From a bacterium (GTDB taxonomy: Bacteria > Sysuimicrobiota > Sysuimicrobiia > Sysuimicrobiales > Segetimicrobiaceae): a DNA stretch of 48,924 nt. The stretch lies in assembly GCA_035308905.1 (NCBI GenBank), contig DATGFS010000037.1:1-48924 (forward strand), read 5' to 3'. The notes beneath the pieces were generated by a model, which did not search any database, was not told where the DNA came from, and worked only from the letters and a program-made list of their open reading frames with translations. Positions 1 through 48,924 of this stretch are shown here, one piece after another. The position numbers were made by a program, and so were the translations under genes. How positions within the stretch are numbered: position 1 is the stretch's first letter; each line of letters begins with the position of its first letter.

Positions 1-126
1 GAAGTGCACGACGATATCTGGCTGGTCAGCTTTATGGACTATGACTTGGGCTACTTTGATCTCGAGACGCGCGTGCTCGAACCGCTCGACAATCCGTTTG
101 GGCCGAAAGTGTTACCTATGTCTTAA
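1..126 (+). mobile_element. IS481-like transposase, C-terminal fragment (truncated by window edge)
   Basis: The reading frame is open from base 1 and ends with TAA, giving 41 residues that include WLVSFMDYDLGYFDLE and end in KVLPMS. This tail is typical of DDE integrase-core transposases of the IS481 group; the catalytic part lies outside the window. The stop codon falls just after the first of two near-identical 17-bp copies that probably mark the element's terminal region. The adjacent tRNA-Arg 3' end is only about 20 bases beyond the second copy. Family assignment rests on the tail sequence alone. Confidence 0.75.
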
Positions 127-148
127 GTACGAAGTGTTACCCATGTCT
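107..148. repeat. Duplicated 17-bp IS-terminal sequence
   Basis: AAGTGTTACCTATGTCT at 107-123 recurs as AAGTGTTACCCATGTCT at 132-148, with one mismatch and 8 bases between. The first copy overlaps the transposase stop region; the second probably lies at or near the right end of the element. The matching left end is outside the window. Confidence 0.6.
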
Positions 149-169
149 CCGGGCTGGACCTTGGTAAAA

Positions 170-245
170 TGGCGCGCCCGGAGGGATTTGAACCCCCGAC
201 CTACGGATTCGTAGTCCGGCGCTCTATCCGCTGAGCTACGGGCGC
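170..245 (-). tRNA. tRNA-Arg (anticodon ACG)
   Basis: A 76-nt cloverleaf on the minus strand. Acceptor GCGCCCG (245-239) pairs with CGGGCGC (180-174). The D-arm begins GCTCAGCGG, the anticodon loop is CTACGAA, and the T-loop is TTCAAAT. CCA is genome-encoded at 172-170. The outermost anticodon-stem pair appears to be a C-U mismatch; the rest of the stem is intact. An IS end lies about 20 bases past the 3' end. Confidence 0.96.
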
Positions 246-282
246 GCGTCGCCGGCGGTCGTTGTCAACCCCGGCACCACAT

Positions 283-311
283 AGTGTACCGGACCTCGGA
301 GACGCGTTCAA
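283..311 (-). promoter_or_regulatory. Sigma70-type promoter for tRNA-Arg
   Basis: On the minus strand a TTGAAC -35 (311-306) and a TACACT -10 (288-283) are separated by exactly 17 bases. Transcription would start near 276, about 30 bases before the mature tRNA 5' end at 245. The -35 overlaps the stop codon of the upstream amidase gene. Confidence 0.6.
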
Positions 312-1249
312 GCCGCGGCATCGTGAAACACCGCCATCGGCAGCAGCGCGCTCACGATGAACTGCCCGGCGTCGACGATCTCCGAGATCTTCAAGTCTAC
401 GCAGAGGCTCGCCAGCATGTAGGCGTCTTCGGCCGAGAGGCCTCGCGTCTCCGATAGATGAGCGATCATCGCCCGCACCGCGTCTTGAGCCGCCCGATGC
501 ACATCCGGCCCGACGCCCGTCGTCCCGTACCAGCCGCCGTGGTTTACCCGCGACACAAGCGGTCCGGGGTGCGCAAACTGCGGCGCGGGAATCGTGCGCC
601 TCTTCTGGAGCGTGAGGCGCAGCGTCGCGTACATCGGCGCTTCGATGCCGGTGACACATACCTCGCCGTCGCCCTGCGCCGCGTGAGCATCGCCGCAGCT
701 GAACAACGCGCCCTCGACCTGCACGGGCAGGTAGAGCGTGGCGCCGCGCGTCAGCTGACGCGTGTCCATGTTGCCGCCGAACGTACCCGGCGGCATCACG
801 GCCTGCTCGCCCGCGCCGGCCGGACACACGCCCATCGTCCCGAAGAACGGCTCGATGGGGATCGCGATGTCGCGCCGGAAGTGGGCGGCGTCGCCGTCCG
901 TGAGATCGAAGATCCGCAGCGCCGGCTCCTGGAAATCGTCGGCCAGGAGCCCGAAGCCCGGGATGATGGCCGTCCACCCCCACCCCTGGGTGTGCAGATC
1001 TAAGATTTCGACCGCCAGGGTGTCGCCCGGGCGCGCGTCCTTGACGCGCACTGGCCCGGCCAGGGGATAAACGCGCTTCCAGTCCAACGACGCGAGGACA
1101 GCGGCGGTCGATGCCGGCGTGATCTGGTTGTCACTCACGTCGCGGGTGTGGACGACCAGCACGTCCCCGCTGCTCGCGTTGACAACCGGTTCGTGCCGGA
1201 CGTCCCAAGTGAAGTGCACCCGGTCTTGCGGTAGGTAGTGCGTCGTCAC
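308..1249 (-). CDS. Acetamidase/formamidase family protein
   Basis: A 313-residue cytoplasmic protein of the FmdA/AmdA family, which hydrolyses short amides such as formamide or acetamide to the acid and ammonia. Family-like segments are the N-terminal VRHEPVVNASSGDVL, a glycine-rich GTFGGNMDT centre and the SCGDAHAAQGDGEV segment that carries metal-site residues. Length is close to family norm. The GTG start at 1249 is supported by AAGGAGG seven bases upstream. It is the last gene after the VOC gene and importer module 1, separated from the VOC gene by a strong hairpin, so it may have its own transcript. The exact amide substrate cannot be read from sequence. Confidence 0.92.
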   Translation of the reverse strand: MTTHYLPQDRVHFTWDVRHEPVVNASSGDVLVVHTRDVSDNQITPASTAAVLASLDWKRVYPLAGPVRVKDARPGDTLAVEILDLHTQGWGWTAIIPGFGLLADDFQEPALRIFDLTDGDAAHFRRDIAIPIEPFFGTMGVCPAGAGEQAVMPPGTFGGNMDTRQLTRGATLYLPVQVEGALFSCGDAHAAQGDGEVCVTGIEAPMYATLRLTLQKRRTIPAPQFAHPGPLVSRVNHGGWYGTTGVGPDVHRAAQDAVRAMIAHLSETRGLSAEDAYMLASLCVDLKISEIVDAGQFIVSALLPMAVFHDAAA

Positions 1250-1323
1250 GGGGAGGCCTCCTTCGGCGGTGCCGCGGCCGAGGACACTCCAGTTCCGCGC
1301 GTCGGCGCGCCCTCCTCCAAACA

Positions 1324-1352
1324 GTGGTGGGCCGGCTGCGCCGGCCCACCAC
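1324..1352 (-). terminator. Strong hairpin between VOC and amidase genes
   Basis: A perfect 12-bp stem, GTGGTGGGCCGG with CCGGCCCACCAC and loop CTGCG, lies 22 bases past the stop of the VOC gene. On the minus strand it is followed by TGTTTGG rather than a long U-tract, so termination or attenuation is likely but not certain. Confidence 0.55.
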
Positions 1353-1373
1353 CCATCATCACCCTGCCGCTAA

Positions 1374-2162
1374 CTACTGAGCCGGCGGGATGAACTTCGC
1401 GATGGCGAACACCGCGCCCTGACCGTCCTGACAGACTGCGAAGCGGCCGATGCCGGGAATGTCCGTGGGCGGCTGCATCACTTTCCCGCCGAGTTCCCGA
1501 ACCTTCGCGGCCGATGCGTCGACGTCGTCGGTGCCGAAGTACGTGAGCCAGTTCGGCGGGACATCCTTGAGGCGCGCCGGTCTCGCCATCATGCCGGCGA
1601 TCATGTTGTTGCCGGCCTTGAAGATCGTGTAGGAGCTGTCCTCGCTCGTATCGACGAGGTCGCTGCTCCAGTCGTACACGGCGCGATAGAACCGGCCGGC
1701 GGCCTCGATATCGGGCGTCAGCACCTCGTTCCAGCATATCGCGCCCGTCTCACCCACCAGCGCCGCGCCTTTGTGCCGCTTCGGCTCCCAGAACGCCAGG
1801 CGCGCGCCGGTGGGGTCGGCGAACGCGCCCATCCGGCCCACGTCCAGCACGTCCTCCGGGCCGTACAGCACCTTCCCGCCGTTCTTCGCCACCCGCTTGC
1901 CGATTTCGTCGGCGCTTCGCACGTTGACGAAGGGCATCCAGTGCGGGGGCGCGTTCCCCATCTCCGGGGTGAGCGCGGAGAGGCCGCCCACACTCTTATG
2001 GTTCAGTTCGCAGAACGTGTAAGTCTGGCCCGGGCCCGCGGGCATGTCGTTGAACTGCCACCCAAACAAACCGCCGTAGAACCGCTTCGCGGCCGCCACA
2101 TCGGAGGTCGAGAGAGTCACCCACGAGAACTCGCCGTGCTGGTATTCGGTCCTGGTCGCCAT
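1374..2162 (-). CDS. Two-domain VOC (glyoxalase/bleomycin-resistance fold) protein
   Basis: A 262-residue protein with two tandem VOC domains. The first (about residues 8-125) contains FSWVTLSTSDVAAAKRFYGG; the second (about 135-258) contains CWNEVLTPDIEAAGRFY. This resembles the two-domain Cfp30B-like group of putative glyoxalases and dioxygenase-fold proteins, whose substrates are mostly unknown. The start at 2162 (MATRTEY) is chosen over an upstream ATG at 2186 because GGGAGG sits 6 bases before it. No signal peptide is visible. It follows importer module 1 by 111 bases, a gap that holds a possible operator. Confidence 0.87.
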   Translation of the reverse strand: MATRTEYQHGEFSWVTLSTSDVAAAKRFYGGLFGWQFNDMPAGPGQTYTFCELNHKSVGGLSALTPEMGNAPPHWMPFVNVRSADEIGKRVAKNGGKVLYGPEDVLDVGRMGAFADPTGARLAFWEPKRHKGAALVGETGAICWNEVLTPDIEAAGRFYRAVYDWSSDLVDTSEDSSYTIFKAGNNMIAGMMARPARLKDVPPNWLTYFGTDDVDASAAKVRELGGKVMQPPTDIPGIGRFAVCQDGQGAVFAIAKFIPPAQ

Positions 2163-2186
2163 GTCAGCCTCCCGTTCTAGCCTCAA

Positions 2187-2218
2187 TTTGCCTTTTCACA
2201 GAATAGTCGTTTGGCAAA
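2187..2218. promoter_or_regulatory. Inverted repeat upstream of VOC gene (possible operator)
   Basis: TTTGCC at 2187-2192 is mirrored by GGCAAA at 2213-2218 with 20 bases between. It lies 25-56 bases upstream of the VOC start in the gap after the permease gene. It could be a repressor site, but the arms are short and chance is possible. Confidence 0.25.
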
Positions 2219-2273
2219 CCCCGGAATCGACAGTACACGACCCCCTCCGAAACCGGCCGGCGCCCGAGGCGGA

Positions 2274-3200
2274 TCACCGGGACCGGACGTCGAGCGCGTC
2301 CCGCAGCGCGTCTCCGATGAAGAACACCGCCACCACGGTCAGCGTCACCACGAGCCCCGGCGCGATCACGAGCACCGGGTTGCTCGTCATGTAGTTTTGG
2401 GCCTGTGTCAGAAGATTTCCCCACGTCGGAATGCCGGGCGGCAGGCCGAACCCCAGGAAGTCGAGCGCCGCCTCGGCGAGCATCGCACCCGCCACGGCGA
2501 ACGCCGCCTGCACCAGGATCGGGCCCATCGCGTTCGGCAGAATGTGGCGGAAGATGATGCGGAGGGTCCCGGCGCCGGCGGCGCGGGCGTCCTCGACGAA
2601 CTCTCGCGAGCGCAGCGACAGGTACTCGGCCCGCACGATCCGCGCGAGACCGGTCCAGCCGAACAGTCCCAGGTAGGCGACCATCATGATGACCGGGGCC
2701 CGCCCCGCCGTCCAGTTCAGCAATATTAATAGAAGGAAGATGGCCGGAAAGCTCAAGATGAGGTCCACGAGCCGCATGACGGCGGTGTCGATCCACCCGC
2801 CCATGTATCCCGCGATTGATCCGAAGGTGACCCCGATCGCCGTCCCCAACAACATGGCGGTGGTGCCGACCAGGAGGCTGATCCGGCCGCCGTACAGGAG
2901 GCGCGCGAATTCGTCCCGCCCGAGATCGTCGGTACCGAGCAGGTGCGCGGACGTCGGGCCGGCGAGACTGTGGTCGGGATCGAGCGCCGTCGGATCATAC
3001 CGCGTCACGAGCGGCGCGAGCACGACGGCTCCTACGACGACGGCGAGCACCGCGACGCCGGCCAACGCCATGCGGTGCCGCCGGAATCGGGCCCACGCGA
3101 GCGCCCAGAGCCCGCCGGCGCGCGGGCGGACTCCACTCCGGGCGGCACCGGTTCCAGCCGCGGGCGCCGCGCGGATTCCGCTCTCGCCAGGCTCACTCAT
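2274..3200 (-). CDS. Peptide/nickel-type ABC importer permease, DppC family (module 1)
   Basis: A 308-residue inner-membrane permease with about six membrane segments. It shows the family signature DPDHSLAGPTSAHLLGTDDLGRDEFAR after the first helix and the coupling-helix region EYLSLRSREFVEDARAAGA that contacts the ATPase. It pairs with the DppB-type gene just upstream; the two overlap by 8 bases (ATGAGTGA region at 3193-3200). The C-terminus GDALRDALDVRSR is typical. The first 30 residues are rich in Ala, Pro, Gly and Arg and cytoplasmic. No ATPase gene is nearby. Confidence 0.93.
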   Translation of the reverse strand: MSEPGESGIRAAPAAGTGAARSGVRPRAGGLWALAWARFRRHRMALAGVAVLAVVVGAVVLAPLVTRYDPTALDPDHSLAGPTSAHLLGTDDLGRDEFARLLYGGRISLLVGTTAMLLGTAIGVTFGSIAGYMGGWIDTAVMRLVDLILSFPAIFLLLILLNWTAGRAPVIMMVAYLGLFGWTGLARIVRAEYLSLRSREFVEDARAAGAGTLRIIFRHILPNAMGPILVQAAFAVAGAMLAEAALDFLGFGLPPGIPTWGNLLTQAQNYMTSNPVLVIAPGLVVTLTVVAVFFIGDALRDALDVRSR

Positions 3201-4143
3201 ATCTGATCCTGGGGTCGAGCGCCGCGTAGGTCAGATCGGCCAGCAGGTTGCCGGCGATGAGTAGCGCCGCGCTGATCATCAGACCGGCCATCTGCAGCGG
3301 ATAGTCGCGGTTGTTGAGCGCGGAGAGGAAGAGCCGGCCCATCCCGGGCCATCCGAAGATCGATTCGGTGACGACGGCCCCGCTGAAGAGCGCCGGCAGG
3401 TCGAGCCCCATCAGCGTGACGATCGGAATGAGCGAGTTGCGCAGCACGTGCCGGCGCAGGACGTGCCGTGCGAACAGCCCCTTCGCGTGCGCCGTCCGGA
3501 CGTAATCCTGATTCAGCGTATCGAGGAGGCTGCTGCGCAGGTACCGGCTCCAACTCGCGATCGAGCCGAGGCCGAGCACCATCGCCGGCATGACCAAATG
3601 GCGGGCCAAGTCACCGGCGGAGGTCAGGCCGATCTCGTGCATGCCGGCAAGCGGGAGGAGCCGCAGCTGCACACCGAGCAGGAGCTGCAGCATCAGGCCG
3701 AACCAGAACGTCGGCATCGCCCAGGCGAAGAACGACCCGAACGAGAGCAGGTTGTCGCCCCACCGGTACTTGTGCGTGGCGGCGTAAAGGCCGATCGGAA
3801 ACGACAGCCCGATCGCAAGGGCGAACGCGCCGAGCATGAGCGTGAACGTCGCGGGCAGGCGCTCGCCGATCATGGCCAGCACCGGACGGCCCGTGTAATA
3901 GGAGTAGCCCCAATGACCCTGCACCAGGCCGCCGAGCCAGCTCACGTACCGCGCGTACCACGGGCGGTCGAGTCCCAACTGATGCCGCAGCAGATCGATC
4001 TTGTCGGGGGTCACCTGGGGGTTATGCAGATAGACCGCGAGCGGGCCGCCGGGCGCCACGTTCATGATCCCGTAGCTGACAAACGACACCGCGATCAGCA
4101 GCAGGACCGCCTGGACGATCCGGCGGGCGACGTACGACGACAT
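3193..4143 (-). CDS. Peptide/nickel-type ABC importer permease, DppB family (module 1)
   Basis: A 316-residue membrane permease. It begins with the standard helix VARRIVQAVLLLIAVSFVSY, followed by the periplasmic APGGPLAVYLHNPQ segment, and carries the coupling-helix sequence TLNQDYVRTAHAKGL and the terminal ALDPRIRYE. It forms a heterodimer with the DppC-type permease translated from an overlapping start. It lies 51 bases downstream of the binding-protein gene, separated by a hairpin that probably sets lower permease expression. No convincing Shine-Dalgarno is seen. Confidence 0.93.
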   Translation of the reverse strand: MSSYVARRIVQAVLLLIAVSFVSYGIMNVAPGGPLAVYLHNPQVTPDKIDLLRHQLGLDRPWYARYVSWLGGLVQGHWGYSYYTGRPVLAMIGERLPATFTLMLGAFALAIGLSFPIGLYAATHKYRWGDNLLSFGSFFAWAMPTFWFGLMLQLLLGVQLRLLPLAGMHEIGLTSAGDLARHLVMPAMVLGLGSIASWSRYLRSSLLDTLNQDYVRTAHAKGLFARHVLRRHVLRNSLIPIVTLMGLDLPALFSGAVVTESIFGWPGMGRLFLSALNNRDYPLQMAGLMISAALLIAGNLLADLTYAALDPRIRYE

Positions 4144-4163
4144 CAGGCCGTCACCGCCGGGGC

Positions 4164-4187
4164 CCCGCGCGAGGTCGCGCGCGCGGG
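4164..4187 (-). terminator. Attenuator-like hairpin between binding protein and permease
   Basis: CCCGCGCG (4164-4171) pairs with CGCGCGGG (4180-4187) around an 8-base loop in the short gap after the binding-protein stop. Such stem-loops often protect the upstream message so that the soluble component exceeds the permeases. No U-tract follows. Confidence 0.4.
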
Positions 4188-4194
4188 TGGGCGG

Positions 4195-5775
4195 CTAACG
4201 CGTGCTCCATCCTTCCGGCGGCGTCTCGCCGAATGTGGAGACATCGTACCCCTGAACGTTGGCGGCCACCGCATTGTTGTTGACGAACCAGAAGACGAAG
4301 ATGACCGGCACGTCCCGCTGTTCCAGCTCCTGGATCCTGGCGTAGATCGCGCGGCGCTTCGCGTCGCCGACCGCCCGGTCCGCCTGGTCGAGCAGCCGGT
4401 CCATCTCCGGGTTGCTGTACCGTTCCGCGTTCTCGCCCGGCGAGTTGGCGTCCTTGGGGATGTAGGAAGAATGCCAGTTGATTTTGTTCTCCGGAAACGT
4501 CCCCTGCCCCCAACTGTAGAGCAAGGCCGCGTCTTTGCCGTTCCACTGCGGCCCGTTCTGCCCGAACAGCGCCGCGGCGCTTGCGACGTGCGTGTCGGTC
4601 GCCACCCCGAGCGCGCGCCACGACTGCGCGATCACCTCCAGCATCTGCGCGTCGGTCTGCCGGCCGGAGAGCGTCCACAGCGGAATCTCGAGGCGCCGGC
4701 CGTTCTTCGCCAGCACACCGCCCGGGCCGGGCGCGAAGCCGTCCTTCAACAAGAGTGCGCGCGCGCGGTCCAGATCGTACGGGCGCGGCGTGATCTGCTT
4801 GTTGGCCCACGGCCCGTTCGGCACCATGTCGCTCACCGCCGGCTCGGCCTGCCCCTTCATCACGTTCTTGATGATGGAGGTCTTGGGGGTCGCGAAGTCG
4901 AGTGCCTGACGGACGGTGACGTCTTTCAGGAATTCGTACTCGTCCAGCTGGATGAGCTGGTAGACCGGCGCGAGGTACCGTTTGATCACGACGCCGGGAC
5001 TCCGGCGCATCTCCTCGAGGCGCGCGGGCGGCACGCCGGTGAGAACGCTCAGGTCGCCGGCCTTCATGAGATTGACCTGCGTGTTCTGGTCCGGCACGAT
5101 CCGCACCACGATCCGCTGAAGCTTGGGCTTCGGGCCCCAGTACGACGGGTTCGCGGTCAGGGTCACGTGATCGTCCGTCACGAACTCCGTGACGGTGAAG
5201 GGCCCGGTGCCGACCGGCTTCTGATTGAACGGCGCCCGGTTGATCTGGTCGGCGGACAGCGGCCCGAGGATGTGCTGCGGCACGATCGGCGCGCCCATCA
5301 CCTGCTCTTTGAACGGCGCGTAGGCTTCCTTTAGATGGTAGACGACCTTCGTCGCGCTCGGGGTGTCGACCGACGCGATCTTATCGAAGCCGGTCGCGTA
5401 CGTGACGTGGACGTCCTTGTTGGTCGCCAGCTGCCAAGTGTACTTCACGTCCGCGGACGTGAACGGCTGGCCGTCGGACCAGCGTACGCCCGGCCGCAGC
5501 GTGAGCGTCCAGGTCTTGCCGTCGGCACTGACCGTGTCCGCGGTCGCGAGCGCGGGCTTCCACGTGCCGGTCCAATCGACCGTGAACGGGCTGTCGAAGA
5601 CGTACCGGTAGACGCTGCCGGAAGCCAGGAGCCCGTGCAGGTACGGGTTCAGGTTGTCCGGATTTTCCGTGATCACGGTCACGAACGTGCCGCCCGGCAC
5701 CGACGCCCGCGCGATTCCGCCCAGCGCCACTGCCAGGGAAAGACATACCGCCACTGCCAACGAGGGCCGCCGCAT
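4195..5775 (-). CDS. Family 5 extracellular solute-binding protein (module 1)
   Basis: A 526-residue SBP_bac_5 (DppA/OppA-like) protein that captures peptides or related solutes outside the membrane. A Sec signal peptide (RRPSLAVAVCLSLAVALGG, ending ARA) leads to the mature start GGTFVTVITENPDNLNPYL. Family motifs include TWTLTLRPGVRWSDGQPFTS and FNQKPVGTGPFTVTEF. The frame extends further upstream, but those codons overlap tRNA-Ser on the other strand. The start is set at the second of two adjacent ATGs (5775), four bases after AAGGAG; 5778 is the alternative. It is the first gene of importer module 1. Ligand unknown. Confidence 0.92.
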   Translation of the reverse strand: MRRPSLAVAVCLSLAVALGGIARASVPGGTFVTVITENPDNLNPYLHGLLASGSVYRYVFDSPFTVDWTGTWKPALATADTVSADGKTWTLTLRPGVRWSDGQPFTSADVKYTWQLATNKDVHVTYATGFDKIASVDTPSATKVVYHLKEAYAPFKEQVMGAPIVPQHILGPLSADQINRAPFNQKPVGTGPFTVTEFVTDDHVTLTANPSYWGPKPKLQRIVVRIVPDQNTQVNLMKAGDLSVLTGVPPARLEEMRRSPGVVIKRYLAPVYQLIQLDEYEFLKDVTVRQALDFATPKTSIIKNVMKGQAEPAVSDMVPNGPWANKQITPRPYDLDRARALLLKDGFAPGPGGVLAKNGRRLEIPLWTLSGRQTDAQMLEVIAQSWRALGVATDTHVASAAALFGQNGPQWNGKDAALLYSWGQGTFPENKINWHSSYIPKDANSPGENAERYSNPEMDRLLDQADRAVGDAKRRAIYARIQELEQRDVPVIFVFWFVNNNAVAANVQGYDVSTFGETPPEGWSTR

Positions 5776-5830
5776 CATTCTCCTTCCCTGCCTACGATCG
5801 CGCCTGCGATACCTATTTTCCCCTCGTCCC

Positions 5831-5859
5831 TTGCGGACGGGACCCAAGGAAGGTACGAT
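5831..5859 (+). promoter_or_regulatory. Promoter for tRNA-Ser
   Basis: TTGCGG (5831-5836) and TACGAT (5854-5859) are spaced by 17 bases, with a predicted start near 5866, about 5 bases before the tRNA. A 5-bp inverted repeat, GTCCC at 5826-5830 and GGGAC at 5839-5843, brackets the -35 and could bind a regulator. Confidence 0.6.
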
Positions 5860-5870
5860 AGAGAACGCCC

Positions 5871-5961
5871 GGAGGGGTGGCCGAGTGGTCCAAGGCAACG
5901 GTTTGCTAAACCGTGACCTCTTAACCGGGGTCCGTGGGTTCGAATCCCACCCCCTCCGCCA
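5871..5961 (+). tRNA. tRNA-Ser (anticodon GCT)
   Basis: A 91-nt class II tRNA with a long variable arm. Acceptor GGAGGGG (5871-5877) pairs with CCCCTCC (5951-5957). The anticodon stem-loop is GGTTTGCTAAACC with anticodon GCT, and the T-loop is TTCGAAT. Discriminator G is followed by encoded CCA (5959-5961). It sits between importer modules 1 and 2, 24 bases from the stop of the convergent module 2 binding-protein gene. Confidence 0.97.
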
Positions 5962-5985
5962 GATCGCTCGCGACGGAATCGCCTC

Positions 5986-7686
5986 TTACTGCGCCCACCG
6001 CCACAGACGCGCGTTCCACACAAAGGGACTCGGATCGATCGCCGTGCCCACGGGATCGATGCCCTGGAGCTTCTCGTTATAGGCCCAGACCGACACCCAC
6101 CAGTACAGCGGCAAGAGCGGCACCTCGTCGGCCCAGATCCGCTGGAACTGAGAGACCAGGGCCTTTCGCTTGTTCACGTCGGGCTCTCGAAGATATGCGG
6201 TGATGATCGTGTCGGTCTGCGGCGTCGACCAGCCGAGCTCGTTGCGGGAGACCACGCCGACGTCCTTGATCTCCCGGGAATAGTACACATCGAGGCGCGG
6301 ATGGAGCGGCGTCGCGAACGCGTCGCTGCCGAGCAGCACGCCCTTATAGCGGCGCTGGTAGAACAGCTCCCCGTAGACGATCCGCGCCGGCGCATTCTCC
6401 ACCACCAGGTCCACGCCCGCGTCCTTCCATTGCTGCTGCAAAATCTGCTCGATGCGTTCGCGGTCGCGGTTGCCGGACGTGGCCGTGATGACGAGCTGCA
6501 GCCGCTGCCCCGCGCCGTTCACCATGATCCCGTCGCCGCCGGGACGCCATCCCGCCTCTCCGAGGAGGCCGCGCGCCTTGGCGGCGTCGTGCGGGTACGT
6601 CCGGATCTGCGTGTCGACCATCGGCGTGTTCGGCGGAAGGAAGAGGTCGGTGGCGGGCTGCTTGCCGCGGAACAGCGCCTCGCTGATCGCCTGACGGTCG
6701 GTCGCGTACGCCAGCGCCTGACGGACCCGCAGGTCCCGCAAGAGCGGGTTCGCCTGATTGAAGAACAACGCTTCGTGAATCGCGACCGGCTTATAGCGGA
6801 CCGCGATACCCTTCGCCTGGCCGCGCTGGATCAACTCGTCGATCTGCAGCGCCTGCGCGAAGTTGATGCCGACCGGCTGGGGCGCCGCGACGTCGATCGC
6901 GCCGCTCAGGAGGTTGGCGACGATGGCGTTGGCATCCGGAAAGAACCTGAAGACGATGCGGTCCACCTCCGGCCGGCCCCGCCAATAGGAGGGGTTCGCC
7001 TCGACGACGATCTCGCTGCCCTGCGCCCTCCGGACGAAGCGGAACGGCCCGTCGCCGATCGTGACCGACGGATCCTGTCCGTACGGCATGTCCTTGATCT
7101 TCGCGGGATCCCGCCGGTACACGGGCTCGAAGACGTGCCGCGGCAGCAGCCCGTGCTTGGCCCCCTCCACCGCGCACTCCGTGGCGAAGGCGTACTGCGC
7201 CTTGAACGTCACGACAAACGTCCGCGCGTCGGGCGCCTGAACGCGGTCGATGAGGTTCTTGACGCCGCAGGAATAGGTGCCGAGAGGCACCTTGGGACTG
7301 GACGCGACCTCGTCGGTGAACAGGGCGTCGGCCGACGTGACCGGCTGTCCGTCCTGCCAGGCGGCGCCGGCGCGCAGCCGCCACGTCACGTCCATCTTCC
7401 CGTCCGGCCGAAGCTTGATCCCGCCGTTCTGCAGCGTGGGGATCGACTCGACGAGAACGGGCTGCAGCCGGCTGTCCCGGTCGTACTCGACCAGCGGATC
7501 GAGGAAGGTCTCGTTGATGATCTCCGCCCCGTTGGTGCTCGTGACGAGCGGATTCAGCGTGTCGGGCTCCGCGTACATTCCCACGACGATGTCCCGTCTC
7601 GCCGGCGCGCCTTCACCGGCGCGCGGCACGCCGAGCGAGACCAGGATCGCGCCGGCCAGCAGGTACATCAGTCCCTTGCGAATCAT
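5986..7686 (-). CDS. Family 5 extracellular solute-binding protein (module 2)
   Basis: A 566-residue SBP_bac_5 protein. The signal peptide is MIRKGLMYLLAGAILVSLG, and the mature protein begins near RRDIVVGMYAEPDTLNPLV. Conserved elements include WRLRAGAAWQDGQPVTSADA and VRQALAYATDRQAI. The start at 7686 has a GGGGGG run 5 bases upstream; an in-frame ATG at 7704 adds only MGGGDT. It is the last gene of a seven-gene minus-strand operon, 23 bases after its DppC-type permease. Last position is unusual, since binding-protein genes more often come first. It is distinct in sequence from the module 1 and 3 binding proteins. Confidence 0.91.
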   Translation of the reverse strand: MIRKGLMYLLAGAILVSLGVPRAGEGAPARRDIVVGMYAEPDTLNPLVTSTNGAEIINETFLDPLVEYDRDSRLQPVLVESIPTLQNGGIKLRPDGKMDVTWRLRAGAAWQDGQPVTSADALFTDEVASSPKVPLGTYSCGVKNLIDRVQAPDARTFVVTFKAQYAFATECAVEGAKHGLLPRHVFEPVYRRDPAKIKDMPYGQDPSVTIGDGPFRFVRRAQGSEIVVEANPSYWRGRPEVDRIVFRFFPDANAIVANLLSGAIDVAAPQPVGINFAQALQIDELIQRGQAKGIAVRYKPVAIHEALFFNQANPLLRDLRVRQALAYATDRQAISEALFRGKQPATDLFLPPNTPMVDTQIRTYPHDAAKARGLLGEAGWRPGGDGIMVNGAGQRLQLVITATSGNRDRERIEQILQQQWKDAGVDLVVENAPARIVYGELFYQRRYKGVLLGSDAFATPLHPRLDVYYSREIKDVGVVSRNELGWSTPQTDTIITAYLREPDVNKRKALVSQFQRIWADEVPLLPLYWWVSVWAYNEKLQGIDPVGTAIDPSPFVWNARLWRWAQ

Positions 7687-7709
7687 CGTGTCCCCCCCAC
7701 CCATGGAGT

Positions 7710-8552
7710 TTAGAGCCTCAGACGCGGATCAATCGCATCGCGGAGTCCGTCGCCAAGGAAATTGAACGCCAGCACCGTGATGAAGATGAAGATGCCGGGA
7801 TAGACCGCCAGCCACGGCGTCGTCCAGAGATACTCTTGGGCATTCTGCAGCATGTTGCCCCACGAAGGCAGCGGCGGCTGAATTCCGAGGCCGAAGTAGC
7901 TGATGGTGCTCTCCGCGAGAATCGCCTGGCCGGCAAACAGCGTTGCCGCCACGATCACCGACGCGAGCGAATTCGGCAGGACGTGCCGAACCATCACACG
8001 GACCTCGGAGGCGCCCAGCGCCCGGGCCGCTTCAGCGTAGTCCTGGCCGCGCGCGCGGAGGACGTCGGCCCGGACAAGCCTGGCCGCCCCCATCCACCCA
8101 AGCAGACAGAGCACGATCACAATGCTGCGGAGGCCCGGCCCGAACGCCTTCGCGAGCACGAACATCACCACGATCGGCGGCACGCTGATGAAGATGTCGG
8201 TAAGCCGCATGAGGCCGCTGCCGACCAAGCCTCCGTGGTATCCCGCGAGCAGCCCCACGGCCGTCCCGATCACGCTGGACACGGCGGCCGCGGCGATGCC
8301 GACGCTGAGGCTGATGCGACCGGCGTAGATAATCCGGGTGAAGACGTCGTGTCCGAGCTCGTCGGTCCCGAACAAATGCGCCGGGCTCGGCGGCCGGAAC
8401 AATCCGCCGAGACTGATCTGCTCGAAACGGTACGGCGTCACATAGGGCGCGAGCAGCGCGCTCAGCACCAGCGCGAGCGCCGCCGCGCCGCCGGCCATCG
8501 CCAGCCGGTGGCGGGTGAAGCGGCCCCACACCATGTGCCAGTAGTTGATCAT
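7710..8552 (-). CDS. Peptide/nickel-type ABC importer permease, DppC family (module 2)
   Basis: A 280-residue membrane permease starting MINYWHMVWGRFTRHRLAM. The family signature PSPAHLFGTDELGHDVFTRI follows the first helix. The coupling helix lies in ADVLRARGQDYAEAARALGA, and the C-terminus GDGLRDAIDPRLRL is typical. The ATG at 8552 overlaps the upstream permease stop in an ATGA arrangement, so the long open frame extending to 9308 is only overlap with that gene. It pairs with the DppB-type permease of the same module. Confidence 0.93.
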   Translation of the reverse strand: MINYWHMVWGRFTRHRLAMAGGAAALALVLSALLAPYVTPYRFEQISLGGLFRPPSPAHLFGTDELGHDVFTRIIYAGRISLSVGIAAAAVSSVIGTAVGLLAGYHGGLVGSGLMRLTDIFISVPPIVVMFVLAKAFGPGLRSIVIVLCLLGWMGAARLVRADVLRARGQDYAEAARALGASEVRVMVRHVLPNSLASVIVAATLFAGQAILAESTISYFGLGIQPPLPSWGNMLQNAQEYLWTTPWLAVYPGIFIFITVLAFNFLGDGLRDAIDPRLRL

Positions 8553-9514
8553 TCGTAGCGCACGCGGGGATCGAGCACGCCGTACAGCACGTCCGCGGCG
8601 AGGTTGCATCCAACCACCAGCACGGCGATGCACATGACAATCGCGACCGCGACGACGTAATCGCCGATGATCACGGACTGGATCAGCAGCTGTCCCACGC
8701 CCGGCCACCCGAAGACCGTCTCCGTCACCGGCGCGCCGCCGAAGAGCACCGGCAGGGTAAGCGCCAGCACCGTCACGATCGGGATCATGCCGTTGCGCAT
8801 GACGTGGCGCGTCATCACGCGCCAGCGGGTGAGCCCCTTGGCCCGCGCGGTCCGAACGTAGTCCTGCCGGCTGACCTCGAGGATGCTCGAACGCGTATAG
8901 CGGGCGAGGCTGGCCATGTTGTACAGCGCGATGACCGCGGCCGGCAGAATCAGATGGCGCAGAAAATCGACCGTCGCGGACCATCCGGTCCCCGCGTCCG
9001 GGGCGTGCACGCCGCCGGGCGGCAGCACGTGAAGCTTGACCGCGAAGATGTAGATCATGATGAGCCCCAGCCAGAACAGCGGAATGCTGAAGCCCAGAAA
9101 CGATCCGACGGTCGCGCCGTAGTCGAACACGGAGTATTGATGCAGCGCCGAGTAGACGCCGGCCGGGATCGCGACAAGAATCGACGCCGCCAGCCCGGCC
9201 GACATCAAGACCAGGCTCATCGGCAGCCGTTCCGCCAACATCTGGCGCACGGGCAGCTTGTAATTGACCGACCATCCGAGATCGCCGTGCGCGACCTGCG
9301 CAAGCCACCGCCCGTAGCGCACGTACACGGGACGGTCGAGCCCGTAGAGATGCTTGAGCCGGACGATATCACCCGGCGTCACATCGGGATTATTGGCGAG
9401 CAAGAAGTCCACCGGATCGCCGGGCGCGATGCTCAGGATCACGAACAGCATGACCGAGATGCCGAGGAGTAGCGGCACCACGCCGGCCACCCGGCCGATC
9501 ACGTAACGGCGCAT
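8549..9514 (-). CDS. Peptide/nickel-type ABC importer permease, DppB family (module 2)
   Basis: A 321-residue membrane permease. Its first helix region is RRYVIGRVAGVVPLLLGISV, followed by SIAPGDPVDFLLANNPDVTP, the DppB-type periplasmic segment. The coupling helix is in SRQDYVRTARAKGLTRW, and it ends VLDPRVRYE. It starts 3 bases after the cysteine-hydrolase stop and shares ATGA with the following permease, so both are probably translationally coupled. Confidence 0.93.
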   Translation of the reverse strand: MRRYVIGRVAGVVPLLLGISVMLFVILSIAPGDPVDFLLANNPDVTPGDIVRLKHLYGLDRPVYVRYGRWLAQVAHGDLGWSVNYKLPVRQMLAERLPMSLVLMSAGLAASILVAIPAGVYSALHQYSVFDYGATVGSFLGFSIPLFWLGLIMIYIFAVKLHVLPPGGVHAPDAGTGWSATVDFLRHLILPAAVIALYNMASLARYTRSSILEVSRQDYVRTARAKGLTRWRVMTRHVMRNGMIPIVTVLALTLPVLFGGAPVTETVFGWPGVGQLLIQSVIIGDYVVAVAIVMCIAVLVVGCNLAADVLYGVLDPRVRYE

Positions 9515-9517
9515 GGA

Positions 9518-10162
9518 CTACGGCTGCGCGTCGCCCCAGCGGGCCGCGATCGTCTGGGACGGAACGACGTAGCCGAAGTAGCGGCGAAAGTTCTCCAACG
9601 TTACGGCCTGCACCGTCTCGTCGGCGGCGGCCGTGCCGTCCTCCGCGACGACGACGTAATAGCCGAGCGAGAACGCATGTTGGACCGTCGTCTGCACACA
9701 GAGATTGGTGACGACGCCGGATGCGACCACGGTCTCGACGCCGCGCCGGCGCAGCAATTCGTCGAGCGCCGTTCCGGCGAACCCGTCATAGGAATGACGC
9801 ACGATGCGGTGATCGCCCGAGCGGGGCGCGTCGAGCTCATCGTCGAGGGTCGCGCCCCACCCGCCGGTCGCGCAGAGGATCTCCTCGTGCATGCCCCGCG
9901 CCGCGTAGCGGGCCTGGTAGTTGGGCGCGTCGACGTCCCGGCCGTGCTCCATCGTCACGTAGCAGACGGGGACGCCGGCCCGGCGGGCCGCCGCGATCAG
10001 GCCGTTGATCACGGGAATGACGCGACGCAGCCGGGCGCCGCCCGATCCCCGCCGCGCCGCCCAGCCGCGGGCGTCGACAAAGTCGCGCTGGAGATCGATC
10101 GCGAGCAGGGCGCACCGTCGGGGAGACAGCACGTCGGCGAGAGTTGTCAGCACCGAAGTCAT
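9518..10162 (-). CDS. RutB-like isochorismatase-family cysteine hydrolase
   Basis: A 214-residue cytoplasmic hydrolase of the isochorismatase/N-carbamoylsarcosine amidase/RutB fold, which cleaves amide, ureido or enol-ether bonds with an Asp-Lys-Cys triad. Asp23 lies in LLAIDLQRDF and Cys155 in SGVVTNLCVQTTV. The lysine position appears to be Arg122 (IVRHSYDGF, where RutB-type enzymes have K). The C-terminal part, with ENFRRYFGYV, aligns best with RutB-like members. The ATG at 10162 shares ATGA with the LLM oxidoreductase, so the two are made together. Start chosen for that overlap and for the family N-terminus. Substrate unknown; ureidoacrylate-type or other ring-opened amides are reasonable guesses. 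Confidence 0.86.
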   Translation of the reverse strand: MTSVLTTLADVLSPRRCALLAIDLQRDFVDARGWAARRGSGGARLRRVIPVINGLIAAARRAGVPVCYVTMEHGRDVDAPNYQARYAARGMHEEILCATGGWGATLDDELDAPRSGDHRIVRHSYDGFAGTALDELLRRRGVETVVASGVVTNLCVQTTVQHAFSLGYYVVVAEDGTAAADETVQAVTLENFRRYFGYVVPSQTIAARWGDAQP

Positions 10163-11181
10163 GGTGCCAGGCTTGAATTGACCGCGAACGCGGGCGCGAC
10201 CTCGTTCAGGAACAGCTCGAGCTGGCGCCGCTGCTGCCAGGAGGTCAGCCGGATCGCGATCTCCTGCACGCCCGCCTCGAAGTACGCATGGAACTGCTCG
10301 ATGCACTGCGCCGGGGTCCCCATCGCGGTCCAGGCTTCCACAAACGCCGGCGTGAAGTTGGCCGTGTAGTACGCATTGAGGAACCGCGTGCTCTCTTCGA
10401 GCGCGTGCTTGCGGTCGGGGTTGATATTAATGTTGTGATACAGGACGTTGCCGAGCGCGCCGGGATCGCGTCCCTCCTCGGCCGCCATGCCGCGGATGGT
10501 GTTCCATTGTTCGGCGAAGACGCGGGGAGCGATCTTGTTGGTCATCCATCCGTCCGCCAAATGCGCCACCCGCCGGAACGCGCGCTCCACGTTGCGGGCA
10601 TCGATCGCCTGCCCGACCTTGTACGTCACGGTTGTGGGGTTGCTTGCGATCCAGATCGGCAGAGGCTTCTGCACCGGCTTCGGCTCGACCGTCACACCGT
10701 CGGTGTCGTAGAAGCGGCCGTGGTGGATCACCTGCTCCTCTGTAAACAGCCGGCGCAGCAGCACGATGCCCTCTTCGAGGCGGCCGATCCGCTCCTTCGA
10801 GGCGATGCCCATCGTCCGATGCTCGAGGGCCTGGGCCGCGCTCATCTCGTCGGCCCCGCCGAGACAGGCGATCAACAGCGCCCGTCCGTTCGAGAGGACG
10901 TCGAGACTGGCCCACTGCACCGCGAGCAGCACCGGATGCCGCTGGGGGAAGGACGCCATGCACGCCACGCCGAGCCGCGTGCGCCGCGTCCGGCCGGCGA
11001 GCGCCCCCAACAGCACCACCGACTCGACGCGCGGCTTCGCGAGGAGGCTGTCGCCGACCCAGATCGACTGGAATGCGCCGGACCGGTCGGCGGCTTCCCC
11101 GAGGTCCAGTAACTCGTCCGCCGTGACGGCGTCGAGCAGGACGCCGCGATTAGGCAAAGTCAGGCCAAATTGTCCCGTCAT
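10159..11181 (-). CDS. LLM-class (luciferase-like) flavin-dependent oxidoreductase
   Basis: A 340-residue TIM-barrel protein of the bacterial luciferase-like superfamily, using FMN or F420. It begins FGLTLPNRGVLLDAVTADEL and contains RTRRTRLGVACMASFPQRHP, the flavin-site strand and loop, then IGRLEEGIVLLRRLFTEE and PLPIWIASNP. Members act as monooxygenases or F420-dependent dehydrogenases. Coupling to a RutB-like hydrolase recalls RutA-RutB, where an LLM enzyme opens a pyrimidine ring, but this protein is not a clear RutA. It begins 87 bases after the FAH gene. A purine-rich GAAGGAAAGGG precedes the ATG. Confidence 0.87.
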   Translation of the reverse strand: MTGQFGLTLPNRGVLLDAVTADELLDLGEAADRSGAFQSIWVGDSLLAKPRVESVVLLGALAGRTRRTRLGVACMASFPQRHPVLLAVQWASLDVLSNGRALLIACLGGADEMSAAQALEHRTMGIASKERIGRLEEGIVLLRRLFTEEQVIHHGRFYDTDGVTVEPKPVQKPLPIWIASNPTTVTYKVGQAIDARNVERAFRRVAHLADGWMTNKIAPRVFAEQWNTIRGMAAEEGRDPGALGNVLYHNININPDRKHALEESTRFLNAYYTANFTPAFVEAWTAMGTPAQCIEQFHAYFEAGVQEIAIRLTSWQQRRQLELFLNEVAPAFAVNSSLAP

Positions 11182-11268
11182 CGAGCCCTTTCCTTCACGC
11201 CGTGGGATTCACTGCCGGTGGCGCTAGATTCAACGCGCGTCCGGTGATACCCGCCGGGCGTCCCCGCG

Positions 11269-12192
11269 CTAGGCCACGCGCACCGCCGGGTTCCGCAGCA
11301 CGCCGATCTCGTCGGCCCCGATCTCGATCAGATCGCCCGCCTCGCAGGCAAACTCGTCGGGCGGCACGATGCCGGTGCCGGTCAGCAGCACGGTCATCGC
11401 CGGCACGTCGTTGGACCGCTTGAGACAGGCGATAAGGTCGGCGAGCGGCCGGTGGAGGCGCGCGGTCGATACCTCGCCGCGAAACACCTCGCGCCCGCCG
11501 CGCGAGATCCGGCACCACAGCGTGAGGGCCCGCTGCACGGGCGCGTCGCTCACCAGTACGACCGGCCCGAGCGCGCAGCACGCCCGATAAATCTTGGCCT
11601 GCGGCAAATACAGCGGATTCTCGCCCTCGATGTCGCGGGCGCTCATGTCATTGCCGAGCGTGTAGCCGACGATCGCGCCGGCTCCGTCAAGCACCACGGC
11701 CAGTTCGGCCTCCGGCACCGTCCAGCGGGAGTCGGCGCGGACCCCGACCGCGGCGTTCGGGCCGACGCATCGCGAGGCGGTCGCCTTGAAGAACACCTCC
11801 GGCCGCTCCGCGTCGTAGACTTTATCGTAGATCCCGACGGTCGTGGTCTCGGCGAGGCGCGCCTCGCGGCTTCGCTCGTAGGTCACGCCGGCGGCCCATA
11901 CTTCCGGCGCGGCCACGGGCGCCAGGAAGTGCGGACGTCCGGAATCGGGCGGGCGGTCGAGATCGCGGTACGCATGGACGCCGCCGCGACCCAGCATGCC
12001 GCGGGCGGCCTCCCTGATGCCGGCGCCGGTCCGCGCCGCTTCCTCGAGCAGCGCCTCGAGCGAGTCCACGGCCGCGCCGGCCGCCGTCGCGAGCAACCGG
12101 ACGTCCGCCCCCTCGCACACTCCCAGGGACGGCCCCCGCCCCGGGATCCACACCCGGGCGAACCGCATCGCCGCGCCGCCCGCCGGCGTCAT
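11269..12192 (-). CDS. Fumarylacetoacetate hydrolase (FAH)-family protein, sugar-acid type
   Basis: A 307-residue FAH-fold enzyme acting on 2-keto or 2,4-diketo acids. The metal-binding pair lies in VPEAELAVVLDG, and GNDMSARDIEGENPLYLPQA plus KIYRACCALGP form the rest of the active site. The ENPLYLPQAKIY region recalls 2-keto-3-deoxy-arabonate dehydratase and diketo-deoxy-fuconate hydrolase relatives (recollection, not a search). That fits the neighbouring L-fuconate dehydratase-like gene. The start at 12192 has AGGAGG ten bases upstream; MRFARV at 12168 is the alternative. The Shine-Dalgarno lies inside a short duplication of the upstream gene's 3' end. Confidence 0.87.
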   Translation of the reverse strand: MTPAGGAAMRFARVWIPGRGPSLGVCEGADVRLLATAAGAAVDSLEALLEEAARTGAGIREAARGMLGRGGVHAYRDLDRPPDSGRPHFLAPVAAPEVWAAGVTYERSREARLAETTTVGIYDKVYDAERPEVFFKATASRCVGPNAAVGVRADSRWTVPEAELAVVLDGAGAIVGYTLGNDMSARDIEGENPLYLPQAKIYRACCALGPVVLVSDAPVQRALTLWCRISRGGREVFRGEVSTARLHRPLADLIACLKRSNDVPAMTVLLTGTGIVPPDEFACEAGDLIEIGADEIGVLRNPAVRVA

Positions 12193-12196
12193 CCTG

Positions 12197-12255
12197 CAGC
12201 GGCCTCCTGCCCCGTCTCCGCAGGACCTCCGGCCGCTATCCAGCGGCCTCCTGCC
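12197..12255. repeat. 15-bp direct repeat supplying a ribosome-binding site
   Basis: CAGCGGCCTCCTGCC occurs at 12197-12211 and 12241-12255. On the minus strand the second copy encodes the last residues of the dehydratase, and the first copy contains the AGGAGG used by the FAH gene. A local duplication is the simplest explanation. Confidence 0.7.
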
Positions 12256-13546
12256 ACATGCGGCCGCGCGGAAACTCGTACGCGTCCAGCGACTCCGGCC
12301 GCATCGTCACGCTGAAACCCGGCCGGAGCGGCGGCATGTACCGTCCTCGCCGGATCACGACGGGATCGATGAAATGCTCGTGCAGGTGATCCACGTACTC
12401 GAGCACGCGGCGCTCGAGCGAGCCCGACACCGCGATGTAGTCGAACAGCGAGATGTGCTGTTCGTACTCGCACAGGCCGACCCCGCCGGCGTGCGGGCAC
12501 ACCGGGATCCCGAACTTCGCCGCCAGCAGAAGTACCGCCAGCATCTCGTTGACCCCGCCGAGCCGCGCCACGTCCGCCTGGCAGAACGCGATTGCGTTCG
12601 CCTGAAAGTACTGCTTGAACATCACCCGGTTGTGCACGTGCTCGCCGGTCGCCACCCCGACCGGCGCCACCGCCCGCGCGATCGCGGCGTGACCGAGGAT
12701 GTCGTCGGGGCTCGTCGGCTCCTCGATCCACAACGGCCGGAAGCCGACGAGAGCGGCCATCCGCTCGATCGCCGTGGGGACGTCCCAGTACTGGTTCGCG
12801 TCCATCATCAACGCGCGGTCGGGTCCGATCTCCTCACGGATCAGGGCGGCGCGGCGCCGGTCGTCGTCGGGGTTGACGCCGACCTTCATCTTGATATGGG
12901 TCCAGCCCGCCGCGACCGCCTCCCGGCACAGGCGCCGGACCTTCTCGTCCGGGTAGCCGAGCCAGCCCGCGGAGGTCGTGTAGGCCGGAAATCCGTCGCG
13001 CCGCATCTCCGCCTCGCGGCCGGCGCGGCCCGCCTGCCGCCGCTGCAACAAGTCCAGCGCCTCGTCGGCCGTCAGCGCGTCGTTCATGTAGCGAAAGTCG
13101 ATCGCGGCCACCAGCGCCTCGGGAGACAGATCGCTCAGCAGCTTCCAAAGGGGCTTCCCCTCCGCCTTCGCGTACAGGTCCCACATCGCGTTCACGACCG
13201 CGGCCGTCGCGAGGTGGATCGCGCCCTTTTCCGGCCCGATCCACCGGAGCTGGCTGTCTCCGGTGATCGTCCGGTAGAGCTGGCCCATGGCGCCGGTACA
13301 CGATTCCAGGGTCCGGCCCCGGACCAGCGGCGCGAGCGCGCGAATCGCCGCGACGCAGACGTCGTTGCCGCGGCCGATCGTGAAGGTGAGGCCGTGGCCC
13401 TCGATCCCCGCGGGATGATCGGTCTTGAGCACCACGTAGGCGGCGGAGTAATCGGGGTCGGGGTTCATCGCGTCCGAGCCGTCGCGCGCGCGGGAGGTGG
13501 GAAACCGGACGTCGCGCACGACGACGTCGACGATCTTCGTGGGCAT
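12236..13546 (-). CDS. fucD: L-fuconate dehydratase-like enolase-superfamily protein
   Basis: A 436-residue mandelate racemase/enolase-superfamily enzyme expected to dehydrate a sugar acid (L-fuconate or similar) to a 2-keto-3-deoxy acid with Mg2+. Family-like segments are TIVDVVVRDVRFPTS-type N-terminal strand, TTSAGWLGYPDEKVRRLCRE, the KMKVG catalytic lysines, the metal ligands in MMDANQYWD, EEPTSPDD and GEHVHNR, and the late active-site segment CPHAGGVGLCEYEQH. Start at 13546 (MPTKIVD) matches the family N-terminus; an upstream ATG at 13600 adds 18 unlikely residues. It is the first gene of the seven-gene operon. Substrate within the acid-sugar dehydratases is uncertain. Confidence 0.88.
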   Translation of the reverse strand: MPTKIVDVVVRDVRFPTSRARDGSDAMNPDPDYSAAYVVLKTDHPAGIEGHGLTFTIGRGNDVCVAAIRALAPLVRGRTLESCTGAMGQLYRTITGDSQLRWIGPEKGAIHLATAAVVNAMWDLYAKAEGKPLWKLLSDLSPEALVAAIDFRYMNDALTADEALDLLQRRQAGRAGREAEMRRDGFPAYTTSAGWLGYPDEKVRRLCREAVAAGWTHIKMKVGVNPDDDRRRAALIREEIGPDRALMMDANQYWDVPTAIERMAALVGFRPLWIEEPTSPDDILGHAAIARAVAPVGVATGEHVHNRVMFKQYFQANAIAFCQADVARLGGVNEMLAVLLLAAKFGIPVCPHAGGVGLCEYEQHISLFDYIAVSGSLERRVLEYVDHLHEHFIDPVVIRRGRYMPPLRPGFSVTMRPESLDAYEFPRGRMWQEAAG

Positions 13547-13629
13547 GGAGAACACTGCCGCGCCGCCCGGCGGGTTCCCTGCTCCCGCCCATCGGCGCAC
13601 AAACGTACGTGCGGACGCAAGTGGACACG

Positions 13630-13662
13630 CCGGGCCGGGCCGCCGGAGGCGGCCCGGCCCGG
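13630..13662. terminator. 15-bp perfect GC hairpin
   Basis: CCGGGCCGGGCCGCC (13630-13644) pairs with its exact complement at 13648-13662 around a GGA loop. It lies 55 bases past the stop of the small membrane-protein gene and upstream of the dehydratase operon. No U-run follows on either strand, so rho-independent strength is uncertain. Confidence 0.5.
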
Positions 13663-13716
13663 GTCATCTATCGACTTGGCAATCGGTCGCGATCGCCGAT
13701 TCGCGCGCCGTCCGGC

Positions 13717-14151
13717 CTAGGTCGGGTTGTTCATCGTCACGCGGGTCGTATCGACCGGCCTCGGCAGCGGTTCGCGGTCGATGCGCGCCCGCAGGCCGCG
13801 GATGTCGCGGTCGAGCGTATCGAGCCTGACGCGGATGTCCTCGAGCGGCTGCCGTTCCTCGTCATACGCTTTGGCCTTCACCCGGAGCATCTCGTCGCCC
13901 ATCACGCGCATCGTCCGCTCGTACTGCTGCACACGGCGGTCGAGCGCGCCGTGGTCGAGCAGCGACGCGATCCAGGCGAGCACAAGTGCGGCCCCGGCGG
14001 CCACCATCAAGTCCTGAATCGTCAAAACGACGAATTGGTCCGCCGCTCCGGGCATGCGGAGACTCAGCGAACCCTGGAACGCCGACGGGTTCGCGAGAAC
14101 GATCGCCGCGTCGAGGATCAACAGAATGGCAGTCAAAATGGCCTGCAGCAT
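13717..14151 (-). CDS. Small membrane protein with coiled coil, unknown function
   Basis: A 144-residue protein I do not recognise. Two hydrophobic segments are visible: LQAILTAILLILDAAIVLA at the N-terminus and DLMVAAGAALVLAWIASLL around residues 47-65. A charged, heptad-like region rich in Arg, Glu and Asp follows to about residue 128 (RRVQQYERTMRVMGDEMLR, then LDTLDRDIRGLRARID), suggesting a cytoplasmic coiled coil anchored by two helices. GGGAGG lies 8 bases before the ATG. It is divergent from the methyltransferase gene and followed by a strong hairpin, so it is probably transcribed alone. Confidence 0.75.
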   Translation of the reverse strand: MLQAILTAILLILDAAIVLANPSAFQGSLSLRMPGAADQFVVLTIQDLMVAAGAALVLAWIASLLDHGALDRRVQQYERTMRVMGDEMLRVKAKAYDEERQPLEDIRVRLDTLDRDIRGLRARIDREPLPRPVDTTRVTMNNPT

Positions 14152-14233
14152 AGTTGCCGCCTCCCTTCGTGGCCATTTTGCCCAGCGCGGCCTTCACAGG
14201 AACGCCGGCGGCGCCGGCCGAACAGACGGCCCC

Positions 14234-14983
14234 GTGAGCATCTACCGCCGGTACGCGGAAGCCTACGCCAAAGCCGGTCAGGGACGGTTCAGCCTACAGC
14301 TCGTACCCTGGGTGGCGGCCGTGCTCGAACGCCACGGCAGCGGGACGCGCACGCTGGCGGACGTGGCATGCGGCGCGGGGGAGTTCGCGGTGGCGATGGC
14401 CCGAAAGGGGCTCGCCGTGACCGGGATCGACCAGTCGCCGGAGATGCTCGCGCTCGCGAGCGCGGCCGCCGATCGAAGCGGCGTCCGCATCACCTGGCTC
14501 GAGCAGGACATGCGCGAGCTGCGTCTTCCCGCGCCGGTGGATGCCGCGACCTGTCTCTACGACAGCCTCAACTTTTTGGTCGACGAGGGCGAACTTCGCC
14601 GGGCGATGAGCGCGGTCGCGGAGTCGCTCCGCCCCGGCGGACTCTTCCTCTTCGACATGGCAACGGTGCGCGGCCTGGCGACGCGATGGGGCAACCGGGT
14701 GTGGATCATCCAGGACTCCGACGACGCGTTCGAAGCCAACCAAAGTGAATTCGATTACGATTCCGGAATCGCCACCCTCCGCGTAAACGCCTTCCTGCAC
14801 CGGCAGGGCGACCTCTACGAGCGGGTCAAGGAAGTGCACCGCGAACGGGGGTACCCGGTTCCCGCGATCGACGCGGCCCTGACGGGCGCCGCGTTCACCA
14901 TCCTCGGGCGTTGGAGCAGCGAAACGTTCGACGAGGTGACGCCGGACGCGCAGCGGATCTTCTACGCCGCGCGGCGGCGGTAA
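14234..14983 (+). CDS. Class I SAM-dependent methyltransferase
   Basis: A 249-residue Rossmann-fold methyltransferase. Motif I is LADVACGAGEFAVAMARKG (about residues 40-58), the acidic residue binding the SAM ribose is in VTGIDQSPEM, and a later segment reads EQDMRELRLPAPVDAATCLY. The C-terminal half (FDYDSGIATLRVNAFLHRQG and following strands) looks like the substrate cap of small-molecule methyltransferases. The GTG start at 14234 is chosen because upstream codons overlap the promoter region of the divergent membrane-protein gene; no strong Shine-Dalgarno is visible. The GNAT gene follows 34 bases later. Substrate unknown. Confidence 0.87.
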   Translation: MSIYRRYAEAYAKAGQGRFSLQLVPWVAAVLERHGSGTRTLADVACGAGEFAVAMARKGLAVTGIDQSPEMLALASAAADRSGVRITWLEQDMRELRLPAPVDAATCLYDSLNFLVDEGELRRAMSAVAESLRPGGLFLFDMATVRGLATRWGNRVWIIQDSDDAFEANQSEFDYDSGIATLRVNAFLHRQGDLYERVKEVHRERGYPVPAIDAALTGAAFTILGRWSSETFDEVTPDAQRIFYAARRR

Positions 14984-15017
14984 GTCGCGCAGTCACCCCG
15001 GCGATGCCCGGCCGGCG

Positions 15018-15542
15018 GTGAGAGCCGCCACGACGGCGGATGTCGCCGCCATCGCCCGCGTACACGTCGACGCCTGGCGGTCAACGTACCGCGGCATCGT
15101 CCCGCAAGCATTTCTGGACGGGCTGTCCTATCGGGATCGTGAAGCACTCTGGCATCGCGTCCTCAACGGCCCGCCCGAACGCCACGGGGTGTTCGTGGCC
15201 GAGGCCGGCGCGCAGGGCATCGTCGGCTTTGCGGACGGCGCGCGGCCACAAACTCCGCACCTAGCGTACGAAGGCCGATTGTCCGCGATTTACATCGTCG
15301 AAGCATTTCAGGGGCGGGGCCTCGGGCGGGATCTGGTCCTGAACGTCGTGGCCTGGTTCGTCGAGCACGGCATCCGTTCAATGCTGGTGTGGGTGCTTGC
15401 GGATAACCCGGCATGCCGTTTCTACGAGGCGTTGGGAGGCACACGGATCGAGGTCACGCGAATCGAGATCGGCGGAGCGGGCCTCGAGGAAGTCGCGTAC
15501 GGATGGGCCGACGTGACGAGGATCATGCGCCCCTCGCGATGA
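15018..15542 (+). CDS. GNAT-family N-acetyltransferase
   Basis: A 174-residue acetyltransferase that would move an acetyl group from acetyl-CoA to an amine. The acetyl-CoA pyrophosphate loop is visible in YIVEAFQGRGLGRDLVL (Q-G-R-G-L-G), preceded by the beta-4 strand GRLSAIYIV. The C-terminal ADNPACRFYEALGGTR segment is also typical. The start is GTG at 15018 (MRAATTADVAAIARVH). It is probably co-transcribed with the methyltransferase. Its stop faces the stop of the DUF72 gene with only 7 bases between. Substrate unknown. Confidence 0.87.
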   Translation: MRAATTADVAAIARVHVDAWRSTYRGIVPQAFLDGLSYRDREALWHRVLNGPPERHGVFVAEAGAQGIVGFADGARPQTPHLAYEGRLSAIYIVEAFQGRGLGRDLVLNVVAWFVEHGIRSMLVWVLADNPACRFYEALGGTRIEVTRIEIGGAGLEEVAYGWADVTRIMRPSR

Positions 15543-15549
15543 AGGCCGC

Positions 15550-16494
15550 TCAGCCTCGTCCCTCGAGCAGATCGGCCAAGGTCCGCGCGTCGCGCGCCAT
15601 GGCGCCGCCGACGTGGTTGTTGAACATCGCGTAGAGTCTGTCCGCGCGCTCCGCCAGCCGCCGCGCGACGCCCGCCCACTGCCGCAGTTCCTCGCCGGAA
15701 TAGGCGTAGTCGTAGCGCTGATCGGTCGACGCGCCCGCGCGGGCCCAGCCTTCGCGGTTTCGTCCGTGGAAGCGGATCACCGCGATCTTGGAGGTCACCG
15801 CCTCGACCGGCGGCATCAGCCACGGCAGGTCGGGCAGATCCACCATGACGTAGGCAAGTCCGAGCCGCGCCAGCTCGTCGAGCACCTCCGGGTGATGCGA
15901 CCAGCTGCGGTGCCGGAATTCCACGGCGATCCGCCGCCCGGCGAGCTCCTCGCGCCAGCGCGCCATCTCGTCGACGACCGCCGGCGCGTAGCGCGTTCCG
16001 GGCGGCAGCTGGAACAGCACGTAGCCGAGCTTACCCGCGTCCCCGAGCGGCGCGAGAAATTCGCGGTACGCGTCCCAGCACGCGTTCCGAAACTCCTCCG
16101 GCACGTCGGGCAGCTTCACTTCGGCCGCGTCCCGGAGGCGCGCGGGCAGCAACCCGGCGAAGCCCGCGGGGAGCCGCTTGACCGCGGCGCCGTGCCCGGT
16201 GAACAGCCCGAACGCCTTCGCGTTCATGACGAACCCCGGCGGCGTCTCTTCCGCCCAGCGGCGACTGTAGGCCGGCGGCAGCAGCGCGAAGTACGATGCG
16301 TCGACCTCAACCGTGGGGAACCGGCCGGCGTAGTACCGCAGCCGGTCGGAGGCGCCGCGCACTCCCGACGGATAAAAATCGCTCTTCACGAACGACTTCT
16401 CCGCCCACGAGCACGTCCCGACGTAGATGCGGCCGCCCACCGGCGCTGCAGGGGCCGGCGGCAGCAGCGAGAGCTGGTCGACGTCCGGCATCAT
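15550..16494 (-). CDS. DUF72 (YecE-like) protein
   Basis: A 314-residue TIM-barrel-like protein of the DUF72 family, biochemical role unknown. Family marks are RIYVGTCSWAEKSF near the start, VEVDASYFALLPPAYSRRWA, VMNAKAFGLFTGH, YVLFQLPP, IAVEFRHRSW, and the C-terminal VIRFHGRN and YAMFNNHVGG. The start at 16494 is the first of two adjacent ATGs and overlaps the DUF309 stop in an ATGA arrangement. It ends a three-gene coupled set with DUF309 and DUF255. Confidence 0.92.
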   Translation of the reverse strand: MMPDVDQLSLLPPAPAAPVGGRIYVGTCSWAEKSFVKSDFYPSGVRGASDRLRYYAGRFPTVEVDASYFALLPPAYSRRWAEETPPGFVMNAKAFGLFTGHGAAVKRLPAGFAGLLPARLRDAAEVKLPDVPEEFRNACWDAYREFLAPLGDAGKLGYVLFQLPPGTRYAPAVVDEMARWREELAGRRIAVEFRHRSWSHHPEVLDELARLGLAYVMVDLPDLPWLMPPVEAVTSKIAVIRFHGRNREGWARAGASTDQRYDYAYSGEELRQWAGVARRLAERADRLYAMFNNHVGGAMARDARTLADLLEGRG

Positions 16495-17189
16495 CGCGCA
16501 GGCCGCACGGGGCGGCGAAAGATTCCCGGAACGGCCGCGGCCTCCCGCGGGGCCGCGCCGGCGCGGACCGCCTCCAGCGACCGGAGGAGCGCCGCGACGT
16601 CGACGCCGAGATACCGCGGGGCGAACGCCTGCAGCTTGGCGCGCGCCTTCGCCAGCAGCACGTCCGCGCCGTGAGCGTTGCCCTTCTCCGCGTGATAGCA
16701 GCCGGCCGCCGCCTGAACGAGCCCATGGTAGAACGTGCGCTCGGGCGGGCGGCTCGCCCGCCACACGTCCTCCCAATACTCGTGCGCCTCGAAGAACAGC
16801 CCCGCGTCGAACAGCGCGGCGCCCCGGTGGACGTCCGCCGGAACGCCGGGAGCCGGCGGCTGCGCGACAAGACGCAGCGCGTCGGAGAGCCTCGTCGCCT
16901 GGCGGTAAAAGTAGGCGCCGTGGGAACGGTACGCCGGGGCCAGCGCGATGCCGCCCGATTCCTCGACGAACAGGCCGGTCTCGAGCAGCGCACGGCGGAC
17001 CGCGTCCTGGTCCTCCCCACGCGGGGACAGCGCGGCGACGTCGCGCGCCAGCGCCTCGACCGGGACGGCGCCGCCGGTGCCGGTTCGGGCGTACGCGGCC
17101 ATCGCGGAGGCGACGAGCGCGGCGTCGGGCTGGCGGAGCGATTCGAGCGCGATGGCGGAGAGCGCGTGCTTGAGCCGAACGTAGCTCAA
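16491..17189 (-). CDS. DUF309 protein with an extra N-terminal domain
   Basis: A 232-residue protein. Residues from about 115 match DUF309: VHRGAALFDAGLFFEAHEYW, then the helix FYHGLVQAAAGCYHAEKGNA. The DUF309 family is a small all-helical domain of unknown role. The first 100 residues are helical (LKHALSAIALESLRQPDAAL) and of unknown identity. The best start is TTG at 17189, which shares TTGA with the DUF255 stop; the first ATG-type codon (17273) would force an 88-base overlap. Coupled to DUF72 downstream by ATGA. Confidence 0.82.
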   Translation of the reverse strand: MSYVRLKHALSAIALESLRQPDAALVASAMAAYARTGTGGAVPVEALARDVAALSPRGEDQDAVRRALLETGLFVEESGGIALAPAYRSHGAYFYRQATRLSDALRLVAQPPAPGVPADVHRGAALFDAGLFFEAHEYWEDVWRASRPPERTFYHGLVQAAAGCYHAEKGNAHGADVLLAKARAKLQAFAPRYLGVDVAALLRSLEAVRAGAAPREAAAVPGIFRRPVRPAR

Positions 17190-19336
17190 GGCGCGGCGCG
17201 TCCGAACGTCCGGATGGTCTCCGTCAGCGCCTGCGCGGAAACGGCCGGCGCCGCGCACTCCGTCGCGGTGCACGCGTACGCGCGCGGCCCTTCACGCGTG
17301 CCGGCCGACCCGCGGCCGGCAACCATGAAATCGACGCCGGCCGCGGCGCCGGCGGTCACCACGGCCGGAAGCCGGCCCGCCTCGCCGCCGGCCGCCTCCG
17401 GATCGTAGGTCTGCACGACGAGTCCGTGGCGGTAGGTCCCCAACGCCGCCGCACGCAGCGCGAGGGTGTTGGGATGCGCGCGCGGCCCGACGATCACGAC
17501 GTGCAGCGGCGGCGCGAGATGCGTTTCCAGCGCCAGGCCGAGCGTCGCGGTGAACAGCCCCTGCTCGACGCGGCCCGGCGCGCACGCCCGCAGCGCCCGC
17601 TCCGCCTCGGCGCGATACCGTTCGTCGCCCGTCAGCGCGGCGAGCCGCTCGAGCACCAGAACGGCCACGCCGTTGCCTGAGGGCGTGGGCGCGTCTTGGA
17701 CGGGGACGTACGGCAGCCCGAGCCCGCCCGGCCTCGATTCCCGGCCTGTCGCCGCGACGTCGTAGAACGCGCCGGACGGCGCGCGAAACTCTTCGAGGAC
17801 GTACTCCGCGGTCTCGGCTGCGAGACGAAGGAATCGCGGCTCGCCGGTATGCTCGAAGGCGTCGAGCAGCGCGCCCGCCAGCTGGACCTGATCGTCGAGG
17901 AGTCCGCCGATGCTCTCCGGCGCGCCGACGACGTGCCGGAAGCCGCGGCCGCCCGCCGTGTGCCCCGCCGCGTCGCGAAGGACGCGCTCGAGCGCCCGGA
18001 GCGCGTCGTCGGCCGCTCCGGCGAGGCCCGGCACGCGGGCGGCCGCAAAGAACGCCGAGATCATCATGCCGTTCCATCCGGCGTAGATCGTGCGGTCGAC
18101 GAACGGCGCGGTCCGGCCGGCCCGCGCCGCGAGGAGGCGCTCCTGCGCCCGCGCCAGCAGTACCTGGACGTCGTCGGGCGGACGGTTGAGCAGCGCCGCG
18201 ACGGCATCGGGGTCTTTGTCGAGATACAGCACGTGCCGCCGGGGATCGTGGGGCATCTCGCCGGGGCCGTCGAGATGGTACCGCAGCGCGGCCGCGGCGA
18301 GCTCGTCGGGGTTCAGCGCGGCCGCCGCCTCCTCGCGCGTCCACGTGTAGTAGTCGCCGTCGTCGTCGAGCGAGATGTCGGCGTCCTGGCTCGTGTAGAA
18401 GCCGCCCTCCGGTCTGTCCATGAGCGTGCCGCGCACGTAGGCGATGATGCCGGCGGCGGCGTCCCGAAACACCGGCCGGCCGGTCGCGCGGAACGCGCCG
18501 GCGTAGTTGGCCAGCAGGCCGGCGTTGTCGTACAGCATCTTCTCGAAGTGCGGGACGATCCACGCCGCGTCCACGGAGTACCGGTGGAACCCCCCGCCGA
18601 GCTGATCGTACACGCCGCCGCGCGCCATCTTCTCGAGCGTCCGCGCGGCGACCGAGAGCAGTTCGGGGTCGCCGGTGCGGTCGTGGCGCCGCAGCAGCAG
18701 CTCGATGGCGCTCGAGTGCGGAAACTTCGGCGCGCCCCCGAAGCCGCCGTGAACCGCGTCGAACTGCCGCGTGATATCGGCGACCGCGGCCGCGACCAGC
18801 GCCGGCGTCAGGACCTCGCCGGTGTCGCGGACGTCGCCGAGACGGTGCAGCGCCTGATGGAGCTCGCCGGCATAGCCGTGCGCTTGGTCCCGCCGCGTGC
18901 GGTAGAACTCCGCGACCGACCGGAGCACCTGTTTGAATCCGGGACGGCCGTGCGCGCCGTCGGGCGGGAAGTAGGTTCCGCCGAAGAAGACGTGGCCGTC
19001 CGGGGTCAAGAAGGCCGTGAGCGGCCACCCGCCCTGTCCCGTGATCGCGCTGACCGCGTTCTGATAGCGCACGTCCACGTCCGGGCGCTCGTCGCGGTCG
19101 ACCTTCACGGCGACGAAATTGGCGTTGATGACCGCCGCGGTCTCGGGATCGTCGTACGACTCGCGATCGATCACGTGGCACCAGTGGCACCACACCGCCC
19201 CGATATCGAGGAGAATCGGCTTGTCCTCGGCGCGCGCGCGGTCGAACGCGGCGTCGCTCCACGGATACCAGTCGACGGGCTGGTGGGCGGCGGACACGAG
19301 GTAGGCGCTGCGGGCGCCGGTCAGACGGTTCGGCAT
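17186..19336 (-). CDS. Thioredoxin-domain DUF255 protein (YyaL/SPATA20 family)
   Basis: A 716-residue cytoplasmic protein. The N-terminal thioredoxin-like domain (1-160) carries a CxxC within GAVWCHWCHVIDRESYDD and the diagnostic ARSAYLVSAAHQPVDWYPW and VKVDRDERPDVD. The remainder is an (alpha/alpha)6 barrel related to glycosidase/epimerase folds, including GGVYDQLGGGFHRYSVD and PHFEKMLYDNAGLLANYAG. Length is typical. A minus-strand TATAAT at 19356-19351 lies only 14 bases before the ATG, suggesting a very short leader and no Shine-Dalgarno. Molecular function is not established. Confidence 0.94.
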   Translation of the reverse strand: MPNRLTGARSAYLVSAAHQPVDWYPWSDAAFDRARAEDKPILLDIGAVWCHWCHVIDRESYDDPETAAVINANFVAVKVDRDERPDVDVRYQNAVSAITGQGGWPLTAFLTPDGHVFFGGTYFPPDGAHGRPGFKQVLRSVAEFYRTRRDQAHGYAGELHQALHRLGDVRDTGEVLTPALVAAAVADITRQFDAVHGGFGGAPKFPHSSAIELLLRRHDRTGDPELLSVAARTLEKMARGGVYDQLGGGFHRYSVDAAWIVPHFEKMLYDNAGLLANYAGAFRATGRPVFRDAAAGIIAYVRGTLMDRPEGGFYTSQDADISLDDDGDYYTWTREEAAAALNPDELAAAALRYHLDGPGEMPHDPRRHVLYLDKDPDAVAALLNRPPDDVQVLLARAQERLLAARAGRTAPFVDRTIYAGWNGMMISAFFAAARVPGLAGAADDALRALERVLRDAAGHTAGGRGFRHVVGAPESIGGLLDDQVQLAGALLDAFEHTGEPRFLRLAAETAEYVLEEFRAPSGAFYDVAATGRESRPGGLGLPYVPVQDAPTPSGNGVAVLVLERLAALTGDERYRAEAERALRACAPGRVEQGLFTATLGLALETHLAPPLHVVIVGPRAHPNTLALRAAALGTYRHGLVVQTYDPEAAGGEAGRLPAVVTAGAAAGVDFMVAGRGSAGTREGPRAYACTATECAAPAVSAQALTETIRTFGRAAP

Positions 19337-19693
19337 GGGTCTTACTGAAGATTATACCGGGCCCCGCTGGCGCGGGACTAGCCCGGGGTATGCGCGGGCG
19401 TCGAAAAATACGGGAGGCGCTCACCGCCCCGGCGTCTCACCGTCTTCAGCTCTCGCCGCCGGTGCCTACCGCCTGCCAGCTGTTCTCCGGAGTTACCCCC
19501 GAAGTACGCTTGACCAGCTCTCGGCGTCCACGTGCGCGAGCGTTTGAGTCGGCTACTCTGGCCGGAGGGCTTGCGCCTCCAGCACTATTTGTAGCACGCG
19601 CGGTGCGCTCCCGCAATCGGGAAACTTCGTTCGCGCGAAATCGGGATAATGTGGACAACAACGTGTGGATAAGACGCGTCTGTCGCTTCGAGG
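19337..19693. other. 357-bp gene-free stretch with two DnaA-box-like sites
   Basis: No convincing gene is seen on either strand. TGTGGATAA at 19664-19672 is the exact complement of the DnaA box TTATCCACA, and TGTGGACAA at 19650-19658 differs by one base. A GGAGG/CCTCC hairpin lies near 19564-19582. The left end holds the -10 of the DUF255 gene. No SRP RNA, RNase P or tmRNA signature was recognised. Confidence 0.4.
19351..19356 (-). promoter_or_regulatory. TATAAT -10 box for the DUF255 gene
   Basis: A perfect minus-strand TATAAT sits 14 bases upstream of the ATG. The hexamer 17 bases further upstream is poor, so an activator or another sigma contact may be needed. The predicted leader is under 10 bases. 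Confidence 0.5.
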
Positions 19694-20071
19694 CTACGTC
19701 TCGCTGCTCTTTTCGACGAAATTCAGGCGCAGCGTGGTCAACAGCGTCTCGGTGTCGCGCAGCGCCTGCCCCTCGAGCTGCGGCCGCATCGCCTCGAGCA
19801 GCCCCGAAAACGCGTCGATCGCGATTTTTGCATCCCCGAGATCTTTCTCGATCTTTCCGCTCCCTGGATTCGGGACGAGGCCCAGCCCCTGCCACGCTTT
19901 GGCGCCGAGCACGCCGAGCATCCAGACGAGGAGTTCCCGCGTCGAAATCGCCTCGAGCGGGACGGCCTGACGGCCGGCGTCTTGACCGGCCGTAGACGAG
20001 GTTTCCGATCCGGATTCTGCGGCCGTCGTGCCGTCCGGCCCGGCGTCCCGGCGCGGTGTCTCTTCGCTCAC
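19694..20071 (-). CDS. DUF1844 family protein
   Basis: A 125-residue protein. The conserved part is STRELLVWMLGVLGAKAWQG followed by GSGKIEKDLGDAKIAIDAF and LRDTETLLTTLRLNFVE, matching DUF1844, a small helical family of unknown function. The first 45 residues are polar and low complexity. The GTG start at 20071 is preceded by GAGGG, which overlaps the stop of the M20 gene, so it is probably the last gene of importer module 3's operon. The co-transcription may be incidental. Confidence 0.85.
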   Translation of the reverse strand: MSEETPRRDAGPDGTTAAESGSETSSTAGQDAGRQAVPLEAISTRELLVWMLGVLGAKAWQGLGLVPNPGSGKIEKDLGDAKIAIDAFSGLLEAMRPQLEGQALRDTETLLTTLRLNFVEKSSET

Positions 20072-20081
20072 CGTTGCACCC

Positions 20082-21302
20082 TCAGGCGGCGAGGCGCTCG
20101 ACGGCGCGGCACAATACCTGGGCGCCGCGCGCCGCATCCTCCCAAGACGTGTGTTCCTCGGGGGAATGGCTGATCCCCCGGTCGCTCGGCACGAAGATCA
20201 TCCCGGCGGGCACCTGCGGGGAGAGGATTTTAGCGTCGTGGCCGGCCCAGCTCGGCATCGTCGCGATCGGCCACCCGAGATCGCCTGCGGCCTGCACAAT
20301 CGACGCGCGCACGCCGGCGTCGAGCGGCAGGGGCGGTTCGGCCCGCCAATCGGACATTTCGAGACCAAGCCCGTAGCGGCCGGCACACGCCCGGCCGGCC
20401 TGCTCGACGGCGGCGCGCAGTCCCGCGAGCAAGGACGCCTCGGCGCTCCGGACCTCGACCGCCATCTCCGCCGCGCCGGGGATGACGTTGGTCGCGCCCG
20501 GCGCGACGGTGAGACGCCCGACGGTTGCAACAGCCCGCCCGTCCGTATCGCGGGCGAGTGCCCGCACCTCTGCCACGAGGTCGGCGGCCCCCCACAGCGC
20601 GTCACGGCGCGCGTCCATCGGCGTCGTGCCGGCGTGGTTCGCCTGTCCGCGGAACGTGAAGGCCGCGCGGGCTATGCCGACGATCGCCTCGACCGCGGCA
20701 AGTACTGCCTGGCGGGAGGCCAGGATCGGACCCTGTTCGATGTGGAGCTCGAGATAGGCGGCCATGGCGGGCGACAGCGGCGCGCGGGCAACCCCGGGAT
20801 CGAACGCCCGCAGCAGGGCCGCGGCCGTCATGCCGTCGCGGGCGTGAATCGTCTCCGGCGCGGGCGCCCGGCCGACGACACCGAGCGACCCGAGGCAGCC
20901 GACGCCAAACGACGTCCCTTCTTCCTCGGCGAATCCGAGCAGCAGCAGCGGACGCGCAAGACGCGTGCCGGCGTCGCGCAGCGCCTGCGCCGCCTCGATC
21001 GCCGCGACCACGCCGAGCGCGCCGTCGAAGATTCCGCCGTTCGGCACGGTGTCGAGGTGCGATCCCGCCGCCACCGGCGGCAACCCCGCCTCCGCGCCCG
21101 GCACCAGCCCGTGAAGGTTGCCCCAGATATCCACGGCGGCCGCGGCGCCGGCCGCGCGCATCCACCCAGCGACGAGCCGGACGGCGGCCGCGTGCTCCGG
21201 CCGGTAGGACAGCCGCGTCACGCCGCCCTCGGGCGTCCGTCCGATCTGCGCCAGCTCTTCGAGGCGGCGGCGCAGACGGGCGCCGTCGATCGTCGCCGGC
21301 AT
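20082..21302 (-). CDS. M20-family N-carbamoyl-amino-acid/allantoate amidohydrolase
   Basis: A 406-residue binuclear-metal amidohydrolase of the hydantoinase/carbamoylase (AmaB, AllC) group, which removes carbamoyl or ureido groups from amino acids or allantoate. Metal-site motifs are AAGSHLDTVPNGG (His, with Asp in GIFDGALG), LGFAEEEGTSFG (Glu pair), ELHIEQGP (His) and GISHSPEEHTSWED (final His). The dimerisation domain includes GQANHAGTTPMDARRDAL. The ATG begins 1 base after the DppC-type permease stop, so it belongs to importer module 3. Whether it acts on N-carbamoyl amino acids, ureidoglycolate-type compounds or other imported ligands is unknown. Confidence 0.91.
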   Translation of the reverse strand: MPATIDGARLRRRLEELAQIGRTPEGGVTRLSYRPEHAAAVRLVAGWMRAAGAAAAVDIWGNLHGLVPGAEAGLPPVAAGSHLDTVPNGGIFDGALGVVAAIEAAQALRDAGTRLARPLLLLGFAEEEGTSFGVGCLGSLGVVGRAPAPETIHARDGMTAAALLRAFDPGVARAPLSPAMAAYLELHIEQGPILASRQAVLAAVEAIVGIARAAFTFRGQANHAGTTPMDARRDALWGAADLVAEVRALARDTDGRAVATVGRLTVAPGATNVIPGAAEMAVEVRSAEASLLAGLRAAVEQAGRACAGRYGLGLEMSDWRAEPPLPLDAGVRASIVQAAGDLGWPIATMPSWAGHDAKILSPQVPAGMIFVPSDRGISHSPEEHTSWEDAARGAQVLCRAVERLAA

Positions 21303-21303
21303 C

Positions 21304-22191
21304 TCAGCGCGTCCGCGGATCCCAGATCTCGCGGATGCCGTCGCCGGCGACGTTCACCGCGAAGACGGTGATGGCGATCGCGATCCCCGGCCAGATCGAC
21401 AGCCACGGGGCCTGCGTCAGGTACTGCTGGGCGGCGTTCAGCATCGAGCCCCACGACGGGGTCGGCGGCTGGGTCCCCAAGCCGAGGAAACTCAGCGTCG
21501 CCTCGGTCAGGATCGCGCCCGCGACGTTGAGCGAACCCTGCACGACGATCGGGGCGACGCTGTTGGGCAGAAGGTGCCGCCAGATGATCCGCCGGTCCGC
21601 CGCCCCCATCGCGCGCGCGGCCTGAATGTACTCGCGGCCGCGCTCGGAGAGCACCTGCGCCCGCATGATCCGCATGAACACCGGCATGAGCCCGGCCGCG
21701 ATCGCGATCATCGCCTTGTTCAAGCCCGGACCCAGCACGGCGACCACGGTCAGCGCCAGGATCAAGTTCGGAATCGAGAGCATCGCGTCGGTCAACCGCA
21801 TCAGCACGTTGTCGAGCCGGTCGCCGTAGAATCCGGCCGCGAGCCCGAGCGGCACGCCCGCGGAGATGCCGAGCCCCACCGAGACGAGGCCGGCCGCGAG
21901 GGAGGCGCGCGAGCCGAAGACGATGCGGCTCGCGACGTCGCGGCCCAGCTCGTCGGTGCCGAGCAGGTGGCGGCCGCCGGGCGGCTGGAGGTAGGCCGTG
22001 AAGTCGGTCTTGATCGGAGAGTACGGAGCGATCCACGGCGCCGCGGCAGCGATCACGACGACCAGCGCAAAGACGAGTAGGCCGGCCAACGCGAGCCGGT
22101 TGCGCGCAAACCGCCCGGCTAGGTGCCGCACCCCGCGCGTCGCAGGGGCGCGGGGGCGAATCGCCGGCAGGGCCCCGGCGACGGTGCTCAC
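21304..22191 (-). CDS. Peptide/nickel-type ABC importer permease, DppC family (module 3)
   Basis: A 295-residue membrane permease. After a 20-residue cytoplasmic lead it shows LAGRFARNRLALAGLLVFAL, then the signature PPGGRHLLGTDELGRDVASR. The coupling helix lies in RAQVLSERGREYIQAARAMG. It ends GDGIREIWDPRTR. The GTG at 22191 shares GTGA with the DppB-type stop, which fixes the start; longer open frames upstream only overlap that gene. Partner of the module 3 DppB-type permease. Confidence 0.93.
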   Translation of the reverse strand: MSTVAGALPAIRPRAPATRGVRHLAGRFARNRLALAGLLVFALVVVIAAAAPWIAPYSPIKTDFTAYLQPPGGRHLLGTDELGRDVASRIVFGSRASLAAGLVSVGLGISAGVPLGLAAGFYGDRLDNVLMRLTDAMLSIPNLILALTVVAVLGPGLNKAMIAIAAGLMPVFMRIMRAQVLSERGREYIQAARAMGAADRRIIWRHLLPNSVAPIVVQGSLNVAGAILTEATLSFLGLGTQPPTPSWGSMLNAAQQYLTQAPWLSIWPGIAIAITVFAVNVAGDGIREIWDPRTR

Positions 22192-23144
22192 GTCCGGCCG
22201 CCCTCGAGCGTGATCCGCGGATCGATGACCGAGTAGAGGATATCGACCGCCAGGTTGACCGCGAGCACAGACAGCGCGCTGAACATCACGACGCCCTCGA
22301 GCATCGGATAGTCCCGCGAGTAGATCGACTCCACGGCGAGCCGCCCCATGCCGGGTACCGAAAAGATCGTCTCCGTGATGACGACGCCGCCGAGCAGCGT
22401 GCCGAGCTGGATGCCCATCACCGTGATCACGGGGATCACGGCGTTGCGCAGGGCGTGCCGCACCAGCACGGTCGCGGCGGCCAGTCCTTTGGCGTTCGCG
22501 GTGCGCACGAAGTCCGCGCTCAGAACCTCCAGCATGCTGCTGCGCAGCTGCCGCATCACGACCGCGGCCAGAATAATCCCCAGCACGAACGCCGGCATGA
22601 TCAGCGTACGGAGGTTGCGGCCGAGATCTTGGGTCGGCGGCACGTAGCCCGACGCCGGCAGCCAGTGCAGATTGACCGCGAACAGGTAGATCAACATGAT
22701 CCCGAGCCAGAAGTTCGGGATGCTGAGCCCGGTGAGCGCTGCGGCCGACGCCGCGTAGTCGGCGGCCGTGCGCCGGCGCCAGGCGGCCAGCACGCCGGCC
22801 GGGATCGCGATCGTCCACGCGATCACGAGGGCCATGCACGAGAGCTCGGCGGTCACCGGAATCTTCTGTGCCACCGTCGCGAGCACCGAGCGGTTGTCCT
22901 TGAACGAATGCCCGAAGTCTCCGTGCAGCATGCCGCCGATCCACCGCGCGTACTGGACGGGCAGCGGCCGGTCGAGGCCCATCTGATGGCGGAGGGCGAC
23001 GAGCGCGTCCGGCGAGGCCTCCTCGCCGAGAAAGAGGCGCGCCGCGTCGCCCGGGATGAGGTTGATCAGCGTGAAGATGATCACGCTGACGAAGAACAGC
23101 ACGGGGACCATCTGCAGAAGCCGGTGCGTGATGAAGCGGAGCAT
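22188..23144 (-). CDS. Peptide/nickel-type ABC importer permease, DppB family (module 3)
   Basis: A 318-residue membrane permease beginning MLRFITHRLLQMVPVLFFVS with the usual LIPGDAARLFLGEEASPD segment, the coupling-helix sequence LSADFVRTANAKGL, and the C-terminal SVIDPRITLEGG. The start at 23144 matches family N-termini; an upstream ATG at 23297 would run into the binding-protein gene. It lies 47 bases after the binding-protein stop and has no clear Shine-Dalgarno. Confidence 0.92.
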   Translation of the reverse strand: MLRFITHRLLQMVPVLFFVSVIIFTLINLIPGDAARLFLGEEASPDALVALRHQMGLDRPLPVQYARWIGGMLHGDFGHSFKDNRSVLATVAQKIPVTAELSCMALVIAWTIAIPAGVLAAWRRRTAADYAASAAALTGLSIPNFWLGIMLIYLFAVNLHWLPASGYVPPTQDLGRNLRTLIMPAFVLGIILAAVVMRQLRSSMLEVLSADFVRTANAKGLAAATVLVRHALRNAVIPVITVMGIQLGTLLGGVVITETIFSVPGMGRLAVESIYSRDYPMLEGVVMFSALSVLAVNLAVDILYSVIDPRITLEGGRT

Positions 23145-23191
23145 ACGCGGTGGCGGCCGGGCGGCGCCTTCCGCCGCCGGCCGCGGGCCAT

Positions 23192-24775
23192 CTAGGCGAG
23201 CCGGACCGCTCGGAGCCTCATCATACCGTCCGGCTGGTCGACGAAGCCGCGCACCCGGTCGGAGACGAGTTTGTATTCCTTCGAAGCCCACAGCCACACA
23301 TACGGCATGTCGTCGGCAAGGATCTTTGTCGCTTCGCTGTACGCGCGCCGGCGCTGGTTCATGTCCTGCAGGAGCCTCGCGGCGTCCAGCAGTTCGTCGA
23401 CCTTGGGATTGTCGTACCCCGAATCGTTGAACGACCCGAGGCCGGACTTGGTGATGAAGGGATAAATGTCAAAGTCCGGGTCGGGCCGCCCGCTCCAGCC
23501 GAGGATGCCGGCCTCGTGCTGGAGATGGTCGAGCACGCTGAGGAACGCCCCGAATTCGATGAGCTGAATCTTGGCCTGGATCCCGGCCTCCGACGCCATG
23601 GACTGCACCGCCTGTGCCACCGACTGGACGAACGGGATCGGCACGGTGAGCAGCGTGAACGTAAACCCATTCGGGTGCCCGGCCGCCTGAAGTTTTTCCT
23701 TGGCCAGCGGGATGTTGCGCGGTGGGATCTTCCAGGCCGGATCGTATGCCGGCGTACCCGGCGGAAAGAACGAGTAGATGGGGTCCGCCGCGCCCTGCAG
23801 CACCACGTTGGCAATAGCGTTTCGGTCGATCGTCGCGTTCAACGCCTGACGCAGCAGCTTGTTGTCGAACGGCGGCTTCGTCACGTTGAGCCAGATCCCG
23901 TTGTAGGCGAACGGCCCTTTCTCGATGAGGCGGAACCGGGCGCCGCTCTGCGCGGCCTCTTTCTTGAGCGACGGGATCTGCGGCAGCGGCGGCGCGTTGA
24001 TGATGTCGGTGTCGCCCGACTTGAGGCTGGCGACCCGGGCGTTGTCGTCGACGATCGTCCGGTAGGTGATGCGGCCGAGATACGGCTGGCCCTTGACCCA
24101 ATAGTCGGGATTCCGGTCGAGCGTAATGTGATCTTGGGGAATTTTCTCGACGAACCGGAACGGGCCGGTCCCTACCGGGTGAAGCGCGAAGTTGAGACCG
24201 TCCTTCTGCGCCGCGGCCGGCGAGACCATCATCCCGGCCCGGTCGGTCAGGACGTACATGAGCGGGCTGTACGGGCGCTCGAGCGTCACTCTGACGGTGT
24301 AGGCGTCGACCGCCTCCGCCCCGATCACCGGCCCGAGCTCGCTGCGCCGGGTCGAGGGAAACTTCGGATCGCGCATCCGGTCGAAATTGTACTTGACGGC
24401 CTGCGCGTTGAACGGCGTCCCGTCGTGGAACTTGACGCCCTGCTGCAGTTTGAACGTGTACGTCTTGCCGTCCGGGCTGACCGTCCACGACGTCGCCAAC
24501 ATCGGCACGATGCGGAGGTTTTCGTCCGTGTCGACGAGCTTGTCGTAGAGGTTCTGGTACACCTGGCGGTCCACGGCGGCCGTGGACCGGTGCGGGTCCA
24601 TATTCGGCGGATCGGATTCGAGCGCGATCCGTATCCCGGAGCCGCCCGGGGCTGCGGACGCCGGAATCAGATCGGCGGCGGACAACGCGCCCGCGCCGAG
24701 CGACGCGGCGGCGCCCCACCGCAGCAGATCTCTTCTGGTTGGCCGTGCCGGGTCTGTCGAAGAAGGCACAAACAT
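23192..24775 (-). CDS. Family 5 extracellular solute-binding protein with Tat-type signal (module 3)
   Basis: A 527-residue SBP_bac_5 protein. Its leader carries a twin-arginine motif, TRRDLLRWGAAASLGAG, unlike the Sec-type leaders of modules 1 and 2. The mature part starts near GGSGIRIALESDPPNMDPHR and has LQQGVKFHDGTPFNAQAVKY and LHPVGTGPFRFVEKI. The ATG at 24775 directly abuts a GAGGGGG; a GTG at 24769 would have that Shine-Dalgarno at 6 bases and may be the true start. It heads module 3, which continues through both permeases, the M20 hydrolase and DUF1844. Ligand unknown; the M20 neighbour suggests N-carbamoyl or ureido compounds or peptides. Confidence 0.91.
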   Translation of the reverse strand: MFVPSSTDPARPTRRDLLRWGAAASLGAGALSAADLIPASAAPGGSGIRIALESDPPNMDPHRSTAAVDRQVYQNLYDKLVDTDENLRIVPMLATSWTVSPDGKTYTFKLQQGVKFHDGTPFNAQAVKYNFDRMRDPKFPSTRRSELGPVIGAEAVDAYTVRVTLERPYSPLMYVLTDRAGMMVSPAAAQKDGLNFALHPVGTGPFRFVEKIPQDHITLDRNPDYWVKGQPYLGRITYRTIVDDNARVASLKSGDTDIINAPPLPQIPSLKKEAAQSGARFRLIEKGPFAYNGIWLNVTKPPFDNKLLRQALNATIDRNAIANVVLQGAADPIYSFFPPGTPAYDPAWKIPPRNIPLAKEKLQAAGHPNGFTFTLLTVPIPFVQSVAQAVQSMASEAGIQAKIQLIEFGAFLSVLDHLQHEAGILGWSGRPDPDFDIYPFITKSGLGSFNDSGYDNPKVDELLDAARLLQDMNQRRRAYSEATKILADDMPYVWLWASKEYKLVSDRVRGFVDQPDGMMRLRAVRLA

Positions 24776-24899
24776 CCCCCCTCACGATTGGGCTCCGCCA
24801 ATTTGGGCGGGGTACGCTTTTGCGGACCGGCGGGAAACTCCTCCACCCCACCCGGGTCTGCGCTACAGAAACGTGACCGCGGGTGCTCCGGTTCGCGGA

Positions 24900-26843
24900 T
24901 CAGCCGACCGGGTGCGCCCTCGTGTGCGCCAGCTTGCCCCCCGCCATGAGGTAGTCGCGCTCGCGCCGGTTCAACGCGACGTTGACCGTGAAGGCGGCGC
25001 CCTTCGTCGCGTTGCGCACGGAGAGCTGCGATGCGCCCCCGTCGATCTGCGCGCGGAGGTCCGCGATCTCCAGCACGTCGCCCTGCGCGACCCGCTCGTA
25101 GTCCGCCGGATCTGCGAACGTCATCGGTAGAATGCCCCAGTTGATGAGGTTGGCCAGGTGGATCCGGGCGAACGCCTTGACGATCACGCCCGTGACCCCG
25201 AGGTACATGGGCGCGATCGCGGCGTGCTCGCGGCTGCTGCCCTGGCCGTAGTTGCGTCCGCCGACGATGAAGCCGCCGCCGCGCTCCTTCGCCCGGGCGA
25301 CGAACGCGGGGTCCACGCGGTTGAACACGTAGTCCGCCAGTTTCGGGATGTTGGAGCGGAACCGGAGGATCTGCGAGCCCGCCGGCATGATGTGGTCGGT
25401 GCTGATGTCGTCGCCCAGCTTGATCAACACTTCCGCCCGCAGCGCCGCGGCCAGCGGCCCCTTGAGCGGGATCCCGACGATGTTGTCGCCCTTGATGACC
25501 CGGAGCGCCGGGGCTTCCGCTTCCGTCGCAGGGGGCACCAGGCTCGTATTGTCCTGGGGCAGACGGCGCGGCATCTCCTGGACCGGCGCGGCCATGCCGA
25601 GTGTGCGGGGATCCGTGATCACGCCTGCGACCGCGGACGCCGCGGCCACCTCGCTCGACGAGAGGTACACTTCGTCGTCCTTCTGCCCGGTCCGGCCTTT
25701 GAAGTTGCGGTTGATCGCGCGCAGCGACTTCATGCCCTTCGCCGGCACGTGGCCGATCCCGATGCACGCGCCGCAGGTCGCCGCCTCCACGTTCACGCCG
25801 GCGGCGATCATCTCGGTGAGCAGGCCTTCGCGCGCCAGCACCTCGAGGTCGAGCCGGCTGCTGGGGTGCACGAAGAACGTGACGTCGGGATGCACGCGGC
25901 GGCCCTTCACGATCTGCGCGACGGCTTTGAGGTCGGTGTAGGAGCCGTTGGTGCACGACCCGACCATCACTTGGTCGACCTTGATGCCGGCCGCCTGGCC
26001 GACCGGCACGACCTTGTCGGGGTTGCTCGGCATCGCGACAAGCGGCTCGATCGCGCCGAGATCCACCGCCATCGACTCATCGTACGCGGCGTCCGGATCG
26101 GGCAGCACCTCGCGCCACGCGTCGCCGCGGCCGATCGTGCGCAGGTAGTCCCGCGTCGCGCCGTCGGACGGGAACATCGAGGTTGTCGCGCCGAGCTCCG
26201 CGCCCATGTTGCAGATCGTGATGCGCTGCTGGACGTTGAGCGTCCGGATGCCGGGCCCCACGTATTCGAACACCTTGCCGAATCCGCCGCTGGCGGTGAG
26301 CCGGCGCAGCATCTCGAGGATCACGTCCTTGGCAGTCGACCAGGGCCGCAGCTGCCCGGTCAACTCCACGCGCACGACGGCCGGCATGTCGAGGAAGTAG
26401 GGTCCGCCGCCCATGGCCACGGCGACGTCCAGGCCGCCCGCCCCCATCGCGTAGACGCCCATGCCACCGATGTGCGGGGTATGGCTGTCCGCGCCGAGCG
26501 CCGTGTCCCCGGGGACGGCGAAATGCTCCTGCTGGATCTGATGTCCGATGCCGGCGCCGGGCTTGGCCCACCAAATGCCGTACTTGCGGGCGGCGGAGGC
26601 GAGGTAGACGTGGTCCTCGGTGTTCTCCTCGCTGACCTGGAGCACGTTGTGATCGCCGTAGCAGCACGCCACTTTGCAGCGGACCCGATGGAGCTGCATC
26701 GCCTCGAAGTGCATCATCGCGGCCGTGCCGGTGATGTCCTGGATGAGGATCTCGTCGATCCGGATGCCGATCTCTTCCCCCGGCACCATCCGGCCGTCCA
26801 CCAGATGCGCGCCGAGAATCTTCCGCGTCACGTTGTCGCCCAT
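24900..26843 (-). CDS. acnA: Aconitate hydratase
   Basis: A 647-residue [4Fe-4S] aconitase that interconverts citrate and isocitrate. Cluster ligands are in VGSCTNGSY and the ATCGACIGIGH pair. Substrate-site motifs include GADSHTPHIGGMG near residue 115 and GRNYGQGSSREHAA in the C-terminal swivel domain, preceded by GDDISTDHIMPAG. Length matches the shorter bacterial/archaeal-type aconitases rather than the roughly 900-residue AcnA form; a homoaconitase-like or other hydro-lyase role is possible but less likely. AAGGAG lies 8 bases before the ATG. It appears to have its own AT-rich promoter region and lies 124 bases upstream of the module 3 binding protein. Confidence 0.9.
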   Translation of the reverse strand: MGDNVTRKILGAHLVDGRMVPGEEIGIRIDEILIQDITGTAAMMHFEAMQLHRVRCKVACCYGDHNVLQVSEENTEDHVYLASAARKYGIWWAKPGAGIGHQIQQEHFAVPGDTALGADSHTPHIGGMGVYAMGAGGLDVAVAMGGGPYFLDMPAVVRVELTGQLRPWSTAKDVILEMLRRLTASGGFGKVFEYVGPGIRTLNVQQRITICNMGAELGATTSMFPSDGATRDYLRTIGRGDAWREVLPDPDAAYDESMAVDLGAIEPLVAMPSNPDKVVPVGQAAGIKVDQVMVGSCTNGSYTDLKAVAQIVKGRRVHPDVTFFVHPSSRLDLEVLAREGLLTEMIAAGVNVEAATCGACIGIGHVPAKGMKSLRAINRNFKGRTGQKDDEVYLSSSEVAAASAVAGVITDPRTLGMAAPVQEMPRRLPQDNTSLVPPATEAEAPALRVIKGDNIVGIPLKGPLAAALRAEVLIKLGDDISTDHIMPAGSQILRFRSNIPKLADYVFNRVDPAFVARAKERGGGFIVGGRNYGQGSSREHAAIAPMYLGVTGVIVKAFARIHLANLINWGILPMTFADPADYERVAQGDVLEIADLRAQIDGGASQLSVRNATKGAAFTVNVALNRRERDYLMAGGKLAHTRAHPVG

Positions 26844-26884
26844 GGCCCCGGCTCCTTGGTCCAGCCTCCCCTGCGGTCTCTGTT

Positions 26885-26896
26885 CCTATATATAGG
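26885..26896. promoter_or_regulatory. AT-rich 12-bp palindrome upstream of aconitase
   Basis: CCTATATATAGG is a perfect palindrome 42 bases upstream of the aconitase ATG. It contains TATATA, which could serve as the -10 on the minus strand; the matching -35 is weak, so a regulator may bind here. It is strikingly AT-rich for this genome. Confidence 0.4.
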
Positions 26897-26903
26897 CTAT
26901 ATG

Positions 26904-26921
26904 CCGGCGCTCTACCGCCGG
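26904..26921 (-). terminator. Hairpin after the URO-D-family gene
   Basis: CCGGCG and CGCCGG form a 6-bp stem around CTCTAC, 17 bases past the URO-D-family stop. On the minus strand it is followed by an AT-rich run (CATATAGCC), so weak termination before the aconitase promoter is plausible. Confidence 0.4.
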
Positions 26922-26937
26922 AATTGGGCCGCCCGGA

Positions 26938-27915
26938 TCAGGCTTCTCTTGCCGCGGCGATCGCGGCGCGGATGTTGGCCTCGGGCGTGTCGACGGGCAT
27001 GACGCAGCCGGTGGTGACGATGTGGCCTCGCCCTCCGGTCTGCGCGATGGCGTCGCGGACCTCCGCCGCCACGTCGTCCGGCGTCCGCTTGGCCAGCGTG
27101 TTCCAGGCGTCGATGCCGCAGGCCAGGCACGCCGAGACGCGCCGGCGGGCGTCGGCGATCGTCGGGGTGGTCTCGCGCGCGTGCCAGTTGACGATCTGCA
27201 CCGGGTAGTCATCGAACAGATCGAACATCACGTTCACGCCGTGGATGTGGAGCAAGACCAGCGCGGCGCCGGCTTCGTCCAGCATCCGGAGGTCGTAGGG
27301 CCGTCCGAATTCCTCGTACTCTTCGCGGGTGAGGAGATCGTGCGTCGCCATCTGGCTCGAGAAGAACACCCCGTCGGCGCCCGCCGCCAGCACGTTGCGG
27401 ACGAACGCGATCTGGACGTCCGTGATGATCTCGAGCCCCTCGTGCAGGGCTTCGGGGTTCTCGCGAATGTACCGGACGGTGGCCTGCTCGCCCGCGATCG
27501 TGCGGGCGATACTGAGCGGGCTGAACACCGTCTCCAGCACGTGGACGTCGCGGCCGACCGCGTCGGCGACGAGGCGGATCGCGTGCGCCTCGCGGCCGTA
27601 CACGCCGTGGCTTGTGTCGAGCCGCCGCAGTTTCCCCCAATCCGCCGCCTTCTTGATCGGACGGTCGCTGATCGTGCGCGTGCCTTCGCGGTTCGGCTTG
27701 TAACCGGCGCGGAGTCCCCAATCGTCGCCGTAGTAGCCGCTCGCCGGCGTGACCTTCAGGATGTCCGGGTCGTAGGCGCGATAGAAAGCGATGTGGGCCT
27801 CGGCGAGCCGCTCGGCCTTCTGATCCTGCTCCGGAAAATGGCGCCACAGCGCCGCCGGCACCTTGTCGGGACGCTTGCCGGCGATCGCCGAGTCGATCCG
27901 CTCGCGGTGCGTCAC
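26938..27915 (-). CDS. Uroporphyrinogen decarboxylase (URO-D) family protein
   Basis: A 325-residue TIM-barrel protein of the URO-D/methylcobamide:CoM methyltransferase superfamily. It begins with THRERIDSAIAGKRPDKVP, typical of non-HemE members, and has ILKVTPASGYYGDDWGL, LAAGADGVFFSSQMA and LLHIHGVNVMFDL. HemE active-site sequence at the N-terminus is not evident, so porphyrin decarboxylation is doubtful; a methyltransferase-like or unknown role is more likely. The GTG start shares GTGA with the PLP dehydratase stop, so the two genes are coupled. Confidence 0.85.
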   Translation of the reverse strand: MTHRERIDSAIAGKRPDKVPAALWRHFPEQDQKAERLAEAHIAFYRAYDPDILKVTPASGYYGDDWGLRAGYKPNREGTRTISDRPIKKAADWGKLRRLDTSHGVYGREAHAIRLVADAVGRDVHVLETVFSPLSIARTIAGEQATVRYIRENPEALHEGLEIITDVQIAFVRNVLAAGADGVFFSSQMATHDLLTREEYEEFGRPYDLRMLDEAGAALVLLHIHGVNVMFDLFDDYPVQIVNWHARETTPTIADARRRVSACLACGIDAWNTLAKRTPDDVAAEVRDAIAQTGGRGHIVTTGCVMPVDTPEANIRAAIAAAREA

Positions 27916-28979
27916 GCCTCCCCACCCCTTTGCCGAATGTGCCTTCCCGACGGGCCGCGCAGCATCGAGGCCACCGCGGCCACGCGGGCACGGTCCGCGT
28001 AGAACTCGCCCAACTGCTCCACCGGGATGTTGCCGCCGCTGAGGATCAGCACCACCGTCTTGCCGCGAAGCCGTTCCCCGAGGCGCAGGGCGGCCGCGGT
28101 GGAGGCCGCGCCGGCGCCTTCCGCGGTCTGGCGCACCGCTTCCCCGAGGAGCAAGACCGCGCGGCGCAGGTCCTCGTCGCTCACGAGTACGATCTCATCG
28201 AGCAGCCGGCTCAGAATCGACACCGGCAGCGCGAACGGGATACGCGTGGCGAGGCCCTCCGCGAACGTCTCCATACGGTCGAGCTGCACCATCCGGCGCT
28301 CCTTGAGGGTCCGGTAGACCGGCGGCGCGCCCTCCGCCTGGACGCCGATCACGCGGACGCGCGAAGAGAGCGTCTTGGCCGTGATGCAGTGTCCGCAGGC
28401 GCCGCTGCCGGCGCCGACCGGCGCGATGATGACGTCGGCCTCCGGCAGATCCTCCATCACTTCCAGGCTGAGGGTCCCGACGCCGGCGATCAGGAGCGGC
28501 TCGTTGGCGGAGTGGACGTACCGGTAGCCTTCCGCGGCCGCGGTTCGCTCGACCCATTCCCGGGACTCGTCGAAGTCCCGGCCGTGCAGCGCGACCTCGG
28601 CGCCGAGCGCGCGCATCGCCGCGACCTTGAGAGGATTCGCGCCTTCCGGCGCGCCGATGATCGCCGGCACGCCGAAGAGCCGCGCGGCGTACGCGATCGA
28701 CTGCCCGTGGTTGCCGGTGCTCGCCGTGATGACGCCGCGCCGGCGCTCGTCCGCGGTGAGACGGCTCATGAGGTTGATCCCGCCCCGTACCTTGAACGCG
28801 CCCGTCGGCAGCACATTTTCGCACTTCACGTAGACCCGCGCGCCGAGAATGCGGTCGAGGGCCGGGGCGGGGACGAGCGGGGTCCGGTCCAGGTGCGGCG
28901 CGATCACCCGGCGCGCGACGAGGACGTCTTCGACCGTCGGGGTCGGACCGGCCCACAGGCTCTCGAGCGGGGTCGCCAT
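27912..28979 (-). CDS. PLP-dependent threonine/serine dehydratase-like protein
   Basis: A 355-residue fold type II PLP enzyme. The Schiff-base lysine is Lys63 in LPTGAFKVRGG, following VKCEN. The phosphate-binding loop is probably in VGAGSGACGHC, with TASTGNHGQSIAYAARLFG and the C-terminal LILSGGNIP also conserved. It most resembles threonine ammonia-lyase and related hydroxyamino-acid dehydratases without an ACT domain. No Shine-Dalgarno precedes the ATG at 28979. It is coupled by GTGA to the URO-D-family gene. A tandem 28-bp repeat separates it from the NRAMP gene upstream. Confidence 0.88.
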   Translation of the reverse strand: MATPLESLWAGPTPTVEDVLVARRVIAPHLDRTPLVPAPALDRILGARVYVKCENVLPTGAFKVRGGINLMSRLTADERRRGVITASTGNHGQSIAYAARLFGVPAIIGAPEGANPLKVAAMRALGAEVALHGRDFDESREWVERTAAAEGYRYVHSANEPLLIAGVGTLSLEVMEDLPEADVIIAPVGAGSGACGHCITAKTLSSRVRVIGVQAEGAPPVYRTLKERRMVQLDRMETFAEGLATRIPFALPVSILSRLLDEIVLVSDEDLRRAVLLLGEAVRQTAEGAGAASTAAALRLGERLRGKTVVLILSGGNIPVEQLGEFYADRARVAAVASMLRGPSGRHIRQRGGEA

Positions 28980-29021
28980 GTGTGTAAGTTGGCCGCCGCG
29001 CGGGGCGGCCCCTTGGTGCCC

Positions 29022-29094
29022 GGACTACCCGTCCCGCGTCAAGGATGCAGGACTACCCGTCCCGCGCCAAAGATGCAGGACTACCCGCCGAACG
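29022..29094. repeat. Tandem 28-bp repeat between PLP dehydratase and NRAMP genes
   Basis: Copies at 29022-29049 and 29050-29077 begin GGACTACCCGTCCCGCG and differ at two positions; a partial third copy begins at 29078 and runs into the 3' end of the NRAMP gene. The core GCAGGACTACC also occurs in the hairpin near 43955. Confidence 0.8.
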
Positions 29095-30355
29095 GGAAGA
29101 TCTGCGTCACGACCAGCGCCAGCGTCAGGACGATCATCAGGACCGTGGTCACCCACGCGATGACGTTGAAGGGTACCGAGTTGGTGTAGGCGCCCATCAG
29201 GCGCTTCTGGTTGACGAGCAGCAGCATGAACACGAGGATGAACGGCAGCAGGATGCCGTTCGCGACCTGCGACAGGAACAGGATCTGCAGCAGCGGGGCG
29301 TTGGGGAGCAGGACGATGATGCACGCCCCGACGATGAGCGCGATGTAGAGGCCGTAGAACACCGGGGCCTGGCGGATCGTCCGGTCGACGCCCGCCTCGA
29401 ACCCGAGCGCCTCGCACACGTAGTGCGACGTCGCGAGCGGCAGCACCGACGCCGAGAACAGCGACGCGTTGATGAGCCCGAGCGCGAACAGTAACGTCGC
29501 GTACCGGCCGGCGAGCGGGGCAAGCGCAAGCGCCGCGTCCTTGACCGTCTCGACGTGGATGTGGTGCGCGAAGATCGTCGCGCCGCAGGCCACGATGATG
29601 AACCAGGCGACGATATCGGTCATCAACGAGCCGATGAACACGTCCGTCCGCGTGTACCCGTAGTCCTTGACCGTGATGCCCTTCTCAACGACGGTCGACT
29701 GCAGGTAGAACTGCATCCACGGCGCGATCGTGGTGCCGATCACGCCGACGAACATCAGGAGATACGCGGCCTGGAAGCTGAACGTGGGCACGACCGACGC
29801 GCGGAGCACGACGCCCCAGTCCGGCTTCGCGAGCACGCCCGAGATCACATAGGCGACGTAGAAGGCGCTCGCGCCGAGGAAGATGCGCTCCACCGACCGG
29901 TAGGTGCCGCGGACCACGAGCAGCCACACCGTGAGCGCGCCGATCGGCACGAACACGTACTTGGAGACGCCGAAGATCTCCCCGCCGGCGGCGAGCCCAG
30001 AGAACTCGGCGAGCGTATTGCCGAAGTCCGCCGCGAGCAGCACCAGCATGACCCAGACCGTGGTGCGGAGGCCGAACCGCTCCCGGATCAGGTCGGCGAG
30101 GCCCTTGCCGGTCACGGCGCCGAGGCGCGAGGCCATCTCCTGGATGACGTACAGCGCGATCGTCACCGGGATCATCGTCCACAAGAGCGCGTAGCCGAAA
30201 TTGGCGCCGGCGAGCGAGTAGGTGGTAATGCCGCCGGCGTCGTTGTCGACGTTCTGGGTGATGATGCCGGGGCCCATGATGGCGAAGAACATCGCCAGCC
30301 GGGTCATCGCCGCGGCCCGGCCGGCCCGCCTCAGGATCGGAAGGGTGAATTTCAC
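29081..30355 (-). CDS. NRAMP (SLC11)-family metal transporter of divergent, NRMT-like type
   Basis: A 424-residue inner-membrane transporter with about 11 helices. Helix 1 has GPGIITQNVDNDAGGITTY, so the canonical DPGN is D39-A-G-G42: the aspartate is kept and the asparagine is glycine. Helix 6 has GTTIAPWMQFYLQS where Mn/Fe transporters have the MPH signature, so the metal-binding methionine is Ala211. These changes match what I recall of NRAMP-related magnesium transporters, which bind a hydrated, larger ion. The GTG start at 30355 shares GTGA with a gene for a soluble MgtE-like sensor, which supports a Mg2+ role. Mn2+ or other divalent transport is the alternative. Confidence 0.88.
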   Translation of the reverse strand: MKFTLPILRRAGRAAAMTRLAMFFAIMGPGIITQNVDNDAGGITTYSLAGANFGYALLWTMIPVTIALYVIQEMASRLGAVTGKGLADLIRERFGLRTTVWVMLVLLAADFGNTLAEFSGLAAGGEIFGVSKYVFVPIGALTVWLLVVRGTYRSVERIFLGASAFYVAYVISGVLAKPDWGVVLRASVVPTFSFQAAYLLMFVGVIGTTIAPWMQFYLQSTVVEKGITVKDYGYTRTDVFIGSLMTDIVAWFIIVACGATIFAHHIHVETVKDAALALAPLAGRYATLLFALGLINASLFSASVLPLATSHYVCEALGFEAGVDRTIRQAPVFYGLYIALIVGACIIVLLPNAPLLQILFLSQVANGILLPFILVFMLLLVNQKRLMGAYTNSVPFNVIAWVTTVLMIVLTLALVVTQIFPFGG

Positions 30356-31683
30356 GCGGGCGGCTCGGGCCTGTCCGCCCCGCGCGGCGTGCCCGCGGAC
30401 TCGCGCAACGCCTTGCGCCGAAGCAGGTCGACGCCGCCGCCGAGCTTCCGCGGGCCGTACGTCTCGACGAGAATGTCGATCAGGTGGTCCACCGTGACGA
30501 TGCCGATGAGCCGTCCGCCCGGCTCGACGACCGGAACGGCCAGCAGGTCGTACTTGACCAGCGCGCCGGCGACGTCCTCGACGCTGGCGTCCGGCGGTAC
30601 GTAGAAGACGTCGGTGCGCATGACCTGCGAGATCGGCGTTTCGGGCGGCGACACGATGAGCGACCTGATCGACAGCACGCCGACGAGCCGTTCCTGCACG
30701 TCGACGACGTAGAGGTAATAGATGGTCTCGTCGTCGGGCTTGGTCTCGCGGAGCCGCGCAAGCACCTGCTCGACCGTCATCGTCTCCGGCAGGGCGATGA
30801 ACTCCGTCGTCATCTTGCCGGCGGCGGTCTCCGGCGGGTATTCCAGCAGGCGGCTGACCTCTTCGGCCTTTTCGTCCTCCATAAGCGAGATCAGCTCGTC
30901 CGCCCGGTGCTCCGGCAGCTCCCCGAGTACGTCCGCGGCTTCTTCCGGCGCCATCTCCTCGAGCACGTCCGCGGCCCGTTCGCTGGGCAGTTCCTGAATC
31001 ACGGCGGTCTGGATGTCGGGCTCGGCCTCCTCGAGCACGTCGGCGGCGGTCTCGTCGCCCAGCGCGGTGATCATCTCGACCCGCTCGTCGCGGTCGAGCT
31101 CCTCGAGCAGATCCGCCAGGTCGGCCGGGTGAATGTCCTTCAATTTCTCGCGCGAGATGCTGAGCTTGAGGGGGGTCATCGTGCCGCCGAGGACGGCCAC
31201 GAGGTTCCAGGGGATCATGCCCTGCGGCAGCGGGCGGCCGAGCCGCTCGAGGGCGCCGGCGACAAGCGGCTCGAGCCCCAGCCGCCGCAGGAGCGAGCGC
31301 GTGCCCACGTCCGCGCCGACGACGCGGAGCTCCGGGCCGACCTGCCGCAGCTCGATGTCGTTGACGCGCACGACCTTCAGGTCGTCGGTGTCCACGACCT
31401 GAGAGTCGAAGATATTGTCGCGCAGCAGCACTTCGTCGGGCTGAAGCGGCCGGGGCGTGAGGTGCCGCCGCTCGACGCGGAGCCGGACGCCCCCCGTGGA
31501 AAATTCGGCGACGGCTTCCCACGGGATGATCGCCACGCGGCTGCGATCCCCCGACAGCAGAATGCCGGTAATCTTCGGGAATTTCTCGGTGCCGTGGTAA
31601 ATGACGAGGTCGGCGACGCGGTCGAACGCGTCGCCGGACGCGTCGTACACCGGCTTGCCGATGATCTGACTCAGGTACAGCAT
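30352..31683 (-). CDS. Channel-less MgtE-like sensor: PRC-barrel, MgtE N domain and CBS pair
   Basis: A 443-residue cytoplasmic protein with no membrane helix. It begins with a PRC-barrel (SQIIGKPVYDASGDAFDRVA), a second similar region near residues 90-150, then the helical MgtE-N repeats (DIHPADLADLLEELDRDERV, SERAADVLEEMAPEEAADVL) and two CBS domains (about 300-415, with LVGVLSIRSLIVS and GRLIGIVTVDHLIDILVE). In MgtE channels these N and CBS domains sense cytosolic Mg2+ and close the pore; here the pore is missing. The acidic surface of the MgtE-N region is kept. Start at 31683 (MLYLSQ). Overlap with the NRAMP gene implies joint function. Confidence 0.9.
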   Translation of the reverse strand: MLYLSQIIGKPVYDASGDAFDRVADLVIYHGTEKFPKITGILLSGDRSRVAIIPWEAVAEFSTGGVRLRVERRHLTPRPLQPDEVLLRDNIFDSQVVDTDDLKVVRVNDIELRQVGPELRVVGADVGTRSLLRRLGLEPLVAGALERLGRPLPQGMIPWNLVAVLGGTMTPLKLSISREKLKDIHPADLADLLEELDRDERVEMITALGDETAADVLEEAEPDIQTAVIQELPSERAADVLEEMAPEEAADVLGELPEHRADELISLMEDEKAEEVSRLLEYPPETAAGKMTTEFIALPETMTVEQVLARLRETKPDDETIYYLYVVDVQERLVGVLSIRSLIVSPPETPISQVMRTDVFYVPPDASVEDVAGALVKYDLLAVPVVEPGGRLIGIVTVDHLIDILVETYGPRKLGGGVDLLRRKALRESAGTPRGADRPEPPA

Positions 31684-31712
31684 GGGCACACTCTCGGCAA
31701 TGGGAGGCGGGC

Positions 31713-31734
31713 GGCCGCGGCAGACGCCGCGGCC
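31713..31734. other. GC hairpin in the divergent sensor/phosphatase intergenic region
   Basis: GGCCGCGGC (31713-31721) pairs with GCCGCGGCC (31726-31734) around AGAC. It lies 30-51 bases upstream of the MgtE-like start on the minus strand. Confidence 0.45.
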
Positions 31735-31744
31735 CTCGACGTCC

Positions 31745-31785
31745 CGACGTGGTTCGGGCGTGCCGGAGTTCACTCCTCCACGTCG
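31745..31785. promoter_or_regulatory. Nested stem-loop, possible structured leader
   Basis: CGACGTGG (31745-31752) pairs with CCACGTCG (31778-31785), enclosing an inner GGAG-TTCA-CTCC hairpin. It could be in the leader of either divergent gene. It is too short to be a standard M-box Mg2+ riboswitch. Confidence 0.35.
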
Positions 31786-31796
31786 AAGTTAAAGAA

Positions 31797-32651
31797 ATGG
31801 TTATGCCGGCACTCTCCCCGACCGCCGTCACCGCTCTCCGTGCCGCGCATGCCGCGGCGGCCGTGCACAGGCGCTTCTTCCGGCGGCTCGAGCGCGTCGA
31901 GTACAAGGGCCGCAACGACCCGGTCACCGAGGCCGACCGCGGCGCGGAGGACGCGATCGTCCGGGTCCTGCGCGAGGCGTATCCTGCCCACGCGATCCTC
32001 GGCGAGGAAGGCGGGCTGCGCGGACAGGCCGCCCGGACGTGGCTCGTCGATCCGCTCGACGGCACCTCGAACTACGCCCGCGGCATTCCGTGGTTTTGCG
32101 TCAGCATCGCACTGCGCGAGCAGGAGTCGGGCGTCGTACTCGGCGTGATCCTCAACCCGATCATCGGCGAAGTGTACGCGGCCGAGCGCGGCCTGGGGGC
32201 GTACACCGCATCGCTCGCCGACCTGCCGGCGGACGCGGCGGAGTGGGGCGACCTCGCCCGGTGGCGGCGGCTCCGCGTGTCGGCGGTTTCGGCGATGCGG
32301 GACGGCGGGTTCGCCACGGGTTTCCCCCACGACGTCAACGACACGGGCGTCAACATCGACCACTTCGTCAACATCCGGCTCGAGGCGTCGGTTGTCCGCG
32401 CCCTCGGGTCGGCCGCGATGGCGCTGGCGCAGGTCGCCGCGGGCTACCTCGAGGGGTACTGGGAGATCGGTCCCAAAGCGTGGGACTTCGGCGCGGGCAT
32501 GCTGGTCGTGGAGGAAGCCGGCGGACGCATCAGCGACCTTCGGGGGCGTCCGCTTCCCGGGCCCGACGCCGGCCGGCTGCTGGCGACCAACGGCGTGATC
32601 CACGACGCGATGGTCGGGGTCCTCGCCCGCGGCAAGAGCGGACTCGACTGA
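31797..32651 (+). CDS. Inositol monophosphatase-family phosphatase
   Basis: A 284-residue Mg2+-dependent phosphatase. Metal-site motifs are complete: ILGEEGG (Glu), WLVDPLDGTSNYARG (Asp-Pro-Leu-Asp-Gly-Thr) and WEIGPKAWDFGAGMLVVEEAG (Asp). Substrates in this family include inositol-1-phosphate, histidinol phosphate, fructose-1,6-bisphosphate and 3'-phosphoadenosine phosphates; sequence does not decide. The start at 31797 is taken because the frame upstream holds hairpin sequence; ATG at 31803 is equally possible. Divergent from the Mg2+ sensor gene. The nucleotidase gene follows 73 bases later. Confidence 0.9.
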   Translation: MVMPALSPTAVTALRAAHAAAAVHRRFFRRLERVEYKGRNDPVTEADRGAEDAIVRVLREAYPAHAILGEEGGLRGQAARTWLVDPLDGTSNYARGIPWFCVSIALREQESGVVLGVILNPIIGEVYAAERGLGAYTASLADLPADAAEWGDLARWRRLRVSAVSAMRDGGFATGFPHDVNDTGVNIDHFVNIRLEASVVRALGSAAMALAQVAAGYLEGYWEIGPKAWDFGAGMLVVEEAGGRISDLRGRPLPGPDAGRLLATNGVIHDAMVGVLARGKSGLD

Positions 32652-32724
32652 TTGCCGCGTCGTCGATGCGGCGATCGAATTGAGAATAGCTCTCCTCCCT
32701 TGACGTTCGAGGAGGCGGCCGCCT

Positions 32725-33327
32725 ATGCGCGTGGTGCTCGACGTGGACGGGGTGCTGGCCGATTTTATTCTTGGGTTTACAACCCTGGCGAACCGGATGT
32801 TCGGGAGCCCGGTCTACACAACGCTGGAGCAAAAAGTCTGGGACGCATTTGACGGACTCACCGACGCGCAGCACGCGCGGGTGTGGGAGGCCGCGACGCA
32901 GAGCGCCACGTTCTGGCAGGAGCTGCCGCCGATCGCCTCGCCCGCGGAGTTCGCGCGATTGGCCGCCGCGGCGCCGGTCCACGATCTCTATTTCGTGACC
33001 AGCCGGGTCGGCGTGGGTGTCAAATCCCAGACCGAAACGTGGCTCCGGCGGGCCGGGGTGTCGACGCCGACCGTCATCCTGTCCGACGCCAAGGGCGAGA
33101 TCGCCAAGGCCGTGCGGGCGGATGCCCTGTTGGACGACAAAGCCGGCAACGCCGTGTTCACTCAATACTACTCGCGCGCGACCGCCGTCTACCTAATGGA
33201 TCGGCCCTACAATCAGTTTGATCCCGCCATCCTCGGCAGCAAGATCATTCGCGTGCGGACGCTGCATGAGTTCTTGGATCGCATCGGCGGCGACACGGGC
33301 TCAAACGGCGCTGAGCGCGAGGCCTAA
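32725..33327 (+). CDS. HAD-family 5'(3')-deoxyribonucleotidase-like protein
   Basis: A 200-residue HAD phosphatase. Motif I is VVLDVDGVLADF at the very start, motif II is LYFVTSR, a lysine (VILSDAKGEIAK) fits motif III, and motif IV is in DALLDDKAGN. Layout matches 5' nucleotidase type C (NT5C-like) proteins, which dephosphorylate pyrimidine deoxynucleotides. GAGGAGG lies 8 bases before the ATG. It is convergent with the M24 peptidase gene, 12 bases apart. Confidence 0.85.
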   Translation: MRVVLDVDGVLADFILGFTTLANRMFGSPVYTTLEQKVWDAFDGLTDAQHARVWEAATQSATFWQELPPIASPAEFARLAAAAPVHDLYFVTSRVGVGVKSQTETWLRRAGVSTPTVILSDAKGEIAKAVRADALLDDKAGNAVFTQYYSRATAVYLMDRPYNQFDPAILGSKIIRVRTLHEFLDRIGGDTGSNGAEREA

Positions 33328-33339
33328 GTTCGTGCGGCG

Positions 33340-34434
33340 TCAGGCGGCGATGTGCGCGTCGCGCGGCAGCGCGCTCAGCCGGTGCGCCCCCGCGCGGTCG
33401 ACGTAGACGATCTCCTCGAGGCGGATCCCGAATTCGCCCGGGAGATAGACCCCCGGCTCGACCGAGAAGACAAACCCCTCATCGACCGGCATCGGATTCT
33501 CGTGCGTGACGCTCGGCGGCTCGTGCCCCGAGATGCCGAGCCCGTGGCCGACGCGATGGACGAAGTACGGCCCGAAGCCGCCGCGCTCGATGACGCCGCG
33601 CGCCGCCAGATCGACGTCCTTGAGCGGCACGCCCGGCTTGATCGCATCGATCGCGGCCCGCACCGCCTCGTCGACGATCGCGTGGACCTCGCGGTACCGC
33701 GCGGACGGCGCGCCGAGAGTCACGACGCGTGTGATATCCGAGGCATACCCGTCCAAACGGCCGCCGATATCGATGACCGCGGAGTCGCCCGCGGCGAGCC
33801 GCCGGTTCCCGGGGGTGTGGTGCGGAAACGCGCCGTTCGGCCCGGAGGCAATGACCGTGAACAGCACCTCTTGCGACCCGGATCGGCGAAAGGACGCGGC
33901 CGCCACCTCCGCGAGCTGCAGTTCCGAGACACCGGCCCGGCACGCGGCCCAGACGTCGCGGACCGCCTGATCGGCGTGCCGGGACGAGCGCTTAAGCGCC
34001 TCGATCTCGTCCGCGTCTTTGCGCATCCGCACCGGCGCGAGCACCTCCGAGCCGAGGGCCAAGCGGGCGTCGGGGTACGACGCCTGCAGCGCGAGCACGA
34101 AGTCGGCGCGCATGGCGTCGTCCACGCCGAGCCGGCCCGGAGACGACCCGCCCAGCCGGGCCCGGGCCGCGGCGAGCGCCGCATCCGGCCCCTCGGCGTC
34201 CGTGTAGGCGAACATCGGCGCCCGCACGTGCTGTTCCGCCTGTGCGGCGTTGAGACTCGGCACCACAAACGCCGCGGCGCCGCCGGTCACGAGCAGGTAG
34301 CACGGCCGCTCGTCCGCGTGCGGCGAGTACCCGAGCAGATACCGAAGATCGTCGCCCGGCGAGACCGCGAGGAGGTCCATGCGGCGGTCTCCCATGAGCC
34401 GCCTGACGCGGTCGAGCCGTCCGGTCAAATCCAC
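33340..34434 (-). CDS. M24-family Xaa-Pro aminopeptidase
   Basis: A 364-residue two-metal aminopeptidase, probably removing N-terminal residues next to proline (PepQ/PepP-like). Metal ligands: the two Asp in VIDIGGRLDGYASDITRV, His in RVGHGLGISGHEPP, Glu in FVFSVEPGVYLPG and Glu in GIRLEEIVYVD. An N-terminal creatinase-like domain spans roughly residues 5-130. The GTG at 34434 is preferred because AGGAGG lies 8 bases upstream; a GTG at 34443 abuts that sequence. It may take part in degrading imported peptides. Divergent from nth. Confidence 0.91.
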   Translation of the reverse strand: MDLTGRLDRVRRLMGDRRMDLLAVSPGDDLRYLLGYSPHADERPCYLLVTGGAAAFVVPSLNAAQAEQHVRAPMFAYTDAEGPDAALAAARARLGGSSPGRLGVDDAMRADFVLALQASYPDARLALGSEVLAPVRMRKDADEIEALKRSSRHADQAVRDVWAACRAGVSELQLAEVAAASFRRSGSQEVLFTVIASGPNGAFPHHTPGNRRLAAGDSAVIDIGGRLDGYASDITRVVTLGAPSARYREVHAIVDEAVRAAIDAIKPGVPLKDVDLAARGVIERGGFGPYFVHRVGHGLGISGHEPPSVTHENPMPVDEGFVFSVEPGVYLPGEFGIRLEEIVYVDRAGAHRLSALPRDAHIAA

Positions 34435-34484
34435 GCGGACCACCTCCTCGTCGCTCGCGCTTCAACGGACCGGCCGCCTCCTCC

Positions 34485-34514
34485 TTGACAGACCCGGCCG
34501 CGCTAAGGTACATC
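34485..34514 (+). promoter_or_regulatory. Promoter of nth, placed for leaderless transcription
   Basis: Perfect TTGACA at 34485-34490, an 18-base spacer and TACATC at 34509-34514. Seven bases then separate the -10 from the GTG start at 34522, so the transcript would begin at or near the start codon. Confidence 0.6.
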
Positions 34515-34521
34515 CGAGACC

Positions 34522-35352
34522 GTGACGAGCAGGTCCCCGGCGTTGCCGAAAGAGAGCAGCGTCGCCCGCGCGCGCCGGGCGCGGCAGATCGCCGCGAGGC
34601 TGGCGAAGCGTTATCCCCGCGTCGAGATCCCGCTCCGCCACCGCAACCGGCTCGAACTGCTGATTGCGACGATTCTTTCCGCGCAGAGCACCGACGCGAT
34701 GGTGAACCGCGTCACCCCGGCGCTCTTCGCGCGCTGGCGCACCGCCGCCGAGTACGCGGGCGCCCCGCCGAGCGAACTGGAAACGATGATCCACAGCACC
34801 GGGTTTTTTCACGCCAAGGCGCGCGCGATCCGGGGAATGGCGCGCGCGCTGCTCGAGCGCCACGGCGGCGAGGTGCCGGGGACGATGGAAGAGCTGGTGG
34901 CGCTGCCCGGCGTCGGCCGCAAGACGGCCAACGTCGTGCTCGGCGCGTCGGGCGTGCCCGGCATCGTCGTGGACACCCACGTCCTGCGGCTGTCCCGCCG
35001 GCTCGCGCTGACTGCGAACCATGATCCGGACAAGATTGAACAGGACGTCGGCGCCCTGCTGCCGCCGGAGGAATGGAGCGACTTCTCGCTGCGGCTGATC
35101 TACTTCGGCCGTGAGCTCTGCACCGCGGTCCGGCCGCGGTGCCCGGAGTGCCCTCTGCGCGACCTGTGTCCGTCCGCGCGCTACCTCGGGTCGCCGCCTT
35201 GGATGACGCGACGGCCAAGGGCCGTCGCTACCGCGGTCAACAGGAAGACGCGACGGCCGAGGGCCGCCGCCGCTGTCAACAGGAAGACGCGGGGGCCCGC
35301 GGGACCCTCGCGCGCGCGGGCCACTGCGACACCTCGGAGGACGGGACGATGA
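34522..35352 (+). CDS. nth: Endonuclease III (DNA glycosylase/AP lyase)
   Basis: A 276-residue base-excision-repair enzyme removing oxidised pyrimidines. The helix-hairpin-helix is LPGVGRKTANVVLG with catalytic Lys134; catalytic Asp151 is in VVDTHVLRLSRR. The [4Fe-4S] ligands are Cys200, 207, 210 and 216 in the usual C-x6-C-x2-C-x5-C spacing. After the cluster a basic 60-residue tail, encoded by a tandem repeat, extends beyond the normal length of about 215. The GTG start appears leaderless. The stop overlaps the fabI start in ATGA. Confidence 0.94.
   Translation: MTSRSPALPKESSVARARRARQIAARLAKRYPRVEIPLRHRNRLELLIATILSAQSTDAMVNRVTPALFARWRTAAEYAGAPPSELETMIHSTGFFHAKARAIRGMARALLERHGGEVPGTMEELVALPGVGRKTANVVLGASGVPGIVVDTHVLRLSRRLALTANHDPDKIEQDVGALLPPEEWSDFSLRLIYFGRELCTAVRPRCPECPLRDLCPSARYLGSPPWMTRRPRAVATAVNRKTRRPRAAAAVNRKTRGPAGPSRARATATPRRTGR
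35205..35291. repeat. Tandem repeat inside the 3' end of nth
   Basis: A 42-base unit (35205-35246) is followed by a 39-base copy (35247-35285) and a short third start. Each encodes a TRRPRA...AVNRKT unit of the basic tail. The second copy lacks one codon. Confidence 0.8.
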
Positions 35353-36119
35353 GCGGATTGCTCGCGGACAAGACGGCGATCGTGATGGGCGTCGCGAACC
35401 GGTGGAGCATCGCCTGGGCGATCGCGCGGGCATTTGCCCGCGAGAACGCGCGGCTCGTCTTCACGTTCCAGGGTGAGCGGCAGGAGAAAGACGTCCGCGA
35501 GCTGGCCGGGACGCTCGAGGGGGCCCGCGTACTGCCGTGCGACGTGACGCGGGACGACTCCCTCACGGCGCTGGCGCAGACGCTCGCCGCGGACGGGGTC
35601 GGCCTCGACGCCGTCGTGCACTCCATCGCCTTCGCCAACCGCGAGGACCTCGGCGGCGCGTTCGTGGACACCTCGCGCGCGGGCTTCGGCCTCGCGCTCG
35701 ACGTGAGCGCGTACTCGTTCGTCGCGGTGGCGCACCACCTGCTGCCGGTGCTGCGGGCGGGGGCGAGTTTGATGACCCTCACCTACATCGGTTCGACGCG
35801 CGTGATGCCGAACTACAACGTCATGGGCGTCGCCAAGGCGGCGCTCGAGGCGAACGTGCGCTACCTCGCGTCCGACCTCGGTCCGCGCGGCTTCCGGGTG
35901 AACGCGATCTCCGCGGGGCCGATCAAGACCGCGTCGGCCCGCGCGATCCAGGGCTTCAGCCGGATCCTCGACGTGATGAAAGAACGCGCCCCGCTTCGCC
36001 GCAACACCGAGCCCGAGGAGGTCGCCGACGCCGCGGTGTTTCTGGCGAGTCCGCTGGCGCGCGGCATCACGGGCGAGGTGTTGTTCGTCGACAACGGCTA
36101 CCACGCCACCGGGCTATAG
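35349..36119 (+). CDS. fabI: Enoyl-[acyl-carrier-protein] reductase (NADH), FabI
   Basis: A 256-residue SDR enzyme performing the last reduction in each fatty-acid elongation cycle. The cofactor segment is IVMGVANRWSIAWAIARAFA, the FabI form that replaces the normal SDR glycine motif. CDVTRDDSL binds the adenine side. The active site is the wide Y-x6-K spacing in PNYNVMGVAKAALEANVRYL. The C-terminal GITGEVLFVDNGYHATGL is diagnostic. GGAGG lies 8 bases before the ATG, which overlaps the nth stop. Its TAG abuts the TAG of the convergent mutY gene within CTATAG. Confidence 0.95.
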   Translation: MSGLLADKTAIVMGVANRWSIAWAIARAFARENARLVFTFQGERQEKDVRELAGTLEGARVLPCDVTRDDSLTALAQTLAADGVGLDAVVHSIAFANREDLGGAFVDTSRAGFGLALDVSAYSFVAVAHHLLPVLRAGASLMTLTYIGSTRVMPNYNVMGVAKAALEANVRYLASDLGPRGFRVNAISAGPIKTASARAIQGFSRILDVMKERAPLRRNTEPEEVADAAVFLASPLARGITGEVLFVDNGYHATGL

Positions 36120-36800
36120 CGGATAGGACGCGCACATCCGCGCGAGCGGACAGGCGCGGCAGCGCGGGCGCCTCGCCGTGCACACGGTGGCCCCGAGGTC
36201 CATCAACGCCTGGTTGAAGTCGTACGTCCGGCCGCGCGGGAGCAGCCGTTCGGCCAGCTCCCACAGCGCGCGGTCGCGCACCTGAGGGCCCTCGCCGACC
36301 CAGACGCGCCGCAGCACGCGGCGCACGTTCGTATCGAGGATCGCCGCGTCCTCGCCGAAGGCGAAACTGAGAACCGCGCCCGCGGTGTATGCGCCGATGC
36401 CCTTCAGGGCCAGCAGGCCGTCGCGGCTGCGCGGCAGCCGGCCGCCGTGCCGCCTGACGGCCGTGCGGGCGATCGACCGGAGCCGCAGCGGACGGACGTT
36501 GTAGCCGAGCGGATACCATGCCTCGCGGACTTCGCCCGCCGACGCCGCGGCCAGCGCGCCGAGCGACGGATAGCGGCGCAGCCACTCGCGGTATTTCGGA
36601 ATCACACGGGCGACCTGGGTCTGCTGCAGCATCACCTCGGAGACCAGCACGCGATAGGGATCGCGGGTGCGGCGCCACGGTAGATCGCGTCCGTGGCGCC
36701 GGTACCAGGCGAGGAGCCGCCGCCGGAACGCGCGGCGGGCCGGGGCCGCGGCGGCGATGGGAAGCGCGCCCGCGGCGGCGCGAACGGAGGCGGCCGTCAC
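36114..36800 (-). CDS. mutY: A/G-specific adenine glycosylase, short form
   Basis: A 228-residue DNA glycosylase that removes adenine mispaired with 8-oxoguanine. It shows RDLPWRRTRDPYRVLVSEVM LQQTQV with catalytic Glu55, the helix-hairpin-helix LKGIGAYTAGAVLSFAFG, catalytic Asp156 in ILDTNVRRV, and [4Fe-4S] ligands Cys207, 214, 217 and 223. It stops at the cluster, lacking the C-terminal MutT-like domain that reads 8-oxoguanine in longer MutY proteins. The GTG start shares GTGA with the propeller gene stop. A related mismatch glycosylase is the alternative. Confidence 0.88.
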   Translation of the reverse strand: MTAASVRAAAGALPIAAAAPARRAFRRRLLAWYRRHGRDLPWRRTRDPYRVLVSEVMLQQTQVARVIPKYREWLRRYPSLGALAAASAGEVREAWYPLGYNVRPLRLRSIARTAVRRHGGRLPRSRDGLLALKGIGAYTAGAVLSFAFGEDAAILDTNVRRVLRRVWVGEGPQVRDRALWELAERLLPRGRTYDFNQALMDLGATVCTARRPRCRACPLARMCASYPL

Positions 36801-38008
36801 GGGCGCGCGGTCACGCGCGCGAAATACACCGAGGCGCCGGCCGTGCTGGTGTGCGTCCACATGACGTCGAGCGCGCCGGCGTCGGACAGCACGCCGGGGA
36901 ACGCGTTGCCGCCGTCGGCGGTGAGCCGCAGCACCGGCCCCCAGCCGTTCTTGAACCGCCGCGCGTAGATCTGCCCGTCGTGGGCGTCCCACGCGGTCCA
37001 GATCGTTCCGGTCGCGTCGGTCGCGACCGAGGGGTGGTACGCCGGCGTGGCGCCCGCCGACAGCGCGGCGGGCGGCCCCCAGGTCCCGCCCGTCCGGCGC
37101 GCATAGTCGATGATCGAGCCGCGGGCGTCGTGCTCCTCCCAGACGAGCGAGAGGCGGCCTTGTCCGTCGGCCGCGACGTCCGGATTGAACTGGTCATTCG
37201 ACGTGCGCGAGACGCCCTCGGGCGCCGCCCACCCGGCCTGGTACTGCGCATACCGGACCGCGTAACCGCGGCCGTTGTACTGATACCACACCGCGTGCAG
37301 GCGCCCCGTGAAATCGGAGGCGAGCGCGGGGTTGATGGAGTCGGGCGGTCCGCTCGAGATGAGCGACGGGCGGGACCAGGCACGGCCGTCGTATCCGGTG
37401 TAGAGAATCTCGTAGATCGAGCCGTGCTTGGTCGGAACCGGCGGCGGGCCTTCGCGAATGCCGTACCAGACGACGTGGGGACGGCCCGCGCGGTCGAGCG
37501 CCACCGCGGGATAGCCGGCGTAGCTGCCTCCGGGCGAAATGCGGCGCTGCGACGCCGTCCACGCGCCGGCCACGCCGCCCCGCGCGGGCCGGGCCCACTC
37601 GCGATAGTAGACTTTGCCCACGCCGTCGTCGTACCGCGTCCAGACGACGTGCACGCGTCCGGACGAATCCGCGGCGAGCGCGGCGAGACGCGAGGCGACC
37701 GGCCCCTCGCTGGCCTGTCCGAGCGGCGACCAGTGCGCGCCGCCGTCGCGCGACGCGACGAGCAGGATCTGAGGCACGTCCGCCGCGCCGCCGGCGTACG
37801 CGGCCACGAGGGCGGCGGGGGTGCGCAGCATCTTGACCTCGTTATTGGAGGCCGTCGCATCGCTCGTCGCTCCGCGCGCGACCAGCACGGGCGGGCGGAT
37901 GACGAACGACGGCGCCGCGCCGGCGGGCGCCGGACTGTGGGCCGCAAGCGTCATGAGGACCGGCAGGAGCGAAGCGAGAACGGCGGCGATCGCGGCGGAC
38001 AAACGCAC
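36797..38008 (-). CDS. Secreted BNR/sialidase-like beta-propeller protein
   Basis: A 403-residue exported protein. The leader RLSAAIAAVLASLLPVLMTL ending in AGA is a Sec signal. The rest is made of repeating propeller blades with Asp-box-like and 'HVVWY/AVWY' strands: VASRDGGAHWSPLG, GRVHVVWTRYDD, GRPHVVWYGIRE, GRLHAVWYQYNG, GRLSLVWEEHDA, GTIWTAWDAHDG. These resemble BNR/exo-alpha-sialidase repeats but no sialidase catalytic set is recognised. The GTG at 38008 is chosen since it begins the signal peptide; no Shine-Dalgarno is seen. Coupled by GTGA to mutY, an unlikely functional partner. Confidence 0.82.
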   Translation of the reverse strand: MRLSAAIAAVLASLLPVLMTLAAHSPAPAGAAPSFVIRPPVLVARGATSDATASNNEVKMLRTPAALVAAYAGGAADVPQILLVASRDGGAHWSPLGQASEGPVASRLAALAADSSGRVHVVWTRYDDGVGKVYYREWARPARGGVAGAWTASQRRISPGGSYAGYPAVALDRAGRPHVVWYGIREGPPPVPTKHGSIYEILYTGYDGRAWSRPSLISSGPPDSINPALASDFTGRLHAVWYQYNGRGYAVRYAQYQAGWAAPEGVSRTSNDQFNPDVAADGQGRLSLVWEEHDARGSIIDYARRTGGTWGPPAALSAGATPAYHPSVATDATGTIWTAWDAHDGQIYARRFKNGWGPVLRLTADGGNAFPGVLSDAGALDVMWTHTSTAGASVYFARVTARP

Positions 38009-38084
38009 GGCACAGAGGATTGGCGTCTGCCGCGGCCCTTCCCTTCGCGCGAGCGAGGTGATCGGACGGCGCCGGTCAAATACC

Positions 38085-39719
38085 ATGCTGATGAGGGAAG
38101 CTGGACAGGGACGCAGCGTCGTGCTGGCGCAGCGGGGCATGGTGGTCACCGACCACCCTCTCGCGTCGGCCGCCGGACTTCACGTCCTCGAGCAGGACGG
38201 CAACGCCGCCGACGCGGCGGTGTGCGTGTCCGGCATGCTCGGCGTCGTGTGCCCGATGATGAACGGGATCGGCGGCGACACGTTCGTCACGTATTATGAC
38301 GCCGCATCCCGGGGGGTCACGACGCTGCTCGGCAGCGGCGCCGCGCCCAACGCGGCGACGCCGGCGTGGTTCGCGGCGCACGGGCACACCATGATGCCGC
38401 TGCGGGGCATGCTCTCCCCGTCGGTCCCGGGCGCCGTCGACGCGATGGCGGCCGCGCTCGCACGGTGGGGCAGCGGACGCTTCACCCTCGACCGCCTCCT
38501 CGCGCCGGCGATCCACTACGCGCAGTCGGGCTTTCCGGTGAGCGAGCGGCTGGCGTCGTGGTTCGCCGAGTCCGAAGAGCTGCTGCGGCGGTATCCTTCG
38601 TCGGCGCGCGTCTACCTGCCGCAGGGCCGGCCGCCGGCGGTGGGCGAGGTACTCGTCCAGCGCGACCTCGCGCGGTCGCTCGAGACGATCGCCGCGGAAG
38701 GCCCGCGCGCGCTGTACGAAGGCCCGCTCGCGGACCGCATCGCGGCCTACATGCGGGAGCACGGCGGCCTCGTGACCCACGCGGATCTCGCCGCGCACAG
38801 GTCGGAAATCGCCGAGCCCGTCGCGGTTCCGTACCGCGACCTCGTCGTGCACACGACTCCCCCGCCGTCTCAGGGCTTCGTGCTGCTCGAGATGCTCAAC
38901 ATTCTCGCCGGGGACGATCTCGGCGCGCTGCCGTGGGGCTCCGCCGAGGCCGTGCATCTCGCGGTCGAAGCGAAGAAGCTGGCCTTCGCGGACCGCCTCG
39001 CCTACGTTGGAGATCCGCGCTTCGTCGCCAATCCGCTCGACCGGCTGCTCGATCCGGCCTACGCGAAAGCGCGGCGCGCCGCGCTCAATCCGGGACGCGC
39101 CGTCGAAGCCGCCTCACCCGGCGCGCTTCCCGAGGCGGCCGGGGATACGACGGCGTTCGCGGTCGCGGACCGGCACGGCAACGTGGCTTCTTGGATCACG
39201 AGCATCTCGTCGAACTTCGGCTGCGGCGAGGTGGTGGAGGGCACGGGCATTCTATTGAACAACCGGGCCGGGCGGGGCTTCAGCCTGGTGCCGGACCACC
39301 CCAACCTGATCGCCCCGGGGAAACGCACGATGCACACGCTCATGGCATTCGTAGCGACGCGCGGAGGACGTCCGGTGCTGGCCTGGGCGACGCGCGGCGG
39401 GGACGCGCAGGCGCAGTGGGATTTGCAGGTGCTGATGAACATCACGGCCCACGGCCTGAAGGTTCAGGACGCGGTGGAGCGCCCGCGCTGGTTCAGCTTC
39501 CCGGCGACCGACCCGCAGACGGTCGACGCGCCCTACGAGCTGCGGATGGAGGGCGGCTTCCCCGCCGAGACTTACGAGGAGCTTCGGCGCCGGGGCCACC
39601 GCGTGCTCACGCCGCGGGCGGGCGTCGGCGGCGTACAGGCGATCCAGGTAGACGCGGAGCGCGGCGTGTACGCCGGCGGATCGGACCCCCGCGCCGACGG
39701 CTGCGCGATCGGCTACTAA
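38085..39719 (+). CDS. Gamma-glutamyltransferase (Ntn-hydrolase) family protein
   Basis: A 544-residue protein that would self-cleave before Thr355 (AGDTTAFAVADRHGNVASW) into large and small subunits and transfer or hydrolyse gamma-glutamyl groups. Family motifs include VVTDHPLASAAGLHVLEQDG, GNAADAAVCVSG, NGIGGDTFV, ML SPSVPGAVDA and the ILLNNRAGRGFS loop. It lacks any signal peptide, unlike periplasmic Ggt, so it is probably cytoplasmic and may act on glutathione-like or other amide substrates (cephalosporin acylase relatives share the fold). ATG at 38085 or 38091; no clear Shine-Dalgarno. Divergent from the propeller gene and 16 bases before ndk. Confidence 0.9.
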   Translation: MLMREAGQGRSVVLAQRGMVVTDHPLASAAGLHVLEQDGNAADAAVCVSGMLGVVCPMMNGIGGDTFVTYYDAASRGVTTLLGSGAAPNAATPAWFAAHGHTMMPLRGMLSPSVPGAVDAMAAALARWGSGRFTLDRLLAPAIHYAQSGFPVSERLASWFAESEELLRRYPSSARVYLPQGRPPAVGEVLVQRDLARSLETIAAEGPRALYEGPLADRIAAYMREHGGLVTHADLAAHRSEIAEPVAVPYRDLVVHTTPPPSQGFVLLEMLNILAGDDLGALPWGSAEAVHLAVEAKKLAFADRLAYVGDPRFVANPLDRLLDPAYAKARRAALNPGRAVEAASPGALPEAAGDTTAFAVADRHGNVASWITSISSNFGCGEVVEGTGILLNNRAGRGFSLVPDHPNLIAPGKRTMHTLMAFVATRGGRPVLAWATRGGDAQAQWDLQVLMNITAHGLKVQDAVERPRWFSFPATDPQTVDAPYELRMEGGFPAETYEELRRRGHRVLTPRAGVGGVQAIQVDAERGVYAGGSDPRADGCAIGY

Positions 39720-39735
39720 CACTACGGAGGCGGCC

Positions 39736-40350
39736 ATGGCTGACGTCAGGCACGAACGCACCCTGATTCTCATCAAGCCGGACGGGGTGCAGCGCGCGCT
39801 GACCGGAGAGATACTGGCGCGGCTGGAGCGCGCGGGACTCAAGATCGTCGGGCTTCGGATGCTGCAGGCCGAGCGGGCGACGCTCGAGCGCCACTACCCG
39901 TCCGACGAGGAGTGGGTGCGGACGATCGGCGGCAAGACCAAGGAAGCCTTCGAGACCTACGGGTGGGACGTGCGCGCGCGCATGGGAACGGACGACGCGC
40001 TGGAGATCGGGCGGCGCGTCCGCGGATGGCTGATCGACTTCATGCTGACGACGCCGATCATCGCGGCCGTGTTCGAGGGCGTTCACGCGGTCAGCGTCAC
40101 GCGGAAGCTCGTCGGCGCGACCCTTCCCGTCTTCGCGGCCCCCGGCACCATCCGCGGCGACTTCGCAACGGACGCGCCGACCGTCGCCAACGAAGCCCAG
40201 CGGCCCGTCCGTAACCTGATTCACGCCTCCGGCACCGTCGAGGAAGCCGCGCACGAAGTCGGCCTGTGGTTCGGACGGGGCGAGACCTTCGCCTACCCAC
40301 GCGCCGACGAGGCCGCGATGTTCGGCCCCAACTCCCCTGGCGGGGACTAG
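39736..40350 (+). CDS. ndk: Nucleoside diphosphate kinase, long form with insertions
   Basis: A 204-residue kinase balancing NTP pools. TLILIKPDGVQRALTGEILA opens the fold, APGTIRGDF is the conserved loop, and the phosphorylated histidine is in RNLIHASGTVEEA, where most enzymes read NxxHGSDS. The protein is about 55 residues longer than standard Ndk: an insert follows HYPSDEEWVRTIG and includes KEAFETYGWDVRARMGTDDA, and the C-terminus is extended. GGAGG lies upstream at a good distance. It follows the GGT-like gene by 16 bases and is convergent with the M28 peptidase gene. Confidence 0.93.
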   Translation: MADVRHERTLILIKPDGVQRALTGEILARLERAGLKIVGLRMLQAERATLERHYPSDEEWVRTIGGKTKEAFETYGWDVRARMGTDDALEIGRRVRGWLIDFMLTTPIIAAVFEGVHAVSVTRKLVGATLPVFAAPGTIRGDFATDAPTVANEAQRPVRNLIHASGTVEEAAHEVGLWFGRGETFAYPRADEAAMFGPNSPGGD

Positions 40351-40370
40351 CCTGCGATAGGCGCGGCGCC

Positions 40371-41714
40371 CTATTTCGTCTGCGCCGCCGCGAGCGCCGT
40401 CGCGACCGCGAGGCGCGTCGAGGCCTCGAGCAGCGCGGGCGATACCCGGTCCACCGTGTCGCGCGGCGTGTCGTAGTACTGATCGTCCGGCCGGAACAGG
40501 AACACGACCGGCACCCCGGCCTTCTCGAAATTGACGTGGTCGCTGCCGCCCTCGGCGCCGCGCACATCGACGCGGATACCCAGGTCCGCGGCAAGGCGCG
40601 CGGCGGTGCGCACAAGCGTGTCGTCGCCCCGGCCGGCGACGATCAGCCGCTCCCCGACGCCCTCCATGTCGAGATTGATCATGCCGATGATCCGGCCGCG
40701 CTCGAGGTGCTTGACGTACTCCGCGGATCCGTAGAGGCCGTCTTCCTCGGCGCCGAAGAACACGAACCGGACCGTGACGCCCAGCGGCACGTCCTTCAGC
40801 ACCTCGGCGGTTTCGAGCGCCGTCGCGACCCCCGAGGTGTTGTCGTTGGCGCCCGGCGCGCCGGCCACGGTGTCGCGGTGCGCGCCCACGATGAGGATCT
40901 TGCCGGCGTCGCCTCCCGCGGCCGTGCCGGCCGGGGGCGCCTTGGTCCCGACGATGTTCCAGGTCGTGCGGCGCTCGTTGACCGTCTGGACGTCGAGGTG
41001 CGCGACGGTGCGGCCGCTCCGCACGCGGTCGAGAAGCTTCTGCCCCTCGGTTCCCGACAGCGACACAACCGGGATCCGGGCCGCCTGCCCCAGCGTGCCG
41101 GCGAAGTCGTTGGGCTGCGAATTGTAGACGATGAGGGCCGCGGCACCGGCGTCGGCGGCGTTCTCCGCCTTCTGCCGGAACATCAACTCTCCGCGCCGCA
41201 CGAGGGCGATCTTGCCGCGCATCGCCGCGCCGGCGGGGGTCTGCCCGCCGAAATCGCCTGGACGCCCGAGCCCCGCGTCCGCCACTTCCGCGGTCAGTCC
41301 GCCGTCGGCGGTGGACGGCGAGTATTCCATCGCGCGCGGGTGCAGCGCCGGGCCGTCGGGGACGGTGAGCGCGATCCGGCGCACGCCGAAGTACGGGAAC
41401 GTGAACGGCTGCCACTCGACGGCATAGCCGTCGCGCGTGAGCTGTGATGCGATGTACTCGCCCGATGAACGATCTTGGACAGAGCCGGCCGGATGCGGTC
41501 CGATCTTCTGGGAGAGCGCGAGCACGTGCTGGTAGGCGCGCTCGCCGGACACGCGGGCGACGGGCGTCTGCTGGGCGGCCGCCTGGGCCCGCGGCACGAA
41601 CCAAAGCTGCGCCGCCTGTTCAAGCGCCGTACCCGGCGCTGCGGCTGTGAGCGCGGCGGCGACCGGCACGATGGCGGCAATTCCGGCCGCGCGCGAGATC
41701 TGCTTCATTCGCAT
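40371..41714 (-). CDS. Secreted M28-family metallopeptidase with PA domain
   Basis: A 447-residue exported aminopeptidase-like protein. A Sec signal (IAAIVPVAAALTAAAPG) precedes a protease-associated (PA) domain around residues 120-245 and the M28 catalytic domain. Zinc-site residues are His279 (VGAHRDTV), Asp291 (PGANDNTSG), Glu323/Glu324 (FGAEEDG) and Asp349 (NLDMEG). The expected final His is replaced by Asp415 in QYYDTPRDT. The ATG at 41714 follows GAGGTG by 6 bases; a GTG at 41723 adds three residues. It could feed peptides to the importers. Confidence 0.9.
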   Translation of the reverse strand: MRMKQISRAAGIAAIVPVAAALTAAAPGTALEQAAQLWFVPRAQAAAQQTPVARVSGERAYQHVLALSQKIGPHPAGSVQDRSSGEYIASQLTRDGYAVEWQPFTFPYFGVRRIALTVPDGPALHPRAMEYSPSTADGGLTAEVADAGLGRPGDFGGQTPAGAAMRGKIALVRRGELMFRQKAENAADAGAAALIVYNSQPNDFAGTLGQAARIPVVSLSGTEGQKLLDRVRSGRTVAHLDVQTVNERRTTWNIVGTKAPPAGTAAGGDAGKILIVGAHRDTVAGAPGANDNTSGVATALETAEVLKDVPLGVTVRFVFFGAEEDGLYGSAEYVKHLERGRIIGMINLDMEGVGERLIVAGRGDDTLVRTAARLAADLGIRVDVRGAEGGSDHVNFEKAGVPVVFLFRPDDQYYDTPRDTVDRVSPALLEASTRLAVATALAAAQTK

Positions 41715-41784
41715 TCCACCCACCTCGTCTGTGCGCTGCGTCGGGGGAGGCCGGCATCAGCCGGCCGTCGAACGACCTCAGTCT

Positions 41785-43059
41785 GTGAACCGCCGCGTTC
41801 TCGCCCAGTTGAGTTACGGCCACTTCGCGACCGACTTATCGCAGGGCGCGCTGCCGGCGCTCCTGCCGCTGTTTAAGAGCCAGTACCATCTATCCTACAC
41901 GGACGTCGGCTTTGTGGTCCTCATGGCTAATATCAGCTCCTCGGTCATTCAACCCGCATTCGGGGTGCTGAGCGACCGGGTCCAGATGCGCTGGCTCATG
42001 CCGGCCGGAGCGCTCATTTCCGGAACCGGCATGATTCTGGCGGTCTCCGCCCACCATTTCGCGGTCATGATCGCCATGATTTTCTTGTGCGGCGTGGGGG
42101 TGGCCGCGTTTCACCCGGAAGGGTACAAGTTCGCCGGCCTTGCGAGCGGCGAACGGCGCGCCACGGGAATGTCCTATTTTTCCGCCGGCGGCAACGTCGG
42201 GTTCGGGTTCGGACCCGCCGCCGCGAGCATCGCGCTGCACCTCGCCGGTCCGCGGGGGCTGTTCTACCTGCCGGTGTTCAGCATCCCGGCGGCCGTGATC
42301 TTGTGGTTCGTCGCGTCGCCCCGGCGGCGAAGCCAGCTCGAAGCCGAATGGCACGAGACCTCGCGGACGGCCTCGTCGGATTCCCAGGCCCACCCGCCGG
42401 CCGGGGCCGCGGCGCCGGCGCGGTTCGGAGGCATGGCCGCGCGCACGATGTTGACCCTGCTCGTCAGCTTCGTGATCCTCCGCTCCTGGGTCTCGGTCGG
42501 CGAGTCCAGCTTCATTCCGTTGTACCTCACCGGCGTCCATCACCTGAACCCGACCTATGCCGGCCTCTTGATCAGCCTTTTTCTCGGCGCGGGATCGGTG
42601 GGCACGCTCCTCGGGGGCGTCGCCGCGGACCGCTGGGGCCGCCGGCGCATGCTGCTCGTCTCCATGCTCGTCCTGCCGCCGCTTTTGTGGCTGATGCCGC
42701 GCGCCGTGGGGCCCGTCGGGCTGATCGCCGCGCTGATTGCGGGGATGGCGGCGGTCAGCACCTTCGCCGTCGTCATGGTCATGGCGCAGTCCGTCATCCC
42801 GGGCCGGATCGGCCTCATTTCGGGACTGATCATCGGCTTCGCCGTCGGCACCGGCGGCATCGGCACGACGCTGCTCGGGGCCGTCGCGGATCGCTGGGGA
42901 GTGCTCCGCGCGCTGGATATCACAGCGCTGCTGCCGCTCGCCGCTTTCGCGATCGCCCTGTTTCTGCCGCCCGACCCGCCGGGTGTACGGAACCCGGACG
43001 TCGAATCGACGCGTACTTCGATGGGCGGCATACACGCCAATGTCGCCGGAGGACAGTGA
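41785..43059 (+). CDS. MFS transporter, fosmidomycin-resistance (Fsr)-like
   Basis: A 424-residue, 12-helix major-facilitator exporter. It starts NRRVLAQLSYGHFATDLSQG, then ALPALLPLFKSQYHLSY, closely resembling Fsr-type pumps; further marks are GVLSDRVQMRW between helices 2 and 3, the unusual CGVGVAAFHPEGYKFAG, and GGVAADRWGRRRM in the second half. Fsr exports fosmidomycin in E. coli; natural substrates are uncertain. The GTG at 41785 is the only plausible start. A GGCCGG/CCGGCC hairpin (41749-41766) lies just upstream and overlaps a GGGGGAGG. Its TGA overlaps the ATG of the next gene by one base. Confidence 0.89.
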   Translation: MNRRVLAQLSYGHFATDLSQGALPALLPLFKSQYHLSYTDVGFVVLMANISSSVIQPAFGVLSDRVQMRWLMPAGALISGTGMILAVSAHHFAVMIAMIFLCGVGVAAFHPEGYKFAGLASGERRATGMSYFSAGGNVGFGFGPAAASIALHLAGPRGLFYLPVFSIPAAVILWFVASPRRRSQLEAEWHETSRTASSDSQAHPPAGAAAPARFGGMAARTMLTLLVSFVILRSWVSVGESSFIPLYLTGVHHLNPTYAGLLISLFLGAGSVGTLLGGVAADRWGRRRMLLVSMLVLPPLLWLMPRAVGPVGLIAALIAGMAAVSTFAVVMVMAQSVIPGRIGLISGLIIGFAVGTGGIGTTLLGAVADRWGVLRALDITALLPLAAFAIALFLPPDPPGVRNPDVESTRTSMGGIHANVAGGQ

Positions 43060-43940
43060 TGCGCAGTGAGATCGGGAAGAATGCACGGGTGGATCGCCGG
43101 CGGTTCCTGGGATACCTGATCGCCGGCGCACTCACCGCGGTGCGGCCGCCGCACGCCTGGGCCGCCGCCGCCAAGACGCCGCCCCCGCCGGGTTCGCCTC
43201 CGGACAAAGTCGGCACATCGGGGGTCACGGTCAAGCCGGACGATCCGGCGATCTCCGCCGGCTCGGTCGAGTTCCCCGGACTCGTCTCGACGCTCCAGGG
43301 ATACCTTGCCACCCCGGCCGGGGGAGAGACGTACCCCGCCATCCTGCTACTGCACGACGCCAGCGGCTTGTCGGAGCATATGCGCGACGTGGCGCGCCGC
43401 TTCGCGAAGATCGGCTACGTCACCCTCGCGCCGGACCTCCTGTCGCGGTCCGGCGGCACGGCGAAGGCCGGCACGCCGGCGCAGGTCGGCGACGCGATGG
43501 CGAGGATCCTGATCCCGCAGTTCATCCAGGACGCCAACAGCGCCGTACGCTATCTCGAGACGCACCCGCTCGTCGCCAAGACGCGGGTGGGCATGATGGC
43601 GTTCGGTCTCGGCGGGGCTTTCTCGTGGTTCCTGCTGGCGGACAATTCAGACCTTCGGGCGGCCACGATTTGCTACGGCGGCGTGCCGAACCTCCAACTG
43701 GTGCCCCGCATCAGCACGTCGGTCCTCGCCATTTACGGCGACGGGGACGGCCACGACGCGGACGACCTCAAAGACCTCGACGCGGCGATGAAAAAATCCG
43801 GCGAGCCGTGGACGTACAAGATTGAGCCGAAGGCCGGGCGCGGCTTCTTCGACGACACGCGGCGGGCCTATACGCCGGAGGCCGCGAAGGACGCCTGGAA
43901 GATGTCGCTCGACTGGTACGGGAGCCACCTGACCGCCTGA
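43059..43940 (+). CDS. Tat-exported dienelactone-hydrolase-like pseudoenzyme
   Basis: A 293-residue alpha/beta-hydrolase. RVDRRRFLGYLIAGALTAV is a twin-arginine signal. The fold is clear: GYLATPAGGETYPAILLLHD, GYVTLAPDLLSRSGG, and the C-terminal DDTRRAYTPEAAKDAWKMSL. The nucleophile elbow, normally GFCLGG, is AFGLGG with Gly183 in place of Cys, and the catalytic His of the usual GHGFF segment is Arg261 (KAGRGFFDD). Hydrolysis by the normal triad is therefore not expected. GGAGG precedes the ATG, and TGATG coupling ties it to the Fsr-like pump. A binding or scaffold role outside the membrane is possible. Confidence 0.88.
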   Translation: MRSEIGKNARVDRRRFLGYLIAGALTAVRPPHAWAAAAKTPPPPGSPPDKVGTSGVTVKPDDPAISAGSVEFPGLVSTLQGYLATPAGGETYPAILLLHDASGLSEHMRDVARRFAKIGYVTLAPDLLSRSGGTAKAGTPAQVGDAMARILIPQFIQDANSAVRYLETHPLVAKTRVGMMAFGLGGAFSWFLLADNSDLRAATICYGGVPNLQLVPRISTSVLAIYGDGDGHDADDLKDLDAAMKKSGEPWTYKIEPKAGRGFFDDTRRAYTPEAAKDAWKMSLDWYGSHLTA

Positions 43941-43950
43941 CGCCGACCCC

Positions 43951-43977
43951 GGCGCAGGACTACCGGCGCCCTGCGCC
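43951..43977 (+). terminator. Hairpin after the dienelactone-hydrolase-like gene
   Basis: GGCGCAGG pairs with CCTGCGCC around an 11-base loop, starting 10 bases past the stop. No U-tract is present. Its loop region carries the GCAGGACTACC sequence also found in the 28-bp tandem repeat. Confidence 0.5.
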
Positions 43978-43980
43978 TGA

Positions 43981-43989
43981 TGATATGAT
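43981..43989 (+). promoter_or_regulatory. Extended -10 promoter of the ctaA-ctaB fusion gene
   Basis: TG-A-TATGAT is a good extended -10. It lies 12 bases before the GTG start, giving a leader of about 5 bases. No clear -35 is seen, as expected for an extended -10 site. Confidence 0.45.
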
Positions 43990-44001
43990 TCGTCGAGCGA
44001 C

Positions 44002-45897
44002 GTGATCGAGCCGACTCCCCCGCCCATCTGGTTGTTCCGCGCCTTCGCCGTGACGACGGCCGTCGCGGCGTATTTGCTCGTGCTGCTCGGCGGTCTCGTG
44101 CGGATCACCGGCGCGGGTCTCGCCTGTCCCGACTGGCCGCTCTGCCACGGCCGCCTCGTTCCGCCGCTCGAGGGGCTGGTGCTGATCGAGTACGGCCACC
44201 GGCTGCTCGCCGCGTCCGTGAGCGTGCTCGTGCTGCTGACCGCGGTGCTGGCGTGGCGCGTGCGGCGGGCGGTACCGGGAAGCGGGCGTCTCGCGCTGAC
44301 CGTCCTGGTGCTGGTCGCCGTACAGATCGTGCTCGGCGGCCTGACCGTCAAGTGGCGGCTCACGCCGGGCCTCGTGGCCACCCATCTCGGCGTGGCGATG
44401 CTGTTCCTTGCGGGGCTGCTCGCCCAGGCATCCAACGCGCTGCGCCCCACCGGCGCCTCCGCACCGGCCGGATTCCGCCGGCTGGCGCTCGGCGCCGCGG
44501 CGGCGACCTTTGTGATGATCTTGATCGGCGGCTACGTCGGCTCGAGCGGCGCCGCGCTGGCATGCCCGAGCCTGCCGTTCTGCCGGGGGGGCGTCGTGCT
44601 ACCGCCCGACGCCCCCTCGCAGATCCACATGCTGCACCGATTCTGGGCGCTCGTCGTGACCGCGCTCGTGGTCTGGACCGCCGTCGCGGCGACGCGGCTG
44701 CGCGTCCGCCGCCTGGTGGTCGCGGCGCATCTCGCGCTGCTGTGCGTCGTGCTGCAGATCGCCGCCGGGGTGCTGAACGTCGCGACGCGGCTCGCGCCGG
44801 CCGTGCAGAGCGTACACCTCGGGCTCGCGGCCGCGCTGTTCGCGGCGCTCGTCGTCGCCACGGCGCTCGCCGGGCCGGCACCGGAGCCCGCGGCCGCCGC
44901 GTCCCGCCGCTCCCACTCGCCGGCCGGCGCGCGGCGGCCAATGCCGACGATCGCCGGCGGGTCCATCGACGAACCGATCGCCGCCGATGCGCTCGGCTGG
45001 GCTGAAGAAGAGAACCGGACCCCCCTTGCGCGGGCGGCCGCCACGGCGCGCGACTACCTCGCATTGATGAAGCCGCGGATCATCCTGCTGCTGCTGATCA
45101 CGACGATCACGACCATGATCGTCGCCTCGCCGCACCATCTGCCGCTCGCGGCGCTCATCCTGACGGTGCTCGGCGGGACCCTCGCGGCGGGGTCCGCGAA
45201 CGCATTCAACATGTACGTCGACCGGGATATCGACGCCATCATGCGCCGGACGTGCCTGCGCCCGGTGCCGGCCGGCCGCGTCCGCCCGTCGCAGGCGGTG
45301 ACCTTCGGGGTGGTCACCGGCTGCCTCTCGATGGCGGTAATGGCGTTCGGCGTGAACCTGCTCGCGGCCGCGCTGTCCACGGCCGGCATCTTGTTCTACG
45401 TGGGCGTGTACACCCTGTGGCTCAAGCGCGCGACTCCGCAGAACATCGTGATTGGCGGCGCCGCGGGCGCCGTCCCGCCGCTGGTCGGCTGGGCCGCGGC
45501 GACGGGCCGCATCGAGGCGCCGGCCGTGGCGCTCTTCGCCATCGTATTTCTGTGGACGCCGCCGCACTTCTGGGCACTGGCGCTCGGCAAGGCCGACGAC
45601 TACCGCGCGGCCGGGGTGCCGATGCTGCCGGTGGTGCGGGGAGACGCGGAGACGCGCCGGCAGATCTTCGTCTACTCGCTCGTCCTGGCCGCCGCCACCC
45701 TCGCGCTCTACGTGCCGCTCCACGCGCTCGGACCGGCCTACGCCATTGCCGCCGTCGCGCTCGACGCGGTCTTCGTGGGCCTGGCGTGGGCCGTCCTGGC
45801 CCTCCGCCGGCCCGGCCTCGAGATGGCGCTCTTCGGGTACTCGATCTTGTACCTCGGTCTGCTCTTCACCGCGATGGTGATCGACCGGCTCGTCTAA
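44002..45897 (+). CDS. ctaA-ctaB: Fused heme A synthase (CtaA) and heme O synthase (CtaB)
   Basis: A 631-residue membrane protein joining two consecutive heme A enzymes. Residues 1-290 are CtaA: Glu63 and His66 (LIEYGHR), His128, His212 and His272 as heme ligands, plus cysteine pairs Cys42/Cys48 and Cys188/Cys194. Residues about 350-631 are CtaB, a UbiA-type prenyltransferase: NMYVDRDIDAIMRRTCLRPV is the Asp-rich farnesyl-diphosphate site, followed by WLKRATPQNIVIGGAAGA and LWTPPHFWALAL. The linker (291-349) is polar. Product heme O can pass directly to the CtaA half. Implies an aa3-type oxidase elsewhere. Confidence 0.95.
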   Translation: MIEPTPPPIWLFRAFAVTTAVAAYLLVLLGGLVRITGAGLACPDWPLCHGRLVPPLEGLVLIEYGHRLLAASVSVLVLLTAVLAWRVRRAVPGSGRLALTVLVLVAVQIVLGGLTVKWRLTPGLVATHLGVAMLFLAGLLAQASNALRPTGASAPAGFRRLALGAAAATFVMILIGGYVGSSGAALACPSLPFCRGGVVLPPDAPSQIHMLHRFWALVVTALVVWTAVAATRLRVRRLVVAAHLALLCVVLQIAAGVLNVATRLAPAVQSVHLGLAAALFAALVVATALAGPAPEPAAAASRRSHSPAGARRPMPTIAGGSIDEPIAADALGWAEEENRTPLARAAATARDYLALMKPRIILLLLITTITTMIVASPHHLPLAALILTVLGGTLAAGSANAFNMYVDRDIDAIMRRTCLRPVPAGRVRPSQAVTFGVVTGCLSMAVMAFGVNLLAAALSTAGILFYVGVYTLWLKRATPQNIVIGGAAGAVPPLVGWAAATGRIEAPAVALFAIVFLWTPPHFWALALGKADDYRAAGVPMLPVVRGDAETRRQIFVYSLVLAAATLALYVPLHALGPAYAIAAVALDAVFVGLAWAVLALRRPGLEMALFGYSILYLGLLFTAMVIDRLV

Positions 45898-45991
45898 GCG
45901 CCGCAGGACGCCGCCGCCCCTGGGCTTTATCAAAAATTTACACCCGCCCGATAGGGTGGGGTTGATCGCTGACGCACCGCGGAGGATACCC

Positions 45992-46522
45992 ATGCGGACA
46001 TTGCTAGTGGTCTCGTCGTGCGTGGCTGTTCTGACGGCGGGGATGCTGGGCCTTCATGCGCTCCCCGGCCTCGCGGCGGCGAACGCCCCCGACCTCGCCG
46101 GCGGCGGTCCCTGGTTCAATACGGACGGGCGGCCGGTGACGATCGCGTCGCTGCGCGGCAAAGTCGTCGGCGTGGAAATGTGGACGGCCGGCTGCGAAAA
46201 CTGTCTGAACGTCCTGCCCTACATGAAGCAGTGGTACGCGAAGTATCACGGGCAGGGGTTCGTGCTCGTCGGCGTGCACACGCCCGAGTTCGCTCACGAA
46301 GGCAAGGTCGAGTACGTGCGCGCGGCAATCGCGCGCCTCGGCATCACGTACCCGGTCGTCATGGACAACGACTACCGCATCTGGAACGCCTACCACAACG
46401 CCTACTGGCCGGCCTTGTACCTCGTCGACAAGCACGGGCAGATCCGGTACACGCACGTCGGCGAAGGCGAGTATGACGTGACGGAGCGGCAGATCGCCGC
46501 CCTGCTGAGCGAGAAAATCTAA
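45992..46522 (+). CDS. Exported thioredoxin-like (TlpA/DipZ-type) protein
   Basis: A 176-residue protein with a Sec-type leader or membrane anchor (LLVVSSCVAVLTAGMLGLHA). The thioredoxin fold carries the redox pair in WTAGCENCLNVLPYM and the cis-proline in YWPALYLVD, with LVGVHTPEF between. The insertion pattern resembles the DipZ C-terminal/TlpA-like group. GGAGG precedes the ATG at 45992. Placed 94 bases after ctaA-ctaB, it may reduce cysteines in exported haem or copper-centre proteins, but this is inference. Confidence 0.9.
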   Translation: MRTLLVVSSCVAVLTAGMLGLHALPGLAAANAPDLAGGGPWFNTDGRPVTIASLRGKVVGVEMWTAGCENCLNVLPYMKQWYAKYHGQGFVLVGVHTPEFAHEGKVEYVRAAIARLGITYPVVMDNDYRIWNAYHNAYWPALYLVDKHGQIRYTHVGEGEYDVTERQIAALLSEKI

Positions 46523-46624
46523 GTTGGCCACGCCGGGTCGACGCCGGCAACGTGAAACGTCCACGGGCGCCTTGGGGAAAATCAATTGACGGCACGGCCA
46601 TGCCGGTAACGGAGGGCCCCAACC

Positions 46625-46999
46625 GTGGAGTATGTTCTTGGTCTCTTTCCCGACGAAGCGACGGCAGAGCGGGCGGCCGGCGTCCTACGGAGCCTCGGTC
46701 TGCGTGACGACGACTACCGTGTGAAAACCTACGCCGCGGCGCCCCGCGGCATCAGAGGGTGGGGCGAGTGGCTGTTCGATGCGGCCGGGCCGCGACCGGA
46801 AATGGAAGCGGAGGGCCCTCCGCCGGACGACGTATATTGGTACGAAGATCGGATTCGGGCCGGCGAAGCGCTGGTGGCTGTTCGGGTTGAAGACCGCGAA
46901 GGCTCTGAGATTTGGCGCGCCATGCGGCGCGCTGGCGGCCACGACGTCCGCCGGTATTGGACGCGGTTTACCGGCAGATACAACGCGAAGACGGCCTGA
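46625..46999 (+). CDS. Small conserved-looking protein, unknown function
   Basis: A 124-residue soluble protein starting at GTG 46625, with GGAGG nine bases upstream. The N-terminal EYVLGLFPDEATAERAAGVL and the later strand AGEALVAVRVEDREGSEIWR resemble the ferredoxin-like, two-repeat general-stress (YflT/low-temperature-induced) proteins, but similarity is weak and the middle is Pro- and Trp-rich. It stands alone between the thioredoxin-like gene and a nucleotidyltransferase gene. Function not assigned. Confidence 0.7.
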   Translation: MEYVLGLFPDEATAERAAGVLRSLGLRDDDYRVKTYAAAPRGIRGWGEWLFDAAGPRPEMEAEGPPPDDVYWYEDRIRAGEALVAVRVEDREGSEIWRAMRRAGGHDVRRYWTRFTGRYNAKTA

Positions 47000-47040
47000 T
47001 CGCGCCCCCACGTAGCCAAGCCGGCCGCGCCTGCGACGAT

Positions 47041-47058
47041 CCGCCGCCCCGGCGGCGG
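47041..47058 (+). terminator. Short GC hairpin
   Basis: CCGCCG and CGGCGG pair around CCCCGG, 42 bases past the stop of the preceding small gene. No U-tract, so weak evidence for termination. Confidence 0.25.
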
Positions 47059-47097
47059 TGAGGGGTTCCCCGCAGGGCGGCGAATCTTTCCGTCACG

Positions 47098-47988
47098 ATG
47101 GTTCCATCCTCGCGTCCGCGCGCACCCGGGGTCGTGCGCGCGCGGACCACGCCCTCAGGACGCGCCGCCGCCCGCCCCTTCCCGGCAGGCCGCGCGGACT
47201 CTGTGGCGCCGGACGTTGTGCGCGCCGCCCGCGAGGTCGCGGAGCGCCTCGCGCAGGAGCGGGCCGAGGCCGTGGCGCTCGTCGGGAGCCGCGTGCGCGG
47301 CGACGCCCACGACCATTCGGACCTCGACCTGATCGCGCTCGGCCGCGGACCCGTCCGCCGGCTCGAGATCCACGAACCCTTTGTCGTCTCGGTGCAGTGG
47401 CGGACCGCGGCGCAGGTCCGCGACGGCTTCTCGGACCTGGCCGACCTCAGCACGATCCCGGGCTGGCGGCGCGCCGTGATCGTCCACGATCCGAAGAAAC
47501 AGGCCGCCGGCTTGAAGCGTGAGGCGCTCGCGTGGGCGTGGGACGCGCTAGGCGCCCGGCCCGACGCGTGGGTAGCCGAGCAGATTACCGACTACGCCGA
47601 AGAAGTCTTCAAGCTGGTGGGCAGCCTGCGGGCCAGCCGTTACAGCGCGGCCGCGGTCCAGCGCGCGGTGCTCGCCCTCCGCCTGCCTCGCGTGCTGGCC
47701 GTGCACCGCCGCACATTGTACGACGGTGATTCGCAGTTGTACGAGGCGATCGTCGCCGGCATGGGCGAGCCGTGGCGCCGCGCCCACCGCCGCGCGCTGG
47801 GCGTTCAGGCGGAGACGCTGGAGCAGACCTGCGGCGCGGCGCTCGAGTTGTACGCGCTCGCCGCGGAGGAGACGAAGCAGCTGCTTGACGAGCGGGAGTT
47901 CGCCGTCGTGCGGGGCGCCTGCGCGGCGGCCGGGTTCCCGATCGGCAGGCGCCCGGCCGCGCGCGAGGCGGTCAAACCGCGGCGCTAA
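47098..47988 (+). CDS. Nucleotidyltransferase-domain protein
   Basis: A 296-residue protein with a pol-beta-type nucleotidyltransferase domain: VALVGSRVRGDAHDHSDLDL (about residues 60-79) gives the G-S-x-x-x-G and D-x-D metal-binding pattern. The C-terminal 170 residues are helical (QITDYAEEVFKLVGSLRASR and following), similar to KNTase- or HEPN-like partner domains. The first 35 residues are low-complexity and a GTG at 47203 may be the true start; neither has a strong Shine-Dalgarno. Target could be a small molecule, tRNA or protein; not determined. No toxin/antitoxin partner gene is visible beside it. Confidence 0.78.
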   Translation: MVPSSRPRAPGVVRARTTPSGRAAARPFPAGRADSVAPDVVRAAREVAERLAQERAEAVALVGSRVRGDAHDHSDLDLIALGRGPVRRLEIHEPFVVSVQWRTAAQVRDGFSDLADLSTIPGWRRAVIVHDPKKQAAGLKREALAWAWDALGARPDAWVAEQITDYAEEVFKLVGSLRASRYSAAAVQRAVLALRLPRVLAVHRRTLYDGDSQLYEAIVAGMGEPWRRAHRRALGVQAETLEQTCGAALELYALAAEETKQLLDEREFAVVRGACAAAGFPIGRRPAAREAVKPRR

Positions 47989-48006
47989 CGCGCCGCTGCG
48001 TCGAGC

Positions 48007-48504
48007 CTACCAGCCCCCGTTGCCGTACCCGCTGTTGCTGGGCTTCGGCTGTCCGGACCCTCCGGCAGCCCCCGGCTTGAGGTCGACCTTCGCTACCCAC
48101 CACTTCCCGGCGACGCCCTGGCCGTTGGCCTGGTGCGGCGCGCTGTCGCCCGAGTACACGTAGAGCAGGTGTCCGTTGTAGCTCACCTGCGAGCCGTTCG
48201 CCGTCGTGACGAGCGCAAGCTTGCCGGGAAGCGGCTCCCCGGTCGCCGGCGCCGACGTGCTGAGGAGCGGCGGCCAGATCTTCGCGCAGCCGTCCGTGCA
48301 CGAACTTGTCGTCGGCGTGTCGCTCGCCACGTAATACAGCGTCATGCCCTTGGCGTCGGTCAGGACCTTCGTCGACACTCCCTTGACCATGATCGCCGCG
48401 GTGTCCACCGTGTTCGCGGCGCCGAACGCGGCCGGGCCGATTGCCGCCGCGAGCAGCACGAGGCCCGCCACGGCCGCCAGCACTGCGGTCGTCCGTCGCT
48501 CCAT
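48007..48504 (-). CDS. Secreted-repeat (PF03640/COG4315-like) protein
   Basis: A 165-residue exported protein. The Sec leader AVLAAVAGLVLLAAAIG ends near AFG-AAN. Two copies of the conserved pattern are visible: TDAKGMTLYYVASDTPTTSS CTDGCAKIWPPL and YNGHLLYVYSGDSAPHQANG followed by WWVAKVD. The family is often found as small extracellular lipoproteins of unknown role; here no lipobox cysteine is seen. The tail is Gly-, Asn- and Ser-rich. GGGAGG and GGGAG lie before the ATG. Convergent with the nucleotidyltransferase gene, 18 bases apart. Confidence 0.88.
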   Translation of the reverse strand: MERRTTAVLAAVAGLVLLAAAIGPAAFGAANTVDTAAIMVKGVSTKVLTDAKGMTLYYVASDTPTTSSCTDGCAKIWPPLLSTSAPATGEPLPGKLALVTTANGSQVSYNGHLLYVYSGDSAPHQANGQGVAGKWWVAKVDLKPGAAGGSGQPKPSNSGYGNGGW

Positions 48505-48663
48505 CGGCTCCCACCTCCCAGAGATTCGCCCCTACCGCACCCAGGATGCGCCTGCCGCATCACGGATCTGTCAGCGGCTCGTAACGTCGATGCAACGAGG
48601 CGGCGGAAGGTCGGCGCGAGAACGGACAGACGGGCGAACGGAAAGATGAAAGCCACAAAGAAT

Positions 48664-48738
48664 TGGCTCCTCGGGTAGGATTCGAACCTACAACCCTCCG
48701 GTTAACAGCCGGATGCTCTACCATTGAGCTACCGAGGA
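48664..48738 (-). tRNA. tRNA-Asn (anticodon GTT)
   Basis: A 75-nt cloverleaf on the minus strand. Acceptor TCCTCGG (48738-48732) pairs with CCGAGGA (48674-48668). The D-arm is GCTCAATGGTAGAGC, the anticodon loop CTGTTAA gives GTT, and the T-loop is TTCGAAT. Discriminator G and encoded CCA (48666-48664) finish the molecule. A pyrimidine-rich run follows, which may aid termination. Confidence 0.97.
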
Positions 48739-48752
48739 GCGCCGACCCTGTG

Positions 48753-48781
48753 ATTGTAGGAACGGCCGGAGCGCGTGTCAA
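48753..48781 (-). promoter_or_regulatory. Consensus promoter for tRNA-Asn, -35 at an IS edge
   Basis: TTGACA (48781-48776) and TACAAT (48758-48753) with a 17-base spacer, about 7 bases upstream of a predicted start near 48746. The -35 coincides with the likely outer end of the flanking IS element (TGTCAATAACATGT reading inward). Confidence 0.75.
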
Positions 48782-48789
48782 TAACATGT

Positions 48790-48800
48790 ACTGGTCCAGT
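48790..48800. repeat. 11-bp palindrome near the IS end
   Basis: ACTGGTCCAGT is symmetric about its central T. It lies between the tRNA-Asn promoter and the transposase stop, so it is probably part of the element's terminal transposase-binding region. Confidence 0.45.
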
Positions 48801-48822
48801 AGATCCGAAAGACTTTGCCTCC

Positions 48823-48924
48823 TCATGAGCGTGTGGCAGGCTGCGCCGCCTTCCAGCGGCGGATGTACTCGTTCGGAGTCAGGTAGCCGAGCGCCTGGTG
48901 CGGCCGGACGTTGTTATAGGTCTC
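48823..48924 (-). mobile_element. IS3/IS481-type transposase, C-terminal fragment (truncated by window edge)
   Basis: The last 33 residues of a transposase read in from the window edge and end TGA at 48823. The motif YNNVRPHQALGYLTPNEYIR is the conserved end of the DDE integrase core (rve_3) in IS3- and IS481-type elements. It differs from the transposase tail at base 1, so the two edges belong to different elements. Confidence 0.88.

Follow-up and report, generated by a model that had tools for sequence, protein, structure and literature searches.

A soluble MgtE-type sensor encoded beside an NRMT-clade transporter: a candidate two-part magnesium uptake system

The two overlapping genes analyzed here encode a soluble protein built from the regulatory domains of the MgtE channel and a transporter of the NRMT clade, and the pairing of these two families is conserved across many genomes. 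We lean toward the view that the two genes constitute one Mg2+ uptake system, in which the soluble protein, hereafter the sensor, would act in trans as a detached cytosolic Mg2+ gate on the NRMT. The window is the whole stretch of bacterial DNA that was analyzed, 48,924 nucleotides long. The features of the two genes are as follows:

29081 to 30355, minus strand: NRMT-clade (SLC11) transporter gene, 424 amino acids, GTG start (Pfam Nramp, E = 6e-95)
29717 to 29737, minus strand: TM6 metal-site motif GTTIAPW, amino acids 207 to 213
30230 to 30244, minus strand: TM1 metal-site motif NDAGG, amino acids 38 to 42, identical in EleNRMT
30352 to 30355, minus strand: 4-nucleotide overlap of the sensor stop codon TGA and the transporter start codon GTG (junction sequence)
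30352 to 31683, minus strand: sensor gene, 443 amino acids, PRC + MgtE_N + CBS + CBS, soluble (open reading frame, Pfam)
30466 to 30816, minus strand: CBS pair, about amino acids 290 to 406 (Pfam, two CBS, E = 5e-21)
30829 to 31134, minus strand: MgtE_N superhelical domain, amino acids 184 to 285 (Pfam, E = 2e-28)
31471 to 31680, minus strand: PRC-barrel, amino acids 2 to 71 (Pfam PF05239, E = 1.2e-7)

The sensor open reading frame begins with ATG at 31683 and ends with TGA at 30352; the junction sequence is GCGTGAAA, and thus GTGA is common to the sensor stop and the transporter start. A preliminary description of this DNA had reported that overlap, and had assigned PRC-barrel, MgtE_N and paired CBS domains to the protein; all of these were borne out. 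Its further statement that the protein has no membrane helices agreed with the Pfam result, in which the MgtE channel domain (PF01769) was absent from the sensor, and with hydropathy counts of 0 or 1 hydrophobic stretch in homologous sensors versus 7 to 12 in full-length transporters. A search of the entire window genome for the PF01769 transmembrane domain found none. The sensor matched the cytosolic domain of TtMgtE (2yvy) with a phmmer E value of 2e-45. An AlphaFold2 model of a homologue had the MgtE cytosolic fold in its sensor half, and Foldseek superimposed that half on Mg2+-bound MgtE (2yvy) with a TM score of 0.84. Judged from homology and modeling, the sensor and the MgtE gate are one family. 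The sensor has in common with the MgtE channel (PDB 2zy9, 2yvy) the MgtE_N domain, the CBS pair and most of the Mg2+-sensor acids; it differs in being a separate polypeptide that lacks the channel domain and the plug helix, and in possessing an extra PRC-barrel and connector.

The partner had been described simply as an NRAMP transporter; the Pfam Nramp match upheld the superfamily, but the protein belongs by sequence to the NRMT (NrmT) clade rather than to generic NRAMPs. It scored 390.6 bits against EleNRMT (7qia) versus 107.4 bits against Deinococcus radiodurans MntH. At the metal site, the classical NRAMP Asn ligand of TM1 is replaced by Gly and the Met of TM6 by Ala, both as in EleNRMT, so that the two proteins have a D-A-G-G / T-x-x-A site in common. 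The H+-coupling TM6b histidines of classical NRAMPs, replaced in the window transporter by Trp (the first) and Gln, are also missing in EleNRMT. Another 54 aligned transporters that are paired with a sensor had a metal site of the NRMT type, in some cases with small substitutions. In a maximum-likelihood tree the window transporter and all sensor-paired transporters grouped with EleNRMT, and the canonical NRAMPs split off with support of 100/100; the placement of one long-branched sequence, L092, inside the EleNRMT-containing group is unsafe. When a homologue of the window transporter was modeled with AlphaFold2, the model superimposed on EleNRMT (7qia) with a TM score of 0.91. The bit scores, metal-site residues and tree led us to reject an ordinary Mn/Fe NRAMP identity.

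Further NRAMP genes (L091 to L094) were observed in the window genome, on contigs C10, C57, C24 and C3; they comprise one MntH type, one whose metal site (DPAG / TLTPY) is unusual, and two contig-end fragments.

EleNRMT of Eggerthella lenta is an uncoupled Mg2+ transporter that also carries Mn2+ (PMC8806188), and Mg2+ transport has been demonstrated for some members of the NRMT clade (PMC4072509, PMC8806188). By homology, the window NRMT is probably an uncoupled facilitator, and Mg2+ is its likely substrate. The EleNRMT structure was solved without a sensor, and the available part of that report does not mention one (PMC8806188).

A search for related loci from the single sensor returned two loci only; we therefore used profile searches of whole genomes, covering 386 genomes with the sensor profile. 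Full-length sensors (n = 64) aligned over the whole length of the profile with scores of at least 298 bits, and the next group, true MgtE proteins, scored 259 bits or less and aligned over MgtE_N and CBS only. An NRMT gene adjoined 58 of the 64 full-length sensors, in 30 families. The conserved co-occurrence that the preliminary description had proposed to look for is thus present, and chance adjacency was rejected on this count. Fifty-three pairs had the sensor followed by the NRMT on one strand (one with a 1.4-kb gap and one frameshifted), and in many pairs the genes overlapped. In four pairs the transporter came first, and one pair lay on opposite strands. The NRMTs of the four reversed pairs (L085, L120, L124 and L126) formed one clade on a long branch; their sensors were observed to be among the most divergent. 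No third conserved gene of the unit was found except antisense artefacts, and any additional neighbor of the pair recurred in three families at most.

Six sensors had no adjacent NRMT. One, in genome G011, was at a contig end. Four, in G051, G085, G265 and G333, were unlinked, their NRMT or NRMT-like gene lying on a different contig; the match in G085 was weaker. The sixth, in G160, was fused: a 618-residue protein in which a sensor-type module precedes an MgtE channel domain. Its N-terminal part aligned with the sensor profile, with Pfam PRC below threshold, and by sequence it is a fused counterpart of the two-gene unit. For the preliminary description, a membrane-channel partner carrying the same sensor would have counted against its proposal; this single instance was found, and it fits a modular gate and is not a refutation.

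Two unusual architectures were observed. The G160 gene (L116:4318-6174, plus strand) encodes an MgtE channel bearing the N-terminal extension of the detached sensors (profile positions 6 onward). In G308 (L123:4121-5967, minus strand) a PRC-only open reading frame lies directly upstream of a sensor in which Pfam detected no PRC; this is possibly a split or duplicated PRC part, perhaps like the split in Clostridium acetobutylicum.

We then compared sensor residues with the Mg2+-site residues of TtMgtE, which were taken from published work (PMC5882242). In the MgtE_N domain, D215, E247 and D251 of the window sensor align with TtMgtE E59, D91 and D95; in the CBS pair, D379, H400 and D403 align with D226, D247 and D250. 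Among 63 sensors, D95 was kept in 62, an acid at E59 in 55 and an acid at D91 in 52; D247 was kept in 47, D or N at D226 in 55, and an acid at D250 in 45. The plug-helix residues E258 and D259, which tie the MgtE gate to its pore, were absent, and the sensors have a basic tail instead. Because E258 and D259 are absent and the window sensor carries H at the D247 position and E at that of D91, gating cannot copy that of MgtE exactly. The sequence comparison indicates that the Mg2+ switch survives largely intact in its N-CBS part and has lost the portion that contacts the MgtE pore, as would be expected of a sensor serving a different membrane partner.

The preliminary description had also stated that the arrangement matched no characterized system. 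That statement did not hold, for Shin et al. (2014) reported that most nrmT genes adjoin a gene for a homologue of the MgtE N-terminal cytoplasmic domain, and proposed cytoplasmic feedback or a chaperone function as its role (PMC4072509). The pairing and the feedback idea are therefore already known, the latter published in 2014 as speculation. The operons described there (C. acetobutylicum Ca_c0685, A. capsulatum ACP2976/2977) place the MgtE cytosolic-domain homologue beside an NRMT as in the window and carry the same cytoplasmic feedback hypothesis, the likeness to the window being by description. In the part of that source available, no mention was found of the PRC-barrel, an anticorrelation with MgtE, a predicted docking or a fused MgtE channel; the pairing count in 386 genomes, the avoidance of MgtE, the MgtE fusion and the docking prediction are new here. 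Our literature search combining NRAMP, MgtE and PRC-barrel gave no match, and later NRMT literature, in the parts available, adds the EleNRMT structure and contains no test of the sensor.

Shin et al. (PMC4072509) also describe complementation experiments. The NRMT of A. capsulatum, which adjoins an MgtE-like gene and has no M-box, fully rescued a Mn2+-transport mutant and rescued a Mg2+ mutant only with added Mg2+; it acted as a Mn2+ transporter, and rescue was no better when the MgtE-like gene was co-expressed. The C. acetobutylicum NRMTs were functional without the MgtE-like fragment.

These results bear on the first alternative, in which the pair takes up Mn2+, or both Mn2+ and Mg2+, and the sensor either responds to Mn2+ or passes the metal on, with no gating of Mg2+. 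We consider it unlikely. The A. capsulatum rescue pattern (PMC4072509) and the transport of Mn2+ by EleNRMT (PMC8806188) are in its favor, as is the M-box result. No M-box was found in the window at the gathering threshold or around the genes at E < 5, which distinguishes it from the nrmT operons of PMC4072509, although the M-box is a feature of a subset and does not strictly define NRMTs. None was found in 14 related loci, and no other known RNA was found in front of the window operon. Against this alternative, one pair (L106, in G350) does lie under an M-box (133.6 bits), which overlaps the start of a long sensor open reading frame upstream of the PRC domain, and several of the MgtE Mg2+-site acids are kept in the sensor.

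The distribution of MgtE also argues against a Mn2+ role. MgtE was present in 2 of 40 genomes with a sensor versus 77 of 107 without one (p = 6e-14, a figure inflated by shared ancestry); with one genome per family, the counts were 1 of 10 versus 66 of 94 (p = 3e-4). All 12 genomes of the window family had neither MgtE nor CorA, yet the window genome already has a canonical MntH-type NRAMP (L091, with DPGN and Met). CorA was present in many other sensor genomes, and thus the avoidance concerns MgtE. An MgtA-type P-type ATPase was present in the window genome, which is 97% complete.

Two other observations concern Mg2+ genes. Relatives of the same order that lack the pair (f4 and some of f6, among them L047, L048, L049 and L052) often have two MgtE genes in tandem. 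CNNM/CorC-like proteins, recognized by eye from sequence, lie near the pair in three families (L070:1035-2318, L067:1129-2409 and L076:10-837); the CNNM/CorC-like family has been linked to Mg2+ efflux.

In a second alternative, docking on the NRMT does take place, but the docked protein senses nucleotides (energy) or serves as a partner for assembly and stability, and is not a gate operated by Mg2+. Adenine nucleotides are common ligands of CBS pairs, and the CBS pair of MgtE binds ATP (PMC5529423). The ATP-site residues Y170 (Tyr in 56 of 63 sensors) and R187 (Arg or Lys in 60 of 63) are largely kept, and the missing plug helix would also be consistent with such a role. However, most sensors lack three other residues of the MgtE ATP site (D188, N203 and F227), whereas D95 and most of the other Mg2+-site acids are conserved; we judge this alternative to be improbable, and slightly more so than a role in Mn2+ uptake.

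Both this alternative and the Mg2+ gate have the sensor docking on the transporter. Some relatives have their sensor and transporter genes in the same frame, and there translation through the stop codon yields a single chain. Two such pairs, L066 and L118, were modeled with AlphaFold2, the halves being linked by roughly 45 low-confidence (disordered) residues. The mean pLDDT values were 87.4 and 88.8, and the pTM values were 0.69 and 0.81, respectively; by a back-of-envelope estimate, independently placed halves would be expected to give a pTM of about 0.5. The models suggest that sensor and NRMT have a defined docked arrangement, more strongly in L118, the pTM being an indirect sign. The predicted interface that the preliminary description had called for is, to this extent, apparent in two homologous pairs. 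A third alternative, in which the proteins never touch and simply share expression within metal homeostasis, might be suggested by the separate contigs in four genomes and the sensor-independent complementation (PMC4072509). We consider it very improbable, because the pairing spans 30 families and the genes often overlap, G160 has this module fused to an MgtE channel, the pTM values are 0.69 and 0.81, and no additional gene accompanied the pair in more than three families.

The Mg2+ gate would work as follows. The NRMT would be an uncoupled facilitator through which Mg2+, and probably Mn2+ too, enters down the membrane potential. The sensor would correspond to MgtE's regulatory half, separated from the channel and extended by a PRC-barrel and a connector, and would dock on the cytosolic face of the NRMT. 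At high cytosolic Mg2+, acids situated between MgtE_N and the CBS pair would bind the ion, and the sensor would compact as in MgtE and lock or slow NRMT transport; at low Mg2+ it would relax, and uptake would resume. The binding of Mg2+ by the window sensor, the docking face and the direction of gating are what we infer here. Against such a gate are the absence of the plug helix, the lack of an M-box in the window, the Mn2+-type behavior of one tested pair, its unimproved rescue on co-expression of the MgtE-like gene and the function of the C. acetobutylicum NRMTs without the fragment (PMC4072509), and the four sensors unlinked to their NRMT. The preliminary description had proposed a detached Mg2+ gate on an unrelated transporter; with the conserved pairing and apparent docking, the gate remains the best-supported explanation, but its partner belongs to a clade that includes Mg2+ transporters.

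We further suggest, more tentatively, that one Mg2+-sensing module has been exchanged between two unrelated membrane folds, covalently attached on the MgtE channel and as a separate protein closing the LeuT-fold NRMT, and that the sensor-NRMT pair replaces MgtE as the regulated route of Mg2+ entry where MgtE is absent. NRMTs appear to be uncoupled and would go on loading Mg2+ unless closed. Should the lock prove to be the detached MgtE sensor, a question open since 2014 would be answered, and the avoidance of MgtE, the fused counterpart and the predicted docking make the gate idea directly testable. The system, if this is true, would plainly illustrate how a single cytosolic sensor can control two transport folds that are unrelated.
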